Assembly: GCF_000005825.2 (NCBI RefSeq)
Contig: NC_013791.2
Span: forward strand, 3,782,001 to 3,846,000
DNA: 64,000 nucleotides
Reading direction: 5' to 3'
Source of the DNA: Alkalihalophilus pseudofirmus OF4
GTDB taxonomy: Bacteria; Bacillota; Bacilli; Bacillales; Bacillaceae_D
Shown one piece after another: positions 1-64,000 of this stretch. A program made the position numbers and the translations under genes. Every line of letters starts with the position of its first letter. Positions within the stretch are counted from its first letter, which is position 1. The notes beneath the pieces are model-generated. The model did not search any database. It saw nothing but the letters and a program-made list of their open reading frames with translations, and had not been told where the DNA came from.

Positions 1-3
1 CAT
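1..3 (-). CDS. Start codon of a gene running off the left edge
   Basis: The first three bases read ATG on the minus strand, preceded on that strand by an excellent ribosome site (AAGGAGG, positions 13-19, spacing 9). A minus-strand gene therefore begins here and lies outside the window. Nothing about its product can be said. Confidence 0.6.
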
Positions 4-205
4 CCTTTTGCCTCCTTATATGAAAAGTACCTACAAAAGCTTTTCCTATTTTGTACGTTTCTTAAACACCTTTTAGACAATCAGTGCACAACGACATGGA
101 AAATGTCTTATTTTCATAATTTCACAAATTAAAAATAACCCTTTGATACTGCTTGGCTCGTGGCAATTCTCCCCTCTATACAGCCTCGAAAAAAACACCT
201 CTCAG
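4..205. other. Divergent intergenic region
   Basis: AT-rich spacer between the gene leaving the left edge (minus) and the stress-protein gene (plus). It must hold the minus-strand promoter, but no confident -35/-10 pair could be picked. Confidence 0.4.
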
Positions 206-230
206 GTTTTAAAATGTCTGAGACGGGTAA
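206..230 (+). promoter_or_regulatory. Candidate SigB promoter of the YflT-type stress gene
   Basis: GTTTTA (206-211), 13-bp spacer, GGGTAA (225-230) fits the general-stress sigma-B consensus GTTTAA-N12-15-GGGTAT closely. Transcription would start around 237, only a few bases before the ribosome site (AAGGAGG, 240-246), giving a very short leader. The downstream gene belongs to a family that is stress-induced in Bacillus, which agrees with the call. Confidence 0.6.
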
Positions 231-254
231 ATTTTCACCAAGGAGGCGATAACG

Positions 255-596
255 ATGAAACCAAACTATAAAGAGTTCCAAAATGACGAAGAAGTTGTAC
301 GTGAAATTGAAACATTGAAGGCTAAAGGTGTAGACCCAGCAACAATGTATGTCATCACACATGATGATGATCGTACAGACCGCATTGCAGATAATTCAGA
401 TGCCAATACAGTTGGAGCGAGCGAAGTAGGTCTTGGTACCTCCATTAAGAATGTGTTCCGCAAAAAAGGTGATGAACTGCGCGCTAAATTCTCAGAGCTC
501 GGCTTCACTGAAGCAGAAGCAGAAAATTTAGAGAACAAACTAGATCAAGGTAAAGTCATTCTTGTCTTAAAAGAAGATCACCCTGTTAATATGTAA
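255..596 (+). CDS. General stress protein, YflT/GSP17M domain
   Basis: A 113-residue soluble acidic protein that fits the heat-induced stress protein YflT / general stress protein 17M family. The N-terminal half (about 12-100) has the family pattern: a conserved EI..LK..G at 18-25, then 'MYVITHDDDRTDRIAD' and a tail rich in Glu that ends 'GKVILVLKE'. No signal peptide or membrane segment. The ATG has a near-ideal ribosome site (AGGAGG, spacing 8) and a SigB-like promoter directly in front. It is monocistronic, closed by the strong hairpin at 602-642. The biochemical role of the family is not known. Confidence 0.8.
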   Translation: MKPNYKEFQNDEEVVREIETLKAKGVDPATMYVITHDDDRTDRIADNSDANTVGASEVGLGTSIKNVFRKKGDELRAKFSELGFTEAEAENLENKLDQGKVILVLKEDHPVNM

Positions 597-601
597 TAAA
601 A

Positions 602-642
602 AATAAGCTCGATCTGAGGCTGTAACTCAGATCGAGCTTATT
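602..642. terminator. Bidirectional terminator, stress gene / EAL gene
   Basis: Perfect 17-bp inverted repeat (602-618 with 626-642) around a 7-nt loop, with A/T tracts on both sides; it serves both convergent genes. Confidence 0.9.
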
Positions 643-2316
643 TTACTGGTTAACTAATACTTTAAGCCGGCCTTGAAGCTCTTTAACTGCTTCTGGTAAT
701 GAATGCTCATCTACAGGTTTTGAAAAATAGTACCCTTGCAGCTCATCACATTTAGATTCTAAAAGCATTTCTGCCTGCTCGCTTGTTTCCACACCCTCTG
801 CAGTTACACGCAGTCCAAGTTTTCTAGCAAGCGAAATAATCGAATGGACAATATGATATTCTTTCGTCTCGTTTTCGATATTATGAATAAAGACTTTATC
901 GATTTTAATTTTATCGACCGGCAGCAGACGTAAATAGTTCAATGAAGCATTACTGACACCGAAATCATCAATTGCTACACTAAAACCTACCTCTTTTAAG
1001 CGTGATAACTTATGAATAATCGCTTGCTCATTTTTTAATAAGGAATGCTCTGTTATTTCTAATTCAATCTGCTCTGCAGAAATTCCATATTCCGATATCC
1101 CTTCAATTAAGCGGCTTTCGATAGACGGTGCGGCTAATGTTTTAGGAGATAAATTAACAGCCACCTTTGCTTTAGGATCGTTTAATGATCGCAGGAACTC
1201 ACACGCTTTTTCAATGACCCACTCATCGATCAGCTGGATGAAGTCTCTGTCTTCTGCAACGAGTATAAATACATCAGGCGGAATCGTGCCTAGCTTAGGA
1301 CTAAACCACCTAAGAAGTGCCTCGAAATGAACGGTTGACGTTTCCACATGAACAATTGGCTGAAAATAAAGAGTCAATTCTTTTCTAGAAATCGCTTTAC
1401 GGAGCTCACGTTCTAGAATAGGCTTATTCATCACTTCGTTCGTATGCTTATTAAAATTAAAGACCGTAATAGCTTGTCCGCCTTTTTGCTTCGCTTGAAA
1501 CATAGCGTGATACGATTGGTTAATTAAATGTTCAATCGGCAATTCCTCGTTACGCTTGTAGGCGATCCCCATAACGGACTGTACCGATAAATTCATTTCA
1601 TCAATTAAATACGGCGCCTGAAGCTGACGTTGAATCTCAGCAGCTACCTGACAAATTTCCTTATCAGACACAACATAAAAAATATATTCATCTCCAGCAA
1701 CCCGAGCCAATCCGCTTTCTTCAAATTGCAGGACACGCAGCATACGATTTGTCATTTCAACCGTAAATTCATCCATCGATTCATGGCCAATCAAGTCCAC
1801 AATCCGCTCAAATTGATTAATTTTCAAATAGCATACAGCTAGCTGCTTATCTGGTGCATTTTTTACTTTGCTCTCAAGCTTTTCTTTTAAACCCTTAATG
1901 CTCGGCAGTCCGGTCAGCGAGTCAAAAAAGTCATCATGAGTCAGCTTTTCTGTGAAACATAATAAATAGTTAATGAAACCATCTTCTTCTACGATCGGGG
2001 TGATCACTGACTTACCCATTTGATTCATCGAATCAACATTCATTTTATCCTTATAGGTTACAGGTTTTCTTTTATGAATCGCTTCAAGATACATTTGTTG
2101 GAGGTGTTCTGCGATATAAGCAGGGTACACATCATCTATATATTTCCCTAGGCAGTCTTCGGTTAAAGAAGCATATTCTAGTGCCCCGTGACTGAAATAA
2201 GCATATTTAAAACGTCCTTCTACGTACTCCATCAAAAATACAATATCATGAAGCTCTTCTAACGTTTTTATGATGTTTCTTAATTGAATCGTCTTATTTC
2301 CAATGCTCTCATTCAT
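643..2316 (-). CDS. Cyclic-di-GMP phosphodiesterase, PAS-like/degenerate GGDEF/EAL
   Basis: 557 residues, three parts: an N-terminal PAS-like sensor (about 10-125), a GGDEF-fold domain (about 135-295) and an EAL domain (about 305-550). The GGDEF motif is degenerate, reading AGDEY, so cyclase activity is unlikely. The EAL domain keeps the signature residues: 'FEALLRW', 'NLSPKTL', 'LEITEHS', 'IDDFGVS', 'KIKIDK' and 'AEGVETSEQ', so hydrolysis of c-di-GMP to pGpG is expected. No transmembrane segments, hence cytosolic. ATG at 2316 is preferred over an in-frame TTG one codon upstream because GAGGTG then lies 5 nt away. Monocistronic; shares a terminator with the stress gene. Confidence 0.88.
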   Translation of the reverse strand: MNESIGNKTIQLRNIIKTLEELHDIVFLMEYVEGRFKYAYFSHGALEYASLTEDCLGKYIDDVYPAYIAEHLQQMYLEAIHKRKPVTYKDKMNVDSMNQMGKSVITPIVEEDGFINYLLCFTEKLTHDDFFDSLTGLPSIKGLKEKLESKVKNAPDKQLAVCYLKINQFERIVDLIGHESMDEFTVEMTNRMLRVLQFEESGLARVAGDEYIFYVVSDKEICQVAAEIQRQLQAPYLIDEMNLSVQSVMGIAYKRNEELPIEHLINQSYHAMFQAKQKGGQAITVFNFNKHTNEVMNKPILERELRKAISRKELTLYFQPIVHVETSTVHFEALLRWFSPKLGTIPPDVFILVAEDRDFIQLIDEWVIEKACEFLRSLNDPKAKVAVNLSPKTLAAPSIESRLIEGISEYGISAEQIELEITEHSLLKNEQAIIHKLSRLKEVGFSVAIDDFGVSNASLNYLRLLPVDKIKIDKVFIHNIENETKEYHIVHSIISLARKLGLRVTAEGVETSEQAEMLLESKCDELQGYYFSKPVDEHSLPEAVKELQGRLKVLVNQ

Positions 2317-2556
2317 CAAATCACCTCTTTCTAGCAGAATTGCGCAGATATCTATAACATGATTCGATTAGACCTTTTCTTTTATATCGACCTAAAAGCA
2401 GACTTCTTTCTGTTTATTCTAACTAATTTTTCCTATAAGCGAAATATGTTTTTGTTAGGGAGGCTAAAGAATGATTCCTACGGAGAGTTTAAACATGAAG
2501 GAGTTATGAATCCAGATGAAAAAAGCCGGTTCACGCTTGTGAGACCGACTTAATTT

Positions 2557-2676
2557 CTAGGATCTAGGGGATCCTGGATTTGTATGCTTTTGCTGTTTGC
2601 GTTTATTTAAAAACTTTCTTACGATCGGATAAATAATAGGTGCCCACTTGATAATACGTTTAATTAATCGTCCCAA
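2557..2676 (-). CDS. Small basic protein, 39 residues, TTG start
   Basis: A short reading frame preceded by a very good ribosome site (AGGAGGC, 2684-2690, spacing 7) and starting with TTG. The product is strongly basic, with an amphipathic or hydrophobic stretch 'IIKWAPIIYPIVRKFLNKRK' (about 8-27) and a polar tail. It has no recognised family here. It could be a small membrane-associated peptide. The ribosome site and composition argue for a real gene, but the length alone does not. Confidence 0.5.
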   Translation of the reverse strand: MGRLIKRIIKWAPIIYPIVRKFLNKRKQQKHTNPGSPRS

Positions 2677-2827
2677 GGATAACGCCTCCTTTTTATGTAA
2701 TTAAGATACCCTTTCACTCGCTTTTCAAACATCATGGTTAGACTTTATATGGTTGGCTTTATATGATCGACTTTAACTTATTGGTTCTAAACCCCAATCT
2801 AATGCATATTGTAAGGTATAAAGATAT

Positions 2828-2898
2828 GGCAGCATCGCCAAGCGGTAAGGCAAAGGTCTGCAAAACCTTCATCCCCGGTTCGAATCCGGGTGCTGCCT
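2828..2898 (+). tRNA. tRNA-Cys (GCA)
   Basis: A 71-nt cloverleaf: acceptor GGCAGCA pairs with TGCTGCC, anticodon loop TCTGCAAA gives GCA, and the T-arm is CCCCGGTTCGAATCCGGG. CCA is not encoded (next bases CTA). It is a single-gene unit followed by a terminator. Confidence 0.95.
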
Positions 2899-2906
2899 CT
2901 AGTATT

Positions 2907-2930
2907 ACCTCGCATTTGCGAGGTTTTCTT
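2907..2930 (+). terminator. Terminator of tRNA-Cys
   Basis: ACCTCGC / GCGAGGT hairpin with a 4-nt loop followed by TTTTCTT. Confidence 0.8.
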
Positions 2931-3012
2931 CACGTTTAGCCCTAATTTCTCATTCATGATCAGCCATTTCGTAGTAACATTAAGGTAAATACTGGATGAG
3001 GAGTTAAAGTGT

Positions 3013-3288
3013 ATGTCAAATAAAGTAATTCTAGGCTGCTTTTTTATTGCAGTGTCTGCTTTTTTATATGCCTCTAAACATATGACAGCCGCGATGATGG
3101 TCATGAACTTGAATTCAACAGAAGCGAACTACTTTGATGGAGGCTATTCCTCCATTTCAACCGGCATTTCCTTTTGGACGGGCCTGTCTCTACTTATGGG
3201 GATTACCCTGCTGCTGCTTGACTGGTTCCCTGCTATAAAAGGCTTTCTAAAACAAATAAAACAGCCCAAAAATAAAACCTCCCATTGA
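3013..3288 (+). CDS. Small membrane protein of unknown function
   Basis: 91 residues with two predicted membrane helices (about 5-25 and 52-72) joined by a polar loop containing 'NSTEANYFDGGYS', and a basic cytoplasmic tail. No known domain is recognised. The ATG has GAGGAG upstream. The stop codon lies in the loop of a terminator hairpin shared with convergent csaA. Function unknown; the topology is all that can be claimed. Confidence 0.6.
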   Translation: MSNKVILGCFFIAVSAFLYASKHMTAAMMVMNLNSTEANYFDGGYSSISTGISFWTGLSLLMGITLLLLDWFPAIKGFLKQIKQPKNKTSH

Positions 3289-3300
3289 TTGGGAGGTTTT
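3274..3300. terminator. Bidirectional terminator containing a stop codon
   Basis: AAAACCTCCCA / TGGGAGGTTTT around a short loop. The TGA of the upstream plus-strand gene sits in the loop, so stem bases are coding. Confidence 0.85.
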
Positions 3301-3632
3301 CAGCTTATTTTTGTGCCATTTGGTAAATTTGTATCGGGCTTTAACAGCACCACGTCCCCTTCTTCAGGCACACCGCCTAACACAAGTACCTCTGACTTAA
3401 ATCCAGCTACCCTTCTCGGTGGAAAATTGACAACCGCTGTCACTTGCCTGCCTATCAACTCTTCTGGGTTGTATCGTTTAGTAATTTGAGCGCTTGAACC
3501 TTTTATACCAAGCTCTTCTCCAAAATCAATCGTAAGCTTAATGGCAGGCACGCGAGCGCCTACAAGCGGTTCGGCTGCTTGTATCGTGCCAATTCGGATA
3601 TCTAATTCTAAAAAGTCTTCAATCGTTGCCAT
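3300..3632 (-). CDS. csaA: tRNA-binding domain chaperone-like protein CsaA
   Basis: 110 residues, the same length as Bacillus subtilis CsaA, consisting of a single tRNA-binding OB-fold (EMAP/Trbp111 type). Visible family hallmarks: 'LDIRIGTI' near the N-terminus, 'ARVPAIKLTIDFG', 'SSAQITKRY', 'VVNFPPRR.AGFKSEVLVLG'. CsaA is a homodimeric protein linked to secretion and chaperoning in Bacillus. The start is set at the ATG at 3632 because AAAGGAGT precedes it; an in-frame upstream extension of 17 codons has no support. Confidence 0.93.
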   Translation of the reverse strand: MATIEDFLELDIRIGTIQAAEPLVGARVPAIKLTIDFGEELGIKGSSAQITKRYNPEELIGRQVTAVVNFPPRRVAGFKSEVLVLGGVPEEGDVVLLKPDTNLPNGTKIS

Positions 3633-3901
3633 AGGAACCACTCCTTTATCTATTTCTCTTTTCATTCGACACCTCTTGCTCATATCCTACTTTTTTGCTT
3701 AAACAATCTCGTCGACCATCTTTTGCAAAAGTTTAATTAGTGACAGGAGCTTTACCACTTTTTCAATCTTTCAAGTCGTTTTATTACGCTACCCGAAAGA
3801 TAGTTGTTACAATATATATATGGAAGTTTTGAACTATTCGCGCGCATACTATGTTGTGCACGGTACCTTCCAAGTACTATCTGATGAAAAGAGTTGAGAT
3901 G

Positions 3902-4915
3902 ATGTCATTAAATCAAAAAGCGAAAACGCTGAAAGATATTAAATTTTCCGTTCTTGACCTTGCACCGGTTATTGTAGGAGGAACGCCTCGTGATTCATTT
4001 AAAAATACAGTCGACCTAGCTCAACATGCTGAAAAATGGGGTTACGAGCGGTATTGGCTGGCTGAGCATCATAATATGCCTGGTATTGCCAGCTCTGCTA
4101 CGTCTGTAGTCATCGGACATGTTGCCGCTCATACAAACAGCATCCGAGTAGGTTCCGGGGGGATTATGCTTCCAAACCATGCCCCGTTAGTTATTGCAGA
4201 GCAGTTTGGGACACTAGAGTCTTTATTCCCCGGAAGAATTGATCTCGGCCTTGGCAGGGCACCAGGGACCGATCAAATGACGGCTTATGCGTTAAGACGT
4301 GACCGCAGAAGCAACGGCCAAGACTTTCCAGAGCAGCTTGCCGAATTACGTGAATACTTGCAGCCAACTGAAGAGCTTCGCGTTCGTGCTGTGCCTGGAG
4401 AAGGACTTGATATTCCGATCTGGCTGTTAGGCTCTAGCGGGTTCAGTGCGCAATTAGCAGGGACACTCGGCCTGCCATTTGCGTTTGCCAGCCATTTTTC
4501 ACCTGATAACACATTGCCTGCATTAAAAGTGTATCGTGATCACTTCAAACCATCAAAAGTTCTAGATGAGCCATATGCGATGGTAGGAGTTAATGTCATT
4601 GCGGCAGATACCGCTGATGAGGCACATCGTTTATCGACATCGATGCAGCAGCAATTTTTAAATCTCGTTCGTAATCAGCCAACGCAGCTCCAGCCTCCAG
4701 TTGATAGCATGGATGACTTATGGACACCATTTGAAAAACAAACACTTAACCAGCAGCTAGGTTCATCTGTCATTGGAGACAAGCAGATGGTACAAGAGCA
4801 GCTGCAAGCGTTCTTAGATGAAACAGGAGCTGATGAAATGATGGTAAATGCACAAATTTATGATCACAAAGCACGACTCCGCTCATTTGAAATTGTTTCA
4901 GAAGTTGTTCGTTAA
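3902..4915 (+). CDS. LLM-class flavin-dependent oxidoreductase (luciferase-like)
   Basis: About 337 residues forming one bacterial-luciferase-like TIM barrel. Family marks: 'FSVLDLAPV' strand 1, '[18 protein letters not shown]', '[21 protein letters not shown]', '[13 protein letters not shown]'. It matches the group-1 MsnO8/YvbT type that uses FMNH2 from a partner reductase; no reductase gene is next to it, so the substrate is unknown. Two adjacent ATG codons (3899, 3902) and an upstream in-frame ATG (3851) make the exact start uncertain; the ribosome site is weak. Monocistronic, ends at a bidirectional terminator. Confidence 0.85.
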
Positions 4916-4943
4916 ATAGAGGGTGCAATCTTCGTTTCCATTA

Positions 4944-4984
4944 AAAAAGAGGTAGAGCAGCATAAGTGCTCATACCTCTTTTTA
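4944..4984. terminator. Bidirectional terminator
   Basis: AAAAAGAGGTA ... TACCTCTTTTT with an inner GAGCA/TGCTC stem, between convergent luciferase-like and alcohol dehydrogenase genes. Confidence 0.88.
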
Positions 4985-4986
4985 TT

Positions 4987-6186
4987 TTACTCTTTAATTA
5001 AATGATAAAGACGGGTAAGATCATCTTTCAGCAAGATTTTCGGTACAGGATAGAGCGGGTTCGCTTCCTTATGCGCCCTCTCTACCATTAAAGGAATATC
5101 CTCTTCTTTGATATCGCTCACTTTATCTGGAATATTCATAGCGGCATTAAGTTCTTTAATTGATCTAATGAACTTTACGGCCTTCTCTTTATCCGATTCT
5201 TCCGACGCACAAATCTCCGCTGCCTCAGCTAACTCCGCTAATGGCTTATATACTGATGAGCCATAGTACTCTAAAACATGAGGTAGAATGATCGCATTCG
5301 CTTGCCCATGAGGTACACCGTAAAACGCGCTAAGTGTATGAGCAATAGCATGGACATATCCGACATATGCCCTGGTAAAAGCCACACCTGCTAAATAAGA
5401 CGCCTTCTGCATAGACTTACGGCTTTCTTTATTCAGTCCATCCGAATACGCTGTTGGTAAATGGTTAAAAATGAGGTTCACTGATTGCAAACTGCATTGT
5501 TTCGTTTCTTCCGTATTGCTTCTGCCAATATATGCTTCAACAGCATGCGTCAATGCATCCATTCCCGTAGCTGCCGTAATATGAGCAGGGAGCTTTATAG
5601 TCAAAAGAGGATCAAGCACAGCATAATCAGGGATAAGAACAGGATCATTAACTGCATACTTCTCCTGAGTTTCTGTGTGAGAGATGACGGCCGCTAATGT
5701 CGCTTCGCTCCCGGTCCCTGATGTCGTCGGTACAGCAAACAAAAGAGGGGTTTTTTTCTTCACTTTTAACTGACCTCTCATTTCTGAAATCCTTTTATCC
5801 GGCCGAGCCACCCGTGCTGCTACTCCTTTTGCACAATCAATAGAAGACCCACCTCCAAATGCAACAATCCCTATGCATCGATTGGAATGGTAAAGTTCCA
5901 ATGCTTCTTCTATATTTTGAATGGTCGGGTTCGGTACGGTCTTATCATAAATACACACATCAATAGAAAGACTCTTTACTTGTTCCACAAAAGGATACAG
6001 CAGGCCTGCTGAAATGATTCCCTGGTCAGTTACGATTAACAAACAATCGACCTGTTTATCTTTAATAATGGCAGGAAGTTCATCTAAGCTGCCTTCTCCT
6101 TCTAGTAAAGAAGGATAGCGCCAAGGCAGGAAGGTAGAAATGATTTTATAAATAGCCTGATACGACCTGTAATAGCATATACGCAT
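4987..6186 (-). CDS. Iron-containing alcohol dehydrogenase
   Basis: 399 residues of the metal-dependent group III alcohol dehydrogenase family (Rossmann N-terminal, all-helical metal-binding C-terminal domain). Motifs: 'GGGSSIDCAKG' for dinucleotide binding, 'TTSGTGSEAT', then the metal ligands in 'ATGMDALTHAVEAY' and 'HAIAHTLSAFYGVPHGQANA'. It should interconvert an alcohol and aldehyde or ketone with NAD(P)H; the substrate is not evident. The N-terminus is about 20 residues longer than many homologues. Ribosome site GAGGGGGG. It is divergent from the HTH gene at 6343, a likely regulator. Confidence 0.9.
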   Translation of the reverse strand: MRICYYRSYQAIYKIISTFLPWRYPSLLEGEGSLDELPAIIKDKQVDCLLIVTDQGIISAGLLYPFVEQVKSLSIDVCIYDKTVPNPTIQNIEEALELYHSNRCIGIVAFGGGSSIDCAKGVAARVARPDKRISEMRGQLKVKKKTPLLFAVPTTSGTGSEATLAAVISHTETQEKYAVNDPVLIPDYAVLDPLLTIKLPAHITAATGMDALTHAVEAYIGRSNTEETKQCSLQSVNLIFNHLPTAYSDGLNKESRKSMQKASYLAGVAFTRAYVGYVHAIAHTLSAFYGVPHGQANAIILPHVLEYYGSSVYKPLAELAEAAEICASEESDKEKAVKFIRSIKELNAAMNIPDKVSDIKEEDIPLMVERAHKEANPLYPVPKILLKDDLTRLYHLIKE

Positions 6187-6342
6187 GATATCCCCCCTCT
6201 TTTAGCTCATTTTATGCCCAAAAAACCCAAAAAGTATAAGAAAGTATCTTTAATTGCTATACTATTTATATATATATTTACTATATACCCAAAAGACCAA
6301 AAAACTCAAAGTAAATGTTTATTTAAACTAGGAGGTAGACGA

Positions 6343-7014
6343 TTGAGCCTGACAAACCGGCGAAAACAATTTTTAGAGGAGTTAGTTCATATCTATGCTA
6401 AAACAAATGAACCGATCCATTACTCCGAGATCGCTAAAACGATTGGTGTCAGCAAATGGACCGCCTACGATATTTTAAAAGAGCTCGAAAAGCATCAATT
6501 CCTTGAGAAAACATATTCAGTCAATCCTAATGAAACAGGACGTTCCCTTGTCGTTTTTGTTCCTACAGAAAAATCGAAGGATATGTTTCTTAAAGAAAGA
6601 GTTCATATCACAAGCGAAGAAGAATGGATGGGTATTAAAGAAAATGTGCTGGCTTTTATCCATCAAACGAAATCATTAGATAATCAAATCACTCCCTTGC
6701 TAGAACGTATGCCCCATGCCCCTTATAAAATTGAGGTATGTGCTCAGTTTTTAGGAGTTCTTCTCGTTTATTTAAATAACCAAGGTCCTAACATACAACA
6801 TCTTACTCTTAATATGCTGAACATCTCAAAAAATCCAGCCATTCAGCTGTCGACGTTTGTTGGAGCTGTCACAGGAATGATAATTGAATCAGCAAGTGAA
6901 ACGATCAGTCCTGAAATGGTTGAATTACTAAGGCAGTTTACGCATGCCCTCGAAGAATTAAAAGAGGAAGAACTAATTTATCTGATTCATTTATTAGAAG
7001 ATTTACGAGCGTAA
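6343..7014 (+). CDS. HTH transcriptional regulator divergent from alcohol dehydrogenase
   Basis: About 223 residues. The N-terminal 60 residues form a winged helix-turn-helix ('PIHYSEIAKTIGVSKWTAYD', then 'LKELEKHQFLEKTY'). The rest (about 75-223) is helical and has no family I recognise; it may be a ligand or dimerisation domain. The TTG at 6343 is chosen because AGGAGGT precedes it by 6 nt; a longer reading from 6214 would cover the promoter region and has no ribosome site. Adjacency and divergent orientation suggest control of the alcohol dehydrogenase; this is inference. Confidence 0.75.
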   Translation: MSLTNRRKQFLEELVHIYAKTNEPIHYSEIAKTIGVSKWTAYDILKELEKHQFLEKTYSVNPNETGRSLVVFVPTEKSKDMFLKERVHITSEEEWMGIKENVLAFIHQTKSLDNQITPLLERMPHAPYKIEVCAQFLGVLLVYLNNQGPNIQHLTLNMLNISKNPAIQLSTFVGAVTGMIIESASETISPEMVELLRQFTHALEELKEEELIYLIHLLEDLRA

Positions 7015-7019
7015 TGCAA

Positions 7020-7056
7020 ATAAAACACAATGGCCTTTGGACCATTGTGTTTATTT
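7020..7056. terminator. Bidirectional terminator
   Basis: AAAACACAATGG / CCATTGTGTTT stem with flanking A/T tracts between convergent genes. Confidence 0.88.
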
Positions 7057-7057
7057 A

Positions 7058-7945
7058 TTAGCATAGGGATTTATGAATCCATATGGCTGCCTGAGACCCT
7101 TCTCCCATCGCAATCGTCACTTGTTCTGAGTGAGCAGCTACATCGCCTGCTGCCCATACATGCTCCACTGAGGTCATTTTAGAGCGAGGGTCGACTACGA
7201 TATGCTTGTTAGAAAGCCTCTCAGCTCCTAGCTGCTGAGCCAAATCAGAACGCACCTCATTCCCGCCAAACGCAATGAACCCCTTATTTACCTTTATCAC
7301 ATTTCCGTTCTTTAATCTCACATCCAAAAGAAGTCCATCCTCTTCCGTCAAAGCTGAAACCTCTTCTTGGATATATTCAACGCCCTTTTCTTTAAGTTGT
7401 TTAAGCAAATCTTTAGAAACTGTCTTTTTTTCATGGTTTATATACAGTAAGTTCTTGCTCCAATAAAGAAGAGTGAGGGCCATATTCGCTCCAACATCGC
7501 CACTCCCTATAATGACAGTTTTCATGTCTTTAATTTCATAGCCGTCACAGTCCGGGCAAACATACACGCTTTTCCCAAGACAAGGAAGCAGCCCTTCAAG
7601 TTTAGGAAACCGGTCCATAATTCCAGTAGCAAGCAATACTCGCTTTCCTAATATATCTTCTCTGTGATCGGTTTGAAGAGTGAAATAAGTTTTATGCTTA
7701 TTTATGGTCTCAACTTTCCCTTGTAAAAACTGGACTCCTAATCGTACAGCATGTTCTTTTCCAATTGATCGTAAATAGTCTCCACTTACACCATAGGGGT
7801 AACCTAATATATTATGATAACTTTTACATAATAATGATCTGCCTCCATCGCTATCAATGACAAGGACACGATGCTCGTATCTTCCTAATTGAATAGCTGC
7901 TTGCAGACCAGCAATTCCGCCTCCAACAATGACACAATCATACAT
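7058..7945 (-). CDS. Thioredoxin-reductase-like FAD/NAD(P) oxidoreductase
   Basis: 295 residues with two Rossmann folds: FAD-binding 'CVIVGGGIAGLQAAIQLGR' at the N-terminus and NAD(P)-binding 'VIIGSGDVGANMA' around 150, plus a redox pair CPDC at about 135-138 and the C-terminal FAD signature 'HVWAAGDVA'. It has the size of low-molecular-weight thioredoxin reductase, but the fold details ('SYHNILGYP', 'GDVGANMAL') fit the uncharacterised thioredoxin-reductase-like group. The start at 7945 follows GAGGTGA; the 23 upstream in-frame codons are unsupported. It stands alone. Confidence 0.85.
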   Translation of the reverse strand: MYDCVIVGGGIAGLQAAIQLGRYEHRVLVIDSDGGRSLLCKSYHNILGYPYGVSGDYLRSIGKEHAVRLGVQFLQGKVETINKHKTYFTLQTDHREDILGKRVLLATGIMDRFPKLEGLLPCLGKSVYVCPDCDGYEIKDMKTVIIGSGDVGANMALTLLYWSKNLLYINHEKKTVSKDLLKQLKEKGVEYIQEEVSALTEEDGLLLDVRLKNGNVIKVNKGFIAFGGNEVRSDLAQQLGAERLSNKHIVVDPRSKMTSVEHVWAAGDVAAHSEQVTIAMGEGSQAAIWIHKSLC

Positions 7946-8035
7946 GGTAATCACCTCATCTATATCATTCCCAAATAAGGCAAAACCATAAAAAAACAGC
8001 TCCCCCCGATACAAATCAGAAGTAAGCTGTCCTAC

Positions 8036-8638
8036 TCACTTATTCATTCTAGAAAGAAAATCACCTAACAAATCATCGGCATCCTCTTCTTCAGTATCCT
8101 CTAACTCTTCTGTAGCTGCCTGTTCTTTGTTCATTTGGCTCCAGTCAAAGTTCATAAGTTCATCATCTGATGTGCGAGGAGGTGTATGCTCCTCCTCTTC
8201 TGTTGCTGCAACTTCTTCTATAGCTTCTTTTTGATCATCAAAAGAAGAAAGCTCAATTTCTTGAAGATAAAGAGCCTCATCAATATCAAGTGAAGAACTA
8301 TTGAGAGCCGCTAAAACAGATGTGGCACGCATCGGATCAGCCAGCAGCTGATAAACAATGCTCCCTAACAAGGCTTCAGAATGAGAGTGCTTAAGCCAAT
8401 TACGCTGTTCCTTGCTTAACTGTTTAGGCAAAGGAATCGTAACCGTTTCTCTGTCTTGTGAAAGTGAATGGCTTACCCCTTCTAATACATATTCAGCCAT
8501 CTTGCTTGAAAAGTTTCTTCTCTCCGTCTCTTTTAACTTCTGAAGCTGCCTTAGAATATGATCAGGAGTATCAGAAGGAAGGCGAAAAGTAATCGCCTGC
8601 CCCCTTTCAATTCCTGTTGACCCCTTTTTTTTCATCAT
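8036..8638 (-). CDS. ParR-like partition adaptor protein
   Basis: 200 residues. The N-terminus (about 13-55) looks like a ribbon-helix-helix DNA-binding domain ('QAITFRLPSDTPDHILRQL'), as in ParR/AlfB adaptors. The rest is acidic and probably disordered, ending in a short helix 'DDLLGDFLSRMNK' that resembles the C-terminal actin-binding tail of ParR. It begins 8 nt after the parM-like gene and shares its transcript. Expected role: bind the repeat array at 9977-10120 and cap or seed ParM filaments. Identification rests mostly on position and architecture. Confidence 0.72.
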   Translation of the reverse strand: MMKKKGSTGIERGQAITFRLPSDTPDHILRQLQKLKETERRNFSSKMAEYVLEGVSHSLSQDRETVTIPLPKQLSKEQRNWLKHSHSEALLGSIVYQLLADPMRATSVLAALNSSSLDIDEALYLQEIELSSFDDQKEAIEEVAATEEEEHTPPRTSDDELMNFDWSQMNKEQAATEELEDTEEEDADDLLGDFLSRMNK

Positions 8639-8646
8639 AGCACCTA

Positions 8647-9843
8647 TTATTTCTTAGCCGCTTTTTTCTCTTGATGAGACTGAGGATCTTTCGCTGCTGC
8701 GACTTGATTATTTTTACGATCAAAATCAGCAATCAGCTTGTAGTATGCATTAGCCATCATCCAGATGCTCTCTTTCTCATCTTCAAAGAACGCAATATTA
8801 TAACCGTCTAAATTATTATTTAATGTTTTCAAGTACTCTTTTAATACCATCGCACCGCCGCCTACAAAGTAGCAAATCTCTGTTTGCGAATTCTTTTGCC
8901 ATACGTTACGAAGATGGCGGTATTGCTTTTTCGCAAGTTCAAATAAAATGCGGTCTGTAATGTCATGAACACTCGTACGGCTTCCTTTAACCATGATGTG
9001 ATTGCGGTCTTGCTTTTTCGTAATGACCTCAACTACATCGCGGCGAGTATCTAGCTCAACACCGTGTTTCGTTCTAATTTCTTCACGGATGGCCTCAAGA
9101 GATTCAGACACCCCAAGGTTAAAGCCTTGAGCCTTATCATCATCAACATTACGGTTTTTAATAACAGCGATATCTGTTGAAAGGCCGCCGATATCTTGAA
9201 TTAAAATACGCTTATCTACTAGATCACGATTAATAATATTTAAATCTTTATCCATTACTAAGTTAATGTAGGCAGCAAAGCCTTCTGGATATACTTTTAC
9301 TTGGTCAAAGCGGATGTTAACTTTTAATCCTTGGTATTTAGGTGTCACTAAAAACTCTACTTGGTGAACAGAGCTTAGAAGCTGAGAACGATATCCAACA
9401 TCTTTTCCTTCTTTTACTTCACGAAGCGGCAAGCCCGTCCCTAACGTATAATTTGCATCAATTACTTGATTAGACTTTTTAAACAGCTCGCCGTTTTCCG
9501 CACGAACTGCATCAAGCGCTAATGTAGCAAAAAGCATAACAAGCGTTTGATCTTCTTCAGATTTACTGCTGCCTGGGTCAAGCTCTGTCGCATTGTCGCT
9601 TTTTGTCGCTAAATTCCCCACACGATAGATCGCATTATTATCATTTAATGCGGGTGAATGGACACGGATATGTATTCCTTCTAAAGGATCTTTATCATTT
9701 AATTCCTCAATTCCAATAACAGGACGATCCTCTGTATCTCTAGCAATTACATTTGGGATATTTAATTCAAAATCAGCTTTTCCAAATAAGGCTTTAACTG
9801 AATCATTACCAACATCAATAGCTGCGATTCTACTTTTCGTCAT
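8647..9843 (-). CDS. ParM/StbA-family actin-like segregation ATPase
   Basis: About 398 residues of the plasmid actin family. Phosphate-1 motif 'AAIDVGNDSVKALFG', phosphate-2 region 'LIQDIGGLSTDIAVI' (DIGG..T), and adenosine motif 'CYFVGGGAMVLKEYL' are all present, so it should bind and hydrolyse ATP and polymerise. Such proteins push replicated plasmids apart. It is followed by a ParR-like gene and preceded by a GTATAC repeat array, the standard ParMRC layout. ATG 9843 matches the family N-terminus, though the ribosome site (GGAAAGG, spacing 12) is poor; ATG 9864 is an alternative. The setting appears chromosomal, which is unusual. Confidence 0.88.
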   Translation of the reverse strand: MTKSRIAAIDVGNDSVKALFGKADFELNIPNVIARDTEDRPVIGIEELNDKDPLEGIHIRVHSPALNDNNAIYRVGNLATKSDNATELDPGSSKSEEDQTLVMLFATLALDAVRAENGELFKKSNQVIDANYTLGTGLPLREVKEGKDVGYRSQLLSSVHQVEFLVTPKYQGLKVNIRFDQVKVYPEGFAAYINLVMDKDLNIINRDLVDKRILIQDIGGLSTDIAVIKNRNVDDDKAQGFNLGVSESLEAIREEIRTKHGVELDTRRDVVEVITKKQDRNHIMVKGSRTSVHDITDRILFELAKKQYRHLRNVWQKNSQTEICYFVGGGAMVLKEYLKTLNNNLDGYNIAFFEDEKESIWMMANAYYKLIADFDRKNNQVAAAKDPQSHQEKKAAKK

Positions 9844-9976
9844 ACATGTATCAAACCTTTCCATATAAAATAATGGCTAAATAGATTAATGGATCTAAAT
9901 CTATCTTTTACCATTTCTATTTAAGAGTATCTCAGCACCATCTTTCCGTCAATCACCCAATAGTTGCATTCAAATA

Positions 9977-10120
9977 GTATACATGTTTACATTTTTGTAT
10001 ACTTGTATACTATTATGTATACATGGCTTCAAAACAGCATGTGTACTTGTTTGTATACATGTTCACATTTTTGTATACACACAGTTTACATTTTGTTTTC
10101 TTGTATACATTTTTGTATAC
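9977..10120. repeat. GTATAC repeat array, candidate parC centromere
   Basis: A 144-bp stretch with eight exact GTATAC palindromes (9977, 9997, 10005, 10017, 10053, 10073, 10103, 10115) and one GTGTAC (10041). A 26-bp composite, GTATACATG...TTGTATAC, occurs at 9977-10002 and again at 10053-10078 with one mismatch. Its place 130 bp upstream of parM is where ParMRC systems keep the ParR-binding centromere, which also acts as operator. Apparent reading frames through it are tyrosine/threonine/cysteine-rich translations of the repeat. Confidence 0.75.
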
Positions 10121-10281
10121 ATTATGAAATTTCCATTAATATCCTTCTACTGGGCACAATTAGACTACTAGAAACGTCATATCCTCTTCTTTCAAGTCCA
10201 GCTCAGAACGCTAGCACGCTCCATTGAGCTATAAAAAATGAGTGCGGTACAAACTATACTAAGATCATTAGAAAGGCTCCA

Positions 10282-10317
10282 CAAAAAAGAGCCAGGCGAA
10301 ACATTTCTCACCTGGCT
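10282..10317 (-). terminator. Terminator of the substrate-binding protein gene
   Basis: On the minus strand AGCCAGG ... CCTGGCT followed by CTTTTTT. Confidence 0.85.
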
Positions 10318-10332
10318 GACTTTATACTACTT

Positions 10333-11931
10333 CTATTGAATCGTTACATCTTGCAGCTGATATACACCAGATGCATCAGACCAGAACCCTTCAACACCTT
10401 CCCCTACTCCCATAATATGAGATGGGTGATATAAGAAAGCCATCGGTGATTCCTCATTTAAGTAGTTTGTTGCCTCTACATACATTTGAAGTCTCGTATC
10501 TTCATCTTGTTCTATACGTGCCTCATATAACATTTGATCAAACGCTTCATCTTGCATAAATACGCGATTACCAGAGCCTACACTATCAGAGTGGAATAAC
10601 ATGTGCATAGGATAATCAGCATCACCTGTACCAAGAGATAAGCCTAGAATAAACATATCATGTTCACCAGCAGTAGTAGCATCTAAGTATGCCCCCCACT
10701 CTACCACTTGAATATCAACATTAATCCCAATTTCAGCTAAGCTTGCTTGTGTAAGTTCAGCAATATCAATACGTTCACGATTATCATTTGTCCAGATTGT
10801 TGTATTAAATCCATTTTCATAACCCGCTTCAGCTAGAAGTTCTTTCGCTCCTTCAACATCACGCTCAATCGCATCTACCTCTTCGCTAAATCCGAAGTTC
10901 GTATCATTGATTGGGCCAATAGCAGCTTCACCTGTACCATCTAAAATACCATTAAGCATTGCTTCTTTATCAAGCGTCATCGCAATCGCTTGTCTAACTA
11001 ATTTATTATCAAACGGTTCTTTCTCCATATTAAAGCCGAGATATGTGATACTTGCGGCATTTCGAACATAAGCTTCAGTTCCAGCCATATTTTCAACACG
11101 GCTTAAATCACTTGGCTGTACAGGGTCAATAATATGAGCTGATCCTGTCTCAAGCTCAGCAATACGTGTTAAGTCTTCAGGTACCACTCTGAATGTTACT
11201 GTATCTACCTTAGCGTTCTCACCCCAATAATCTTCAAAATTATCTAGAACGAGATGATCACCAGGCTGCCAGTTATCAAATTTAAAGAATCCAGTTCCAA
11301 TAGGGTTTTCATTTACATATGTACCAGGCTGTTCTCCATTTTCTACTGCTTCGTTATCCCCGTCAATAACCTCTTTACTGATCATACTTGATGCATAATG
11401 TGCCATATGAGCAGGAAGCGGAGCAAATGGCTGCTCTGTTTTAAACTGAATTGTATGGTCATCTACTACATTAATTTCTTCCACAATTTCAAAAAGAATA
11501 GCACGCGGAGATGCTGTTGTTTCATTCAAGATACGTTCAACATTCGCCTTTACGACTTCAGCGTTAAATTCACTGCCATCATGGAAATACACATCTTCCC
11601 GAAGCTTAAACTCCCAAACGTCCTCTTCAACCGGCGTCCATTCTTCTGCTAACAGAGGCTCAAGTTCCATGTCGGTGTTGTACTTTACGAGTGTTTGGTA
11701 GATATTTGACTGAATATTCCCGCTTGGAACATCACTAGACGTATGCGGATCAAGTGACGTAGCATCCGATAAAACCGCTACTACAAGCTCGCCGCCTCCT
11801 TCTGCTTCTACTCCTTGCCCAGTCTCATCTGTCGTTTCGCCATTAGATGTTGGTTCGCTTGCACAGCCCACAAGTGCCAAAGCCATACCAATAGAACAAA
11901 CACCAGCTCTGAAGAATTTGCTTTTAATCAT
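10333..11931 (-). CDS. Family 5 ABC transporter substrate-binding lipoprotein
   Basis: 532 residues. The N-terminus is a lipoprotein signal with lipobox LVGC (Cys about 23), then an acidic linker and a family 5 (oligopeptide/glutathione/nickel) binding protein starting 'GGELVVAVLSDATSLDPHTS', with the family signatures 'VYFHDGSEFNAEVVKANVER' and 'NENPIGTGFFKFDNW'. It should deliver a peptide or similar solute to an ABC importer, but no permease or ATPase gene is nearby, so it is an orphan here. Ribosome site GAGGAGG, own terminator. The ligand cannot be inferred. Confidence 0.9.
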   Translation of the reverse strand: MIKSKFFRAGVCSIGMALALVGCASEPTSNGETTDETGQGVEAEGGGELVVAVLSDATSLDPHTSSDVPSGNIQSNIYQTLVKYNTDMELEPLLAEEWTPVEEDVWEFKLREDVYFHDGSEFNAEVVKANVERILNETTASPRAILFEIVEEINVVDDHTIQFKTEQPFAPLPAHMAHYASSMISKEVIDGDNEAVENGEQPGTYVNENPIGTGFFKFDNWQPGDHLVLDNFEDYWGENAKVDTVTFRVVPEDLTRIAELETGSAHIIDPVQPSDLSRVENMAGTEAYVRNAASITYLGFNMEKEPFDNKLVRQAIAMTLDKEAMLNGILDGTGEAAIGPINDTNFGFSEEVDAIERDVEGAKELLAEAGYENGFNTTIWTNDNRERIDIAELTQASLAEIGINVDIQVVEWGAYLDATTAGEHDMFILGLSLGTGDADYPMHMLFHSDSVGSGNRVFMQDEAFDQMLYEARIEQDEDTRLQMYVEATNYLNEESPMAFLYHPSHIMGVGEGVEGFWSDASGVYQLQDVTIQ

Positions 11932-12170
11932 GACATCCTCCTCTAAAATAGTCTTTTTGACACATACAAAATTACTACACTATTACAAGATTGTAAACAG
12001 TATTAACAGAAAATTTTATTTTTTTATTATTTTTAGAAACTATATTTGTATGGGAAGGGTTGATTTCCTGACGATTTATTTAGCCTCACTAAATACTTTC
12101 ACTATATTTCTCTTGATATATGTATAAAACTACATTTATATTAGAATAACTTGTCCTTTACAAAAAGACA

Positions 12171-12198
12171 AAAAAGAGAAGGGACATGTCCCCTCTCT
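12171..12198 (-). terminator. Terminator of catalase gene
   Basis: On the minus strand AGAGAGGGGACATGTCCCTTCTCT followed by TTTTTTG. The core GGGACATGTCCC is itself palindromic. Confidence 0.82.
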
Positions 12199-12221
12199 GC
12201 ATACATATGCATTGGAATCGT

Positions 12222-14258
12222 TTAACGGTTCCAATGGCGGTGTTCCATAACCGCTCCAGTAAGGTTTTGACTGAAAATGTTCATATCAGTTCCAGTTACT
12301 ACTCCTTCTTTTTCTACAATTTCTTGTTCTTCTAGCCACTTAATACCTACATGAGTCGCCCCGATTGGCTTGAAGTGAGCATAAGCTTCTTTAATAAAGT
12401 ACACAGCATCGTCTTTAAACGATGGATCAACTTCCTTTCCACCGACTACATATAAAGCATCGAACAATACAGATTCGCCAGTCAGGAAGGTGTGATCAAT
12501 TTCAATTTCGCTGCCTCCTGCGCATTTTTTAATGCCTAATTTATCACTGATAAACTCTGCTTGAATCCCTTTAGACTGAAGCTCATTAAGAACTTGCTTC
12601 ACTTCGTCTCCGTTAAATCCATTATCTATAATAACCCCAACTTTACGAGTATCAGGCTTTTTAATTGTATTTTCCTGACTAAGAGCCAGAGAAGATTTTG
12701 TCACACTAGAACCTTCAGATTGAGGTAGATTCGCTCCAATCGCCTCAGCTACCGGCTTTGCTAAATCCGATGTTACATGGGCAAACATCTCAACGACTTG
12801 CTGTTGAACCGACTTACTTTGAACTTTTCCGAGCTCAAAACTGAACGCTTCAATAATGTGATTTTTTTCAACCTCGCTCATACTATTCCAGAATAATTTA
12901 GCTTGAGAAAAATGATCTTTAAAGCTTTCACTTCTTTTACGAACTTTACGCCCCTCTACCTTCTCCTGATAATGAGCATAGCCTCCTTCTTCTTCAGATG
13001 CTGGTTGTGGTGTATTAGCTGCTAAAGAGTTTTTATGATAACTTACCTGTCCTTTATTAATCGTTTGACGCCCATACCCATCTCGCTGGTTATTATGGAA
13101 AGGGCATACCGGTCTATTAATCGGCAGCTCATGAAAGTTAGGACCTCCTAAGCGGATCAGCTGTGTATCCGTATAGGAGAACAATCTACCTTGCAAGAGA
13201 GGATCATTTGTAAAATCAATTCCCGGTACTACATGTCCTGGATGGAAGGCAACTTGCTCCGTTTCAGCAAATACATTATCTACATTACGGTTTAATGTCA
13301 TTTTCCCGATGATTTTCACAGGTACTTCTTCTTCTGGCCATATCTTTGTCGGATCGAGTACATCAAAGTCGAAGTTAAATTCATCCTCTTCGCTAATAAG
13401 CTGAACACCTAGTTCGTATTCAGGATAATCTCCATTTTCAATCGATTCCCATAAGTCACGACGGTGGAAATCGGGGTCTTTACCAGCAATTTTCTGTGCT
13501 TCATCCCACACAAGCGAATGAATACCAAGCACCGGCTTCCAATGAAACTTAACAAAATGAGCTTTACCTTCTTCATTAACAAATCGGAAAGTGTGGACTC
13601 CGAAGCCTTCCATCATTCGGAAGCTGCGGGGGATGGATCGGTCTGACATTGCCCACATGACCATATGGGCAGATTCCTGATTGTTTGCAATGAAGTCCCA
13701 AAATGTATCATGAGCTGATTGTGCTTGTGGGATTTCATTATGCGGTTCTGGCTTAAGGGCATGAACTAAATCTGGAAACTTAATTGCATCTTGGATAAAG
13801 AAAACAGGAATATTATTACCCACTAAATCGTAGTTTCCTTCTTCAGTATAAAATTTAGTCGCAAATCCACGAGCATCTCGAACTGTCTCAGCAGAACCTT
13901 TTGAACCTGCTACTGTAGAGAAGCGGACAAAAACAGGTGTTTTAACAGATGGATCTTGCAAAAACTTTGCCTTTGTAAACTCTTTCATAGAATCATATAC
14001 TTGGAACTCACCGTGTGCTGCAAATCCACGGGCATGAACAATCCTCTCAGGAATCCGTTCATGGTCAAAATGAGTCATTTTTTCACGGAAATGAAAGTCT
14101 TCCATTAAAGTTGGCCCACGTTCGCCAGCCTTAAGGGAAAATTCATCTTCAGAAACTTTTAATCCTTGATTGGTTGTCAATTTTTTCCCTTCATCTTCCA
14201 CTCGAAATGATTCTAGCTGTTGATCTTTTTTATTCTGCATTTCTCGTTCATTACTCAT
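12222..14258 (-). CDS. katE: Large-subunit monofunctional catalase (KatE/HPII type)
   Basis: 678 residues, which places it in the large-subunit clade 2 catalases. The heme catalase core (about 45-530) shows the catalytic His in 'RIVHARGFAAHGEF', the Asn region 'DLVGNNIPVFFIQDAIKFPD', and the proximal heme Tyr in 'RLFSYTDTQLIRLG'. The C-terminal 140 residues form the flavodoxin/GATase-like domain typical of this clade ('KVGVIIDNGFNGDEV...'). It dismutates hydrogen peroxide. ATG 14258 follows GGGAGGA; the 10-codon extension upstream is unsupported. A SigB-like promoter lies at 14316-14341, as for stationary-phase catalases of Bacillus. Confidence 0.95.
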   Translation of the reverse strand: MSNEREMQNKKDQQLESFRVEDEGKKLTTNQGLKVSEDEFSLKAGERGPTLMEDFHFREKMTHFDHERIPERIVHARGFAAHGEFQVYDSMKEFTKAKFLQDPSVKTPVFVRFSTVAGSKGSAETVRDARGFATKFYTEEGNYDLVGNNIPVFFIQDAIKFPDLVHALKPEPHNEIPQAQSAHDTFWDFIANNQESAHMVMWAMSDRSIPRSFRMMEGFGVHTFRFVNEEGKAHFVKFHWKPVLGIHSLVWDEAQKIAGKDPDFHRRDLWESIENGDYPEYELGVQLISEEDEFNFDFDVLDPTKIWPEEEVPVKIIGKMTLNRNVDNVFAETEQVAFHPGHVVPGIDFTNDPLLQGRLFSYTDTQLIRLGGPNFHELPINRPVCPFHNNQRDGYGRQTINKGQVSYHKNSLAANTPQPASEEEGGYAHYQEKVEGRKVRKRSESFKDHFSQAKLFWNSMSEVEKNHIIEAFSFELGKVQSKSVQQQVVEMFAHVTSDLAKPVAEAIGANLPQSEGSSVTKSSLALSQENTIKKPDTRKVGVIIDNGFNGDEVKQVLNELQSKGIQAEFISDKLGIKKCAGGSEIEIDHTFLTGESVLFDALYVVGGKEVDPSFKDDAVYFIKEAYAHFKPIGATHVGIKWLEEQEIVEKEGVVTGTDMNIFSQNLTGAVMEHRHWNR

Positions 14259-14315
14259 TTCATTATCCTCCCTTAAACATGCAATCATTTATTTACGGTT
14301 AATATCCAATACTCT

Positions 14316-14341
14316 CTACCCTTTGGAATGAATAGTAAAAC
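14316..14341 (-). promoter_or_regulatory. Candidate SigB promoter of katE
   Basis: On the minus strand GTTTTA (14341-14336), 14-bp spacer, GGGTAG (14321-14316). Only the last base of each hexamer region departs from the sigma-B consensus. Confidence 0.6.
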
Positions 14342-14497
14342 AAGAAAATGATGACCATTTTTAAAAGAGGTGACTTTCGATCTATTTTGTTTTCACTAGT
14401 ATTCGACTCACTGGTAAATAAAGATAGTTCCACCCTCTCTACTTAATTTGTTATAATACAAAAATGAACGTAAGTGACAATTAAAAAGAGGAGAAAG

Positions 14498-15274
14498 ATG
14501 CTTGTGTTTAATGTCATCACTCAAGCTGAAACGCTTGCCGTACTAAACTCTATTGGAGAAAATATCTTCATTGCTGATAATGACTTTCAGTTAGTATGGA
14601 TGAATAATTCTGCCCATCAACTACTAGAAGAAATAAAAGATGATATTCATATATCAAATTCACATGATGTACTAGGAAAGAATTTATCAATTTTCCATCG
14701 TAACTTTAATCACCAACAACATATATTAACGCACCATCTTCCTTATCAAACAAAAATCAAGCTTTATGGGAAGTATTCGGCCTTGCTAAAAGTGACAAGA
14801 CTTAAAAATGAGAAGAATGAAGAGGTTGGCTACATTCTTACCTGGGATGATGTAACAGCTGCTGAGGAAGAAAATGAGAGGCAAATGTCACTGTTAGAGC
14901 AGTTAAGTACCCCCATCCTCCCTATGGCTGTCGATGACTCCCTGCTAGTTCCCTTGATCGGAACGTACGATAGCAAGCGCTTTGATCTGTTGCAGCAAAA
15001 ATTATTAAACGAGTGCGCCAAACTGGGGATAGAGTACGTCGTTTTTGATTTCAGCGCTATGATAGTTGAAGATCATGAGCTAGTGGTCAATCAAATTGCA
15101 ACAATCTCAGAAACAGTGTCTTTAATTGGCGCAGAGCCTATATATGTAGGGTTTCAAATACCGCTTATAAAGAACTTAGTAGCACAAAAAGTGAAACCAG
15201 AAGCCAAAATATATGGCTCTTTCAAGCAAGCCTCGACTTATTTACTTAAGAAAACTGGTTACCTGAGCTCTTAA
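14498..15274 (+). CDS. PAS-STAS regulatory protein (RsbR-like)
   Basis: About 258 residues: a PAS domain (about 10-130, 'ENIFIADNDFQLVWMN' to 'GYILTWDDVTAAEEE'), a short helical linker, then a STAS domain (about 145-255, 'LVPLIGTYDSKRFDLLQQKL' and 'IEYVVFDFSAM'). This is the architecture of RsbR paralogues and other stressosome-type co-antagonists. The usual phospho-acceptor position after 'DFSAM' reads IVEDH, without Ser or Thr, so phosphorylation there is not expected. ATG 14498 is chosen (GAGGAG just upstream); GTG 14474 is possible. The divergent neighbour is katE, with a SigB-like promoter. A role in stress signalling is inferred. Confidence 0.72.
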   Translation: MLVFNVITQAETLAVLNSIGENIFIADNDFQLVWMNNSAHQLLEEIKDDIHISNSHDVLGKNLSIFHRNFNHQQHILTHHLPYQTKIKLYGKYSALLKVTRLKNEKNEEVGYILTWDDVTAAEEENERQMSLLEQLSTPILPMAVDDSLLVPLIGTYDSKRFDLLQQKLLNECAKLGIEYVVFDFSAMIVEDHELVVNQIATISETVSLIGAEPIYVGFQIPLIKNLVAQKVKPEAKIYGSFKQASTYLLKKTGYLSS

Positions 15275-15285
15275 AGATACTAGTA

Positions 15286-15316
15286 AAAGAAGCTGCTCCT
15301 AAGGGGCAGCTTCTTT
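15286..15316. terminator. Terminator between PAS-STAS and gvp operon end
   Basis: AAAGAAGCTGC / GCAGCTTCTTT stem with 9-nt loop. Confidence 0.85.
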
Positions 15317-15360
15317 CTTATTATTTAATACTTTTCAGGACCTGTTAGGGCACCCTATTT

Positions 15361-15753
15361 CTACGAGGTATTAGTAATCCTCCCTAGAAAGAAACCCTCC
15401 ACTTCACTCAACTTTCCTCTCCATAATCTAACGCCTGTTTGTGGAATAGGATTGCTGTCTCCATAATAAATGTCAGCATGCTTTAAGTGGATATAATTCG
15501 CCTCTTCTTTTCCACTTTTTCCTGCTTCTTCACTTGCAGATGCCATCTGCTTAGATATAGCTTGAGTTATATCATCGCTATCCTCAAATCCTTCACTCAA
15601 GTCCATAAAATAATCCTTGGCAGACATCAACGTCCCTGTTATAAGACAACCTTCTATTTGTAACGTAAGGTCTAACGTAAACCCTCGGTTATTAGCTGCC
15701 TGCACGAAAAATTCAAGAATGGGATCTTTCTTTAGAACTAATTCATTCCTCAC
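15361..15753 (-). CDS. gvpU: Gas vesicle protein GvpU, short paralogue
   Basis: 130 residues, second of two GvpU-like genes and the last in the gas vesicle cluster. It keeps the family frame: 'DPILEFFVQAANNRGFTLDL', 'GTLMSAKDYF', 'IHLKHADIYYGD', 'LWRGKLSEVEGFFLGRI'. In Bacillus megaterium GvpU has been linked to vesicle clustering by phase separation. This copy has no disordered extension. The GTG start at 15753 is placed by AGGAGAT upstream. A 99-bp spacer with two 23-bp direct repeats separates it from the longer copy. Confidence 0.85.
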   Translation of the reverse strand: MRNELVLKKDPILEFFVQAANNRGFTLDLTLQIEGCLITGTLMSAKDYFMDLSEGFEDSDDITQAISKQMASASEEAGKSGKEEANYIHLKHADIYYGDSNPIPQTGVRLWRGKLSEVEGFFLGRITNTS

Positions 15754-15791
15754 CCTTCCATCTCCTCTCACCGTGCAGCCTAAGGAAGTCG

Positions 15792-15845
15792 ATATGATTC
15801 ACTCTTATACGTTTAACTCAAATATGATTAACTCTTATATGCTTT
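15792..15845. repeat. Two direct repeats between the gvpU copies
   Basis: ATATGATT(C/A)ACTCTTATA with a T-rich end occurs at 15792-15814 and 15822-15845, a period of 30 bp. The pair is flanked by GTCGAT and ATCGAC. Confidence 0.6.
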
Positions 15846-15852
15846 ATCGACT

Positions 15853-16704
15853 TTACTCTTCTTTTTTAGAGCTTTTGCTAGTTTTTTTTGTATTAGAAGA
15901 ACGTTTTGATCTCGAAGAATTCTTTGACTGATCCGATTTCTTTTCTTCTTTTTCTTTTTCTTGTTCTTGTTCCGGCTCTTCTTCTAGATCTTCCTCTTTC
16001 TCTTTCTCTTTCTCTTTCTCTTCTTCTTTCTCTTCCGTTTCTTCTTCTGCCTCTTTTTCTTCGCCAGATTCCTCATCTGTTTCGCCTTCTTCACTAGAAG
16101 GATCTGTGCTTTCTTGCTCTTGTTCTTGCTCTTGTTCTTCCTTTTGTTCTTCCTCTTCTATTCTTTCATCTTCCTCAGGTTCTTCCTCAGACTCTTTTTT
16201 TTCTTGATCTTTATCATCATTCTCTTTTCCGAATAACCCTTTAATATTCTCTTCTAGTTGGTCTAAGCGATTGTTCAGCTTATTGCTGCTAGAATCATGA
16301 CCATCCTTTTCTTGATCCGAGGTGGTTTCCCCAGCAGAAATCTTCCCTAAAAAGAAACCGTCTACTTCACTTAATTTTCCTCTCCACAACACTTCTCCCT
16401 CAGAAGGAGTAGGCTCGCGATCTCCACAATAAACTTGCGCTTCATTTAAGTGGATAAAGCTTGCAGGGGTCTCTTCATCGCCTTTTGCAGACTCCCCTGC
16501 TTGCTTTAACTGCTCACTGAGGTGATTTGAAATATCATTTCCACCTTCAAACTTTTCACTTAATAACGAAAAGTATTCTTTTGCTGAGATCATTGTACCG
16601 GTAACCATAGCTCCGCCGACATTTAACGTAATATTTAAAGAAAAATCATGCTTATTCGCTGCGTGCACGAAGTATTCTAGTATACTATCTTGTGCGTTAC
16701 TCAT
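15853..16704 (-). CDS. gvpU: Gas vesicle protein GvpU with charged disordered extension
   Basis: 283 residues, about twice the usual GvpU length. Residues 1-134 are a standard GvpU core ('SILEYFVHAANKHDFSLNI', 'GTMISAKEYF', 'VLWRGKLSEVDGFFLGKI'). Then comes a short coiled-coil segment ('NNRLDQLEENIKGLF', about 148-162), a Glu/Lys-rich low-complexity block to about 255 (dominated by Glu, Gln and Lys runs), and a basic Ser/Lys tail. The extension should be intrinsically disordered. GvpU controls vesicle clustering in B. megaterium, so the tail may tune that property. Good ribosome site GGGAGAT; follows gvpT by 21 nt. Confidence 0.88.
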   Translation of the reverse strand: MSNAQDSILEYFVHAANKHDFSLNITLNVGGAMVTGTMISAKEYFSLLSEKFEGGNDISNHLSEQLKQAGESAKGDEETPASFIHLNEAQVYCGDREPTPSEGEVLWRGKLSEVDGFFLGKISAGETTSDQEKDGHDSSSNKLNNRLDQLEENIKGLFGKENDDKDQEKKESEEEPEEDERIEEEEQKEEQEQEQEQESTDPSSEEGETDEESGEEKEAEEETEEKEEEKEKEKEKEEDLEEEPEQEQEKEKEEKKSDQSKNSSRSKRSSNTKKTSKSSKKEE

Positions 16705-16725
16705 ATGACCATCTCCCTTCTCAAC

Positions 16726-17655
16726 TTATTTTGACGAAGTATCATCATCACTTGAGAGGGTTGTACTATTTTTAGATTTAGATTGTGATGATTTTTTTGA
16801 AGAAGTACGTTTTCTTCTTGTGTTTCCTTTTTTACTTGTTGTATTTTTTTTCGATGAATCTTTTTTGTCCTCTTCATCAGAATCCGATTCATCATCAGAC
16901 TCTTCCTCTTTTTCATCTTCGTCTGAGTCTTCTTCTTTATCCTTACTATCATCGTTCTTAGAAGACTTGTCTTCCTTGTCTTCCTTGTCTTCTTCTTCTT
17001 TCTCTTCTTCACCTGTGTTTTCTACTTCTTCTGGCTCTTCTTCCTTTGAGTCTTCCTCATCAGTTGAATCCTCATCATTTTCTTCTTCATCATTCTTTTC
17101 TTCTTCATCATTCTTTTCTTCTTTATTCTCATTTTGACCGTCTGCTAATTTTGTTAACATTTCTTCTAGTCTGCCTAGACGGTCATGAAGGTTTTCATTT
17201 TCTTCTTTCAATGCTTCATAGTCTTCATTTTTGGAACTTTCTTCTGTGCTATCAGAGTTCCCAGGAGCTGTATTTTCTTCTTCATTTGTTTCCTCATTTG
17301 TTTCTTCATTTGATGATTCTTCTTCATTATCATCCTTATCTTTTGAGTCATCGTTGTGGTTAAATAAGCTCATAGCGGAATTCTTAATCGAATCTGCCGC
17401 TTGCTTCGATTTTTCTTTTGCCATTTGGCCGAAATCTGATCCTTTGCTCTTTAGCTTGTCGCTGTCGATGCTGTCTTTAATTCTCTTTGCATTCTCAGGT
17501 GTAGCCAAATAACCAACTGTTGCTCCAATTAATCCCCCCGCAATGGAACGCTTAATAGGACTGCCGTTTGAACCTGTTTCCTCGTTCGATGTACCTTCAT
17601 TATTTGTTTGCTGATCCTCTGTTTGATTCTCTACTTTTTGTTGTTCTGCCATCAT
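16726..17655 (-). CDS. gvpT: Gas vesicle protein GvpT
   Basis: 309 residues. After a polar lead (1-33) comes a glycine-rich YtxH-like helix hairpin ('SIAGGLIGATVGYLATPENA', about 36-55), an amphipathic region, and a coiled coil 'ALKEENENLHDRLGRLEEML' (about 147-166). Residues about 175-265 are an Asp/Glu-dominated block, and the end is Ser/Lys/Arg-rich ('KKGNTRRKRTSSKKSS'). The order helix, coil, acid block, basic tail matches GvpT of B. megaterium. Its precise role in assembly is unknown. AGGAGG precedes two adjacent ATG codons, either of which may be used. Confidence 0.88.
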   Translation of the reverse strand: MMAEQQKVENQTEDQQTNNEGTSNEETGSNGSPIKRSIAGGLIGATVGYLATPENAKRIKDSIDSDKLKSKGSDFGQMAKEKSKQAADSIKNSAMSLFNHNDDSKDKDDNEEESSNEETNEETNEEENTAPGNSDSTEESSKNEDYEALKEENENLHDRLGRLEEMLTKLADGQNENKEEKNDEEEKNDEEENDEDSTDEEDSKEEEPEEVENTGEEEKEEEDKEDKEDKSSKNDDSKDKEEDSDEDEKEEESDDESDSDEEDKKDSSKKNTTSKKGNTRRKRTSSKKSSQSKSKNSTTLSSDDDTSSK

Positions 17656-17667
17656 AAAAACCTCCTA

Positions 17668-18000
17668 TTAATAATTAAACTCCGTCTGGTCTAAACGGTT
17701 TGTATTTAATTTATTTTCAAGAGACTCTAATCTCTCTTTTAACTTCTCATTTTCTTCTTCTAAAGCTTTTGTGCTGTTATTTGAGGCTTTTGAACTTAAG
17801 TAAGGGTCTGTTTCCCACCAGTCCATACCAATTTCTTTTGCTTTATCAACTGAGGCTACAATTAAACGGATTTTAATCGTTAATAGCTCCACATCAGCAA
17901 TACCAACTGTGATATCACCTGCAATCACAACGCCTTTATCTAATATTTTCTCTAACACATCTACAATCGTGCTTGACTGCATCGAGTGTTCGACTGCCAT
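17668..18000 (-). CDS. gvpJ: Gas vesicle minor shell protein GvpJ
   Basis: 110 residues with a GvpA-type core at 5-75 ('SSTIVDVLEKILDKGVVIAG', then 'ELLTIKIRLIVASVDKAKEI'), followed by 'DWWETDPYLSS' and a coiled-coil tail ('LEEENEKLKERLESLENKL', about 83-101). GvpJ is a minor shell-like protein thought to act in early assembly at the cone tips. Start at 18000, AAGGAGGACTTG upstream; a TTG two codons earlier is not favoured. Closely spaced after gvpK. Confidence 0.94.
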   Translation of the reverse strand: MAVEHSMQSSTIVDVLEKILDKGVVIAGDITVGIADVELLTIKIRLIVASVDKAKEIGMDWWETDPYLSSKASNNSTKALEEENEKLKERLESLENKLNTNRLDQTEFNY

Positions 18001-18025
18001 AATCAAGTCCTCCTTACCAATCTAG

Positions 18026-18310
18026 TTAAAGCAAACTTCCTAGGGGACCGAGGTCAATGTTTAAGTCATCGGCATCAAGGCCGAATATACTTTTTAACTC
18101 TTCCATTTTCTCTTCTAGATTCATTAAAGCTTCACCTAAATTTTCAATTTGTTCATCCGTTAACGTACCACCTTCAACACGCCGCATTGCATGCCGCTCA
18201 ACAATCTGCCGCAAGAGCTCGATGACGGTAAGAACTAGCTGTGCTAAGCCATGTTCAGCTTTATCAGGATCTAGATTAATTCTTCCATTTGTTCGGCTGG
18301 CCGGTTGCAT
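18026..18310 (-). CDS. gvpK: Gas vesicle protein GvpK
   Basis: 94 residues, largely helical, with the family pattern 'RINLDPDKAEHGLAQLVLTV', 'ELLRQIVERHAMRRVEGGTL' and 'QIENLGEALMNLEEKMEELK'. GvpK is an essential accessory protein for vesicle formation. The ATG lies within the 3' end of gvpS, giving a 35-nt overlap that suggests translational coupling. Confidence 0.93.
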   Translation of the reverse strand: MQPASRTNGRINLDPDKAEHGLAQLVLTVIELLRQIVERHAMRRVEGGTLTDEQIENLGEALMNLEEKMEELKSIFGLDADDLNIDLGPLGSLL

Positions 18311-18545
18311 CCATTAACTCCTCCCTTTGTAAATCAAAGTTTTCTGATGAAACAGGAGTATTCTGTTGTGCCTGAACGAGAGATTCTACAGAGGCAATTA
18401 AAACTCTTAAATCTAGATAAACTAGATCTACCCCCGCAATAGAGATCACTAAATCAGCTTTAATCGCTACTCCCTTATCAAGAATTACATCTAAAATATC
18501 AATCAATGCGATATCTTTGTCCTCAATTGATTCTCTTAGAGGCAT
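18276..18545 (-). CDS. gvpS: Gas vesicle minor shell protein GvpS
   Basis: 89 residues with the GvpA/J/M fold ('IALIDILDVILDKGVAIKAD', 'VDLVYLDLRVLIASVESLVQ') and a short polar tail. In the B. megaterium cluster this slot between gvpL and gvpK holds gvpS. It is expected to be a minor shell component. The 3' end overlaps gvpK by 35 nt in another frame. Confidence 0.92.
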   Translation of the reverse strand: MPLRESIEDKDIALIDILDVILDKGVAIKADLVISIAGVDLVYLDLRVLIASVESLVQAQQNTPVSSENFDLQREELMDATGQPNKWKN

Positions 18546-18558
18546 ATTGATTCCTCAC

Positions 18559-19365
18559 TTATGAAAACTGGGAAAAGTGGTAGGCTGGCCACGGACCGGA
18601 TGCGATAAACTGCCATCCCTTTTCTCCCATTTTCTTTTCATAGTCTTGAATTTGTTCTAAGAACGTTTCTACCTTTTCTTTAGGAATGAGATATACTCCA
18701 TTCCACGTCATGTTCTCTTTCTTTCCGGTTACATCCTTGTTCCAGTTTCTTTTCACTGTACCTTGCAACACATAATTGAGCAGATGATTATGGACCTCTT
18801 CACCGACACGTTCTTTTTCAGCTTCTGCTTCCTCTGCGATGACTTTATCTAGTTTTTTATTCTCAAAAAACTGCTTGCCTCTCGGTAACTCTTTGATCTC
18901 TTCTTTTCTAGCTTCCACTGCAGGGTTATTCTTTGCTACTTCTTCATGAAGCAGCTGATCATCGCAATAGATCTTAACATTCCACTCTTCGTTGCCTTTA
19001 AGAGAGCTGAACGTTTCAGCAAGTTTTATCTCGTGATCTTCAATGGTTTTCATTAAACTCTCTTCTGATTTATACAACGTACAAAATTTAAGTGGAATTG
19101 TCGTATAGCTTTTAGCTAGCTGCATCACGGTCTCATGGTGATGGAAGGCTTTTTCCTGAAGCCATTCCATATCTTGATCAACACGTTCTTTGATCTTCTC
19201 TTCTGAATACTCACTACCATCTAATTTGCAAACAACAGCACTGTGCTGCCCTATTTGGATGGGATAAAGCTCACCCTCTTGATCAAACCCTTTCATTGGT
19301 GGAAGCGGCTCGCTGCTTAATTCAGATGTTGGAATGAGCCCGTATAAATAAATTAATTGTTCCAT
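18559..19365 (-). CDS. gvpL: Gas vesicle assembly protein GvpL
   Basis: 268 residues of the GvpF/GvpL family: N-terminal ferredoxin-like domain ('IYLYGLIPTSELSSE', then 'HHHETVMQLAKSYTTIPLKF') and C-terminal domain ending 'GWQFIASGPWPAYHFSQF', the GPWP signature shared with GvpF. These proteins bind GvpA monomers and help assembly. The start at 19365 (ribosome site GGAGT, spacing 9) leaves a 5-nt gap to gvpG; a longer reading into gvpG is unsupported. Confidence 0.93.
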   Translation of the reverse strand: MEQLIYLYGLIPTSELSSEPLPPMKGFDQEGELYPIQIGQHSAVVCKLDGSEYSEEKIKERVDQDMEWLQEKAFHHHETVMQLAKSYTTIPLKFCTLYKSEESLMKTIEDHEIKLAETFSSLKGNEEWNVKIYCDDQLLHEEVAKNNPAVEARKEEIKELPRGKQFFENKKLDKVIAEEAEAEKERVGEEVHNHLLNYVLQGTVKRNWNKDVTGKKENMTWNGVYLIPKEKVETFLEQIQDYEKKMGEKGWQFIASGPWPAYHFSQFS

Positions 19366-19370
19366 CTTTC

Positions 19371-19634
19371 CTACTCCTTCTCTCTTCGCTGAGCCATCTG
19401 CTCCCACTGTTCAATCTCAAGCTGTTTAGCCACTTCATATCGAGTAAGCAGCTCTTCTTCCTTTGCTTTATAAGCTTCTTCAGGAATTTCGCCAAGTTCA
19501 TACATCATTTGGAGCTGGATCAGTTTTTGTTGAATCGTCGGCAGATCATAAAGCTCTTTATCTGCTTCTTCTTTCACTTTCTCACCGATTTTTATAACTA
19601 GGTTAATAGGGGCCGTTACCAGCTTATGAATCAT
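19371..19634 (-). CDS. gvpG: Gas vesicle protein GvpG
   Basis: 87 residues, helical and charged, with the family pattern 'LVTAPINLVIKIGEKVKEEA' followed by 'IQQKLIQLQMMYELGEIPEE'. GvpG lies between F and L in nearly every gvp cluster and interacts with them. Its ATG overlaps the gvpF TGA by one base (TGATG), so translation is likely coupled. Confidence 0.93.
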   Translation of the reverse strand: MIHKLVTAPINLVIKIGEKVKEEADKELYDLPTIQQKLIQLQMMYELGEIPEEAYKAKEEELLTRYEVAKQLEIEQWEQMAQRREKE

Positions 19635-20401
19635 CAGCTTTCTTCTACTTTCAACCTGATATTCACAAAATTATAGGCTGGCCATGGACCTGTATAATTA
19701 AAGTCCACTTTGTCATTCCACTTTTCATGAGCCTCATTAACCTTTTGATCAAATTCTTCTTCTTTATCCCGATCGACGAGAAAAGAGGCGTTTAACAGCA
19801 TCGTTTCTCCTATCGGATCATTGGCTTTTGCAGCCACTCCCGCCTTTTCTAATGGCTCATAGACCTTTTCCTTCACTTCGTTTTGCAAGGTCTTCATAAA
19901 TTGTTGAGCGGCATCTCCAATTTTAATCCGTTCATAATAACTTGCTGCTTCAGATTTCCCTTTAACAGAATGCGCCATCTTCTCTAAATTTGTATTTTCC
20001 TTCACTTTAGCTTCTAGCCATTCTTTTTTAGCAATCACCTTTAGTCCGACTTCAATTTTTCCTTTTATTTCTGGAAACAGCTTTGTAAATTGGGGATATA
20101 AATTCTCAAGTAATACCCCCACGTCTTCTGATGACTGAAATACATTACCAAAACTAACAGGAATAACTGTGTCTTTTTTGTCCATTACGACTGAAACAAC
20201 GTGTTGATGCATCATCAGATTCTCTTTGTTTGGGTGATAGATCTTCATTGGAACATCTGCTGCTACCATCGCGGCATTTTTATAACGCACTGTAAAAAGT
20301 TTTCGCTTCTCGCCTTCAATTTCTACTTCTCCAAAATCATCATCTACATCCGTCTCTATCCCGCAAAATATATACGTACCCATTTTTGTCTCTTGACTCA
20401 T
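19634..20401 (-). CDS. gvpF: Gas vesicle assembly protein GvpF
   Basis: 255 residues of the GvpF/GvpL family: 'GTYIFCGIE' at the start, a conserved 'SVVMDKKDTVIPVSFGNVF' in the N-terminal domain, and the C-terminal signature 'FNYTGPWPAYNFVNIRLK'. It is the structural paralogue of GvpL and in other systems contacts GvpA. Ribosome site is a modest AGGGG; gvpN ends 42 nt upstream. Confidence 0.94.
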   Translation of the reverse strand: MSQETKMGTYIFCGIETDVDDDFGEVEIEGEKRKLFTVRYKNAAMVAADVPMKIYHPNKENLMMHQHVVSVVMDKKDTVIPVSFGNVFQSSEDVGVLLENLYPQFTKLFPEIKGKIEVGLKVIAKKEWLEAKVKENTNLEKMAHSVKGKSEAASYYERIKIGDAAQQFMKTLQNEVKEKVYEPLEKAGVAAKANDPIGETMLLNASFLVDRDKEEEFDQKVNEAHEKWNDKVDFNYTGPWPAYNFVNIRLKVEES

Positions 20402-20443
20402 TCTTAAAAACCCCTTTATTTATGCTATTTCTATCTCCTGACC

Positions 20444-21361
20444 TTAATTAGAGACATTCATTTGTTTTAGTGCTTTCACTATTAGTTCTTCTGCTGCTTT
20501 GATTGGTTGCTCTGTTTCTATACAGCGGCTTAGTTGATGACTTAGGATGTCTAAACATAACTGCTTAAACTCCTCATTTTCTCCATCAATGGCTATGCCC
20601 TCTTCTACGACCAGTTTCGCAATCATGAGTGAAGCTCTTAAACTTGGTCCGTTCTCACCTGAACACTCATCTCTTAACCTCGAGACAAGAGTCGTAATCT
20701 TCTTTGCCTGACTCTCTTCAAGTCCATATTTACCCGCTGCAATATTCGCTTCATAGTCTTGATCTTTATAATCCACAACAATCGATATTAAGCGATCTAA
20801 TAAAGCATCCTGGGTTTTAAACACTCCGGCATATTCTTCTGGATTACTTGTGAAAATGACTCTAAAATCAGGATGAACAGGAACAAACGGTTCGGTTTTC
20901 TTTGAACCGTACAGGGGCAAGATCTTCTCTTCAAGAATGGATAAAAATAGATTGTTAGTTGTAGGCTTAGATCTTGTGAATTCATCGTAAACAAGCGTAT
21001 AACCATGTTTAACCGCTTCAAGCAGCCGTCCATCTCTCCATGTTTCTTGGACATTTTCGTCTTTTTTGTAAACAGAGCGTATATAATTATCAACGATCTT
21101 CTTACTTGTATAGCCTGTAAAACCACCAATTAAATCTTTATTATCTAACTCATGATTCCCATGAATCAGCATAACCGGACGTCTCCTCTTCTTAGCAAGG
21201 GCGAGTGCCAGAGATGTCTTCCCGGCCCCTGTTGGACCTGTGTAATGAATAGGGTAGCCTGCTTTTAAATAACGCAAGGAGCGAGTTAGCAGCTGTTTTG
21301 TGTCTTCATCTTGGATTAGAGCTTCAGTTTTTGTTTTGACCTTATCTTTTAATACAGTCAC
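20444..21361 (-). CDS. gvpN: Gas vesicle AAA+ ATPase GvpN
   Basis: 305 residues of the MoxR-like AAA+ family. Walker A 'GPTGAGKTSLALALA' (about 42-56), Walker B 'GYTLVYDEFTR' (about 124-134), sensor 1 'RVIFTSNPEEYAG', and an arginine-rich lid 'ALLDRLISIVVD'. GvpN uses ATP to help vesicle enlargement. It starts with GTG, preceded by GGAGGG at 7 nt spacing. Confidence 0.94.
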   Translation of the reverse strand: MTVLKDKVKTKTEALIQDEDTKQLLTRSLRYLKAGYPIHYTGPTGAGKTSLALALAKKRRRPVMLIHGNHELDNKDLIGGFTGYTSKKIVDNYIRSVYKKDENVQETWRDGRLLEAVKHGYTLVYDEFTRSKPTTNNLFLSILEEKILPLYGSKKTEPFVPVHPDFRVIFTSNPEEYAGVFKTQDALLDRLISIVVDYKDQDYEANIAAGKYGLEESQAKKITTLVSRLRDECSGENGPSLRASLMIAKLVVEEGIAIDGENEEFKQLCLDILSHQLSRCIETEQPIKAAEELIVKALKQMNVSN

Positions 21362-21391
21362 TAGGCATCCCTCCTACTCATTACTATTCTT

Positions 21392-21652
21392 TCATTGATC
21401 TATGGCACTTCTGTAACGCACCTCACGCCTTCTAAAAGAAGTCACTTCCTTATCCTCATTTAGAGCTACATCGTATACACCGATCATTTCGTCTTTTGCA
21501 TACTTTTTCATATATTCCTTTTCTTCAATGACTTCAACAATTAAGTGCCAGCCGCCATTCTCCGCTTCTTCAACTGCCGTTATTTTATGAAGAGGCGCAA
21601 CGTGTTCATTGAAGAAGTCAGCAACATTATTCATGATTTCTTTTATTCCCAT
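21392..21652 (-). CDS. gvpR: Gas vesicle protein GvpR (GvpO family)
   Basis: 86 residues. The sequence 'KITAVEEAENGGWHLIVEVI' followed by 'YDVALNEDKEVTSFRRREVR' is the GvpO-domain pattern, and the position between gvpB and gvpN is that of gvpR in B. megaterium. Haloarchaeal GvpO relatives are needed for vesicle production; the function of the Bacillus protein is not established. ATG 21652 has CAGGAGGG upstream. Confidence 0.87.
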   Translation of the reverse strand: MGIKEIMNNVADFFNEHVAPLHKITAVEEAENGGWHLIVEVIEEKEYMKKYAKDEMIGVYDVALNEDKEVTSFRRREVRYRSAIDQ

Positions 21653-21710
21653 AGTGCCCTCCTGCTTATCAGGCAATGTGCAGCCGACTTAAGCCGGCCG
21701 ACAACGCCAT

Positions 21711-21971
21711 TTAAATACTAAATGCAGCATTTCGTTCATTTGGCTGCTCAGGCAGCCCTTCCTCTTCTACCTCATCACGCAGGAGACCTACTGCTTCTGC
21801 ATAACGTAACCAAGTATCCACACTTGCAATAACCACACGTGCCTCAACTGTTAAAATTTCAATCCCTACTACCGAAACTCTCACAAAAGCATCAATAACA
21901 ATCCCTTTGTCTAAAATCCGGTCAATTACCTCTGCTAAACTTGAACTATCGGTACTTTTTTGAACAGCCAT
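21711..21971 (-). CDS. gvpB: Gas vesicle major shell protein GvpB (GvpA paralogue)
   Basis: 86 residues, a standard GvpA: '[20 protein letters not shown]' (helix 1, turn), '[20 protein letters not shown]' (strand 2, helix 2) and 'RYAEAVGLL'. Differs from the upstream gvpA product at residues 2-3, position 34 (Val for Leu) and the last ten. The hydrophobic ribs formed by this protein build the gas-permeable wall. Confidence 0.95.
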
Positions 21972-21991
21972 TCTTCTTTCCCCTTTCCGAA

Positions 21992-22438
21992 TTAAGAACC
22001 CATTGTCTTAATATCATTTGAAGATTTGATATCCTTTGAGCTCTTCACATCTTTATAACTTTTGATGCTTGAAACTCCTTTAATCTGGCTGACACCTTTT
22101 ATTCTTTTGTCATCTTTATCATTCTGATTTGATTTGATTTTTTCCTGAAAGTCTTCCCCGGCTTCTACTACATTGCCTATCTTATCTTTCACTTTCAGTA
22201 AGGCATCTTGTGCTTTCTCTTTACCTTCTTCTGCCTTATCGTGCAGCTTCTCTGCGCCCTCGTCTTTCGCATCTTCAAGCTTATCAGTCGCATCATCAGC
22301 CTTATCTTGGACATTTTCAACAAACTTTTCCTTTGCTTTGTCTTTGACCGTTTCTTTTATTTCATCTTTGATTGGTTCTGGAGTATATTCGACTATTTTT
22401 TTAGCCGCTTTGCCGGCAGCTTTTTTAAATGTGCCCAT
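21992..22438 (-). CDS. gvpQ: Gas vesicle protein GvpQ
   Basis: 148 residues, highly charged and mostly helical (Lys/Asp/Glu/Ala), resembling LEA-type or YtxH-like helices over residues 1-105. The C-terminus (about 113-148) is a run of near-hexad repeats: [35 protein letters not shown]. The gene occupies the gvpQ slot between gvpP and gvpB. GvpQ has no known biochemical role. Strong ribosome site GAGGAGGAA. Confidence 0.82.
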
Positions 22439-22473
22439 CGAATTCCTCCTCCTCTACTCTGAATCCATGAACG

Positions 22474-22950
22474 CTATTTCTTAGACTCTACTAAGTTGTT
22501 GAGCATTTCTTCAATTTTTTCTAAACGATCATTTAATTGTTTATTTTCTTCTTTTATTTCGTCGTATTCAGAAGACGACTGCTCTTGTGAAGAGTCTTCT
22601 TCCTTACTCTTATTTTGTTGTTCGTCTTGGTCTTGATCCTGTTCTTCATCTTGCTGTTCATTTTTTTTCTTCGGTAAAAATCCTCCGCCGTTCATATACC
22701 CGGATGCCGTTTGTCTAAAGCTGTTAATTGCTTGCTCCGTTAAAATTTCTTGAGCTGTCCGTTTTAATTCTTTTCCTGCCGACCTCATAACTTCAGACTC
22801 ACTTAAACTTTTCATTACCTTCTTGCTTGTACCTGGACTTGATAACAAACCAATTCCTGCTCCGACTACCCCGCCGATCAACGCTAGGTTCATAGAATTC
22901 GTTTGGTTGTTTTTCTCTGTGCTTTGTTTGCTCTCTTCTTTTGTTGTCAT
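22474..22950 (-). CDS. gvpP: Gas vesicle protein GvpP
   Basis: 158 residues. A polar lead is followed by a Gly-rich YtxH-like hydrophobic segment ('LALIGGVVGAGIGLLSSPGT', about 22-41), an amphipathic region, an acidic Gln/Glu/Asp-rich linker (95-130) and a coiled coil 'EIKEENKQLNDRLEKIEEML' (about 131-150). It is a shorter relative of GvpT in layout. Position between gvpA and gvpQ is that of gvpP in B. megaterium. Function unknown. Confidence 0.85.
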   Translation of the reverse strand: MTTKEESKQSTEKNNQTNSMNLALIGGVVGAGIGLLSSPGTSKKVMKSLSESEVMRSAGKELKRTAQEILTEQAINSFRQTASGYMNGGGFLPKKKNEQQDEEQDQDQDEQQNKSKEEDSSQEQSSSEYDEIKEENKQLNDRLEKIEEMLNNLVESKK

Positions 22951-23017
22951 ATCCTTTCAACCTCTTTTCTTATAAATTCGATAGATACTGTAAATAGAGT
23001 GATATCGTTATATATCT

Positions 23018-23278
23018 TTAGAAACTAAATTGCGGCTGTGTATTCTGACCTCTCTCGGGCAGGCCTTCTTCCTCCACTTCATCACGCAAAAGCCCTACTG
23101 CTTCTGCATAACGCAGCCAAGTGTCCACACTAGCTATCACAACCCTCGCTTCAACCGTTAAAATTTCAATTCCAACTAATGAGACTCTGACAAAGGCATC
23201 AATAACAATTCCTTTATCTAAGATTCTGTCAATCACTTCTGCCAGACTTGAACTATCCGTACTTTTTTGAATACTCAT
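23018..23278 (-). CDS. gvpA: Gas vesicle major shell protein GvpA
   Basis: 86 residues, first gene of the operon. The GvpA core is intact: '[20 protein letters not shown]', '[20 protein letters not shown]', '[15 protein letters not shown]'. Only its tail and three other positions differ from the second copy. It forms the vesicle wall. Ribosome site AAAGGAGTG at 8 nt spacing. Confidence 0.96.
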
Positions 23279-23651
23279 CTAGCTCACTCCTTTATGGATT
23301 GTTTCTTGCGCTTAATCATAGGCTTATCATTACCAAACGAAGAACAACCAAATTCTGTCGGCTACGAGTCTATTCCTTAGAAAATAATGATTAAAACGAG
23401 TCTTTAGTATTGTTTAAATTAATTACCAGTATTTTCATTACAAACAGGGTTAGTTTTACAACTTTAGCCATCAGGAAATCATACAGGTACTGGTTTTAGC
23501 GACATTTTATTAACATTTCATTTCTTGTTTTGAAATATTTTGAAGCAATGTTGCCAGTCTAATAGATGGTCCTTAAGTCACAAGGATGACATAGAAAATA
23601 GTTATGTAAATTCTTACATATAGATAGTTTTTACCTTGCCTTGTGATAAAC
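23279..23651 (-). promoter_or_regulatory. Upstream region of the gvp operon
   Basis: A 373-bp AT-rich spacer between rlmN and gvpA that must contain the operon promoter. I see several weak -35/-10 candidates on the minus strand but none near consensus, no SigB pair and no riboswitch-like structure. No gene is evident. Confidence 0.4.
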
Positions 23652-23683
23652 ACAAAAAAGCGAACCTGTCTAAACAGGTTCGC
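23652..23683 (-). terminator. Terminator of rlmN
   Basis: GCGAACCTGT / ACAGGTTCGC stem (23660-23683) followed on the minus strand by TTTTTTG. Confidence 0.9.
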
Positions 23684-23715
23684 AATAAATCTAATCACGT
23701 TGATTAAGCATGTAA

Positions 23716-24798
23716 TTATGCTTTAACTTTGGATTTTGATTTGTCTTTTTTAATTTGTTTACTTCTTAGCTGGCCACATGCTGCATCAATATCTGTTCCG
23801 TGCTCAAGACGAACACCACAGTTAATGCCATTTTTCTTTAGTTCATCATAGAAGCCTAAAATATCTTCTTTAATGCTTCGTTGATACTGACCATGCTCAT
23901 CAACTGGGTTGTACGGAATTAAATTGACATACGTTAAATGACGTTTATCTTTGAACATTTCTGCAAGCTCTTTTGCATGCTCTCGTTGATCATTGACGCC
24001 TTTTAACAAGATATACTCAATCGTAATTTTACGATTTGTTTTCTCAAGATAATAATCAATAGCTTTCATCAGCTTTTCAATCGGAATCGCTTTGTTGATC
24101 TTCATAATCTTCGTTCGCAGCTCGTTATTAGGAGCATGAAGTGAGATCGCTAAGTTTACTTGCAGCTTAAGGTCTGCAAACTCATAGATCTTATCTGCCA
24201 ATCCACTTGTAGATACAGTAATATGACGAGCTCCGATAGCAAGTCCTTTATGGTCTTTCATTATTTCAAGGAAATCAACCATATTGTCAAAGTTATCAAA
24301 TGGCTCACCAATCCCCATCACAACAATGTGACTGACTCTCTCGTCTTTCCCAACACTATCTAAGTGATGCTGAACATTCATAATCTGTTCAACGATTTCA
24401 CCGCTCGATAGATCACGGCTTTTCTTTAACAGGCCGCTCGCACAGAAACTGCAGCCGATATTACAGCCTACTTGAGTCGTAACACAAACAGACAAACCGT
24501 ATTTATGCTTCATTAAGACTGTTTCAATTAAGTTGCCGTCATACAGTTTGAAGAGGAATTTAATGGTACCGTCACTAGATTCCTGCTTCACATGCTCTGT
24601 TAAAGTAGAAATTACAAAATTCTCTCTTAAAAGCTCTAGACAGTCTTTATTTACATTATTCATCTCATCAAAGCTTTTCACACGTTTTCTATATAACCAG
24701 TCCCAAACTTGAGTCGCACGGAATTTCTTATGTCCACGCTCCATCAGCCATTCAGTCAACTGATCCATCGTTAAACCGTAAATGGATTCTTTATGCAT
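23716..24798 (-). CDS. rlmN: 23S rRNA (adenine2503-C2)-methyltransferase RlmN
   Basis: 360 residues. Radical SAM motif 'CNIGCSFC' (Cx3Cx2C, about 112-119), the 'GMGEPFDN' type motif (here '[12 protein letters not shown]'), and the acceptor cysteine in 'DIDAACGQL' near the C-terminus. It methylates A2503 of 23S rRNA and some tRNAs. Ribosome site GAGGG. Single gene, own terminator. Confidence 0.96.
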
Positions 24799-24951
24799 GT
24801 AAAACCCTCATTTCAATTTATATATTTCCCAAAGTCTAAGTGACATCTATTATAAGCCAGTGTATACACAACGTTGCATCTCTTCATTGTCCCATATCTA
24901 GAGAACACCCTCAACCATCGTGCCCTAAAAAGACACACTATAACCCATTAT

Positions 24952-24980
24952 AAGGATTGCCAAAGTACTTGACAATCCTT
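24952..24980 (-). terminator. Hairpin after the histidine kinase gene
   Basis: AAGGATTG / CAATCCTT with an inner CAA/TTG step. There is no T-run, so termination is uncertain. Confidence 0.4.
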
Positions 24981-25003
24981 AATGCTGTGTCTCTATATGG
25001 AAA

Positions 25004-26536
25004 TTACATACGTTCCCCGTTATGCCTAGGGAGAGTAAGGGTGACGACAACTCCGGATTCTTCCCGATTTTTAATTGAAAGAGAACCTTCATGCTCTTTC
25101 ATAATTGAAGATGAGATCATCAACCCAAGCCCAGTTCCTGTTTCCTTTGTTGTATAAAAAGGAGAACCAATTTCACATAGCATCTCACTAGGGATCGGCG
25201 GACCGTCATTTTCAATATGAATACATACCTGATCTTTAATAGTGGATAATGTAATCTCAATGCATCCTTTATATTCTATCGCTTCAATCGCATTTTTAAA
25301 CACATTAATCAGCACTTGCTTTAATCGATTATAATCTCCGTAGATAAGAGGGTTATGATTATTATTCCAGTTCACATTAATCTTTTGATTCATACAAATT
25401 GATTCAAATAACAAGATCACTTCTTCGATCAATTCTTTAATAGAAATAGGTGCCAGCTCTGCTGCACGAGGTTTTGCAAGAATTAATAATTCCTCGACAA
25501 TTCCATCCATCCGCTTCAATTCAGCCTGCATCATCTCTTTATGATGAGAGTTTTCCATTAACTGTGTAAATCCTGACAACACTGTAATTGGATTACGGAT
25601 CTCATGAGCAATGCCAGCTGCTAGTTCTCCGACTACCTTCAACTTCTCAGATTGTCTTAACTGAGCTTCTGTGCGCTTACGTTCAGAAATATCCCAGATC
25701 ATCATTAAATAAGCGACAATTTTTCCGTTTGTATCTTTAATATAGGAAATGGCAATGGCTACTGATAATGGCTTGCCTTCCCTAGATTTATGTATCATCT
25801 CAAGCTCAGAGGTTGCTTCCCATTGCGGCGGAATAAACTCATTAATATGATAACCAACCAGCTCCTCATACTCCCACCCGTATAAAGAACTAAATGCCTC
25901 GTTTACGTTTATAATCTTTCCATTTGAATCATACACAACAATAGCCTCACTCGTTTGTGTAAAGAAAGCATCCAAATAATTCTCAGTGGACGCAAGCTTC
26001 TCCTTCGCCTGCTTCTCTCCTAACCTAGCCTTCACCCATAAGCTTTTTGTAAATTTAATATGAAATAAAAAGAACATCATAATAATGATCGACAAGGCAA
26101 TAATATAAGCAATATCAACGGGCTCAACGGTAGTAAATATCTCTTCAAACGAAAAATAAAAAAAGTATGTTAACGAAAAGATCGCCAGTACACCTGAGAA
26201 GATCGTTACCCCGTAATGCTGGTATAGGGATGTAATAATAATTCCAAGCAAGATATAAATATAGTTTACTAAATACGGAAACTCGACATTCAGTACAAAT
26301 AAGTAGAAGAACATCGTAAAGGAGATAATATACATCATCCAATATTCATTTTTAAGCAGCTTTCTAATAATCATTAATCCAACTAATAAAGAAAAGCCGA
26401 CTGGAGGCCATTTAGATGAATAGACTGGATCAAATATGAAGACGGCCATCGTCAACGCATATGAGAGCCACAATACAATGATCATTAATCGATTTCGTTT
26501 CTTTATAAAGGACTTAATATCCGTCTCTACTCCCAT
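25004..26536 (-). CDS. Membrane sensor histidine kinase, sporulation-kinase-like
   Basis: About 510 residues: six hydrophobic segments in 15-165, a PAS domain (about 190-300, 'EAIVVYDSNGKIINVNEAFS'), dimerisation/phospho-acceptor 'GIAHEIRNPITVLSGF' (His about 318), and a HATPase domain with 'NVFKNAIEAI' and 'GTGLGLMISSSIM'. The H-box and PAS resemble KinA/KinB/KinE-type kinases that feed the Spo0 phosphorelay. No response regulator gene is adjacent, which fits such an orphan kinase. ATG 26536 has GTGAGG upstream; GTG 26551 is an alternative. Confidence 0.87.
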   Translation of the reverse strand: MGVETDIKSFIKKRNRLMIIVLWLSYALTMAVFIFDPVYSSKWPPVGFSLLVGLMIIRKLLKNEYWMMYIISFTMFFYLFVLNVEFPYLVNYIYILLGIIITSLYQHYGVTIFSGVLAIFSLTYFFYFSFEEIFTTVEPVDIAYIIALSIIIMMFFLFHIKFTKSLWVKARLGEKQAKEKLASTENYLDAFFTQTSEAIVVYDSNGKIINVNEAFSSLYGWEYEELVGYHINEFIPPQWEATSELEMIHKSREGKPLSVAIAISYIKDTNGKIVAYLMMIWDISERKRTEAQLRQSEKLKVVGELAAGIAHEIRNPITVLSGFTQLMENSHHKEMMQAELKRMDGIVEELLILAKPRAAELAPISIKELIEEVILLFESICMNQKINVNWNNNHNPLIYGDYNRLKQVLINVFKNAIEAIEYKGCIEITLSTIKDQVCIHIENDGPPIPSEMLCEIGSPFYTTKETGTGLGLMISSSIMKEHEGSLSIKNREESGVVVTLTLPRHNGERM

Positions 26537-26734
26537 ACGTTCCTCACCCACTCTGCCTAATCAGGTCTTACCTACTACTTAAAATACCATAAATTAGTAC
26601 AAAATTACATACATAGTTAATAGGTAAGGAAGATAGGTATAAGGAACTTCCTGAAGCCTGCAATGTGCAGTTAAGTAGGTGAGGAGTACGTTCCAAGTAA
26701 ATAGCAATAAGATATAGAGGAAGAGGCGGTAAAA

Positions 26735-26899
26735 ATGACACTGATGCGGCCTATGTATTTCGCTCCTGAAATATACTACGCTTTCCATGGGAAGCTGCTG
26801 AGCCTCCTCGGGCTTTTGGCCCTGTGGGGTCTCAGCTTTGCTTTAGTTCCCATAGGAGTCTACGTATATTTCATCCGCTGGGTTATTGGTTTACTCTGA
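26735..26899 (+). CDS. Possible 54-residue membrane peptide across a repeat element
   Basis: Reading frame with a moderate ribosome site (GAGGAAGAGGCGG) and a hydrophobic middle ('LLSLLGLLALWGLSFALVPI'). Most of it lies in the dispersed repeat at 26768-26872. The related copy at 61897 has a stop in the same frame. It is probably fortuitous. Confidence 0.2.
   Translation: MTLMRPMYFAPEIYYAFHGKLLSLLGLLALWGLSFALVPIGVYVYFIRWVIGLL
26768..26872 (+). repeat. Dispersed structured intergenic repeat, copy 1
   Basis: Ends are a 9-bp inverted repeat (GAAATATAC / GTATATTTC); an inner stem ATGGGAA / TTCCCAT, GCTGAG / CTCAGC, and an apical GGGC-TTTTG-GCCC hairpin follow. Related copies are at 61897-62000, 62158-62287 (reverse) and 55246-55318. 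Confidence 0.75.
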
Positions 26900-26943
26900 A
26901 GTGCAGGCGGAAATTGGGTGAGGATTGCTCAACTAAATATTAA

Positions 26944-26978
26944 ACAAAGAAAGCACCTTTGCCAGGTGCTTTCTTTGT
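26944..26978. terminator. Terminator of the PfpI-family gene
   Basis: Perfect 15-bp stem ACAAAGAAAGCACCT / AGGTGCTTTCTTTGT with a 5-nt loop. Confidence 0.85.
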
Positions 26979-27058
26979 GTGCGGAGCAGCTCGTTAATAT
27001 TCTCGCCCCTTTGATTTAAGCGGAAGGTACTTTTTCGCTGACCCTCTTTAGCAGATCA

Positions 27059-27580
27059 TTATGACTCGAGAACTTTTATGAATTCTCTCATGTAATCCGG
27101 AAGGTCAGGCGGGCGGCGGCTGGATACGATATTACCGTCTACAACAACTGGCTTATCAACCCAAGTGGCCCCGGCATTCATCATGTCATCTTTAATTCCA
27201 GGAGTACTTGTCACCGTCTTGCCCTCAAGAATTTTCGCTGAGATCAAAACCCAGCCAGCATGGCAGATTTGCCCGATCGGCTTGTTCTGGTCATTTAACG
27301 TACGAACCATATTCAACACGGAATCAAATCTTCTTAATAAGTCAGGAGACCAGCCCCCTGGTACTAAGATCGCGTCATACTCTTCTGGATTGATTTCTTC
27401 AAATGAGTACTCAGAAACAATCGGCACTCCGTATTTCCCGATATACGTCTCATTGGCTTTTTCACCGGCAATATGCACCTCTGCACCCTCTTCACGCAAG
27501 CGCAGAACAGGATACCATAATTCCAGATCTTCAAAATCCTTACTGACTATTTGAATGACTTTCTTGCCTTCTAGCCTCAT
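27059..27580 (-). CDS. DJ-1/PfpI family protein (general stress protein 18 type)
   Basis: 173 residues, one class I glutamine-amidotransferase-like domain. The nucleophile elbow 'GQICHAGWVL' holds the catalytic Cys (about 105), preceded by 'AILVPGGWSPDLLRR'. Relatives act as deglycases, proteases or stress proteins; in B. subtilis the YfkM relative is SigB-controlled. A possible but weak SigB-like pair (GTTTAT, 13 bp, GGGATG) occurs upstream on the minus strand. Ribosome site AAAGGAGGCG. Confidence 0.88.
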   Translation of the reverse strand: MRLEGKKVIQIVSKDFEDLELWYPVLRLREEGAEVHIAGEKANETYIGKYGVPIVSEYSFEEINPEEYDAILVPGGWSPDLLRRFDSVLNMVRTLNDQNKPIGQICHAGWVLISAKILEGKTVTSTPGIKDDMMNAGATWVDKPVVVDGNIVSSRRPPDLPDYMREFIKVLES

Positions 27581-27701
27581 TATTAGTACGCCTCCTTTAT
27601 AAAAGCAGTGCTCTTTCCTGCCTTTATCGTGACAGAATCATTTAGTTGATGCAAACACTCAGATCTTCATCCCTCGCTGCATAAGGATAAACAATAGAGA
27701 T

Positions 27702-28559
27702 TTACTGAGAAGATGGACCAAACCGTCCCATTCTGAAGTCATTAAAGGCTTCATGAATCTCATCTTCTGTATTCATCACAAACGGCCCGCGAGCCACTAC
27801 AGACTCATTAATCGGTTTGCCTGTATAAATAAGCATTCTTGATCTCTCATTTGCCTTAATATGCAAATGATCAAACGCATCGTCATCTGCCCCTTTTTGA
27901 TAAGACAGCAGGCCGGCTTCTGTTTTCCCCATTGTCACTTTATCTGCAAAGGTCATTTCTCCTTGGAGCATATAAATATGGCCATTGTGATTTTGGGGCA
28001 ATTTGAGGGAATAGCTCTCCCCTTCTTTTAAGTAGAGCTCAAACATATTAATTGGCACTAATGAATCCATCGGCCCTTTAACCCCTTCTGCTTCTCCTGA
28101 GTAAATCTGCAGATACCCGCCATCGATTTCTACTTTAGGAGCGTCTTCCACCAGTACATTTTGATAGGATGATTCCGTTCCCTTTAATGCTTTAGGCAAA
28201 TTCAGCCACAGCTGCAGCGTGTGAATAAGATCATCATCCACAGCTTCCTCAGCATGGCGCGCCCCGCTTCCGGCATTCATATACTGAACATCACCTGCAT
28301 AAAGCACTGAATGGCCTCTATTGTTATCTGTATGTTCTAACCTGCCATCAATAACATAAGTGATCGTCTGAAACCCTCGGTGCGGATGATCCGAGAATGT
28401 CCCTCGCTTAAACCAATCATCAGCCATTAAGATAAAAGGATCATACTCTGTCATCTTATCCGGCGGGAGAACCCAGCCTTGCTGGACATGCGGATATCCA
28501 TTCTTATTGTATTTCACCTTCCAATGATCCCGTATCACACGTTCACCTTCTGTACCCAT
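27702..28559 (-). CDS. Pirin family protein
   Basis: 285 residues of two cupin domains. The metal ligands of the N-terminal cupin are visible in 'FSDHPHRGFQTITYVIDG' and 'LEHTDNNRG', followed by 'QYMNAGSGARHAEE'. Bacterial pirins can show quercetinase or regulatory functions; the role here is open. ATG 28559 has GGAGGT at 8 nt; an upstream 38-codon extension lacks support. Confidence 0.9.
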   Translation of the reverse strand: MGTEGERVIRDHWKVKYNKNGYPHVQQGWVLPPDKMTEYDPFILMADDWFKRGTFSDHPHRGFQTITYVIDGRLEHTDNNRGHSVLYAGDVQYMNAGSGARHAEEAVDDDLIHTLQLWLNLPKALKGTESSYQNVLVEDAPKVEIDGGYLQIYSGEAEGVKGPMDSLVPINMFELYLKEGESYSLKLPQNHNGHIYMLQGEMTFADKVTMGKTEAGLLSYQKGADDDAFDHLHIKANERSRMLIYTGKPINESVVARGPFVMNTEDEIHEAFNDFRMGRFGPSSQ

Positions 28560-28733
28560 TGCAAGACACCTCCAGTTATTTGCTTCTTTTAGCATACATA
28601 GATTGGCAAAATAAATACAAATCATTCGTCTTAAAGAAGAGTAACTTTTAAAGGTTATCATCGTCGGTTGCATAAACTCCTCCCTCCTTGTCCATAACTA
28701 GTACCATATACTAGTCTGCTAGGGGAGGATTGT

Positions 28734-29429
28734 ATGGAGCCAGGTTTTATGGATATGTCTATTAAAATTGTAATAGGATTCTTTTTGCTTTTTTTAATTA
28801 CTAGATTACTTGGCAAAACGACGATCCGTCATTTGACTCCGTTTGATTTTGTCTCAGCTATTGTATTATCAGAGCTGCTAGGTAATGGGATATTTGAGGT
28901 AAACGTCAGCATTTTCTATATCATTTACGTTGTTCTCTTATGGGGATTTCTAATGATTGTGATGGAAAAGTATTTGCTCAAGCACCGTTCTGTGAGGGGG
29001 CTTTTGGAAGGAAAGCCGTCTATCATCATTCGTAACGGCAAGATTGACCGAGAGCAGCTTAAAAAAAACCGCATGAACATCAATCAGCTGCTTAGTTCAC
29101 TGCGTCAAAGTGAAACCTTTTCTCTGCGCGAAGTCGCTTATGCAATCTTAGAGTCTAACGGTTCGATCAGCATTTTAAAGAAAAATAAATATCAAAAGGT
29201 GACCCTTGAAGACTTAAATCTCCCTGTAAGCACCACATATCTTTGCACCACATTGATTACAGATGGGGAGATTATAGAAGATAACTTAAAGGAGCTTGGT
29301 TTTAATCATGACTGGCTGATGAGTCAGCTGATCTCTCATGGCTACAACAGGCCAGAAGATATCGTTTATGCCGATTGGCTGTATGACGATGGCATCTATA
29401 TTGTGCCCTACCAATCAAAAGAAGCATAG
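28734..29429 (+). CDS. DUF421 (YetF/YrbG-type) membrane protein
   Basis: 231 residues: three membrane helices in the first 90 residues ('KIVIGFFLLFLITRLLGKTT', then 'FDFVSAIVLSELLGNG') followed by a cytoplasmic DUF421 domain with the conserved 'IIRNGKIDREQLKKNRMNI' and 'LLSSLRQSETFSLREVAYAI'. Bacillus has many such paralogues, some spore-related; the function is not known. GGGGAGG ribosome site. Confidence 0.87.
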   Translation: MEPGFMDMSIKIVIGFFLLFLITRLLGKTTIRHLTPFDFVSAIVLSELLGNGIFEVNVSIFYIIYVVLLWGFLMIVMEKYLLKHRSVRGLLEGKPSIIIRNGKIDREQLKKNRMNINQLLSSLRQSETFSLREVAYAILESNGSISILKKNKYQKVTLEDLNLPVSTTYLCTTLITDGEIIEDNLKELGFNHDWLMSQLISHGYNRPEDIVYADWLYDDGIYIVPYQSKEA

Positions 29430-29467
29430 AAGACCTCGTTTCATCAAAATTCGAGACTTCTATGCTT
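29422..29467. terminator. Bidirectional terminator overlapping a stop codon
   Basis: AAGCATAGAAG / CTTCTATGCTT with an inner CTCG/CGAG step; the DUF421 stop codon lies in the left arm. Confidence 0.8.
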
Positions 29468-29475
29468 ATTTATTA

Positions 29476-30663
29476 TTAAGACTTATTTAGAACACTAGCA
29501 AGCAGCTTAACTCCCTCTACAAGCTCGTCTTCAGATGCATAGCTAAAGGAAAGCCTCAAATATGCAGCTTTCTCATCGGCAGGTAAGAAAAAGTACTTTC
29601 CAGGGACATATGCAACTCCCGCATCAAGTGCCTGCTCTAACAAATGATCCGTATCCACACCATCAGCCCTCACCCAAATAAAGTACCCTCCTTTTGGGAC
29701 AAACCAGGACACTGAATCAGGCAGATGCTCTTCAAGCGCTGAGATCACCACGTCACGTTTTTGTTGATAGGCGGTACGTAATGTATTAAGGCGCTCATTC
29801 AAATCAATCTGCTCTAAATAAGCAGCCATCGATGCTTGCGCAAATGGATGATCTAGATCTTTTTTAAACCAATTTAGAGCTTCCGTACATTCTTTCCCTG
29901 CTGCAACCCAGCCGATTCGCATGCCAGGTGCGACTACTTTTGATAACGAGCCCACATGTAGAACACGATTCGATTGATCCAATGACTTAAGCGTGGCTTC
30001 TGGCTTCTCAAAATATAAATCTCCATACGCATCATCTTCTAAAACGAGAAAATTGTACTCTTCAGCCAGCTTCATCACATGCTTGCGTCGCTCCGCAGTC
30101 ATCGTCGTACCCGTTGGATTATGAAAAGTTGGTATCGTATATAAAAGACGAGGGAGCGGCAAACCCTTCTTTTTTCGATCTGCTAGTATCTCTTCTAATT
30201 TCCCTGTTTGAAGCCCCTGTTCATCAATTGGGATGCTGATAAAATGGTTCGTGTAGTTTTGAAAGATTTCAAGTGCCTCCATATAAGTAGGAGATTCAAC
30301 AGCCACTACACTATCCTCATCAATGAAAACCCGGGCAATCAGATCAATCGCTTGGCAGGCACCAGAGGTAATCAACAGTTCCTCTTCTTCTACATCCATG
30401 CCGCGCTCTTTCAATCGATGAGTAATCTGCGCTTTTAATTGGTCCATTCTAGGGCTGCCAAGATAGTGCAAAGGCAGGTCCCCCTCTTCTTCGAGCAGAC
30501 TGTTTACTGCCTTCTTCAACTGCTCTACAGGCACTAAAGAGGGATCAGGATACCCTGAAGAAAGACGTATACACTTCTCTGGCAGCTGAGGCATCCAGCT
30601 TCCCGGAGGATCATTTTGAAGAGCTGGTTTACTATGCTTTGATAAAAAAGATTCAATGTTCAC
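29476..30663 (-). CDS. PLP-dependent aminotransferase (class I/II, LysN/MocR-like)
   Basis: 395 residues, a fold type I aminotransferase without a GntR DNA-binding domain. Conserved points: 'GACQAIDLIARV', 'PTFHNPTGTTM' (NPTG), 'LEDDAYGDLYF' (Asp/Tyr) and the PLP lysine in 'VGSLSKVVAPGMRIGW'. It resembles 2-aminoadipate and related aminotransferases; the substrate is unassigned. It starts with GTG after AGGAGTG. Confidence 0.88.
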   Translation of the reverse strand: MNIESFLSKHSKPALQNDPPGSWMPQLPEKCIRLSSGYPDPSLVPVEQLKKAVNSLLEEEGDLPLHYLGSPRMDQLKAQITHRLKERGMDVEEEELLITSGACQAIDLIARVFIDEDSVVAVESPTYMEALEIFQNYTNHFISIPIDEQGLQTGKLEEILADRKKKGLPLPRLLYTIPTFHNPTGTTMTAERRKHVMKLAEEYNFLVLEDDAYGDLYFEKPEATLKSLDQSNRVLHVGSLSKVVAPGMRIGWVAAGKECTEALNWFKKDLDHPFAQASMAAYLEQIDLNERLNTLRTAYQQKRDVVISALEEHLPDSVSWFVPKGGYFIWVRADGVDTDHLLEQALDAGVAYVPGKYFFLPADEKAAYLRLSFSYASEDELVEGVKLLASVLNKS

Positions 30664-30711
30664 ATTATCACTCCTATATGATCACAGACATTATTCGTTA
30701 TAACATAATGA

Positions 30712-30737
30712 AAAGCATTGGTGTTTGCCAATGCTTT
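30712..30737 (-). terminator. Terminator of the YjiH-family gene
   Basis: AAAGCATTGG / CCAATGCTTT hairpin with a 6-nt loop; T-run is short on the minus side. Confidence 0.65.
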
Positions 30738-30759
30738 CCTTTGTTACACAGTATATCAT

Positions 30760-32151
30760 TTAGAAAAAGATAAGATGAGCCATTGCCGCTGCAACTGGCA
30801 AGGTAATAATCGTTCTTTGTAAGAAAATCACAAATAATTGAACGAAGGAAAGAGGAATTTTTGATTTTAATAACAGAATACCAATCTCCGACATATAAAT
30901 TAATTGCGTTAATGACATAACCCCAATCACAAAACGAGTCAGTTCAGATTCAATGCCGCTTCCGATAACAGCCGGCAGGAACATATCAGCAAACCCAACG
31001 ATCATCGCAGGTGCTGCAGCTTCAGCTTCTGGAATACCAAGCAGCTGGAGGAACGGGACAAATGGATAAGACAAGTACGTAAAGATTGGCGTAAATTCTG
31101 CAATAATGAGCGCAATTGTTCCAAGCGCCATGACTAATGGAATTAAAGCAAACCAAATATCAATGACATTTTTTACACCGCCCCATGCAACACTGCGGTA
31201 GCTTTTTACTTCGCTCGCTTTTTCCACTGCTTTTTGCACGCCCCATTTAAAGCTGGACACACCTTCTGGCACTACTTCATCAATTTGTTTTCCGATAGGC
31301 TCATAATACGTGTCCTTCTTCCATGACAACGGAGGAATTCTCGGGCATATTACCGCTGCCACAATTCCCGTTATAATAACCGTGAAGTAAAACTGAATAA
31401 ACATATGATTAATATCTAAAAACGTCGCAATAACCAAACTAAATGCAATTGAGGCAATCGAAAAGTTAGTCGCTACAACCGATGCTTCCCGCTTCGTATA
31501 GTATCCTGATTCATACTGCTGTGTAGTCAGCAATACTCCAACGGTTCCGCTTCCCATCCAGGATGCAAGCGCATCGACAGAAGAACGTCCAGGCAGCTTG
31601 AATAATGGATGCATAATTTTACGAACCAAGGAACCAATAAAGTCCATAAGGCCAAACTGAAGCAACAAAGGCATAAACAGACAAGCAAATAAAAACCAAA
31701 CCATTAATACAGGAATTAAATCATACAATACGACACCGCCTGTAAATTCAGACGAAACCACCCCTGGTCCGATCTCGGTTAACGTCATAACAGCAAATAC
31801 GGCGCCTAGACATCTAAGGACAAGCCAGAGCGGTGACACATCGAACAACCCTTTTAGAAAAGCATTCTTTTGAAAGAAATCTGGGTTTGTCCCCTTCACT
31901 AGCAAACTACCGGCAGCTGATGCACATAAAACAGTGGTCATAAAGAGCGGGATGTAATCAGCAATCGCTCCCTGCAAGCCGTCTGCAAGAACCCCTAACC
32001 CAATTGTCACTTTATCATTCACAGAAATCGGTACTAAAAAAAGTAACACCCCAATTAAGGAAGGCAGCCAAAACTTCATATATTGTTTGGCTGTATATTC
32101 TTTTGTATAAGATGACGTTTGTTCTTTATGCTGTAATGATTTAGCTCCCAT
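30760..32151 (-). CDS. YjiH family membrane protein (nucleoside-recognition/Gate domain)
   Basis: 463 residues with about ten hydrophobic segments and two 'gate' regions, the second near 'FADMFLPAVIGSGIESELTR'. The order and the 'WMGSGTVGVLLTTQQYESGY' region match the YjiH family of putative transporters, whose substrate is not known. ATG 32151 is preferred (GGAGAG upstream, spacing 7) over an in-frame upstream start. Confidence 0.85.
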   Translation of the reverse strand: MGAKSLQHKEQTSSYTKEYTAKQYMKFWLPSLIGVLLFLVPISVNDKVTIGLGVLADGLQGAIADYIPLFMTTVLCASAAGSLLVKGTNPDFFQKNAFLKGLFDVSPLWLVLRCLGAVFAVMTLTEIGPGVVSSEFTGGVVLYDLIPVLMVWFLFACLFMPLLLQFGLMDFIGSLVRKIMHPLFKLPGRSSVDALASWMGSGTVGVLLTTQQYESGYYTKREASVVATNFSIASIAFSLVIATFLDINHMFIQFYFTVIITGIVAAVICPRIPPLSWKKDTYYEPIGKQIDEVVPEGVSSFKWGVQKAVEKASEVKSYRSVAWGGVKNVIDIWFALIPLVMALGTIALIIAEFTPIFTYLSYPFVPFLQLLGIPEAEAAAPAMIVGFADMFLPAVIGSGIESELTRFVIGVMSLTQLIYMSEIGILLLKSKIPLSFVQLFVIFLQRTIITLPVAAAMAHLIFF

Positions 32152-32340
32152 TTTTCTCTCTCCTATAGTCAATAAATTGTATATTTAATACATTAAGTAA
32201 TGATTTTATCTTTATAATAATTAATAATATATCATTATTATGTATAAATATTCAATAGCTTGAGAGAATTTTATTTGAAAAATGATTATGTAAATAATTA
32301 TCCTATTTAGAGCAACACTATAATGAAAGGAGTGAATACC

Positions 32341-33354
32341 ATGTGTGCGTTTCCTAGTCGAAAACATGTAAAAGATTTATCACCTACTGAAGTGTCTAAT
32401 ATCTGGTCTTCCTATTTAAAAAATAGTATGGAACATCAGTTATTTCGATATTTCTTCATGACTGCAGATGATAAAGAAACCAAACAAATCATTAAAAAGA
32501 TGCTTCTTCATTCTCAAAAAAATATGAAGCAGCTTAAGAAAACCTTTAGTGACTATAAAGTAACCCTCCCTATCGGCTTTACCGAAAAAGATATGAATGT
32601 TCATGCTGGCAAGCTATTCGGTGATTCGTTTATATTGTACTTTTGCCAGGACATCACATTATTATCGATGACCACCTATTCAAGTGCATTATCTGACTGT
32701 GAAAATACTGACGTTCGGGATCATTTTCAAAAGTGTATGCAGTTTACGTGTGAGATACAAAATGACATTGTGAAAGTATTAGTAAGAAAAAGTCTCTACA
32801 TAGAGTCTCCTCAAGTGGCACTCGATTCTAAAGTGGAGTTTGTGGAGAGTAAAACATACCTTACAGAGCGGCTAAGTGAACACAGACCATTAAATGTCGC
32901 GGAAATCGCTAACCTCACAAGAATTACGCACCGCGCACAATTTTCCAAAATGGTGATGACAGCCTTTGGTCAAACAGCTTCTACAAAAGAGCTGAAAAAA
33001 CATTTTCAAAAAGGGCAAGAAGGCTTGCAATATGCGATAGATCAGCTAAATGAGATTTTCACGAAAGAAAATATCCCTGTCGCTGCATCCGGTCATTATA
33101 AGATTAACCCAGTACAAACCTCTCCTTTTTCAGACAAGCTGATGTTATTCTTCGTGAATACTTGTCTTGGAATGTACTGTTTTGTAATGATTACTCAAGC
33201 GTTGAATTCCAGCTTGCGGACGGATCTCTTTATCAAACTCTCAAAAGTATCTCTTGGGTTTAGAAAGTATTACGGGGAAGGTTTATTTTTGATGATTGAA
33301 AATCAGTGGCTAGAAGAACCTCCTCAAGCGGTTGATCGGAAGGTTTCTACATAA
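32341..33354 (+). CDS. DUF3231 family protein
   Basis: 337 residues built of two similar helical halves (about 15-165 and 185-330), each a ferritin-like four-helix bundle: compare 'MEHQLFRYFFMTADDKETKQ' in the first with 'THRAQFSKMVMTAFGQTAST' in the second. DUF3231 proteins are common in Bacillus as multi-copy families, but the function is unknown. ATG 32341 follows AAAGGAGTG. Confidence 0.82.
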   Translation: MCAFPSRKHVKDLSPTEVSNIWSSYLKNSMEHQLFRYFFMTADDKETKQIIKKMLLHSQKNMKQLKKTFSDYKVTLPIGFTEKDMNVHAGKLFGDSFILYFCQDITLLSMTTYSSALSDCENTDVRDHFQKCMQFTCEIQNDIVKVLVRKSLYIESPQVALDSKVEFVESKTYLTERLSEHRPLNVAEIANLTRITHRAQFSKMVMTAFGQTASTKELKKHFQKGQEGLQYAIDQLNEIFTKENIPVAASGHYKINPVQTSPFSDKLMLFFVNTCLGMYCFVMITQALNSSLRTDLFIKLSKVSLGFRKYYGEGLFLMIENQWLEEPPQAVDRKVST

Positions 33355-33362
33355 TTGATGCA

Positions 33363-33398
33363 AAACAGACTGCCCCAATTTTTCACCGCAGTCTGTTT
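33363..33398. terminator. Bidirectional terminator
   Basis: AAACAGACTGC / GCAGTCTGTTT between convergent genes; the phosphatase stop codon lies in its loop. Confidence 0.85.
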
Positions 33399-33952
33399 CT
33401 GTGAGAAGTATTGTGACTTGCCAATAGCAATTGGTTCAATGAGAGGTTACCTACAATTTCATACCCTTTACCTCTTCCTAGAGGGTTGATAATCACTGTT
33501 CCCATGTTCGGGATTCTTCCTAGCCCTACTCCTTCTGGAAAGCTATGAGCTATGATTACTTGATTTGTCCCTGCAGCAGGCTTAGATTCTAAATTTAACG
33601 TGGCCTTATTTAACACTTGCTCTATCTCTCCACTAGACGGGCTGTCACTAAGTTGATACACCTCGGTCCATAAAGGATCTACCTGGACATTCGCGCTTCC
33701 AAAAGCAAGCAGTGCTGTTTCTATCGTTCTACAAAAGGGACTAGCGATGACCGGGAAGGAAATTGGTATTTGCAAGTTCCGTAATGCTTCTCCATAAGCA
33801 ACGGCTTGTCTTCTCCCAATAGTAGATAAGTTTCTTTGAGTAGAACAGTCTTCAACCAACCAATTTGGCTGATCTACGCCAATTGTTGCTTCCCCGTGTC
33901 TAGCATATAAGATATAGCCCCCTTCTTGAGTCATTTCAAGGAATGATCTCAT
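33383..33952 (-). CDS. Histidine phosphatase family protein
   Basis: 189 residues. The phosphoglycerate-mutase-like signature is 'YARHGEA' (His about 20); a second conserved Arg is in 'SPFCRTIETALLAFG' and a C-terminal His in 'IIAHSFPEG'. It should hydrolyse a phosphoester; the substrate is unknown. Soluble, single gene. Confidence 0.85.
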   Translation of the reverse strand: MRSFLEMTQEGGYILYARHGEATIGVDQPNWLVEDCSTQRNLSTIGRRQAVAYGEALRNLQIPISFPVIASPFCRTIETALLAFGSANVQVDPLWTEVYQLSDSPSSGEIEQVLNKATLNLESKPAAGTNQVIIAHSFPEGVGLGRIPNMGTVIINPLGRGKGYEIVGNLSLNQLLLASHNTSHRNRLR

Positions 33953-34052
33953 TAATCAAAGCCCCCTTTTATTGCATCTATCATTCATTTATATGATATT
34001 GTGCTCTATATTTTGTCATGGATATTTTAAGGGGAGTAATTGAAAAACAAAT

Positions 34053-34084
34053 AAAGCGAACGAGGTATTCTCCTCGTTCGCTTT
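34053..34084 (-). terminator. Terminator of mqo
   Basis: AAAGCGAACGAGG / CCTCGTTCGCTTT perfect 13-bp stem. Confidence 0.9.
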
Positions 34085-34089
34085 GAATA

Positions 34090-35589
34090 TTATGCAAATA
34101 CCGGCTCTTCTACACCCAAACCAAGGATTTGAGAAGTAGAAGCATGAACCTGGTCAAAAAGCTCTGGGTTCACTTCTGGTGACACTCCGTACGTTGGAAG
34201 CATCTCTTTAAGTTTTGGCTCCCATTCGTTCATGCGCTCTGGGAAACATTTTTGGAATACTTCAATCATGACGTGAACAGCTGTAGAAGCGCCTGGTGAA
34301 GCTCCTAGTAATGCTGCCACTGAGCCATCAGATGCACTCACTACTTCTGTTCCAAATTGCAGCGTTCCCATGCCAGCCTCTGTATCTTTAATTACCTGCA
34401 CACGCTGTCCTGCAACTACTACTTCCCAATCTTCGCTCTTGGCGTTTGGCATAAATTCGCGCAGTTCATCCATACGCTGTTCATTTGATAACATCACTTG
34501 CTGAATAAGATATTTTGTTAATGACATCTCTTTCATCCCTGCAGCAAGCATCGTCAATACATTATTAGGTTTGACAGAACCAATTAAATCAAGGTTTGAA
34601 CCTGTTTTCAAAAATTTCGGCGAGAACCCGGCAAACGGTCCAAACAACAGCGATTTTTTATTATCAATATATCTCGTATCCAGATGCGGAACAGACATCG
34701 GAGGAGCCCCGACTTTTGCCTTACCGTATACTTTGGCATGATGCCTCTCTACAACTTCTGGATTCTTACAGACCATAAATAATCCGCTTACAGGAAATCC
34801 TCCAATATGCTTGGATTCAGGAATACCTGTCTTCTGAAGAAGAGGGAGACTGCCTCCGCCGGCACCGATGAAAACAAATTTAGCAATGTGATACTCAATG
34901 TTTCCAGTCGAATCATCCTGAATCTTAACTTCCCATCTACCGTCATCCATACGCTTAAAGTCTTCAACAGTATGTTTATATTTAGTTTCTACATTTTGTT
35001 TTTGTAAGTGATCAAATAACATCCGTGTTAAGGCACCGAAATTAACATCTGTTCCAGAATCAATTTTCGTTGCCGCGATCGGCTCATTCTCTTTGCGCCC
35101 TTCCATAATGAGAGGAACCCATTCCTTCAATTTCGCTGGATCCTCTGAGAATTCCATCCCTTTAAACAGCGGGTGTTTTGATAGCGCTTCCAAACGATTT
35201 CTAAGGAACGCTACATTATTTTCCCCTTGAACTAAGCTGATATGAGGAATTGGCATAATAAACTCTTCTGGGTTACGGATTAACTGCTGGTTTACAAGAT
35301 ATGCCCAAAATTGTCTTGAAAGGTGAAACTGTTCATTAATTTTGATTGCTTTGTCTACATCAATGGATCCATCAGGTTTCTCAGACGTATAGTTAAGTTC
35401 ACATAACGCCGCATGACCCGTCCCTGCATTATTCCATTCATTCGAGCTTTCTTCTCCTGCCTTTGCCAGCTTCTCAAATACTTTGATTTCCAACTCCGGC
35501 GCTAACTCTTTTAACATTGAACCCAAAGTCGCGCTCATAACTCCTGCACCAATTAAGATCACATCTGTTTCTCTCCGAATGCTGCTCAT
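34090..35589 (-). CDS. mqo: Malate:quinone oxidoreductase
   Basis: 499 residues, membrane-associated FAD enzyme that oxidises malate to oxaloacetate and passes electrons to quinone. FAD motif '[20 protein letters not shown]' at the start, then '[19 protein letters not shown]', '[17 protein letters not shown]' and '[18 protein letters not shown]', all typical of Mqo. ATG 35589 has AAGGGTGG upstream. Single gene. Confidence 0.96.
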
Positions 35590-35909
35590 GATAACCACCC
35601 TTATCCTCTAGTTTTCAAAAAAGAGTAGGCGCTCCTCCTTAGGTGTCACAAAAAAAGCAAGGCCCACCCAGCCACACAAACCTATATCTCTAATCTCACT
35701 TTTACCTACTATTCTATCATATTTATATTATACTGATGTATGGCCATAAAAATCTACCATTATCTGATAATTTCAAACTAATTAGTCTGTTGATGGCGTA
35801 AAATACTGCTAAAGGCTCACCTTTTAAAAAAAATTCTTTTTTTCTTTTTTTATTTTCAGCTTCTACATTCTATGCAATGAAACAAAAATCGAGCACTATA
35901 TTTATGAAA
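35590..35909 (-). other. Spacer upstream of mqo
   Basis: 320 bases with no gene. On the minus strand a TATAAT at about 35726-35731 could be a -10, but the -35 is poor. An A/T-rich stretch near 35825-35860 has nothing recognisable. Confidence 0.3.
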
Positions 35910-35953
35910 AAGAGACGACCCGTTTGCTTTTATAAGCTTACATATCGTCTCTT
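35910..35953 (-). terminator. Terminator of the YiaA-type gene
   Basis: AAGAGACGA / TCGTCTCTT stem with a long (26-nt) loop. Confidence 0.6.
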
Positions 35954-35958
35954 CTTTC

Positions 35959-36432
35959 TTACTCACGCTCTCTTGCCACTTGTGTGTCTCTAATGTTTTT
36001 TTGCACAGTAATCGCTGCAAAGATACTTAGAACAAATGAGATACCATAAAACCCTTTTTCACTAAGAATGATACTGCCCGCATTGTATAATCCGATGGCC
36101 ATTAAGGACACCGCTACGATAAGAGCTAACCAGCTGATCCCGTAATAAATTCCTGTTACAGGAATCCCTTCTTCTTTATCACGTACCGCTTTTTGAAGCG
36201 ATACAGCTGCATAAAGACCGAATACTAATATGGCAAAATAATATCCTTTTTCATTTAATTCCATCGTCGCATTAAACAATCCAATAAGATAAGCAGAAAC
36301 ACCGACCAACAAAGCTGCCCAGCTTGCTCCTTTAAAGGCTGCAGTCGGTTCCCCTTCTTTTCTCTCTACTTTTACCTTCACATCACGCGGTTCGTCCTTT
36401 GTAAGAAACGGGCTTTCATTGCTATCAGCCAT
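35959..36432 (-). CDS. YiaA/YiaB family membrane protein
   Basis: 157 residues: a soluble, charged lead (1-30) and four hydrophobic segments arranged as two similar pairs ('GASWAALLVGVSAYLIGLFN' with 'KGYYFAILVFGLYAAVSLQK', and 'GISWLALIVAVSLMAIGLYN' with 'KGFYGISFVLSIFAAITVQK'). This internal duplication is the YiaA/YiaB two-helix domain. Role unknown. ATG 36432 follows GGGGAG. Confidence 0.85.
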   Translation of the reverse strand: MADSNESPFLTKDEPRDVKVKVERKEGEPTAAFKGASWAALLVGVSAYLIGLFNATMELNEKGYYFAILVFGLYAAVSLQKAVRDKEEGIPVTGIYYGISWLALIVAVSLMAIGLYNAGSIILSEKGFYGISFVLSIFAAITVQKNIRDTQVARERE

Positions 36433-36763
36433 TTCACTTCTCCCCTTTACATTCAATCAAACTCGAGACATCTGCATCTTCATCCATTATAACAATTTTT
36501 AGAAAAAATAGGTGAGAATAGAAAGAAGATGCAGCCTTTATTTTAAAGTTACAGGTTACAATGCATATTCATTAAGAAGTTCTTGTATTCATGTTAAAAT
36601 TTTTAGGAGCTTTATCTTTCTTCTTATTGTTTATCGCCCTGCAAAAAAATAAAAAAATTATTTCATTTACGTTTATTAATTGAGAGAAAGGCTAAAGCTT
36701 AATAAGGGCAATGATTCTGCAGTGCCGTCTTTTCGTCATGATAAAATAGACGAGCATGAATCC
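36433..36763. other. Spacer between yiaA-type gene and ahpC
   Basis: 331 bases without a supported gene; it holds the promoter of the minus-strand YiaA-type gene, not pinpointed. Confidence 0.3.
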
Positions 36764-36803
36764 TTGACAAATAGGATTTATTATTTAATAATTGGTATAT
36801 AAT
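36764..36803 (+). promoter_or_regulatory. ahpC promoter region with 13-bp palindrome
   Basis: TTGACA (36764-36769), 17-bp spacer, AATAAT; a second -10, TATAAT, lies at 36798-36803. The palindrome ATTATT-T-AATAAT (36780-36792) sits between -35 and -10. It recalls a PerR-type Fur-family operator (TTATAATNATTATAA) but does not match well. Confidence 0.5.
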
Positions 36804-36885
36804 TAGAATGATTACATTTAAGAGGGTTGTTTTCAGCTCTCTATCATTCTTAAAATCTATTTCATTTTCTAGGAGGAATTTTCAC

Positions 36886-37446
36886 ATGTCACTAATCGGT
36901 AAAGAAGTACTACCATTCAGCGCAAAAGCATTTAAAGATGGCGAGTTCATCGACGTTACAAACGAAAGCTTAAAAGGTCAATGGAGCATCTTCTGCTTCT
37001 ACCCAGCAGATTTCACATTCGTATGCCCAACTGAACTTGAAGACCTTCAAAATGAATATGAAAACTTAAAAGCTCTTGGAGTAGAAGTTTACTCTGTTTC
37101 TACAGATACTCACTTTACTCACAAAGGCTGGCACGATAGTTCTGAGACAATCGGTAAAATCAAATATGCAATGATCGGTGACCCTTCTCAAACAGTTTCT
37201 CGTAACTTCGAAGTACTAAACGAAGAAGAAGGTCTTGCTGATCGCGGAACATTCATCATCGACCCAGATGGTGTCATCCAAACTGTTGAAATTAACGCAG
37301 GCGGAATTGGCCGTGATGCAAGTACGTTAGTAAACAAAGTTAAAGCAGCTCAATATGTACGCAACAATCCAGGTGAAGTTTGCCCAGCTAAATGGGAAGA
37401 GGGTTCTGAAACTCTTAAGCCAAGCCTTGATCTAGTAGGTAAAATC
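36886..37446 (+). CDS. ahpC: Alkyl hydroperoxide reductase subunit C (peroxiredoxin)
   Basis: 187 residues; typical 2-Cys peroxiredoxin. Peroxidatic Cys in '[15 protein letters not shown]' (about 47) and resolving Cys in '[10 protein letters not shown]' (about 166). It reduces hydrogen peroxide and organic peroxides with electrons from AhpF. ATG 36886 has TAGGAGGAA; an upstream in-frame start would reach into the promoter. First gene of ahpCF; AhpF follows after a 14-nt gap. Confidence 0.97.
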
Positions 37447-37463
37447 TAAGGAGTGCAATAAAC

Positions 37464-38993
37464 ATGTTACTTGAAGCAGATGTGAAAGCCCAACTTAATG
37501 AGTACCTGAAACTCCTAGAAGGTGATATCCTTCTTAAAGTGAGTGCAGGTGACGATTCCGTATCAAAAGATATGCTTGCACTAGTTGATGAGCTAGCATC
37601 CATGTCCTCTAAGATCTCTGTTAGACAAGCAGAGCTTGAGAGAACACCTAGCTTTAGTGTAAACCGTATCGGAGAAGAGACAGGCGTTACATTTGCTGGT
37701 ATTCCTTTAGGGCACGAGTTTACATCACTCGTGCTCGCTTTACTGCAAGTGAGTGGTAGAGCACCAAAAGTTGATCAAAGCGTCATTGACCAGATCAAAA
37801 ACATGGACGGGGAATATCACTTTGAAACGTATGTCAGCCTAAGCTGCCATAACTGTCCTGATGTTGTTCAAGCACTGAATATGATGAGTGTCCTAAACCC
37901 TGGTATAACTCACACGATGATTGACGGTGCGGCATTTAAAGAAGAAGTAGAATCGAAAAATGTCATGGCTGTTCCTGCTGTCTATTTAGATGGTGAGTTC
38001 TTTAGCGGCGGACGCATTTCACTAGAAGAAACTTTAGCAAAATTGGGAACAGGTCCTGATGCTGCTGAACTTTCAAATAAAGATCCTTATGATGTTCTTG
38101 TGGTTGGCGGAGGTCCTGCAGGGGCAAGTGCAGCGATCTATGCAGCACGTAAAGGGATCCGCACAGGTATTGTTGCTGAACGTTTCGGCGGACAAGTCCT
38201 TGATACAATGAGCATCGAGAACTTTATTAGCGTGAAAAGCACAGAAGGTCCAAAGCTTGCAGCAAGCCTTGAAGAGCACGTAAAAGAGTACAATATTGAT
38301 ATTATGAACTTACAACGTGCGAAGAACCTTGAGAAAAACGACTTATTTGAGCTTGAGCTTGAAAATGGGGCTGTACTGAAAAGTAAGAGCGTCATTGTAT
38401 CAACTGGGGCTCGCTGGCGTAATGTTGGCGTTCCAGGCGAACAAGAGTTCAAGAACAAAGGTGTCGCTTACTGCCCTCACTGCGATGGTCCTCTATTTGA
38501 AGGAAAAGATGTTGCAGTTATCGGCGGCGGTAACTCAGGAATTGAAGCAGCAATTGACCTTGCTGGAATCGTAAACCACGTAACTGTCCTTGAATTCATG
38601 CCTGAACTAAAAGCAGATGAAGTCCTTCAAAAACGCTTATACAGCTTACCGAATGTAACGGTAGTGAAAAATGTTCAAACAAAAGAAATCACTGGCACAG
38701 ACAGCGTAAATGGTATTACGTACATCGACCGTGAAACGGAAGAAGAGCATCATGTTGAATTAGCAGGTGTCTTCGTTCAAATCGGTCTTGTACCAAATAC
38801 AGACTGGTTAGACGGTTTTGTTGAACGCAACCGTATGGGTGAGATCATGGTTGATAAGAGCGGTGCTACAACCGTTCCTGGCCTCTTCGCTGCAGGAGAC
38901 TGCACAGACGGTCCTTACAACCAAATCATTATCTCAATGGGCTCAGGTGCGAATGCATCACTAGCAGCGTTTGATTATTTAATTAGGAATTAA
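37464..38993 (+). CDS. ahpF: Alkyl hydroperoxide reductase subunit F
   Basis: 509 residues. N-terminal double thioredoxin-like domain with CxxC in 'LSCHNCPDV' (about 129-132), then FAD domain '[20 protein letters not shown]', NADH domain '[19 protein letters not shown]', active-site pair 'CPHCDGP', and C-terminal FAD motif '[18 protein letters not shown]'. It passes NADH electrons to AhpC. AAGGAGT ribosome site; co-transcribed with ahpC, terminator at 39004. Confidence 0.97.
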
Positions 38994-39003
38994 TAAATGT
39001 ATA

Positions 39004-39040
39004 AAAAACAGGCATCGAGTACATTCGATGCCTGTTTTTT
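39004..39040 (+). terminator. Terminator of ahpCF
   Basis: AAAACAGGCATCGA / TCGATGCCTGTTTT stem with T-run. Confidence 0.93.
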
Positions 39041-39241
39041 TTGCTTATAAGCACTTCCCCCTATTTTTGTCTTGCAGATTAAAGAATAATAACTGATATA
39101 CTATAGTAAATAAAATAATGTTTAATTAAATGCTTTTCTCTTTATTTATAAGCTAGAATGTTAAGGCTAAAAAGTTGATGAACTTTTATATTTAAAAATA
39201 ATACAGCAAGTGCACTAATTTAATAATAAAAGGAGAGTAAA

Positions 39242-40087
39242 ATGACAAATCCTCTTACCGTCATAAAAGAACATTTATCAAAATTAACAAATGCTCAACG
39301 TATCATTGCTGATTATATATTAAAAAACTCTTCAGAAGTAGCTTTTCTAACTATTCATGATTTAGCTCAACGTGTGAATACGAGTTCAACGACGATCATG
39401 CGACTAATGTCTAATTTAGGCTATTCAGGATACAGTGAATTTCAAAAAGGTTTGCAAAAGTTAATACGAGATCAAACTGCTCCTCAAACCCGTTTAGAAA
39501 TTAATTTAGAGAACGTTAATAAAGATGATTTATGGGGCAATACAATTAATCATCACCTTTATCAGATTCAAAAAGTAATGGAGCAAATGCCTAAATCACA
39601 GTTGGATGAAGTTGTAAAAAAAATAACTTCTTCGAGACAAGTCATTTGTACAAGTGTTCGAAGCGGACTTCCAATTGGTCAATATCTAACTCATGGGTTG
39701 AATAGGACATTAGGGAATTGCCGCCTAGTCATTGCTGACACTAGTGATTGGGTAGATGAAATCATCACAATGAAATCAGAAGACTTAATAATCGCCACAA
39801 GTTTTCCTCGTTATGCAAAGCGAATCATTGATTTCGTAAAAGCAGCCAAATGTCACGGGGTACAGATTGTAGCCATAACAGATAGTTACTCATCTCCAAT
39901 TGTTGAATACGCTGACATCGTTTTACCTTGTGATTCTGATAGTCTTGCATTTCATAATTCTCCTATTGTTGCAATGATAGTGGCAGACTATCTTATTAAT
40001 GCCACAGCTATTGGACAATCAGAAGAGACAAGAAAGCGTTTAGATAAAATAAATGAAATGCTAAAAGATATGAATTACCATTATTAA
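39242..40087 (+). CDS. RpiR/MurR family transcriptional regulator (HTH + SIS)
   Basis: 281 residues: an RpiR-type HTH (about 1-77, 'LTNAQRIIADYILKNSSEVA', 'LAQRVNTSSTTIMRLMSNLG') and a SIS ligand domain (about 120-255, 'QVICTSVRSGLPIGQYLTHG', 'IATSFPRYAKRIIDFVKAA'). SIS domains bind phosphosugars or related ligands. The four-gene operon downstream, with palindromic sites at 40198 and 40228, is the probable target. Confidence 0.9.
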   Translation: MTNPLTVIKEHLSKLTNAQRIIADYILKNSSEVAFLTIHDLAQRVNTSSTTIMRLMSNLGYSGYSEFQKGLQKLIRDQTAPQTRLEINLENVNKDDLWGNTINHHLYQIQKVMEQMPKSQLDEVVKKITSSRQVICTSVRSGLPIGQYLTHGLNRTLGNCRLVIADTSDWVDEIITMKSEDLIIATSFPRYAKRIIDFVKAAKCHGVQIVAITDSYSSPIVEYADIVLPCDSDSLAFHNSPIVAMIVADYLINATAIGQSEETRKRLDKINEMLKDMNYHY

Positions 40088-40104
40088 AACACCAATAAAT
40101 AATT

Positions 40105-40152
40105 AAAAAAGCTTTTCAAAAGACTTTATTGTGTCTTTTGAAAAGCTTTTTT
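40105..40152. terminator. Strong terminator after the RpiR gene
   Basis: Perfect 20-bp stem (40105-40124 with 40133-40152), ending in T-run. It separates regulator and operon transcripts. Confidence 0.93.
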
Positions 40153-40171
40153 AATTATCAAAATGTAAGGG

Positions 40172-40200
40172 TTTACTTTTATTAACCGGATTGATATAGT
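40172..40200 (+). promoter_or_regulatory. Promoter of the rraA operon
   Basis: TTTACT (40172-40177), 17-bp spacer, TATAGT (40195-40200), overlapping the left operator at its 3' edge. Confidence 0.6.
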
Positions 40201-40213
40201 AATAAATATTACT
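40198..40213. promoter_or_regulatory. Operator candidate 1, AGTAATA-AA-TATTACT
   Basis: Inverted repeat of 7+2+7 that overlaps the -10 region and start point. It is identical to the site at 40228-40243. Confidence 0.6.
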
Positions 40214-40227
40214 TAAATAATAATTTT

Positions 40228-40243
40228 AGTAATAAATATTACT
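40228..40243. promoter_or_regulatory. Operator candidate 2
   Basis: Same 16-bp sequence, 30 bp downstream (about three helical turns), just before the rraA ribosome site. Confidence 0.6.
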
Positions 40244-40256
40244 TGAGGTGATGGAC

Positions 40257-40931
40257 ATGAACAGCTCACAACATTCTGATAGTTCTCAGCTTTTATCGCG
40301 TATAAAAAAAATTGGCTCTACCGTATTTGCGGACGTAATGGATAATCAGAATACAATGGATTACCGCGTGAAACCTGTAAATTTTTTAGAACCTTTAGTA
40401 GGACGTGTAAGAACCGTTTCAGTACCTAAAGGTGACAATTTGCTTTTACATCATGCAATCTATCAAGCAGAGCCTAACGATATTATCATCGTCAACGGTC
40501 AAGGTTTTACTGGGGCTGCATATTTAGGAGAGCTTATGGCAGGTGCAGCAGAAGCATTAGGAATAAAAGGGATTATTATTGATGGGCTTGTTCGTGATAA
40601 ACGGGAGCTTCGTCAATTAAATATCCAAATTTATGCTAAAGGATTTTCACCATCCGGTCCAAGTAAAGAAGGACCAGGTTCATTTGATATTACAATTACT
40701 TGCGCGGGCACCATTGTATCCCCCTATGATTTCGTAATTGCAGATCAGGATGGAGTGGTTGTCGTTCCTCAACAGAATGTTGAAGAAATCGTGAAAAAAG
40801 CTGAAAAGAAATTAGCGTATGAATTAAATCGATTAGAGACAATCAATATTTATAAAAAGCAAAATAAACAAGACAAGTCAGACATTGAGCCGAAATGGCT
40901 ACAAGACAAATTAAAGAAACTTAATTTATAA
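40257..40931 (+). CDS. RraA family protein (HMG aldolase/oxaloacetate decarboxylase-like)
   Basis: 224 residues of the RraA/MenG-like fold. Characteristic 'GAAYLGELMAGAAEALGIKG' with 'IIDGLVRDKRELRQL' and 'SPYDFVIADQDGVVVVPQQN'. Family members cleave 4-hydroxy-4-methyl-2-oxoglutarate or decarboxylate oxaloacetate; some inhibit RNase E, but the operon here suggests catabolism. The start at 40257 follows GAGGTG by 6 nt; two in-frame starts upstream are less fitting. Confidence 0.87.
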   Translation: MNSSQHSDSSQLLSRIKKIGSTVFADVMDNQNTMDYRVKPVNFLEPLVGRVRTVSVPKGDNLLLHHAIYQAEPNDIIIVNGQGFTGAAYLGELMAGAAEALGIKGIIIDGLVRDKRELRQLNIQIYAKGFSPSGPSKEGPGSFDITITCAGTIVSPYDFVIADQDGVVVVPQQNVEEIVKKAEKKLAYELNRLETINIYKKQNKQDKSDIEPKWLQDKLKKLNL

Positions 40932-40983
40932 ATTATATACCTCAATACCTCAAACCTAGTAACTAGAGAGAAAGGTGATGAAA

Positions 40984-41853
40984 ATGAATATTGGCTTTAT
41001 CGGATTTGGTGAAGTAGGCTTCGAAATGTCTAAAGGTTTTTATAGCCAAGGCAAGAATTTAAATCTATTTGTTTATGATCATTTATACAAAAACATAGAA
41101 ACAAAGAATAGGGCAGAGAAAGTGCAGGCAGCTCTTTTTGATGAGCCGTTAAAAGTAGTACAACAAGAACTAAATATTTTATTTGTGGCAGTTCCTGCTT
41201 CATATTCATCTGAAGCATGGAATTCCATCTTGCCAGGGCTTAATAAAAACACTTTATGTGTAGATCTTTCAACAGCCTCTTCAGAAACCAAACAGAGAAT
41301 TTGTAAAGAATTGAGCAACAAAGATATTACTTTTATAGATGCTGCCATAATGGGTCCACTCAAAGGAAACCAACATAAAGTTCCTATGATCGTAAGCGGC
41401 ATCGGGGCAAAAGAATTTATAAAATGGGGAAAAAACTTTGAAATGAATCTCTCTTATGTTAGTGAGCTGGCAGGAGATGCAACCAATATCAAATTCATCA
41501 GAAGCATTTTTACAAAAGGCCTTTCTACCCTTCTCTTTGAAGTGATGGAGATAGCAGATAAATTAAATTTAGATGATACTATTTTAGATTCAATAACTAA
41601 AACTATTGATAAAGAACCTTTTGAAAATGTAATTAATCGTTTAATTACAGGTAATGTCCTGCATTCAGAAAGACGTATCAAAGAAATGGATAATGTTATT
41701 GATTTTATGCTAAATAATCATGTAGAAGCTGAAATGACCAAAGCCACACGAAATAAATTAATAACAATTACAAATTCAAGTATCAAAGAAAAATTTCATG
41801 GAAAAGCACCGTTGCACTGGAAAGAAGTAATGCAGAAGATCAATGAAACGTAG
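40984..41853 (+). CDS. NAD(P)-dependent 6-phosphogluconate dehydrogenase-like protein (DUF1932)
   Basis: About 289 residues: N-terminal Rossmann 'MNIGFIGFGEVGFEMSKGF', then 'LNILFVAVPASYSSEAW' and 'DAAIMGPLKGNQHKVPMIVS', followed by a helical C-terminal domain of the DUF1932 type. It fits the beta-hydroxyacid dehydrogenase superfamily. Ligand unknown, but with RraA and a TRAP-like permease it may process an imported hydroxy- or keto-acid. ATG 40984 has AAAGGTG at 6 nt. Confidence 0.82.
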   Translation: MNIGFIGFGEVGFEMSKGFYSQGKNLNLFVYDHLYKNIETKNRAEKVQAALFDEPLKVVQQELNILFVAVPASYSSEAWNSILPGLNKNTLCVDLSTASSETKQRICKELSNKDITFIDAAIMGPLKGNQHKVPMIVSGIGAKEFIKWGKNFEMNLSYVSELAGDATNIKFIRSIFTKGLSTLLFEVMEIADKLNLDDTILDSITKTIDKEPFENVINRLITGNVLHSERRIKEMDNVIDFMLNNHVEAEMTKATRNKLITITNSSIKEKFHGKAPLHWKEVMQKINET

Positions 41854-41878
41854 AAAAAATGCCTAAGGAGGGTTTTTA

Positions 41879-43219
41879 ATGGGGATAGTCGCTCTCATTA
41901 TTTTTGTAAGCGTTTTAGTTTTTTGGAGCATTAAGTTAAGAAGGAATCTTGGAGAAGCTGCTCTAGTAGGCTTTTTAGCAATTGTACCTTTAGGAGGCTC
42001 AGAAGCACTCTCACTATTTTTACAAGGAATTAGCTTTGCTTCTACGTTTTCAGTTTTGTACGCAGCAATTGCTTTTGTGTTCATGGCTTATGTAATCGAT
42101 AAATTCGGGATTGTAGAACGGCTTCTAGCTATTTTGAATTCATTGGTAGGCAGACTCCCAGGTGCTCCTGCAATTATGGATGCCGTTGGATCTTCAGTAA
42201 TGGGAACACTTTCTGGCGGTGACTCAGGAAACACAGCCGCGACTGGATCCATTACCGGTCCTTGGATGCTCCGCAACAAATGGAATAAAGAAATAGCAGC
42301 ATCTGTTATGGTCGGAAATGGAGGAATGGCCTCAGCCCTCCCCCCTACAACATCAATGTTTATCATTTTAGGCTTTGCACCAGTAGCAGCAGCTATTACA
42401 ACAGGAGAATTTTTTTTCGCTCTATTAATTGCTGGAGCATATCAGTTTTTACATCGATTAATTTTGATTGGATATTTTGTTAAGAAGCAGAATATTAAAG
42501 CATTCAGTGCTGAATCATTAGATCCACTAAGTGTTTCTTTTAAAAATGGTTGGAGTTCAATTTTTATATATATGGGAGCAATTATTCCATTAACTTTAAC
42601 AATTGGTCCATTGGCTGATTTTATAGCAAATATCCCCTCTTTAGGAGAAGAAGCACTAAACAGTGTTGATATTGTTATTTGGATCCCAACTCTAATGATT
42701 GGTATCGCATTTCTCTTAGGAAGAAAGACCATGCCTAAATCATTTACGGGTCTTCTTGAATTTACAAAAAATTCAATTCCACGTTTTACTGTTATTGGCT
42801 CATTAATTTTTTTCGCCGTGGCTTCAAGTGAAGTCTTAACAGCCTTAGGCTTATCAGAAAATATCTCACAATTGATGAATGCAGCTAATACACCAGGTTG
42901 GCTTACTGTCTTATTACTAGGGCTTGGCATTACTGCTATTGCAGGACCTCTGACATCAACAGGAACACTTACTGCTGTTGGTTTAGTGTCCTACGAAATA
43001 TTAGTATCTAGTGGGTTCTCTCCCCTTATTTCAGCAGTTGTTATTATGACTTTTGCTTCTACGTCTGCCCAAATGCCTCCAGCTTCCGGCTCCATATATA
43101 TAGCTTCTGGAATTGTTGGAGCAAGACCTGAAAAAACATTTTTAATTTTAATACTCTATTATGTTTGTCCTGTAATTCTTATCGGATGGTTAATAGCTAT
43201 GGGAATATTACCAGTCTAA
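41879..43219 (+). CDS. TRAP-type large permease-like membrane protein
   Basis: 446 residues, about 11 hydrophobic segments. 'SGGDSGNTAATGSITGPWML' and the C-terminal 'TSAQMPPASGSIYIASGIVG' resemble the DctM-type permease of TRAP transporters, which take up C4-dicarboxylates and other organic acids with a periplasmic partner. No binding protein is nearby. GGAGG ribosome site. The family call is moderately certain. Confidence 0.65.
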   Translation: MGIVALIIFVSVLVFWSIKLRRNLGEAALVGFLAIVPLGGSEALSLFLQGISFASTFSVLYAAIAFVFMAYVIDKFGIVERLLAILNSLVGRLPGAPAIMDAVGSSVMGTLSGGDSGNTAATGSITGPWMLRNKWNKEIAASVMVGNGGMASALPPTTSMFIILGFAPVAAAITTGEFFFALLIAGAYQFLHRLILIGYFVKKQNIKAFSAESLDPLSVSFKNGWSSIFIYMGAIIPLTLTIGPLADFIANIPSLGEEALNSVDIVIWIPTLMIGIAFLLGRKTMPKSFTGLLEFTKNSIPRFTVIGSLIFFAVASSEVLTALGLSENISQLMNAANTPGWLTVLLLGLGITAIAGPLTSTGTLTAVGLVSYEILVSSGFSPLISAVVIMTFASTSAQMPPASGSIYIASGIVGARPEKTFLILILYYVCPVILIGWLIAMGILPV

Positions 43220-43233
43220 GGGGGAGATTTAAG

Positions 43234-43464
43234 ATGCAACTTCTATTAGAGCGTCTTTTTAGTCTATGCTTATTGTTATCTTTGCTTCTAGCATTAACTA
43301 TGGTAGTAAGCCAATTAATAGGATTTATGATTGGCAATGGTGAGCTTGTAATTCAAAGTCGTGACATTTTAAAACAACCGACAATTATTTTTGCTGCTAT
43401 TTTTTCAGGTATTGCTTTTATACTAGGGTACTTTCCCGCATATCAAGAACAGAATAACTCCTGA
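43234..43464 (+). CDS. Small two-helix membrane protein, TRAP-operon partner
   Basis: 76 residues with two hydrophobic helices (about 8-34 and 50-68). It starts 14 nt after the permease stop and has GGGGGAG upstream. It may be the small membrane subunit for the permease; no family recognised. Confidence 0.6.
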   Translation: MQLLLERLFSLCLLLSLLLALTMVVSQLIGFMIGNGELVIQSRDILKQPTIIFAAIFSGIAFILGYFPAYQEQNNS

Positions 43465-43485
43465 TTATTTCAAGCTCTTAAGAGA

Positions 43486-43521
43486 ACAAAAAGAAGTGAG
43501 TATTTATTCACTTCTTTTTGT
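43486..43521 (+). terminator. Terminator of the rraA operon
   Basis: ACAAAAAGAAGTGA / TCACTTCTTTTTGT perfect 14-bp stem. Confidence 0.92.
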
Positions 43522-43644
43522 GTATAAATTACAATGTATTCCCACCTTGGTTAATTGTCTAATATGAAACAAGACAACCATGATCATTTGGTCAGGTCAG
43601 CTGTCTTATTTTCTAAATAACAGTTAAATCTACAGGTGCTTTTA

Positions 43645-44502
43645 TCAACCCTGCTTCACGCTTAAAATCGTCACTGTCACGAGGATAATTGCCATGCCTC
43701 CAAGCTGGGTTACTGTAAGCAGTTCACTCAGAACCATAAATCCAAAAAGGGAGGCAGTCACGGGTTCCACCATTGCAATAATGGAAGCGGACGTCGGTGA
43801 TGTTTTTTTCAAACCAACTACATATAAGAAGAATGATACCCCTGCTCCGAAAATTCCTAAAAGAATGATCCATCCTAAGTCAGATGAGTAAAAGACGGAA
43901 GCTGCTTCACTGTGGTCAATGAACAGCAGCGTTATAATCGTAAAGGCAAGGAATGCAATCGTTAATATTCCTTGCGGCTGCCCGTGGCGAGATGCATATT
44001 TAAAGCCAAAAATGAACAAAGCATACGATAACCCGGCACCGAGTCCTGTCATAAGCCCAAGTAATGTAATGCCCTCAGAGCCAATGCTGTACACCTCTGT
44101 CAGCAATACGACACCAGCCATCACAAAACCAATAGCCACCCATTTAAATAATGACGCCTGTTCAAGATGGAATATAAAAGAGATAAGGAGAACAAAAATA
44201 GGTGCGGTATACATCAATGTCGCTGCTACAGCAACACTGCCCTCTGAGATACTGACAAAATAAAAAACAAAATTCCCTGCTACGCCAATACCCGCAACAA
44301 CAGACCAGAACAACAGCGGCTTATTAAACACTGCCGGACGGAACAAGAACCAAATAAGAATGCATACTAAACCTACTGCTCCCCTATAAAAGGAGATGAC
44401 TAAGGGATCCCAGCCTTTATCCATTAAGAAGCCGCCTAACCCTCCGGAAATGCCCCATAAAATGGCTGCTAAAATAACTAAACCTAGACCACCAACACGC
44501 AT
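43645..44502 (-). CDS. EamA family (drug/metabolite) transporter
   Basis: 285 residues with ten membrane helices in two EamA repeats ('ILAAILWGISGGLGGFLM' and, in the second, 'GLGAGLSYALFIFGFKYASR'; 'SIIAMVEPVTASLFGFMVLS' at the end). It should be a metabolite exporter; substrate unknown. ATG 44502 follows GGAGGT; nine codons upstream are not supported. Confidence 0.87.
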   Translation of the reverse strand: MRVGGLGLVILAAILWGISGGLGGFLMDKGWDPLVISFYRGAVGLVCILIWFLFRPAVFNKPLLFWSVVAGIGVAGNFVFYFVSISEGSVAVAATLMYTAPIFVLLISFIFHLEQASLFKWVAIGFVMAGVVLLTEVYSIGSEGITLLGLMTGLGAGLSYALFIFGFKYASRHGQPQGILTIAFLAFTIITLLFIDHSEAASVFYSSDLGWIILLGIFGAGVSFFLYVVGLKKTSPTSASIIAMVEPVTASLFGFMVLSELLTVTQLGGMAIILVTVTILSVKQG

Positions 44503-44631
44503 ATAGTACCTCCACATATCTAATTTCATCTGTAAAGATATGTATACCTGTTAGTAGGGGTTTTATAACTTAAATTTTTGGTACGTGTTATATGGAAGGC
44601 ATGGATTTTAAGTGATAACTCGATACCTCAT

Positions 44632-45111
44632 TTACTTATGATACGGTTCTCCCCTATTTATCCGAAACGCGCGATACACCTGCTCTAACAACACCAGCCT
44701 CATCAACTGGTGCGGCAGCGTCATTTTTGAAAACGACAGGGCATAATTGCTGCGGGCCATGACTTCCTCACTAAGACCGAGTGATCCGCCAATAATAAAG
44801 GCAATTTTACTTTTTCCGTACGTTGCGAGCTGGTCGATTTCTTTAGCTAATTGCTCTGATGTCAGCTGTTTACCTTTGATTTCAAGTGTGATAACATGCG
44901 TATCTGGTGCAATTTTGGCGAGGATTCTTTCGCCTTCTTTTTGTTTTACGAGCACCATATCAGCTTCACTTAAATTCTCGGGTGCTTTTTCATCAGCCAC
45001 CTCGATTAAATCAATTTTTGCATATGCTCCAAGCCGTTTTGTATATTCGGCTATTCCTTGCTTCAAATACTTCTCTTTTAATTTTCCTACAGAGATAATT
45101 GAGATATTCAC
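44632..45111 (-). CDS. rlmH: 23S rRNA (pseudouridine1915-N3)-methyltransferase RlmH
   Basis: 159 residues, SPOUT-fold. The N-terminal '[20 protein letters not shown]', the '[14 protein letters not shown]' SAM-loop region and the conserved C-terminal '[20 protein letters not shown]' with '[10 protein letters not shown]' are diagnostic. Near the end of the wal region, as in B. subtilis. Confidence 0.96.
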
Positions 45112-45182
45112 AGTGTGTATTCCCTCATCCTTTATTTTTTATCCACAGAAGTTATCCACATATCAACAGTGTTAGTAACTGA

Positions 45183-45341
45183 CTATTTCGTAATTGAATA
45201 AACAGCGGGCTTCTTGCAGTAACTGCACGTTGTGGATAATTGATCTGCCTCATTTAATTTTTCGATAATTGGGGCCGCTTCGTACTCATCAACGACTACA
45301 TCCATTGCTACTTCAATATGTTCATCACATGCAAATTCCAT
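45183..45341 (-). CDS. CxxH/CxxC protein
   Basis: 52 residues. The family is named for its cysteines: 'FACDEH' (CxxH) near the start and 'CSYCKKP' (CxxC) toward the end, probably binding zinc. It regularly sits between htrC and rlmH in Bacillus (YyzF). ATG 45341 has AAAGGACGG. Confidence 0.87.
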   Translation of the reverse strand: MEFACDEHIEVAMDVVVDEYEAAPIIEKLNEADQLSTTCSYCKKPAVYSITK

Positions 45342-45432
45342 CTTAATCCGTCCTTTCCATTTACCGTGTTTTATTATAGCATACCCGTTTTCCACCTGTG
45401 GGCAACTTCCTTTTTGTGACTGAAACCAAAAA

Positions 45433-45460
45433 AGACAGAGCTATGTGAATAACTCTGTCT
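45433..45460 (-). terminator. Hairpin between htrC and the CxxH/CxxC gene
   Basis: AGACAGAG / CTCTGTCT stem, T-run on minus strand. Confidence 0.8.
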
Positions 45461-45517
45461 GACATCTCTCAATGTTTACCTTTTCCAACTAACCAACCTT
45501 CCAACTTTGCTTTTTTA

Positions 45518-46735
45518 TTAAAAGCTTTGCTGCTCGGCTAGCTGCACCGTGACCGTCTCACGACTGCCGTTGCGGTAGTATGTGACTTCCACTTCATCGC
45601 CAACTTGCTTTTCTGTGTAGAGGAATCTGCGTAAATCATGGCCATCAGTAATTTCTTCGCCATCAATTTCTACGATGACGTCATATTGCTCAAGCCCTGC
45701 ACGCTCTGCTGCAGACATTGGTGAGACGCTTGATACCATCACTCCTGCTCGTACATCACTTGGCAGATTTAATGTTTCTTGCCAGTGGTAGCTTGGAATT
45801 TCATTTAGTGATTGAATGCCTACCCCCAGCTGCGGACGTTTGACTTCACCGTAGCGTTCTAAATCTTCAATGATAGGGAGCGCCACACTTGTTGGGATCG
45901 CAAAGCCAATCCCTTCTACTGAGCTTTGGGCGATCTTCATGGAATTAATCCCAATGACTTGACCTTCAATATTTAATAATGCCCCGCCGCTGTTTCCGGG
46001 GTTGATCGCCGCATCTGTTTGCAGCACTTCTGCATGCCAGTCTACCTGGCCGTTTCCGGTTAAATCAACAGGAATGCTTCTTTCTGTCGCACTAATAATG
46101 CCTTGTGTCACCGAACTTGAAAATCTGAGCCCTAATGGATTTCCGATCGCAATTGCAGGCTCTCCCACTCTTAGCGAGTCAGAATTGCCAAACTCAGCAA
46201 CTGTATCAATATTTTCACTGTCAATTTCAAGAACAGCTAAGTCTGTAATTACATCTGAGCCTAATAGCTCTGCCGGGACTCTCGTTCCATCGGCTAAGCT
46301 GACTTCTATTCCATTTGCCCGGTCAATAACATGGTGATTCGTTACAACAAATGCCTTGTCTCCAGCTGCCTTATAAATAACACCAGAGCCAGTCCCTTCT
46401 CCGCCTTGTTCTTGAAACGGATTCGATTGTTGAATATTTATGACTCCTACAACAGCATCTGATACTTGATCTACTGCCTGCGTTACATCCGTATTCACCG
46501 AATAGCTGACTGTCTGGACATCCTCTGGCTGTTCAGATGCTACTAAACTCGTATCTTCCCCTTGGGAGTCTCCTGCATTGTATGGAAGGATACCTAAGTT
46601 AGATAAGAGCGGCACGGATAAGAGAACAACCAAGCCTCCAACAACCGCACCAATAAATGCTGAAAGGGCTCCACCGCGCCTAGAACGTTTCTGCCTTGTA
46701 TCACGTTCTGTGTAATGCTCATCATAATAGCCCAT
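45518..46735 (-). CDS. htrC: HtrA-type membrane serine protease (HtrC/YyxA)
   Basis: 405 residues: a short charged N-terminus, one membrane helix (about 27-48), a trypsin-like domain with catalytic His ('VVTNHHVID'), Asp ('VITDLAVLE') and Ser ('NPGNSGGALLN'), and one PDZ domain. It is an extracytoplasmic quality-control protease. The position after walJ is conserved in Bacillus. No CssRS-type operator was sought reliably. Confidence 0.94.
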   Translation of the reverse strand: MGYYDEHYTERDTRQKRSRRGGALSAFIGAVVGGLVVLLSVPLLSNLGILPYNAGDSQGEDTSLVASEQPEDVQTVSYSVNTDVTQAVDQVSDAVVGVINIQQSNPFQEQGGEGTGSGVIYKAAGDKAFVVTNHHVIDRANGIEVSLADGTRVPAELLGSDVITDLAVLEIDSENIDTVAEFGNSDSLRVGEPAIAIGNPLGLRFSSSVTQGIISATERSIPVDLTGNGQVDWHAEVLQTDAAINPGNSGGALLNIEGQVIGINSMKIAQSSVEGIGFAIPTSVALPIIEDLERYGEVKRPQLGVGIQSLNEIPSYHWQETLNLPSDVRAGVMVSSVSPMSAAERAGLEQYDVIVEIDGEEITDGHDLRRFLYTEKQVGDEVEVTYYRNGSRETVTVQLAEQQSF

Positions 46736-46931
46736 AACCCAACACCATCCTTATGATTTAAATGAAAAAGGTCACAACTTTAGCCATACTACATCCTTTA
46801 TAAAAAGGATGATTTTGATCATTATTATACCGATTCTTTAGGAGAAATCTACTAGCATGCTTCACTTTTGATTATTTTTTATACTGTTTACAGAATTGCC
46901 AACAACAGTAAGGAATAATCACTTAAAAACG

Positions 46932-46960
46932 AAAAAGCCCTCTATCGTAAGAGGACTTTT
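46932..46960 (-). terminator. Terminator of walJ
   Basis: AAAAGCCCTCT / AGAGGACTTTT (one mismatch), T-rich on the minus side. Confidence 0.85.
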
Positions 46961-46965
46961 CTAGA

Positions 46966-47760
46966 TTATACGCTAGTGAGCGGAGTTGGCTTTAGGGGGT
47001 CTGTATCAAATAACTCAAACTGCTCGCCTACTGGCATATCTTGTTCTTTTAATACTTGCTCTACGGTAAGGCGTGCTAAGTCTTTCATATTATTATCCAG
47101 GCTTAAGTGAGCAAGGTAGATTCTACTCGTGTTGTCACTGATCACATCAGATAACGCCAGAGCGGCATCTTCGTTTGATACGTGTCCTACATCACTTAAG
47201 ATTCTTCGTTTTACGTTCCAAGGATAGCGCCCCATCCGCAGCATATTCAAATCATGGTTCGATTCAAAAATGTACATATCAGCACCTTTAATCGTTCCTT
47301 TAATCCGTTCGCTTACATAGCCCATATCAGTGGCCAGCACAAGCTTCTTTCCTGCATGATGAAAGCAGTAAAACATTGGCTCTGCCGCATCATGAGAGAC
47401 ACCGAACGACTCGACGTCTAATCCGCCGAATGATTTTACTTCTTCTGTTGCGAAGATAAATTTTTGATCAGTCGGGATGGTGCCAAGATTGTTCTCCATC
47501 GCAAGCCATGTCTTTTCATTCGCAAAGATTGGCAGCTTATGTTTTCTTGCAAACACGCCGACCCCTTTTATATGATCGCTGTGCTCATGACTAACTAAAA
47601 TACCGTCAAGTTCTTTAGGATTGCGTCCGATCTCTGTGAATAGCTCGTCCATCTTCTTGCCGCTAAGTCCGACATCCACTAATAGCTTTTTATCATCGGC
47701 CTCCACATAAATCGCATTTCCAGTACTTCCGCTAGCCAGCACACTAAAACGTAATGACAT
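46966..47760 (-). CDS. walJ: MBL-fold metallohydrolase WalJ (YycJ)
   Basis: 264 residues. The metallo-beta-lactamase motif '[10 protein letters not shown]' (HxHxDH), 'STGNAIYVE' near the start and '[11 protein letters not shown]' mark the YycJ family, implicated with cell division and DNA processing coordination. Last gene of the wal operon; ends at a terminator. Confidence 0.95.
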
Positions 47761-47789
47761 CGTAGGTTCACTCCTGTTTTTTGCTACTG

Positions 47790-48563
47790 TTACGAGAGCT
47801 GCTGTATTTCAGGGTTGATCGCATGCACAAGATACGTCTCACCCTCAACCGTCACACGCCACATCGGAGCAAATACCTGTGCCCCTCCGCCTTGCAGATT
47901 ATGGAGGCTGTAATAACCAAACTCCACATGCGTCACGGTATCGTTCACCCCTATATGCTGTGCATTTAACAGCACCTCAATGGCCTTAATACTTGTTAGC
48001 ACTTCTCGTTCTCTGCCTGTTGGCTCAAACTCATAATAGCTTTGTTCGTAGGCAACAATCTCTCTATCTTCATTTAGCTGTAATACTAGAGGTTCTGCTT
48101 CAAACGCGTAGGCTGTTTTCCCTTCATACGTTTGCTGCATAAGAATTTGTCTTGCTTCTGTATCAAACCGGCCAAAGCGATACTCACGGCCGTTCGTTAT
48201 ATAGCTTGTAAGAAACTGATTTAAATCTTGGGAAAACTGATCTTCTCTTAACTCAAAAGGCTCATTAAGCTCTGCGATAATCGTTGTGCCATCTAATAAG
48301 TCTGCCTCTTGATTGCTTAGAGCGTTCATCTGTCTTTCACTAAACGGCACGGCCTTTCCTAAAATATGACCGGCTGTCGTTGTTTCTTCTGGCAGCTCGA
48401 CATCAATGGTTACATTATTATCGCGCAGCACTTCTTGAATCGTCGCTTGAGCGATCATGTTCATTTGATTCGAGTTATTTTTCTCGATCAGCTGCCACGT
48501 AAGAAAGATATTTAAGAATAAGAAGGTGATGATGAATATGGTTTTTGTCCGGCTCCAATTCAT
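47790..48563 (-). CDS. walI: WalK-associated membrane protein WalI (YycI)
   Basis: 257 residues; N-terminal membrane helix ('[18 protein letters not shown]', about 9-26) and an extracytoplasmic domain with two similar halves. WalI and WalH form a complex with WalK in the membrane and restrain it. It overlaps walH by 4 nt (ATGA). Confidence 0.93.
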
Positions 48564-49885
48564 TGCATCCCCTCCTCACTAGCTACATCATTAAACGTAA
48601 CTTTCTGCCATTGTCCATCATAAAGCACATACCAATAAGGCTCAAGTGTGACTAATGAAACATTTTGTTTGTTCATTTCATAGCCGACCATTACTTTTTC
48701 AAGTCTGTTTGGATCAAAGTATTCCTGTTCATTCAGCCGCTCTAGCACCGCTTCCCCTGATGGAAGCTCGAAGCGTTGGATCGCATTAATCGGCTGATTA
48801 TCAAGGTCAAATAACGGACGCTCATAGCTGACGATTTGGGAGCCGATCCGGCCGACTTTTAAACTCATAATACTTTGACCCTCATAACTGATAACTGGCG
48901 TACCATCGACATGAAGCATATATTCAGCTTCTTCTCTTACATCTGCTACTGCCCAATCCGATAGAATATAAGGATCTGACCATCCGCCGTGACTATTTAT
49001 AAAATCGAAGCTGTTTTGAACAATATGACGGCTGCTTCGCTCTTGATTTTCAGAGAAAAGCGGATTGTTATAATCCATAAATTCGCCATCATTTCTCAAT
49101 TGAATAATCCGATTCCCATCCGTAAAGGATTCATTTTGATCCGCCAGATTAGCACGAACTGAATTTGGCTCGTTGAATAACTCATTAATAAAATAATTTA
49201 CATCAATCGGACTTGTCGTGTATGTCATTCGCTCAACCTCAACGGGCTCAACAGGAACATACACATGCTGATGAAGCTGAGTATGATTTGGCCCTTGTGA
49301 TACAGAAGTAACCGGAATGTAGTCTCCCCTCATCCACTCTTGAAACTCATTTGCAGAAAAAGAGGTTTCTACTTCCACCACTCGCTCATCCTCGCCAAAT
49401 AATAGCTGCATCGCTACTTCATCCTGATTGTTATCTATATAGACATAGAGTCGGTCTACCTCAGAGGTTGGAAGGTTAAAAACTTCTCTATCCACTTCAA
49501 ACATCGCGAGCAGCGTATCTGTAGGGACAACTGCAGGAAAAATGACTTCTATCCCTGCACTAACACCCGGTTTTGGAAAAGGACCGGTAGCAAGCATGTC
49601 TCCTTCATCGAGCTCTGCTTGTAGAAGCTGATCAAAAAATTCATCAAATGCATCAGTATGTCTTGGAATCATGGCTGTTTGCCCGTCTACATGAGTGATC
49701 AGCTTCTCTGGCCTAATAACATCGCTTAACCTAACCTCTTCACTGATCAGTGAGGTTCTCTCTAATTCTTCTGATTCACCTAGGAAGTTGATATCAGGCT
49801 GAAACGTCCACAGCTGCCAAGTCAGGATGATACTTAACCCTACTAAGCCGATTAATAATCCTGTTTTGACGTGTTCGTAATTCAT
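48560..49885 (-). CDS. walH: WalK-associated membrane protein WalH (YycH)
   Basis: 441 residues, a single N-terminal helix ('TGLLIGLVGLSIILTWQLW') and a large extracytoplasmic domain of the YycH family, ending in a Glu-rich tail. It regulates WalK. Overlaps walK by 4 nt and walI by 4 nt, showing a tightly coupled operon. Confidence 0.94.
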   Translation of the reverse strand: MNYEHVKTGLLIGLVGLSIILTWQLWTFQPDINFLGESEELERTSLISEEVRLSDVIRPEKLITHVDGQTAMIPRHTDAFDEFFDQLLQAELDEGDMLATGPFPKPGVSAGIEVIFPAVVPTDTLLAMFEVDREVFNLPTSEVDRLYVYIDNNQDEVAMQLLFGEDERVVEVETSFSANEFQEWMRGDYIPVTSVSQGPNHTQLHQHVYVPVEPVEVERMTYTTSPIDVNYFINELFNEPNSVRANLADQNESFTDGNRIIQLRNDGEFMDYNNPLFSENQERSSRHIVQNSFDFINSHGGWSDPYILSDWAVADVREEAEYMLHVDGTPVISYEGQSIMSLKVGRIGSQIVSYERPLFDLDNQPINAIQRFELPSGEAVLERLNEQEYFDPNRLEKVMVGYEMNKQNVSLVTLEPYWYVLYDGQWQKVTFNDVASEEGMQ

Positions 49886-51705
49886 GCCTCTCCCCCCTTA
49901 AATGTAGAGTAAGGCAATGTAAAGTAAATCGTCGTACCAGATCCATATTCACTTGAAACCCAAATTTCTCCGCCATGAGCATGCACTAATTCCTTCGCAA
50001 TCGCAAGACCAAGTCCTGTACCGCCGATGCTTCTAGCACGTGCTTTATCTACACGGTAGAAACGATCAAAGATCTTCGATTGATTTTCACGAGGGATCCC
50101 CATTCCTTCATCTGAAATACTCACTCGTACATTATGTCCTTGGTGCATGAGGGTCGTCGTAATATTGCCGCCCTCCGGAGAGTACTTCATTGCATTGGAA
50201 ATAATGTTATCAATTACTTGCGTCAATTTATCTTTATCCACTTCTACATACGTTGGATGTCCTGAAATATGGCGCGTGAAATGAATATCTCTTCCCTGTG
50301 CGACCATCTCAAACCGGTCAATCACTTCATGCAGGAATTGACCAAAATCAACCCATGTCAGCTGCAAGCGGTAGTCGTGGCTGTCAATTTTAGAAAGCTG
50401 AAGCAGGTCATTAACTAAGCGGATCATACGCTCTGTTTCATTTTGAGTAACCCCAACAAACCTGCGTGCAAGCTCTGGCTCATCAAGTGCACCGTCCTCA
50501 AGCGCTTCTAGGTAGCTCTTCATAGTCGTTAACGGGGTACGCAGCTCATGAGAAACATTAGCTACAAATTCACGTCTGTCCTGTTCAATTTTTTCTTGCT
50601 CCGTTACATCATGCAGTACCGTAATTAAGCCATTAATCGGCCCATCCTCTTCTTGAATGACAGAGAAATTAGCTTCGATCAGAAACTCTTGTTCGTCATC
50701 ACTAAAATCAAGGAGAATGGAATCCGTCTGCTCAAATAAATCTTCAAGCTCATACGTTTCTGGCAGTCTTAACACTTCAGGCAGCAGGGATTTGATCACT
50801 TCATAGCTTTGAACGCCAAGCAGCTCCTCTGCACGCTTATTCATCAAAATAATATGACCGTCTTGATCTGTTGCAAGTACGCCATCTGTCATATGAGCCA
50901 GAACTGAGCTTAATTTTTTCTGCTCACGGGCCCTTGTTGCTGTGGCATCTTGTAATTTATGAGTCAAATCATTAAAAGAATAAGCAAGCTGTCCGATTTC
51001 ATCTGTGCTGTAAACTGTTACCTGTCTCGAGAAATCTCCCTGACCCATTCTGAGCGCTTGTTTACGCATATCCATAATCGGCGCCGTAATCGTCCGCGCA
51101 AGCAAAATAACGAGCACCGCGGTAATTAAGAGAGCTATCACTGTGCCGCTCAATAAGATGCTGTTAATTTGCTGCATTTGATCATAAATATCTTCCATTG
51201 AAGATTCAATATAGATTGCGCCAAGCGTATTATTATCTTGGTCTTTAATTGGAACAGCAAGCACCTGAACGCGGTCACCCGTCTGTGGATCACGTTCAAT
51301 CGCTGCATCTCGCGCTCCAAGAAGCGCGCGTTTAACCCTGTATTTCGTCGTTTGCTGGCCTACAATATGCCGGTTCGAAAAATTAGACGTACCTAAAATT
51401 TCGCTGTTAGCATCGACCACTTGAACTTCTGCATTTTCAATATTAAACGTCTCTCTTAAAAGTAAATTAATATCATTATAAAGCTCACTTCGATCTTCAC
51501 GCGGCTCCATCATTTCCTGGGCAACATTGTATCCGAGCAAGTTAGCACGCTCATTTAACATTTGATCATGGTTGTAGACAAGCTGTTCTTCTAGCTTTCC
51601 TGTAAAATACACACCAATGATCTGCATGGCCATAAAAATGAGTAATACATAAATGATAATTAACTTAAATTGAATTGATCTAAAAAATCCAACCTTTCGA
51701 TCCAT
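49882..51705 (-). CDS. walK: Sensor histidine kinase WalK
   Basis: 607 residues: TM1 (about 13-33), extracellular Cache-like domain, TM2 (about 185-205), HAMP, PAS (about 270-365), the H-box 'FVANVSHELRTPLTTMKSYL' (His about 384) and HATPase with 'NAMKYSPEGGNI' and 'GTGLGLAIAKELVHAHGGEI'. WalK controls cell-wall hydrolase genes through WalR and is normally essential. Overlaps the walR stop by one base. Confidence 0.97.
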   Translation of the reverse strand: MDRKVGFFRSIQFKLIIIYVLLIFMAMQIIGVYFTGKLEEQLVYNHDQMLNERANLLGYNVAQEMMEPREDRSELYNDINLLLRETFNIENAEVQVVDANSEILGTSNFSNRHIVGQQTTKYRVKRALLGARDAAIERDPQTGDRVQVLAVPIKDQDNNTLGAIYIESSMEDIYDQMQQINSILLSGTVIALLITAVLVILLARTITAPIMDMRKQALRMGQGDFSRQVTVYSTDEIGQLAYSFNDLTHKLQDATATRAREQKKLSSVLAHMTDGVLATDQDGHIILMNKRAEELLGVQSYEVIKSLLPEVLRLPETYELEDLFEQTDSILLDFSDDEQEFLIEANFSVIQEEDGPINGLITVLHDVTEQEKIEQDRREFVANVSHELRTPLTTMKSYLEALEDGALDEPELARRFVGVTQNETERMIRLVNDLLQLSKIDSHDYRLQLTWVDFGQFLHEVIDRFEMVAQGRDIHFTRHISGHPTYVEVDKDKLTQVIDNIISNAMKYSPEGGNITTTLMHQGHNVRVSISDEGMGIPRENQSKIFDRFYRVDKARARSIGGTGLGLAIAKELVHAHGGEIWVSSEYGSGTTIYFTLPYSTFKGGEA

Positions 51706-52415
51706 TAACCTTGCTCCACATCTTCAGGCGATGATAAATAATACCCTACCCCGCGTCGTGTTATGATCCAGTTTGGATAGCTTGGATTATCCTCAACTTT
51801 TTCTCTAAGTCTTCTAACCGTCACATCGACTGTACGTACATCACCAAAATAATCATAGCCCCATACAGCCTGCAGAAGATGCTCACGCGTCATCACTTGT
51901 CCTAGGTGTTTAGCTAAGTAATGAATCAGCTCAAATTCTCTATGTGTCAACTCAATTGTCTCACCGCGGCGCTTCACTTGATAAGCATCCGGGTAAATCG
52001 TTAAGTCTCCTACCGTTAATTCTTTTTGCGTTGACACTTCTTCAGCACCGGATTTTCTGCGGCGTAAGTTTGCTTTAACACGTGCGAGCAATTCTCTTGT
52101 GCTAAAAGGCTTCGTGACATAATCATCCGCCCCAAGCTCAAGTCCTAAGACTTTATCAATCTCAGAATCTTTCGCTGTCAGCATAATAATCGGAATATCA
52201 TAGCTTTTTCGTACTTCACGGCATACTTCCATCCCATCCTTATGAGGTAACATAATATCTAGTAAAATGAGATCAGGCTCTTCTTTTTTTACTTGTTCAA
52301 CAGCTTCGTTGCCATCATAAGCACAAAATACTTCAAAGCCCTCTTTTTCTAAGTTAAACTTTAATATATCAGCGATTGGTTTTTCATCATCTACTACGAG
52401 AATACGCTTATCCAT
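51705..52415 (-). CDS. walR: Response regulator WalR
   Basis: 236 residues, OmpR/PhoB type: receiver with phospho-Asp in '[16 protein letters not shown]' (about 54), and winged-helix DNA-binding C-terminal domain ending '[18 protein letters not shown]' and 'RRGVGYYL'. First gene of the wal operon. Ribosome site TTGGAG. Confidence 0.97.
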
Positions 52416-52525
52416 TCAAATTCGCTCCAATCCAACATAATATCTATTCGACATAGTACCTATTTTAAATAATATCTATCCACATTCTAACATAAGACGC
52501 AAAAAGACGTAGGAAAAAAGAAAAG

Positions 52526-52597
52526 CACGAGCACCTAGGAGCCTATGCTGGACCATAGAAAAGCATGGGCGGCTGTTCAGGTGCGACTGGGCTGGAG
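52526..52597 (+). repeat. Intergenic direct repeat, copy 1
   Basis: 72 bp starting CACGAGCACCTAGGAGCC and ending ACTGGGCTGGAG, related to 52647-52704 but with a 14-bp insertion. Each copy can form a CCTATGCT / AGCATGGG hairpin. Confidence 0.75.
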
Positions 52598-52646
52598 AGC
52601 GAGCAACATGAAATCGCTCTTTGATTTCATTTGATCGATCGAAGCA

Positions 52647-52704
52647 CACGAGCACTTAGGAGCCTATGCTAGACAATAGAAAAGCATGGGCGACTGGGCT
52701 GGAG
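52647..52704 (+). repeat. Intergenic direct repeat, copy 2
   Basis: 58 bp, second copy of the repeat upstream of walR. The segment between the copies includes an ATGAAATC / GATTTCAT hairpin. Confidence 0.75.
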
Positions 52705-52785
52705 TCATCCAATTATGCTTCACGTCCGCCTGATTAACGAATGAAACTATGCATTTTTCTATATAACAAATTTCTATATAACAAA

Positions 52786-52841
52786 AAACGTCCCTGCACA
52801 AATACAGAGACGAAATAAAAAAAGCGTGCCTAAGCACATCT
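52786..52841 (-). terminator. Terminator(s) of the tRNA array
   Basis: On the minus strand two hairpins follow the array: GTGC-TTAG-GCAC with T7, then CGTCTCTG / CAGGGACG with T6. Confidence 0.75.
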
Positions 52842-52857
52842 GTCGTTTTAATAAAAG

Positions 52858-52933
<76 letters not shown>

Positions 52934-52938
52934 AAAAA

Positions 52939-53014
52939 TGGTGGCTTGGGACGGAATCGAACCGCCGACACATGGATTTTCAGTCCATTGCTCTACCGAC
53001 TGAGCTACCAAGCC
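52939..53014 (-). tRNA. tRNA-Phe (GAA)
   Basis: 76 nt with CCA; acceptor GGCTTGG / CCAAGCC; anticodon loop CTGAAAA gives GAA. Confidence 0.96.
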
Positions 53015-53063
53015 AATCTTTTAATTCTTGTCCATCTTACCACAATGAATATTGAAAGTAAAA

Positions 53064-53140
53064 TGGCGGTCCGGACGGGACTCGAACCCGCGACCTCCTG
53101 CGTGACAGGCAGGCATTCTAACCAACTGAACTACCGGACC
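53064..53140 (-). tRNA. tRNA-Asp (GTC)
   Basis: 77 nt including the encoded 3' CCA (discriminator G); acceptor GGTCCGG / CCGGACC; anticodon loop CTGTCAC gives GTC. Confidence 0.95.
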
Positions 53141-53156
53141 AGTATGAATATGTAAA

Positions 53157-53231
53157 TGGTGACCCGTACGGGATTCGAACCCGTGTTACCGCCGTGAAAG
53201 GGCGGTGTCTTAACCGCTTGACCAACGGGCC
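53157..53231 (-). tRNA. tRNA-Glu (TTC)
   Basis: 75 nt with CCA; acceptor GGCCCGT / ACGGGTC; anticodon loop CTTTCAC gives TTC. Confidence 0.95.
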
Positions 53232-53252
53232 ATTTTCATAAAAGGTTGAAAA

Positions 53253-53328
53253 TGGTGAGCCATGAAGGACTCGAACCTTCGACCCTCTGATTAAAAGTCA
53301 GATGCTCTACCAACTGAGCTAATGGCTC
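53253..53328 (-). tRNA. tRNA-Lys (TTT)
   Basis: 76 nt with CCA; acceptor GAGCCAT / ATGGCTC; anticodon loop CTTTTAA gives TTT. First of the array on the transcript (Lys-Glu-Asp-Phe-Thr). Confidence 0.96.
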
Positions 53329-53572
53329 TTAGTGATAATGACGCTCACTTTAATCAGTAAAGCTTGTCATCGTTCGCTGTAACTCTCAGCGACAAGAATA
53401 ATAATATCATGCATTCCTAAACTGTGCAAGGCTTTTTAAAAACTTTTTTAAAAAACTTTTCATACCGTTAGCGGGCCTTCAGCACTCATTAAGAATAGCG
53501 AACTTTGGCGAATAGCGCAAGATCTTTTTCTAGCTTTTTATACGATGTCTAACAACTGATCAAATTTATAAA

Positions 53573-53603
53573 AAAGCCGCCTAGACCGTGTCTAGGCGGT
53601 TTC
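53573..53603 (-). terminator. Terminator of purA
   Basis: AAGCCGCCTAGAC / GTCTAGGCGGTTT with a 3-nt loop. Confidence 0.88.
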
Positions 53604-53609
53604 GATCAA

Positions 53610-54935
<1,326 letters not shown>

Positions 54936-54951
54936 TCAAAATCCATTGACA

Positions 54952-54980
54952 AGTATATCAACATACAGGTCAATCGTCAA
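54952..54980 (-). promoter_or_regulatory. purA promoter
   Basis: On the minus strand TTGACG (54980-54975), 17-bp spacer, TATACT (54957-54952). Confidence 0.75.
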
Positions 54981-54982
54981 TA

Positions 54983-55024
54983 AAACCCGAACATTTAATA
55001 CAATGTACACAAATTCGTTCGTGT
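54983..55024. promoter_or_regulatory. PurR box pair upstream of purA
   Basis: Two inverted boxes: AAACCCGAACATT (54983-54995, plus strand) and ACACGAACGAATT (55024-55012, minus strand), separated by 16 bp. This is the spacing and orientation bound by Bacillus PurR (core CCGAAC / CGAAC). Confidence 0.7.
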
Positions 55025-55245
55025 GGGAAATACATTTATGATTAGATTGTTTCTAAAAGATGCAAACTATACGCAAAAAGAGGCCCGGACAGAAGTGTTT
55101 TTAAACTACGTACAGTAAAGATGGATAGTGCGTTGACAACATTGCACAAAAAAGACGACTTTCCATCACTAAATGAAAAAAGTCGTCTGGTCATTTCATA
55201 AAATGCATCAAACAAGGTAATAGCGGATTCTCCGCTTCTAAAATA

Positions 55246-55318
55246 TGCTTCGCTTTCCGCGGTGAGCTGCTGAGCTTCCTCGGGCTCACGTGTGCCTGCA
55301 GCGGAAATCGACAACTAC
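55246..55318 (+). repeat. Dispersed structured intergenic repeat, shortened copy
   Basis: Shares TTCGCTTTCCGCGG, GAGCTGCTGAGC and CTTCCTCGGG with copy 1 and GCAGCGGAAATC(G/A)ACAACTAC with the copy at 62158. TTTCCGC / GCGGAAA close the stem. A 'GACGACTT ... AAGTCGTC' hairpin stands nearby (55150-55190). Confidence 0.6.
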
Positions 55319-55417
55319 TGCAGGTGGTACTTATTCAGTAGAAGCGGGGTCGACTGTTATGTTTTCATATCCCATTCAGTTAAACACTTTGATGTCGAAG
55401 CCTATTTTTAATTGTAT

Positions 55418-56782
55418 CTAGGCTCCGGGCGGCATGCTTCTTTCGTCATGCCTTCGTTCTAGGTTAACGAACTTATTATATTCCTTCACAAAAGCTAGCT
55501 CAACGGTGCCGACAGGGCCGTTACGCTGTTTGGCTATAATGATTTCGATAATATTCTGATTCTCTGATTCTTTATCATAGTAATCATCACGATATAAGAA
55601 CGCAACGATATCAGCATCCTGCTCAATACTTCCAGATTCACGAATATCAGACATCATTGGTCGTTTATCTTGTCTCGACTCTACGCCACGAGAAAGCTGT
55701 GACAGGGCGATTACAGGGACCTCTAGTTCACGAGCAATCGCTTTTAAGGTACGAGAGATTTCTGAAACTTCCTGTTGACGGTTCTCGCCGCTTCGACCGT
55801 TTCCTTGGATCAGCTGTAAATAGTCAATCATGATCATACCAAGTCCCTGCTCCTGCTTTAGACGCCTGCACTTAGCACGAATGTCATTAACCTTCACGCC
55901 TGGAGTATCATCTATATATATACCAGCTTTAGCAAGGCTGCCCATTGCCATCGTGAGCTTCTGCCAGTCTTCTGCTGTTAGAGCACCTGTACGCATTCTC
56001 TGAGCATCAATATTTCCTTCCGCACAAAGCATACGCTGAACAAGCTGGCTCGCTCCCATCTCTAGACTAAAGATAGCGACATTCTCGTCTGTTTTAGTGG
56101 CTACATTTTGAGCGATATTTAAAGCAAAAGCGGTCTTACCAACAGAAGGACGAGCGGCCACAATAATTAAATCATTCCGCTGAAACCCTGCTGTCATATT
56201 ATCAAGCTCCACAAACCCAGTCGGGATCCCTGTAATGTCTCCTTTTTGGTTTTGAAGCAATTCAATTTGATCATACGTTTCAACGAGAACGTCTTTAATG
56301 GAAATAAAAGCACTTGTATTTTTGCGCTGGGCAACATCTAAGATCGTTTTTTCCGCATCATCGAGTATCGCATCAACTTCATCCTCGCTCGTATACCCGT
56401 CTGCTGCAATATTCGTCGCTACCTTAATTAGACGACGCAGCACTGATTTTTCTTCAACAATTTTACTGTAATATTCCACATTAGCTGCCGTCGGTACGGC
56501 GTTTGCTAAGTCACTTAAATAAGCTACTCCGCCAATATCATCAAGCCATTTACGGTCTTGCAGCTCTGAAGTTACGGTTACTAGGTCAACCGGTTCGCCT
56601 TTTTCTGCCAACTCAAGCATCACCTGATACACGCGCTGGTGCGCGGCCCGGTAAAAGTCTTCAGGCAGTAAGCGTTCAGATGCGGTGACGAGTGCTACAT
56701 CAGCTAAAAAGATCGCACCGAGTACCGCTTGTTCGGCTTCTATATTTTGCGGCGGGGTACGATCAGCAAATAAATCACTCAT
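55418..56782 (-). CDS. dnaC: Replicative DNA helicase
   Basis: 454 residues of the DnaB family (called dnaC in B. subtilis). N-terminal primase-interaction domain ('PPQNIEAEQAVLGAIFLADV'), linker helix, then RecA-type motor with Walker A 'VAARPSVGKTAFALNIAQN', Walker B 'GMIMIDYLQLIQG' and the C-terminal 'RQQEVSEISRTLKAIAREL' motif. Soluble hexameric helicase of the replisome. Confidence 0.97.
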   Translation of the reverse strand: MSDLFADRTPPQNIEAEQAVLGAIFLADVALVTASERLLPEDFYRAAHQRVYQVMLELAEKGEPVDLVTVTSELQDRKWLDDIGGVAYLSDLANAVPTAANVEYYSKIVEEKSVLRRLIKVATNIAADGYTSEDEVDAILDDAEKTILDVAQRKNTSAFISIKDVLVETYDQIELLQNQKGDITGIPTGFVELDNMTAGFQRNDLIIVAARPSVGKTAFALNIAQNVATKTDENVAIFSLEMGASQLVQRMLCAEGNIDAQRMRTGALTAEDWQKLTMAMGSLAKAGIYIDDTPGVKVNDIRAKCRRLKQEQGLGMIMIDYLQLIQGNGRSGENRQQEVSEISRTLKAIARELEVPVIALSQLSRGVESRQDKRPMMSDIRESGSIEQDADIVAFLYRDDYYDKESENQNIIEIIIAKQRNGPVGTVELAFVKEYNKFVNLERRHDERSMPPGA

Positions 56783-56842
56783 TGCACTACTTCCTTTCTA
56801 TAAAAAATAAATATAAAAATAAGAACGAACATACAAAAATGA

Positions 56843-56906
56843 AAACGGTCTGACCTTGCTAGGGATTGCAAGATATTCTTGGCACCTAGAGAGATCAGAC
56901 CGTCTA
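56843..56906 (-). terminator. Hairpin between rplI and dnaC
   Basis: On the minus strand GACGGTCTGA / TCAGACCGT, inner CTAGG / CCTAG, then TTTTCATTTTT. Could be terminator or attenuator. Confidence 0.7.
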
Positions 56907-56927
56907 AAGAAAAGCGTATTTCTTTAT

Positions 56928-57374
56928 TTATTCGCTTTCTACTACGTGAACTTTCACTGTTGCTATCACTTCTGGGTGAATTTTAATAGGAACATTCGTA
57001 TACCCTAGTGAGCGAATAGGGTCGTTAAGCATTATTTTACGCTTATCTACCTTCATTTTCATACCGGAAAGTGTTTCCGCTATCTGTTTTGTTGATACGG
57101 CACCGAATAAACGGCCGCCTTCTCCTGATTTGGCTTTAATTTCTACCGTTAAGGCTTCAAGCTCTTCTTTGTATTTTTTCGCAGCCTCAAGCTCTTCTGC
57201 GGCTTTCTTCTGCTCGCTGTTTTTTTGGGCTTTAAGATTAGCGACATTTCCTTTTGTTGCTTCAACCGCTAAGTTATTAGGAAGCAGGTAATTACGCGCA
57301 TATCCTTCAGATACATTCTTTAACTCACCTTTTTTTCCTTTACCTTTAACATCTTCTAAGAAAATAACTTTCAT
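56928..57374 (-). CDS. rplI: 50S ribosomal protein L9
   Basis: 148 residues: '[17 protein letters not shown]' and '[20 protein letters not shown]', long linker helix, C-terminal domain. Follows gdpP by one base, hence co-transcribed. Confidence 0.98.
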
Positions 57375-57375
57375 C

Positions 57376-59340
57376 TTATTGTCCCCCTTCTAAACTTTCA
57401 TCTATGGCCTTCTCTAGTTTCTCTCTCGCCTCTTGGAGAGTAACACCTTGTAATTGTGTAGCAGCATTGGAAAGGTGTCCTCCGCCTTCTAAACGTTCCA
57501 TAATGACTTGGACGTTCACATCACCCAGCGAACGGGCGCTTATGCTTACCATATCATCTTTTCTCTTTGAAATCACAAAGGATGCAGCTACGTCTTTCAT
57601 TGTAAGCAGGGTATCAGCTGCTTGAGCAATGACAATCTGGCTTAAGCTCTCACTTTCATCAGCTACAGCAATCGCCATTCCCTCGCGATATACCTCTGCA
57701 TTCTCAATCAGCTTAGCACGCTTTACATATTGGTCCATGTCTTCTTTAAGCAGCTTTTGAACCAATGTTGTATCCGCCCCGTTTGAGCGGAGGAATGAGG
57801 CCGCATCGAAGGTTCTTGCTCCCGTGCGCACAGCAAAACTCTTTGTATCTACAATAATTCCGGCAAGGAGCGATGTTGCTTCAAGCCTGTCCATCTTAAG
57901 CTGCTTCGGCTGATATTCCAGCAGTTCTGTAACCAATTCTGCTGTCGATGAAGCATAAGGTTCCATATACACAAGAACAGGATCCTCAATAAACTCTTCA
58001 CCGCGTCTATGGTGATCAAGGACAATGATCCGGTCCACTTTAGGAAGCAGCTTAGGTTCCATCACAAGCGACGGTTTATGCGTATCTACAACGACAAGAA
58101 GTGTGTCATCTGTTACATAATCTAGAACCTCATCTGGTGTAACAAATTGCGACCAAAGATCCTCATGACTTTCAACTTCTTCCATTAACTTTTGAACATC
58201 GTGGTTAATATCACTCGGGTCAAGGACGACAAAGCCTTCCTTCCCATTTACTTCAGCAATTTTCAAAACACCAATCGCAGCACCAATTGAATCCATATCC
58301 GGATTTTTGTGGCCCATTATGATGACACGGTCACTTTCAAGGACAAAATCACGCAGCGCGTGTGAAATGACTCTTGCTCTAACACGTGTCCGTTTTTCCA
58401 TTGCATTTGACTTTCCACCATAAAAGCGGACTTTTCCGTTCTTTTGCTTGATGGCTACCTGGTCTCCGCCGCGTCCTAAAGCCAAGTCTAAACTTGACTG
58501 AGCAAGCTTTCCTAGCTCACGCAATGAGGTCTCACCCGTACCCACCCCGATACTAAGAGTAATAGGAACTTTTTCTTTGCCTGTCAGCGTTCTAATTTCA
58601 TCGAGCAGATCAAAGCGAACTTCTTCAATCTGCATGAGTGATTTATAGTTCATAATTGCAACAAATCGGTCAGAAGCTGTTCGTCTGAGCAAGATATCAT
58701 TATCATTTGCCCATTTATTTAAAGCAGAAGTGACCTGGCTCATGAGCCGGCTCCTCACTTGATCTTCCATTCCTTGCGTCACTTCATCATAATTATCTAA
58801 ATAAATAAGAGCGACAACCGTTTTCGTGTCCTCATATAATTCTATTGTCTCTTCCTTTTCTGTTACATCTTGAAAATAAATTAACCTCTCTGTCGGTTCA
58901 AACGTAACATGATAAGACCTTGACCCTAAAGTGATCACATCACCTTCAACATTGTCTTCAATCATCGGAACCAGCTCATCATGTAAATCGTCCAAGCTTT
59001 TATCAATTAAATCATCAGCAATATGTTGGCTTATAAAGGGATTAACCCACTGGATGATCTTATCATCATTATAAAGGAGAATTCCTACAGGCATCTTCAT
59101 GACTGCCTCTTCCCCCGCCTTATTTACACGGTAGGAAAGCGTTTGGATATACGCTTCTAAATCACGTTCAAACGCAAAACGCGCTTGTGACGTGTAGATG
59201 GCTAGCACACCTAATATAAATAAACCTATGACGCCAACCTGCCAGTGATAGATCATCAGCACACTGCTGAAAATCACCGCTACGGCAAATAGGGCAATTA
59301 CGTGGTAGCCATGCCACCGCTTCATTAAGAACTTCGGCAT
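57376..59340 (-). CDS. gdpP: Cyclic-di-AMP phosphodiesterase GdpP (YybT)
   Basis: 654 residues: two membrane helices (about 10-55), a PAS-like heme domain (about 80-150), a degenerate GGDEF domain (about 170-310), then DHH ('[19 protein letters not shown]', 'VVDTHKPSL', '[11 protein letters not shown]') and DHHA1 ('[12 protein letters not shown]') domains that hydrolyse c-di-AMP. It lies between yybS and rplI, as in B. subtilis. Confidence 0.96.
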
Positions 59341-59351
59341 AGTGTCAGCTC

Positions 59352-60290
59352 CTATTTTTTCTCGCTTTTAATACGTTTACGTAGATCAAAGCCTAAATCA
59401 ATAATCCCTAGAATACGAATAAGCTGTGTCAAAGGGTTTATAATCAATGTAACAATAACAATAATAATTGGAAGTGCTTTGTTAACTTTTTTATGGTAAC
59501 AATAATAAAATATAAACGCAAAACCTTGGACCATCATCACAATCTCAAGCAGCGGCAGGAGGTTCCATACAATAATGTACATCGTTGAACCTTCTTCTTG
59601 TCCTACTAACAATAAAATCATGACAATTAAGTAATACCATAAGAATGACTTAGGGAACTGCCAGTCTCGAAACGGAGGAAATTTCTCAACCTTTGTACCA
59701 AGCCTGCGTAAAATAAGTGTGGCAAGCAGTACTGTTAAGACAGCTAAAGCAATCCCGCTCATAATAATCATAATCGGAACTAAATGGACAATCATATCTG
59801 CCATTTCATACATAGGTGCTAGTGAATCAGCAGGATCTTGTCCAATTGTGATCAATGTAGATTCCGCAAGACGAATCTGCTCGCGCAAGAGATCTGACAT
59901 AAAGCTGATTGGATTCTCATCCATAACTAATGACAGCCCCACATAGACAAGCAGCATATTTAACATATATATTAAACTCCCGCCAATTAACACATTAAAA
60001 GGTGCTAACTTCCGGCGGTATAACTCACCTATCACAAGTCCCGCGCTTCCAAAAAATAATGCCCCAGGTACTCCAATAACACCTGCGATCATAAAAGAAA
60101 GCAAAATCGCTACAGCAACAAGCATGAATCCTGGCTTCAACCCTCTTCTTACTACAAATAAGATAAAAGGAAGCGGCAGGGCCCACATCGTAAGATAAGC
60201 AGCGAATGGAACATACAGCGTAATGGCTAATAAACTGACAAAAAGAGCTCCGAGTATTGCTCCTTCTGTTAGTGTTCTCGTTTGTTTCAC
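59352..60290 (-). CDS. yybS: DUF2232 membrane protein YybS
   Basis: 312 residues with eight hydrophobic segments; DUF2232 family ('LTEGAILGALFVSLLAITLY' at the start, 'MVQGFAFIFYYCYHKKVNKA' near the end). It begins with GTG after AGGTG. Role unknown; it precedes gdpP in the same operon, 11 nt away. Confidence 0.9.
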   Translation of the reverse strand: MKQTRTLTEGAILGALFVSLLAITLYVPFAAYLTMWALPLPFILFVVRRGLKPGFMLVAVAILLSFMIAGVIGVPGALFFGSAGLVIGELYRRKLAPFNVLIGGSLIYMLNMLLVYVGLSLVMDENPISFMSDLLREQIRLAESTLITIGQDPADSLAPMYEMADMIVHLVPIMIIMSGIALAVLTVLLATLILRRLGTKVEKFPPFRDWQFPKSFLWYYLIVMILLLVGQEEGSTMYIIVWNLLPLLEIVMMVQGFAFIFYYCYHKKVNKALPIIIVIVTLIINPLTQLIRILGIIDLGFDLRKRIKSEKK

Positions 60291-60529
60291 ACATTCACCT
60301 CATTTATCTTTCCAACCAACCATCAACCTGCTTACAAGCAAGGATTTTTGACAGTTTCTCATATCCTTGTCTATTTTAGCGTAATTGCGAGGAAAATTAA
60401 AGCTCTCAGCCAAACACTATCCTCTAATCTCTTATTCATCATCTTAATCGATCAGAAGAAAATTATGCATAGACTAAGTGATAAAAGCAAAGAAACAGCA
60501 GCACAGACATAGAGTATGCGCCTAAAACA

Positions 60530-60560
60530 AAAAGCATGGTAGAAGCTCTACCATGCTTTT
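60530..60560 (-). terminator. Terminator of the rpsF-ssb-rpsR operon
   Basis: AAAAGCATGGTAGA / TCTACCATGCTTTT stem with 3-nt loop. Confidence 0.93.
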
Positions 60561-60573
60561 ATAAATTATGCTA

Positions 60574-60807
60574 TTAGTTAACATCATTTACATACGGCAA
60601 TAAAGCGATTTGACGAGCACGCTTGATTGCTGTTGTAAGTTGACGTTGATACTTAGCAGACGTTCCAGTTACACGGCGAGGAAGAATTTTTCCACGCTCA
60701 GAGATGAAACGCTTTAGAAGATCTGTATCTTTGTAATCGATTTTCGTAATTTTGTTTACAGTGAAGAAACAAACCTTACGACGCTTTGGACGACCACGAC
60801 GAGCCAT
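60574..60807 (-). CDS. rpsR: 30S ribosomal protein S18
   Basis: 77 residues; '[20 protein letters not shown]' and '[20 protein letters not shown]' are S18 signatures. Third gene of rpsF-ssb-rpsR. Confidence 0.98.
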
Positions 60808-60879
60808 TGGACAGCACTCCTTTCAATAGAAATGTTTTATAATTCATGCTTCTTTTTCGTTAAATAAGCAGAAGAGGCA

Positions 60880-61371
60880 TTAGAATGGTAAATCGTCATC
60901 CGAGATGTCAATTGGTTTGCCATCATTAGCAAAAGGATCATCGTTAAATCCGCCAGATTGACGATCTGGTTGTTGATTCTGCCTGCTATAATCGTTTCCA
61001 CCAGTTGGTGCTCCGCCTCCTGCATACGCATTTCCTTGTCCTTGACTTGCTCCTCTTGGTTCTAGGAATTGCACACTTTCCGCTACAACTTCTGTAATAA
61101 AGACACGACGGCCTTCATTGTTGTCATAGCTTCTAGTTTGGATTCGGCCGTCTACACCAGCCAGGCTGCCTTTTTTAAGGTAATTAGCCACATTCTCAGC
61201 AGGTTTACGCCAAACAACACAATTGATGAAGTCTGCTTCGCGCTCTCCTTGCTGATTTGAAAATGTACGGTTTACCGCGAGCGTAAAGTTCGCTACTGCT
61301 ACTCCACTCGGCGTATAACGCAGCTCTGGATCTTTCGTTAAACGTCCAACTAGTATGACACGGTTTAGCAT
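60880..61371 (-). CDS. ssb: Single-stranded DNA-binding protein
   Basis: 163 residues; OB fold at 1-105 ('[20 protein letters not shown]'), Gly/Gln/Asn-rich linker, and the acidic C-terminal tip 'DISDDDLPF' for partner binding. ATG 61371 follows GGGAGGGG. Confidence 0.97.
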
Positions 61372-61397
61372 CCGTACCCCTCCCACTTTTTCATTAA

Positions 61398-61685
61398 TTA
61401 TTCTTCGTCTTTAGTGATTAGGACACGAATAACGTTGTCGTTAATCTTGATAAGACGGTTAAATTCTGCAATCGCTTCTGAGTTAGCTTGTACACTTAAA
61501 AGCACGTAGAAACCTTCACGATAATCGTTGATTTCGTATGCTAAACGACGCTTACCCATCTCTTCAACCTTTTCAACTTCAGCACCATTTGATGTAAGAA
61601 CACCATTAAAGCGTTCGATAATCTCTTTGTTTGCTGACTCTTCTAGGTTTGGAGCGATGATGTACATAATTTCGTACTTACGCAT
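61398..61685 (-). CDS. rpsF: 30S ribosomal protein S6
   Basis: 95 residues; '[16 protein letters not shown]', '[20 protein letters not shown]'. ATG 61685 has GGAGGTG. Operon leader carries a promoter and a possible S6:S18 binding hairpin. Confidence 0.97.
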
Positions 61686-61697
61686 TCCGGTCACCTC

Positions 61698-61740
61698 CTT
61701 TTGGTCTAACGGCTCCATTTAAGGAGCAAGGAGCAAAACT
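61698..61740 (-). promoter_or_regulatory. Candidate S6:S18 leader hairpin
   Basis: In the rpsF leader (minus strand) the stem GCTCC-TTAAAT-GGAGC (61727-61712) is followed at once by CCG, a layout like the S6:S18 autoregulatory element of Bacillus. Structure not tested. Confidence 0.5.
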
Positions 61741-61772
61741 CATCTAATGAGTCATTTCACTCGCATTAGTAG

Positions 61773-61801
61773 ATTATATCAGAATGAAAGATAGGGTGCA
61801 A
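61773..61801 (-). promoter_or_regulatory. Promoter of rpsF-ssb-rpsR
   Basis: On the minus strand TTGCAC (61801-61796), 17-bp spacer, TATAAT (61778-61773). Confidence 0.8.
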
Positions 61802-61896
61802 GCATCATCTCAATAGAAAAAAGACTAGGAACTATGTTTTGATAAATGAGAAAATGAACTAGTAAGTACGAATGCGGGTGCTTATACACCGCTCCT

Positions 61897-62000
61897 GAAC
61901 TATACTTCGCTTTCCGTGGGGAGCTAGTGAGCTTCCTTGTGCTATCGCACTCCGGGATCTTACTTTTGCTCTAGTCCCCACTGGAGTCTCCGTATAGTTC
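61897..62000 (+). repeat. Dispersed structured intergenic repeat, copy 2
   Basis: Outer GAACTATAC / GTATAGTTC, inner GTGGGGA / TCCCCAC, apical GTGC-TATC-GCAC. Same plan as copy at 26768, with compensatory base changes. Confidence 0.75.
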
Positions 62001-62157
62001 ATCCGCTAAGTTTAGCGCCTGGTTCGTTTCTCAGCATGTTAGATATAACCATTCTATTTAAAGATATTTATTGTTGAAATTAGAAAGACGAGTTAGTCAT
62101 TTTTGAAATAACAAGTCGTCTTTCTTTGTGCAAGTGTATTCTATTTTCTTCACACTC

Positions 62158-62287
62158 TGTTGATTGGAGCGGAAGGCAATCGACTCCTGCGGGATGTGCG
62201 TGGCCAGGGGAGACCCCACAAGAGCGTAGCGATGAGGAGGCTCCCGGACCGCCCGCGGAAAGCGATTGCCTGCAGCGGAAATCAACA
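62158..62287 (-). repeat. Dispersed structured intergenic repeat, copy 3 (reverse)
   Basis: Outer TGTTGATT / AATCAACA and GGCAATCG / CGATTGCC stems; the reverse complement aligns with copy 1 over CGCTTTCC, GAGCCTCCTC and TGTGGGGTCTC. A neighbouring 'AAGTCGTC' hairpin resembles the one near 55150. Confidence 0.75.
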
Positions 62288-62376
62288 ACTACTTTAAGAG
62301 GTGGATGTTGGTTTCTCACTTAAAGATCGTTTCTTCCTGCCCAAACCTTTTCATATGTTTTATCTAGTAAATAGAA

Positions 62377-63477
62377 TTAAACATTAAAGCGGAAGTGTAC
62401 TACGTCTCCGTCTTGTACTACATACTCTTTTCCTTCTAGACGAACTTTTCCGCGCTCTTTGGCTACTGCCATTGAACCGGCATCAACTAAGTCATCATAA
62501 GATACAACCTCTGCACGGATAAATCCACGTTCAAAGTCTGTGTGGATGATTCCTGCTGCTTGAGGTGCTTTTGTTCCTTTGCGGTATGTCCATGCACGTA
62601 CTTCTTGGACACCTGCAGTGAAATAAGTTTCAAGGCCAAGCAAGTTATACGCTGCACGAATTAACTGATCTAGACCTGACTCTTCAATGCCTAGCTCTTC
62701 AAGGAACATTTGCTTTTCATCGCCCTCAAGCTCAGCAATTTCCGACTCAATTTTCGCACAAACTACGATCACTTCACTGTTTTCACCAGCTGCAAATTCC
62801 TTTACTTGCTTCACGTAATCATTGTCTTCAGGAGAAAGAAGATCTTCTTCACTAACGTTAGCAACATATAGTACCGGCTTACTTGTCAGAAGGTGCAGCT
62901 GCTTAACGATCTTCTCTTGTTCTTCTGTAAATTCAATGCTTCTAGCTGGCTTTTCTTCTTCAAATGCATCACGAAGAAGCTCTAATACTTCAAGCTCAGC
63001 AACTGCTTCTTTATCCCTTGTTTTAGCTAACTTTGCCACACGGCCGATTCGCTTTTCAACTGATTCAAAATCAGCTAAGATCAGCTCTAAGTTAATCACT
63101 TGAATATCATTAAGCGGATTTACGCTGCCTGATACGTGAGTAATATTGTCATCAGCAAAGCAACGAACAACATGAGAAATAGCGTCAACTTGGCGAATAT
63201 GAGATAAGAACTTGTTTCCTAGTCCTTCGCCTTTACTAGCTCCTTCTACGATCCCTGCAATATCTGTGAATTCAAATGCAGTAGGTACTGTCTTTTTAGG
63301 ATCCACAAGGTCTGTTAACGTTTGTAATCTATGATCAGGCACTTCTACAATCCCTACATTCGGGTCAATTGTACAGAATGGGTAGTTTGCAGATTCTGCG
63401 CCTGCTTGTGTAATTGCATTAAAAAGTGTTGATTTCCCTACGTTTGGTAATCCAACAATCCCAGTTGTTAATGCCAT
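62377..63477 (-). CDS. ychF: Redox-regulated ATPase/GTPase YchF
   Basis: 366 residues of the Obg-related family: G1 'GIVGLPNVGKSTLFNAIT', G3-like 'FEFTDIAGIVEGASKGEG', G4 region 'KPVLYVANVSEED' and C-terminal TGS domain. Members bind ribosomes and can prefer ATP (the changed G4). Precedes rpsF as in B. subtilis (yyaF). Confidence 0.96.
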   Translation of the reverse strand: MALTTGIVGLPNVGKSTLFNAITQAGAESANYPFCTIDPNVGIVEVPDHRLQTLTDLVDPKKTVPTAFEFTDIAGIVEGASKGEGLGNKFLSHIRQVDAISHVVRCFADDNITHVSGSVNPLNDIQVINLELILADFESVEKRIGRVAKLAKTRDKEAVAELEVLELLRDAFEEEKPARSIEFTEEQEKIVKQLHLLTSKPVLYVANVSEEDLLSPEDNDYVKQVKEFAAGENSEVIVVCAKIESEIAELEGDEKQMFLEELGIEESGLDQLIRAAYNLLGLETYFTAGVQEVRAWTYRKGTKAPQAAGIIHTDFERGFIRAEVVSYDDLVDAGSMAVAKERGKVRLEGKEYVVQDGDVVHFRFNV

Positions 63478-63586
63478 AACGGCTCACTTCCTTTATTTAT
63501 CAAATTCACATAGTTATCAAATGTACACCCTATGTGATCATACTCTCTTAATATCCCTACCAATTATAGATACAGACCCACAAAAA

Positions 63587-63619
63587 AACAAGGTAATGAT
63601 CATGAATCACTACCTTGTT
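63587..63619 (-). terminator. Terminator of the DUF951 gene
   Basis: AACAAGGTA / TACCTTGTT with an inner TGAT / ATCA step, followed on the minus strand by a T-run. Confidence 0.88.
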
Positions 63620-63630
63620 CTGAGAATTAT

Positions 63631-63831
63631 TTATGAATTTGGCGCCTTCTCTAAAATCCGTTTCAATTTTTTTGTAAACTCTTTTCTTGGAAGCATGACA
63701 CTATGCTGACACCCTAAGCATTTAATTCTAACATCCATTCCCATGCGTATGATCTTCCAGCGATTCTCTCCGCACGGATGCTGCTTCTTCATTTCTACGA
63801 CATCCCCGAGTGCAAATTCTTTATCTGTCAT
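63631..63831 (-). CDS. yyzM: DUF951 family protein (YyzM)
   Basis: 66 residues, a small basic DUF951 protein: 'LGDVVEMKKQHPCGENRWKI' and 'DVRIKCLGCQHSVMLPRKEF' with Cys residues (about 20, 38, 41) that could bind metal. It lies directly upstream of ychF as in other Bacillus. Function unknown. Confidence 0.9.
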   Translation of the reverse strand: MTDKEFALGDVVEMKKQHPCGENRWKIIRMGMDVRIKCLGCQHSVMLPRKEFTKKLKRILEKAPNS

Positions 63832-63925
63832 CCTAGGCCCTCCTATCCAAGCTATCCATTTTGTTGCTTAGTATTATACACCAAAACGACATTAGACGGG
63901 ACAAGTAAACCAAACTAGGAAGCAA

Positions 63926-64000
63926 CTATTTCACACTGGCTGAATGGTTTAAAATCGGATAAAGCAAGATGCTTCCAAACACATATAGATTCAACACGCC
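63926..64000 (-). CDS. Possible C-terminal end of a gene running in from the right edge
   Basis: A 24-codon open frame from the edge to TAG (63926), hydrophobic ('VLNLYVFGSILLYPILN'). In related genomes a membrane-protein gene lies upstream of yyzM, so this could be its end, but an open stretch this short can arise by chance. Confidence 0.3.
   Translation of the reverse strand, partial: GVLNLYVFGSILLYPILNHSASVK

Follow-up and report, generated by a model that had tools for sequence, protein, structure and literature searches.

A GvpU protein with a charged, probably disordered tail beside a plain copy in the gas vesicle cluster of Alkalihalophilus pseudofirmus OF4

Gas vesicles serve as ultrasound reporters. 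One of the proteins encoded in their gene clusters, GvpU, is reported to undergo a phase transition and to bind the shell protein at its C-terminal tail. In PMC10903477, GvpU and GvpT are implicated in aggregation via the C-terminus of GvpA, and gvpU and gvpT are described as exclusive to Bacillota. PMC11445434 credits clustering to GvpU and less to GvpT, reports self-interaction of GvpT with a dimer on blots, and places GvpT and GvpU in contact with GvpJ and assembly factors by split-luciferase assay, the GvpU used there being of the Priestia type. In Jazbec 2024 (PMC11223475), GvpR, GvpT and GvpU are dispensable, GvpU for vesicle formation in E. coli, and the authors were unable to confirm that GvpU affects clustering. 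The governing role in clustering that a preliminary description of the present locus assigned to GvpU is disputed. Literature searches on gas vesicles of alkaliphiles and pseudofirmus, and on gas vesicle clustering and phase separation in megaterium, found no paper.

We analysed a 64-kb stretch of the A. pseudofirmus OF4 genome (the window); all coordinates are positions in the window unless a locus label is given (Table 1). The gene gvpU1 lies at the end of the gas vesicle cluster and adjoins gvpT. Its proposed identity as GvpU holds: the frame is present on the minus strand, and residues 6-122 of the product match the NCBIfam GvpU profile NF041667 over positions 1-117 of 117 with 172 bits, the curated cut-off being 70 bits. 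At E 0.001 this is the only NCBIfam family matched, the GvpT/GvpP model NF041669 giving no match, and no Pfam family is matched at the same threshold. GvpU1 resembles the Priestia-type GvpU (NF041667) in its core, its place after gvpT and its score above the cut-off. The difference is that the P. aryabhattai locus has one copy running 10 residues past the core, whereas the window has two copies, one of them with ~159 extra residues. The second copy, gvpU2, is located directly downstream of gvpU1 and stops 4 residues past the core, so the two genes do form the natural pair with and without a tail that had been proposed. The downstream copy is tailless in all three genomes of the genus that have gvpU, and the tail is therefore not a property of every GvpU in the genus. 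About 3.3 copies of a 15-base repeat are found between the two genes (15792-15841). A plus-strand gene at 14474-15274 converges on gvpU2, and a terminator-like hairpin of 14 pairs (15286-15316) lies between the two; this gene matches PAS weakly, under the family cut-off.

Table 1. Features of the gas vesicle cluster in the window. The names of N, F, L, R and A come from reading and gene order; J and S were assigned from PF00741 proteins by order and reading.
Feature	Position	Strand	Basis
gvpU1, tailed copy	15853..16704	minus	283 aa; translation and NF041667 match
GvpU core, aa 6-122, predicted Sm/LSm-like fold	16339..16689	minus	NF041667, AlphaFold and structure comparison
Short coil, helix aa 139-158	16231..16290	minus	Coil profile E 1.4e-4 and AlphaFold helix, pLDDT about 75
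Acidic block, aa 161-257, length variable between strains	15934..16224	minus	Charge count, tandem repeats
Basic Ser/Lys/Arg/Thr end, aa 258-283	15856..15933	minus	Charge count
gvpU2, plain copy	15361..15771	minus	136 aa, exact start codon uncertain; NF041667 157 bits
gvpT, coil/acidic/basic layout	16726..17655	minus	309 aa; NF041669 147 bits; coil profile 48 bits
gvpJ (by order and PF00741), weaker coil near C-terminus	17668..18006	minus	Coil E 0.028, same frame in locus L001
gvpP (GvpT/GvpP family), ends in coil	22474..22950	minus	NF041669 102 bits; coil 42 bits
Rest of cluster	18026..23278	minus	Family matches: GvpK, GvpG, GvpQ, PF00741 protein in gvpS place

The anatomy of the tail is solid. 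It comprises about 159 residues (aa 125-283), longer than the roughly 120 first estimated, and consists of a linker (aa 125-141, net charge -4), a short coil (aa 142-160, net charge +1), an acidic block and a basic end. The acidic block has a net charge of -41 over 97 residues (56 D/E and 15 K/R, 73% charged), and contains short tandem repeats. The basic end has a net charge of +6 over 26 residues, with 9 K/R and 3 D/E. These segment charges and the predicted helix agree with the order given in the preliminary description, which had a coil followed by a block of the Glu/Lys/Gln type and a basic tail. In the AlphaFold model of GvpU1 the block means of pLDDT are mostly 91-97 in the core and drop to 39-57 after the helix, with low-confidence helices at residues 183-197 and 225-236. 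This pattern supports a short coil followed by disorder. The charge-hydropathy score points in the same direction, being -0.80 for the tail, on the disordered side, versus +0.06 for the core and +0.08 for GvpU2. The extension had been described as charged and disordered, and by these predictions it is indeed probably disordered beyond the coil.

In a sample of the family, GvpU is found in 7 of 41 genomes. Three of the four Alkalihalophilus genomes sampled have it, each as a long copy plus a plain copy; among the other four GvpU genomes, one of another genus has the same type of pair and three have a single plain copy. The start of the tail is found in three of the four genomes of the genus. 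In a sample of the order the core is matched in 101 of 397 genomes, and an adjacent pair with one long frame occurs in 7 of these 101; in a sample of the phylum the GvpU cut-off is passed in 2 of 398. In a Sutcliffiella-type genus, 12 of 16 genomes match GvpU, and in 6 of them two adjacent frames are found, one of which is long (227-267 aa). Six Sutcliffiella-type genomes (G094, G129, G157, G183, G339 and G415) have a single GvpU match just over the cut-off, at 70.6-78.4 bits, and the remaining six matching genomes have similar extra genes at a large distance from their tandem pair.

We also scanned 113 records, the window and 112 loci, with a GvpU profile built here. A GvpU frame is present in 112 of the 113 records, giving 91 distinct frames; this is a census of retrieved loci and no random sample, because many loci repeat one genome and 20 stretches were picked partly for long frames. 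Tandem gvpU genes occur in 10 distinct genomes, three of this genus, one of another genus of the family and six of the Sutcliffiella type. In all 10, the core is followed by 100-160 residues in the upstream copy and by 4 in the downstream one; the 81 other distinct GvpU frames all end within 11 residues past the core. Each of the 10 tails reads as a coil followed by an acidic block, with an end rich in Lys, Ser and Thr. Within the loci retrieved, the first copy of tandem gvpU pairs thus carries a tail that recurs and is held within lineages. The long frames of the Jeotgalibacillus type (206-214 aa) were rejected as tailed copies, as their extra length is upstream of the core and their tail measures 5 aa. 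GvpU-like genes, 31-35% identical to the core, are also present on plasmids of Salinivibrio (L125, 4001-4378), Enterobacter (L126, 2238-2624) and Calothrix (L127, 5001-5375), and speak against exclusivity to Bacillota as far as GvpU-like proteins are concerned. The Enterobacter gene adjoins a YafO-type toxin. No annotated gas vesicle gene besides gvpU is seen around the three genes in the stretches shown, where the gene tables are incomplete and those of Calothrix list only 'hypothetical' proteins.

The coil relates the tail to other proteins of the vesicle machinery. We derived a coil profile from 71 GvpT/P domains, all of them from loci that lack tandem gvpU. The profile matches 10 of 10 tailed GvpU proteins (E 6e-10 to 2e-4); among the 81 others there is no match, the best having E 0.78. 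No shuffled tail scored as high as the real one (930-992 of 1,000 shuffles scored per tail); for GvpU1 the match covers a 12-residue stretch including LNNRLDQLEE, and 0 of 992 scored shuffles were as high. Over 6,921 distinct frames, the profile retrieved at E <=0.05 112 GvpT/P, 42 GvpJ/A-type, 10 GvpU and 8 other frames, the last being by reading cut or diverged GvpT/P. A short coil of one kind is common to GvpT and GvpP of the window and, weakly, GvpJ. When the coil of the window's GvpT was used as a single query against the window's genome at E 1, gvpU1 was not found; the query retrieved gvpT and gvpP, gvpJ weakly, and a single stop-containing stretch at chance level. The coil pattern of GvpT and GvpP, of the type ExLKEENxxLxDRLxxLEEML, is thus found in GvpU1 in part, by the profile and not by the single query. 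Each GvpU coil was compared with the GvpT of its own genome. In Sutcliffiella 18 of 24 residues agree, as do 54 of 78 bases over 26 codons; for the window's genus the residue match is 7 of 19 and the base match 30 of 54. Transfer from GvpT is therefore well supported in Sutcliffiella and only suggested in the window's genus. A literature search found no paper mentioning GvpT together with 'coiled'.

The likeness to GvpT/GvpP (NF041669) extends beyond the coil. A short coil, an acidic stretch and a Lys/Ser/Thr-rich end follow one another in all 11 aligned GvpT proteins, four of them from single-gvpU loci; some shorter copies of the GvpT family are without the long tail. Unlike these proteins, GvpU1 has a GvpU core instead of a YtxH-like N-terminal region, and it ends in SKSSKKEE, without the TTLSSDDDTSS-type C-terminus that the 11 aligned GvpT share with small changes. 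A GLFGKEN stretch of the tail was rejected as a copy of the LFNKD region of GvpT, as the best E is 0.09 and 143 of 992 shuffles were as high for the window's tail; for two of the 10 tails no shuffle was as high. The best reading of the tail is that GvpU has acquired a coil/acid/basic module of the GvpT type; the match to GvpT is strong in Sutcliffiella and weak in Alkalihalophilus.

We tentatively favour, at somewhat less than even confidence, the reading that gvpU1 encodes a GvpU core carrying this module of coil, acidic spacer and basic tip, and that the module tunes vesicle packing. The coil would allow GvpU1 to pair with itself or to dock onto GvpT, GvpP or GvpJ. The acidic block would serve as a flexible polyelectrolyte spacer, determining how far apart vesicles lie and rendering their association responsive to salt and pH, and the basic tip may bridge to the acidic blocks of neighbours. 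GvpU2 would provide the plain function, so that the ratio of GvpU1 to GvpU2 would tune packing. The effect of the tail on clustering is a reasoned proposal. In its favour we count the restriction of the tail to upstream copies, the coil-profile matches, the conservation of coil and basic end, and the published contacts of GvpT and GvpU. Against it we count the 7/19 coil match, the failure of the GvpT coil query to find gvpU1, the helix pLDDT of only about 75, the lack of the TTLSSDDDTSS-type end, the different typicality of the cores in the two kinds of pair (see below), and the null result on clustering in Jazbec 2024.

Variation between strains bears on the alternatives. The tailed copy has 160 residues past the core in the window, 148 in the second genome of the species and 137 in A. 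marmarensis; the tail is therefore not a one-strain artefact. DNA identity between gvpU1 of the window and of these two near relatives is 97-99.5% in the core and 93-98% in the tail. All three genomes of the genus have an identical coil, and that of the other genus is almost unchanged; the basic end is also conserved between strains, and the acidic block varies by in-frame gaps. It seems to us rather unlikely that the tail is an entropic brush of acidic residues holding vesicles apart, which would make GvpU1 a dispersing antagonist of a clustering GvpU2. A net charge of -41 in a block predicted to be disordered would suit such a brush, as would the plain copy beside the tailed one in 10 tandem genomes, but a brush alone needs no conserved coil or basic tip, and both are kept between strains. 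We hold it to be more improbable still that the tail is near-neutral low-complexity growth, produced by repeat slippage after duplication and of little function. Short tandem repeats in the acidic block, strain gaps of 3-36 bases and the weak coil match in the window's genus are in line with slippage. However, the gaps between the window and its two near relatives (24 and 12 bases; 30, 3, 36 and 6 bases) are all multiples of three, the coil is unchanged in the genus, 137-160 residues are retained past the core, and the same layout recurs in Sutcliffiella. Two kept anchors around a variable acidic spacer are hard to square with free drift.

A role in vesicle assembly instead of clustering, in which the common coil would dock GvpU1 on GvpJ or GvpT at growing vesicles, is quite unlikely. 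The related coil in 42 GvpJ/A-type frames and the split-luciferase contacts in PMC11445434 are compatible with it, but the Priestia-type GvpU of that study already contacts GvpJ, and the Priestia frame retrieved here extends only 10 residues beyond the core. In PMC11223475, moreover, E. coli forms vesicles without GvpU. Alkalihalophilus is associated with alkaline and salty habitats, yet a general adaptation of the tail to salty or alkaline life is very hard to credit, with at most 5 residues past the core in 10 Halobacillus loci, at most 10 in loci of Alkalihalobacillus, Pseudalkalibacillus, Alkalicoccus and Alteribacillus, and 4 in the neighbouring copy of the same cell.

The origin of the tailed copies was approached with trees and identities. 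The tree of the GvpU core, built on 119 columns only, rejects neither a single clade of tailed copies (AU p 0.22) nor pairs that arose within each lineage (p 0.19 and 0.13). The downstream copies form one unstarred group with support 89/50 in the tree without the longest row. A quick tree of GvpN, GvpF and GvpL for 62 of 74 loci places the tandem loci in two groups within one starred clade of 20 rows, which also includes 10 single-copy loci. The tailed core of the window's genome has a median identity of 63% to single-copy GvpU proteins versus 53% for GvpU2; in Sutcliffiella the plain copy has 69-70% versus 54-61% for the tailed one. The tailed core is more typical in Alkalihalophilus and more diverged in Sutcliffiella, so the two pairs may divide labour differently. 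Trees and identities would fit two origins of the tail and are no proof of them.

Two GvpA-type shell proteins of the window (21711-21971 and 23018-23278) have different C-terminal ends, AAFSI and PQFSF, and two GvpA-type genes are present in 12 of the 14 single-gvpU loci listed as well. A pairing of two GvpU copies with two GvpA C-terminal ends was rejected, as the 22 loci listed reveal no tandem-specific pattern. Four loci of Cytobacillus and Metabacillus type (L041, L042, L045 and L065) have two gvpT-family genes before gvpU, with a short frame of 162-202 aa and a long one of 662-827 aa, the long frame of L045 being split by masked bases. Such pairs suggest that tail growth after duplication may affect gvpT too.

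Foldseek and VIA were used to compare structure models of both GvpU copies with solved structures. Foldseek gave no match with E <0.001 for either model; chains of snRNP particles rank first, with probabilities of 0.87 and 0.99 (E 0.11 and 0.024), and proteasome subunits and other unrelated proteins also appear in its lists with low probability. All 50 rows listed by VIA for each model are titled as Sm/LSm proteins or particles containing them, with best Z scores of 7.8 and 7.4 over 58-73 aligned residues, where a Z below 8 may reflect a common arrangement only. NatC, which has an LSm-like small subunit, is among these rows. Invariant residues of GvpU are G31, G36 and W107-R108-G109, which we take to be placed like the G-x4-G and RG of the Sm motif. 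The GvpU core differs from Sm/LSm proteins in a helical insertion between strands 2 and 3, in what is a single-chain prediction only. LSM is not among the 25 listed of 38 Pfam families found at E <=10 for 42 GvpU members; the matches are scattered and weak, and the strongest, GreA_GreB_N with E 4e-4, occurs in 5 of the 42. A search against the sequences of solved structures at E 1 gave no match, and one of the literature on gas vesicles and Sm-like proteins found, by title, no paper about GvpU. We regard the Sm/LSm-like fold of the GvpU core as a lead from structure prediction. Disordered tails of Sm-type proteins help assemble RNA granules, and tailed rings of GvpU could be a parallel. A picture in which Sm/LSm-like GvpU rings sit on the vesicle surface, swappable GvpT-derived tails radiate from them, and tailed and tailless rings set the packing is speculative and in our judgement doubtful.

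That GvpU clusters gas vesicles has been claimed only recently and is disputed. With both a plain and a tailed copy in one cell, the coil, the acidic block and the basic tip can readily be tested one by one. The Sm-like prediction offers a structural guess for the self-association of GvpU, and the coil common to GvpT, GvpP, GvpJ and the tailed GvpU suggests a common docking motif in the vesicle machinery.
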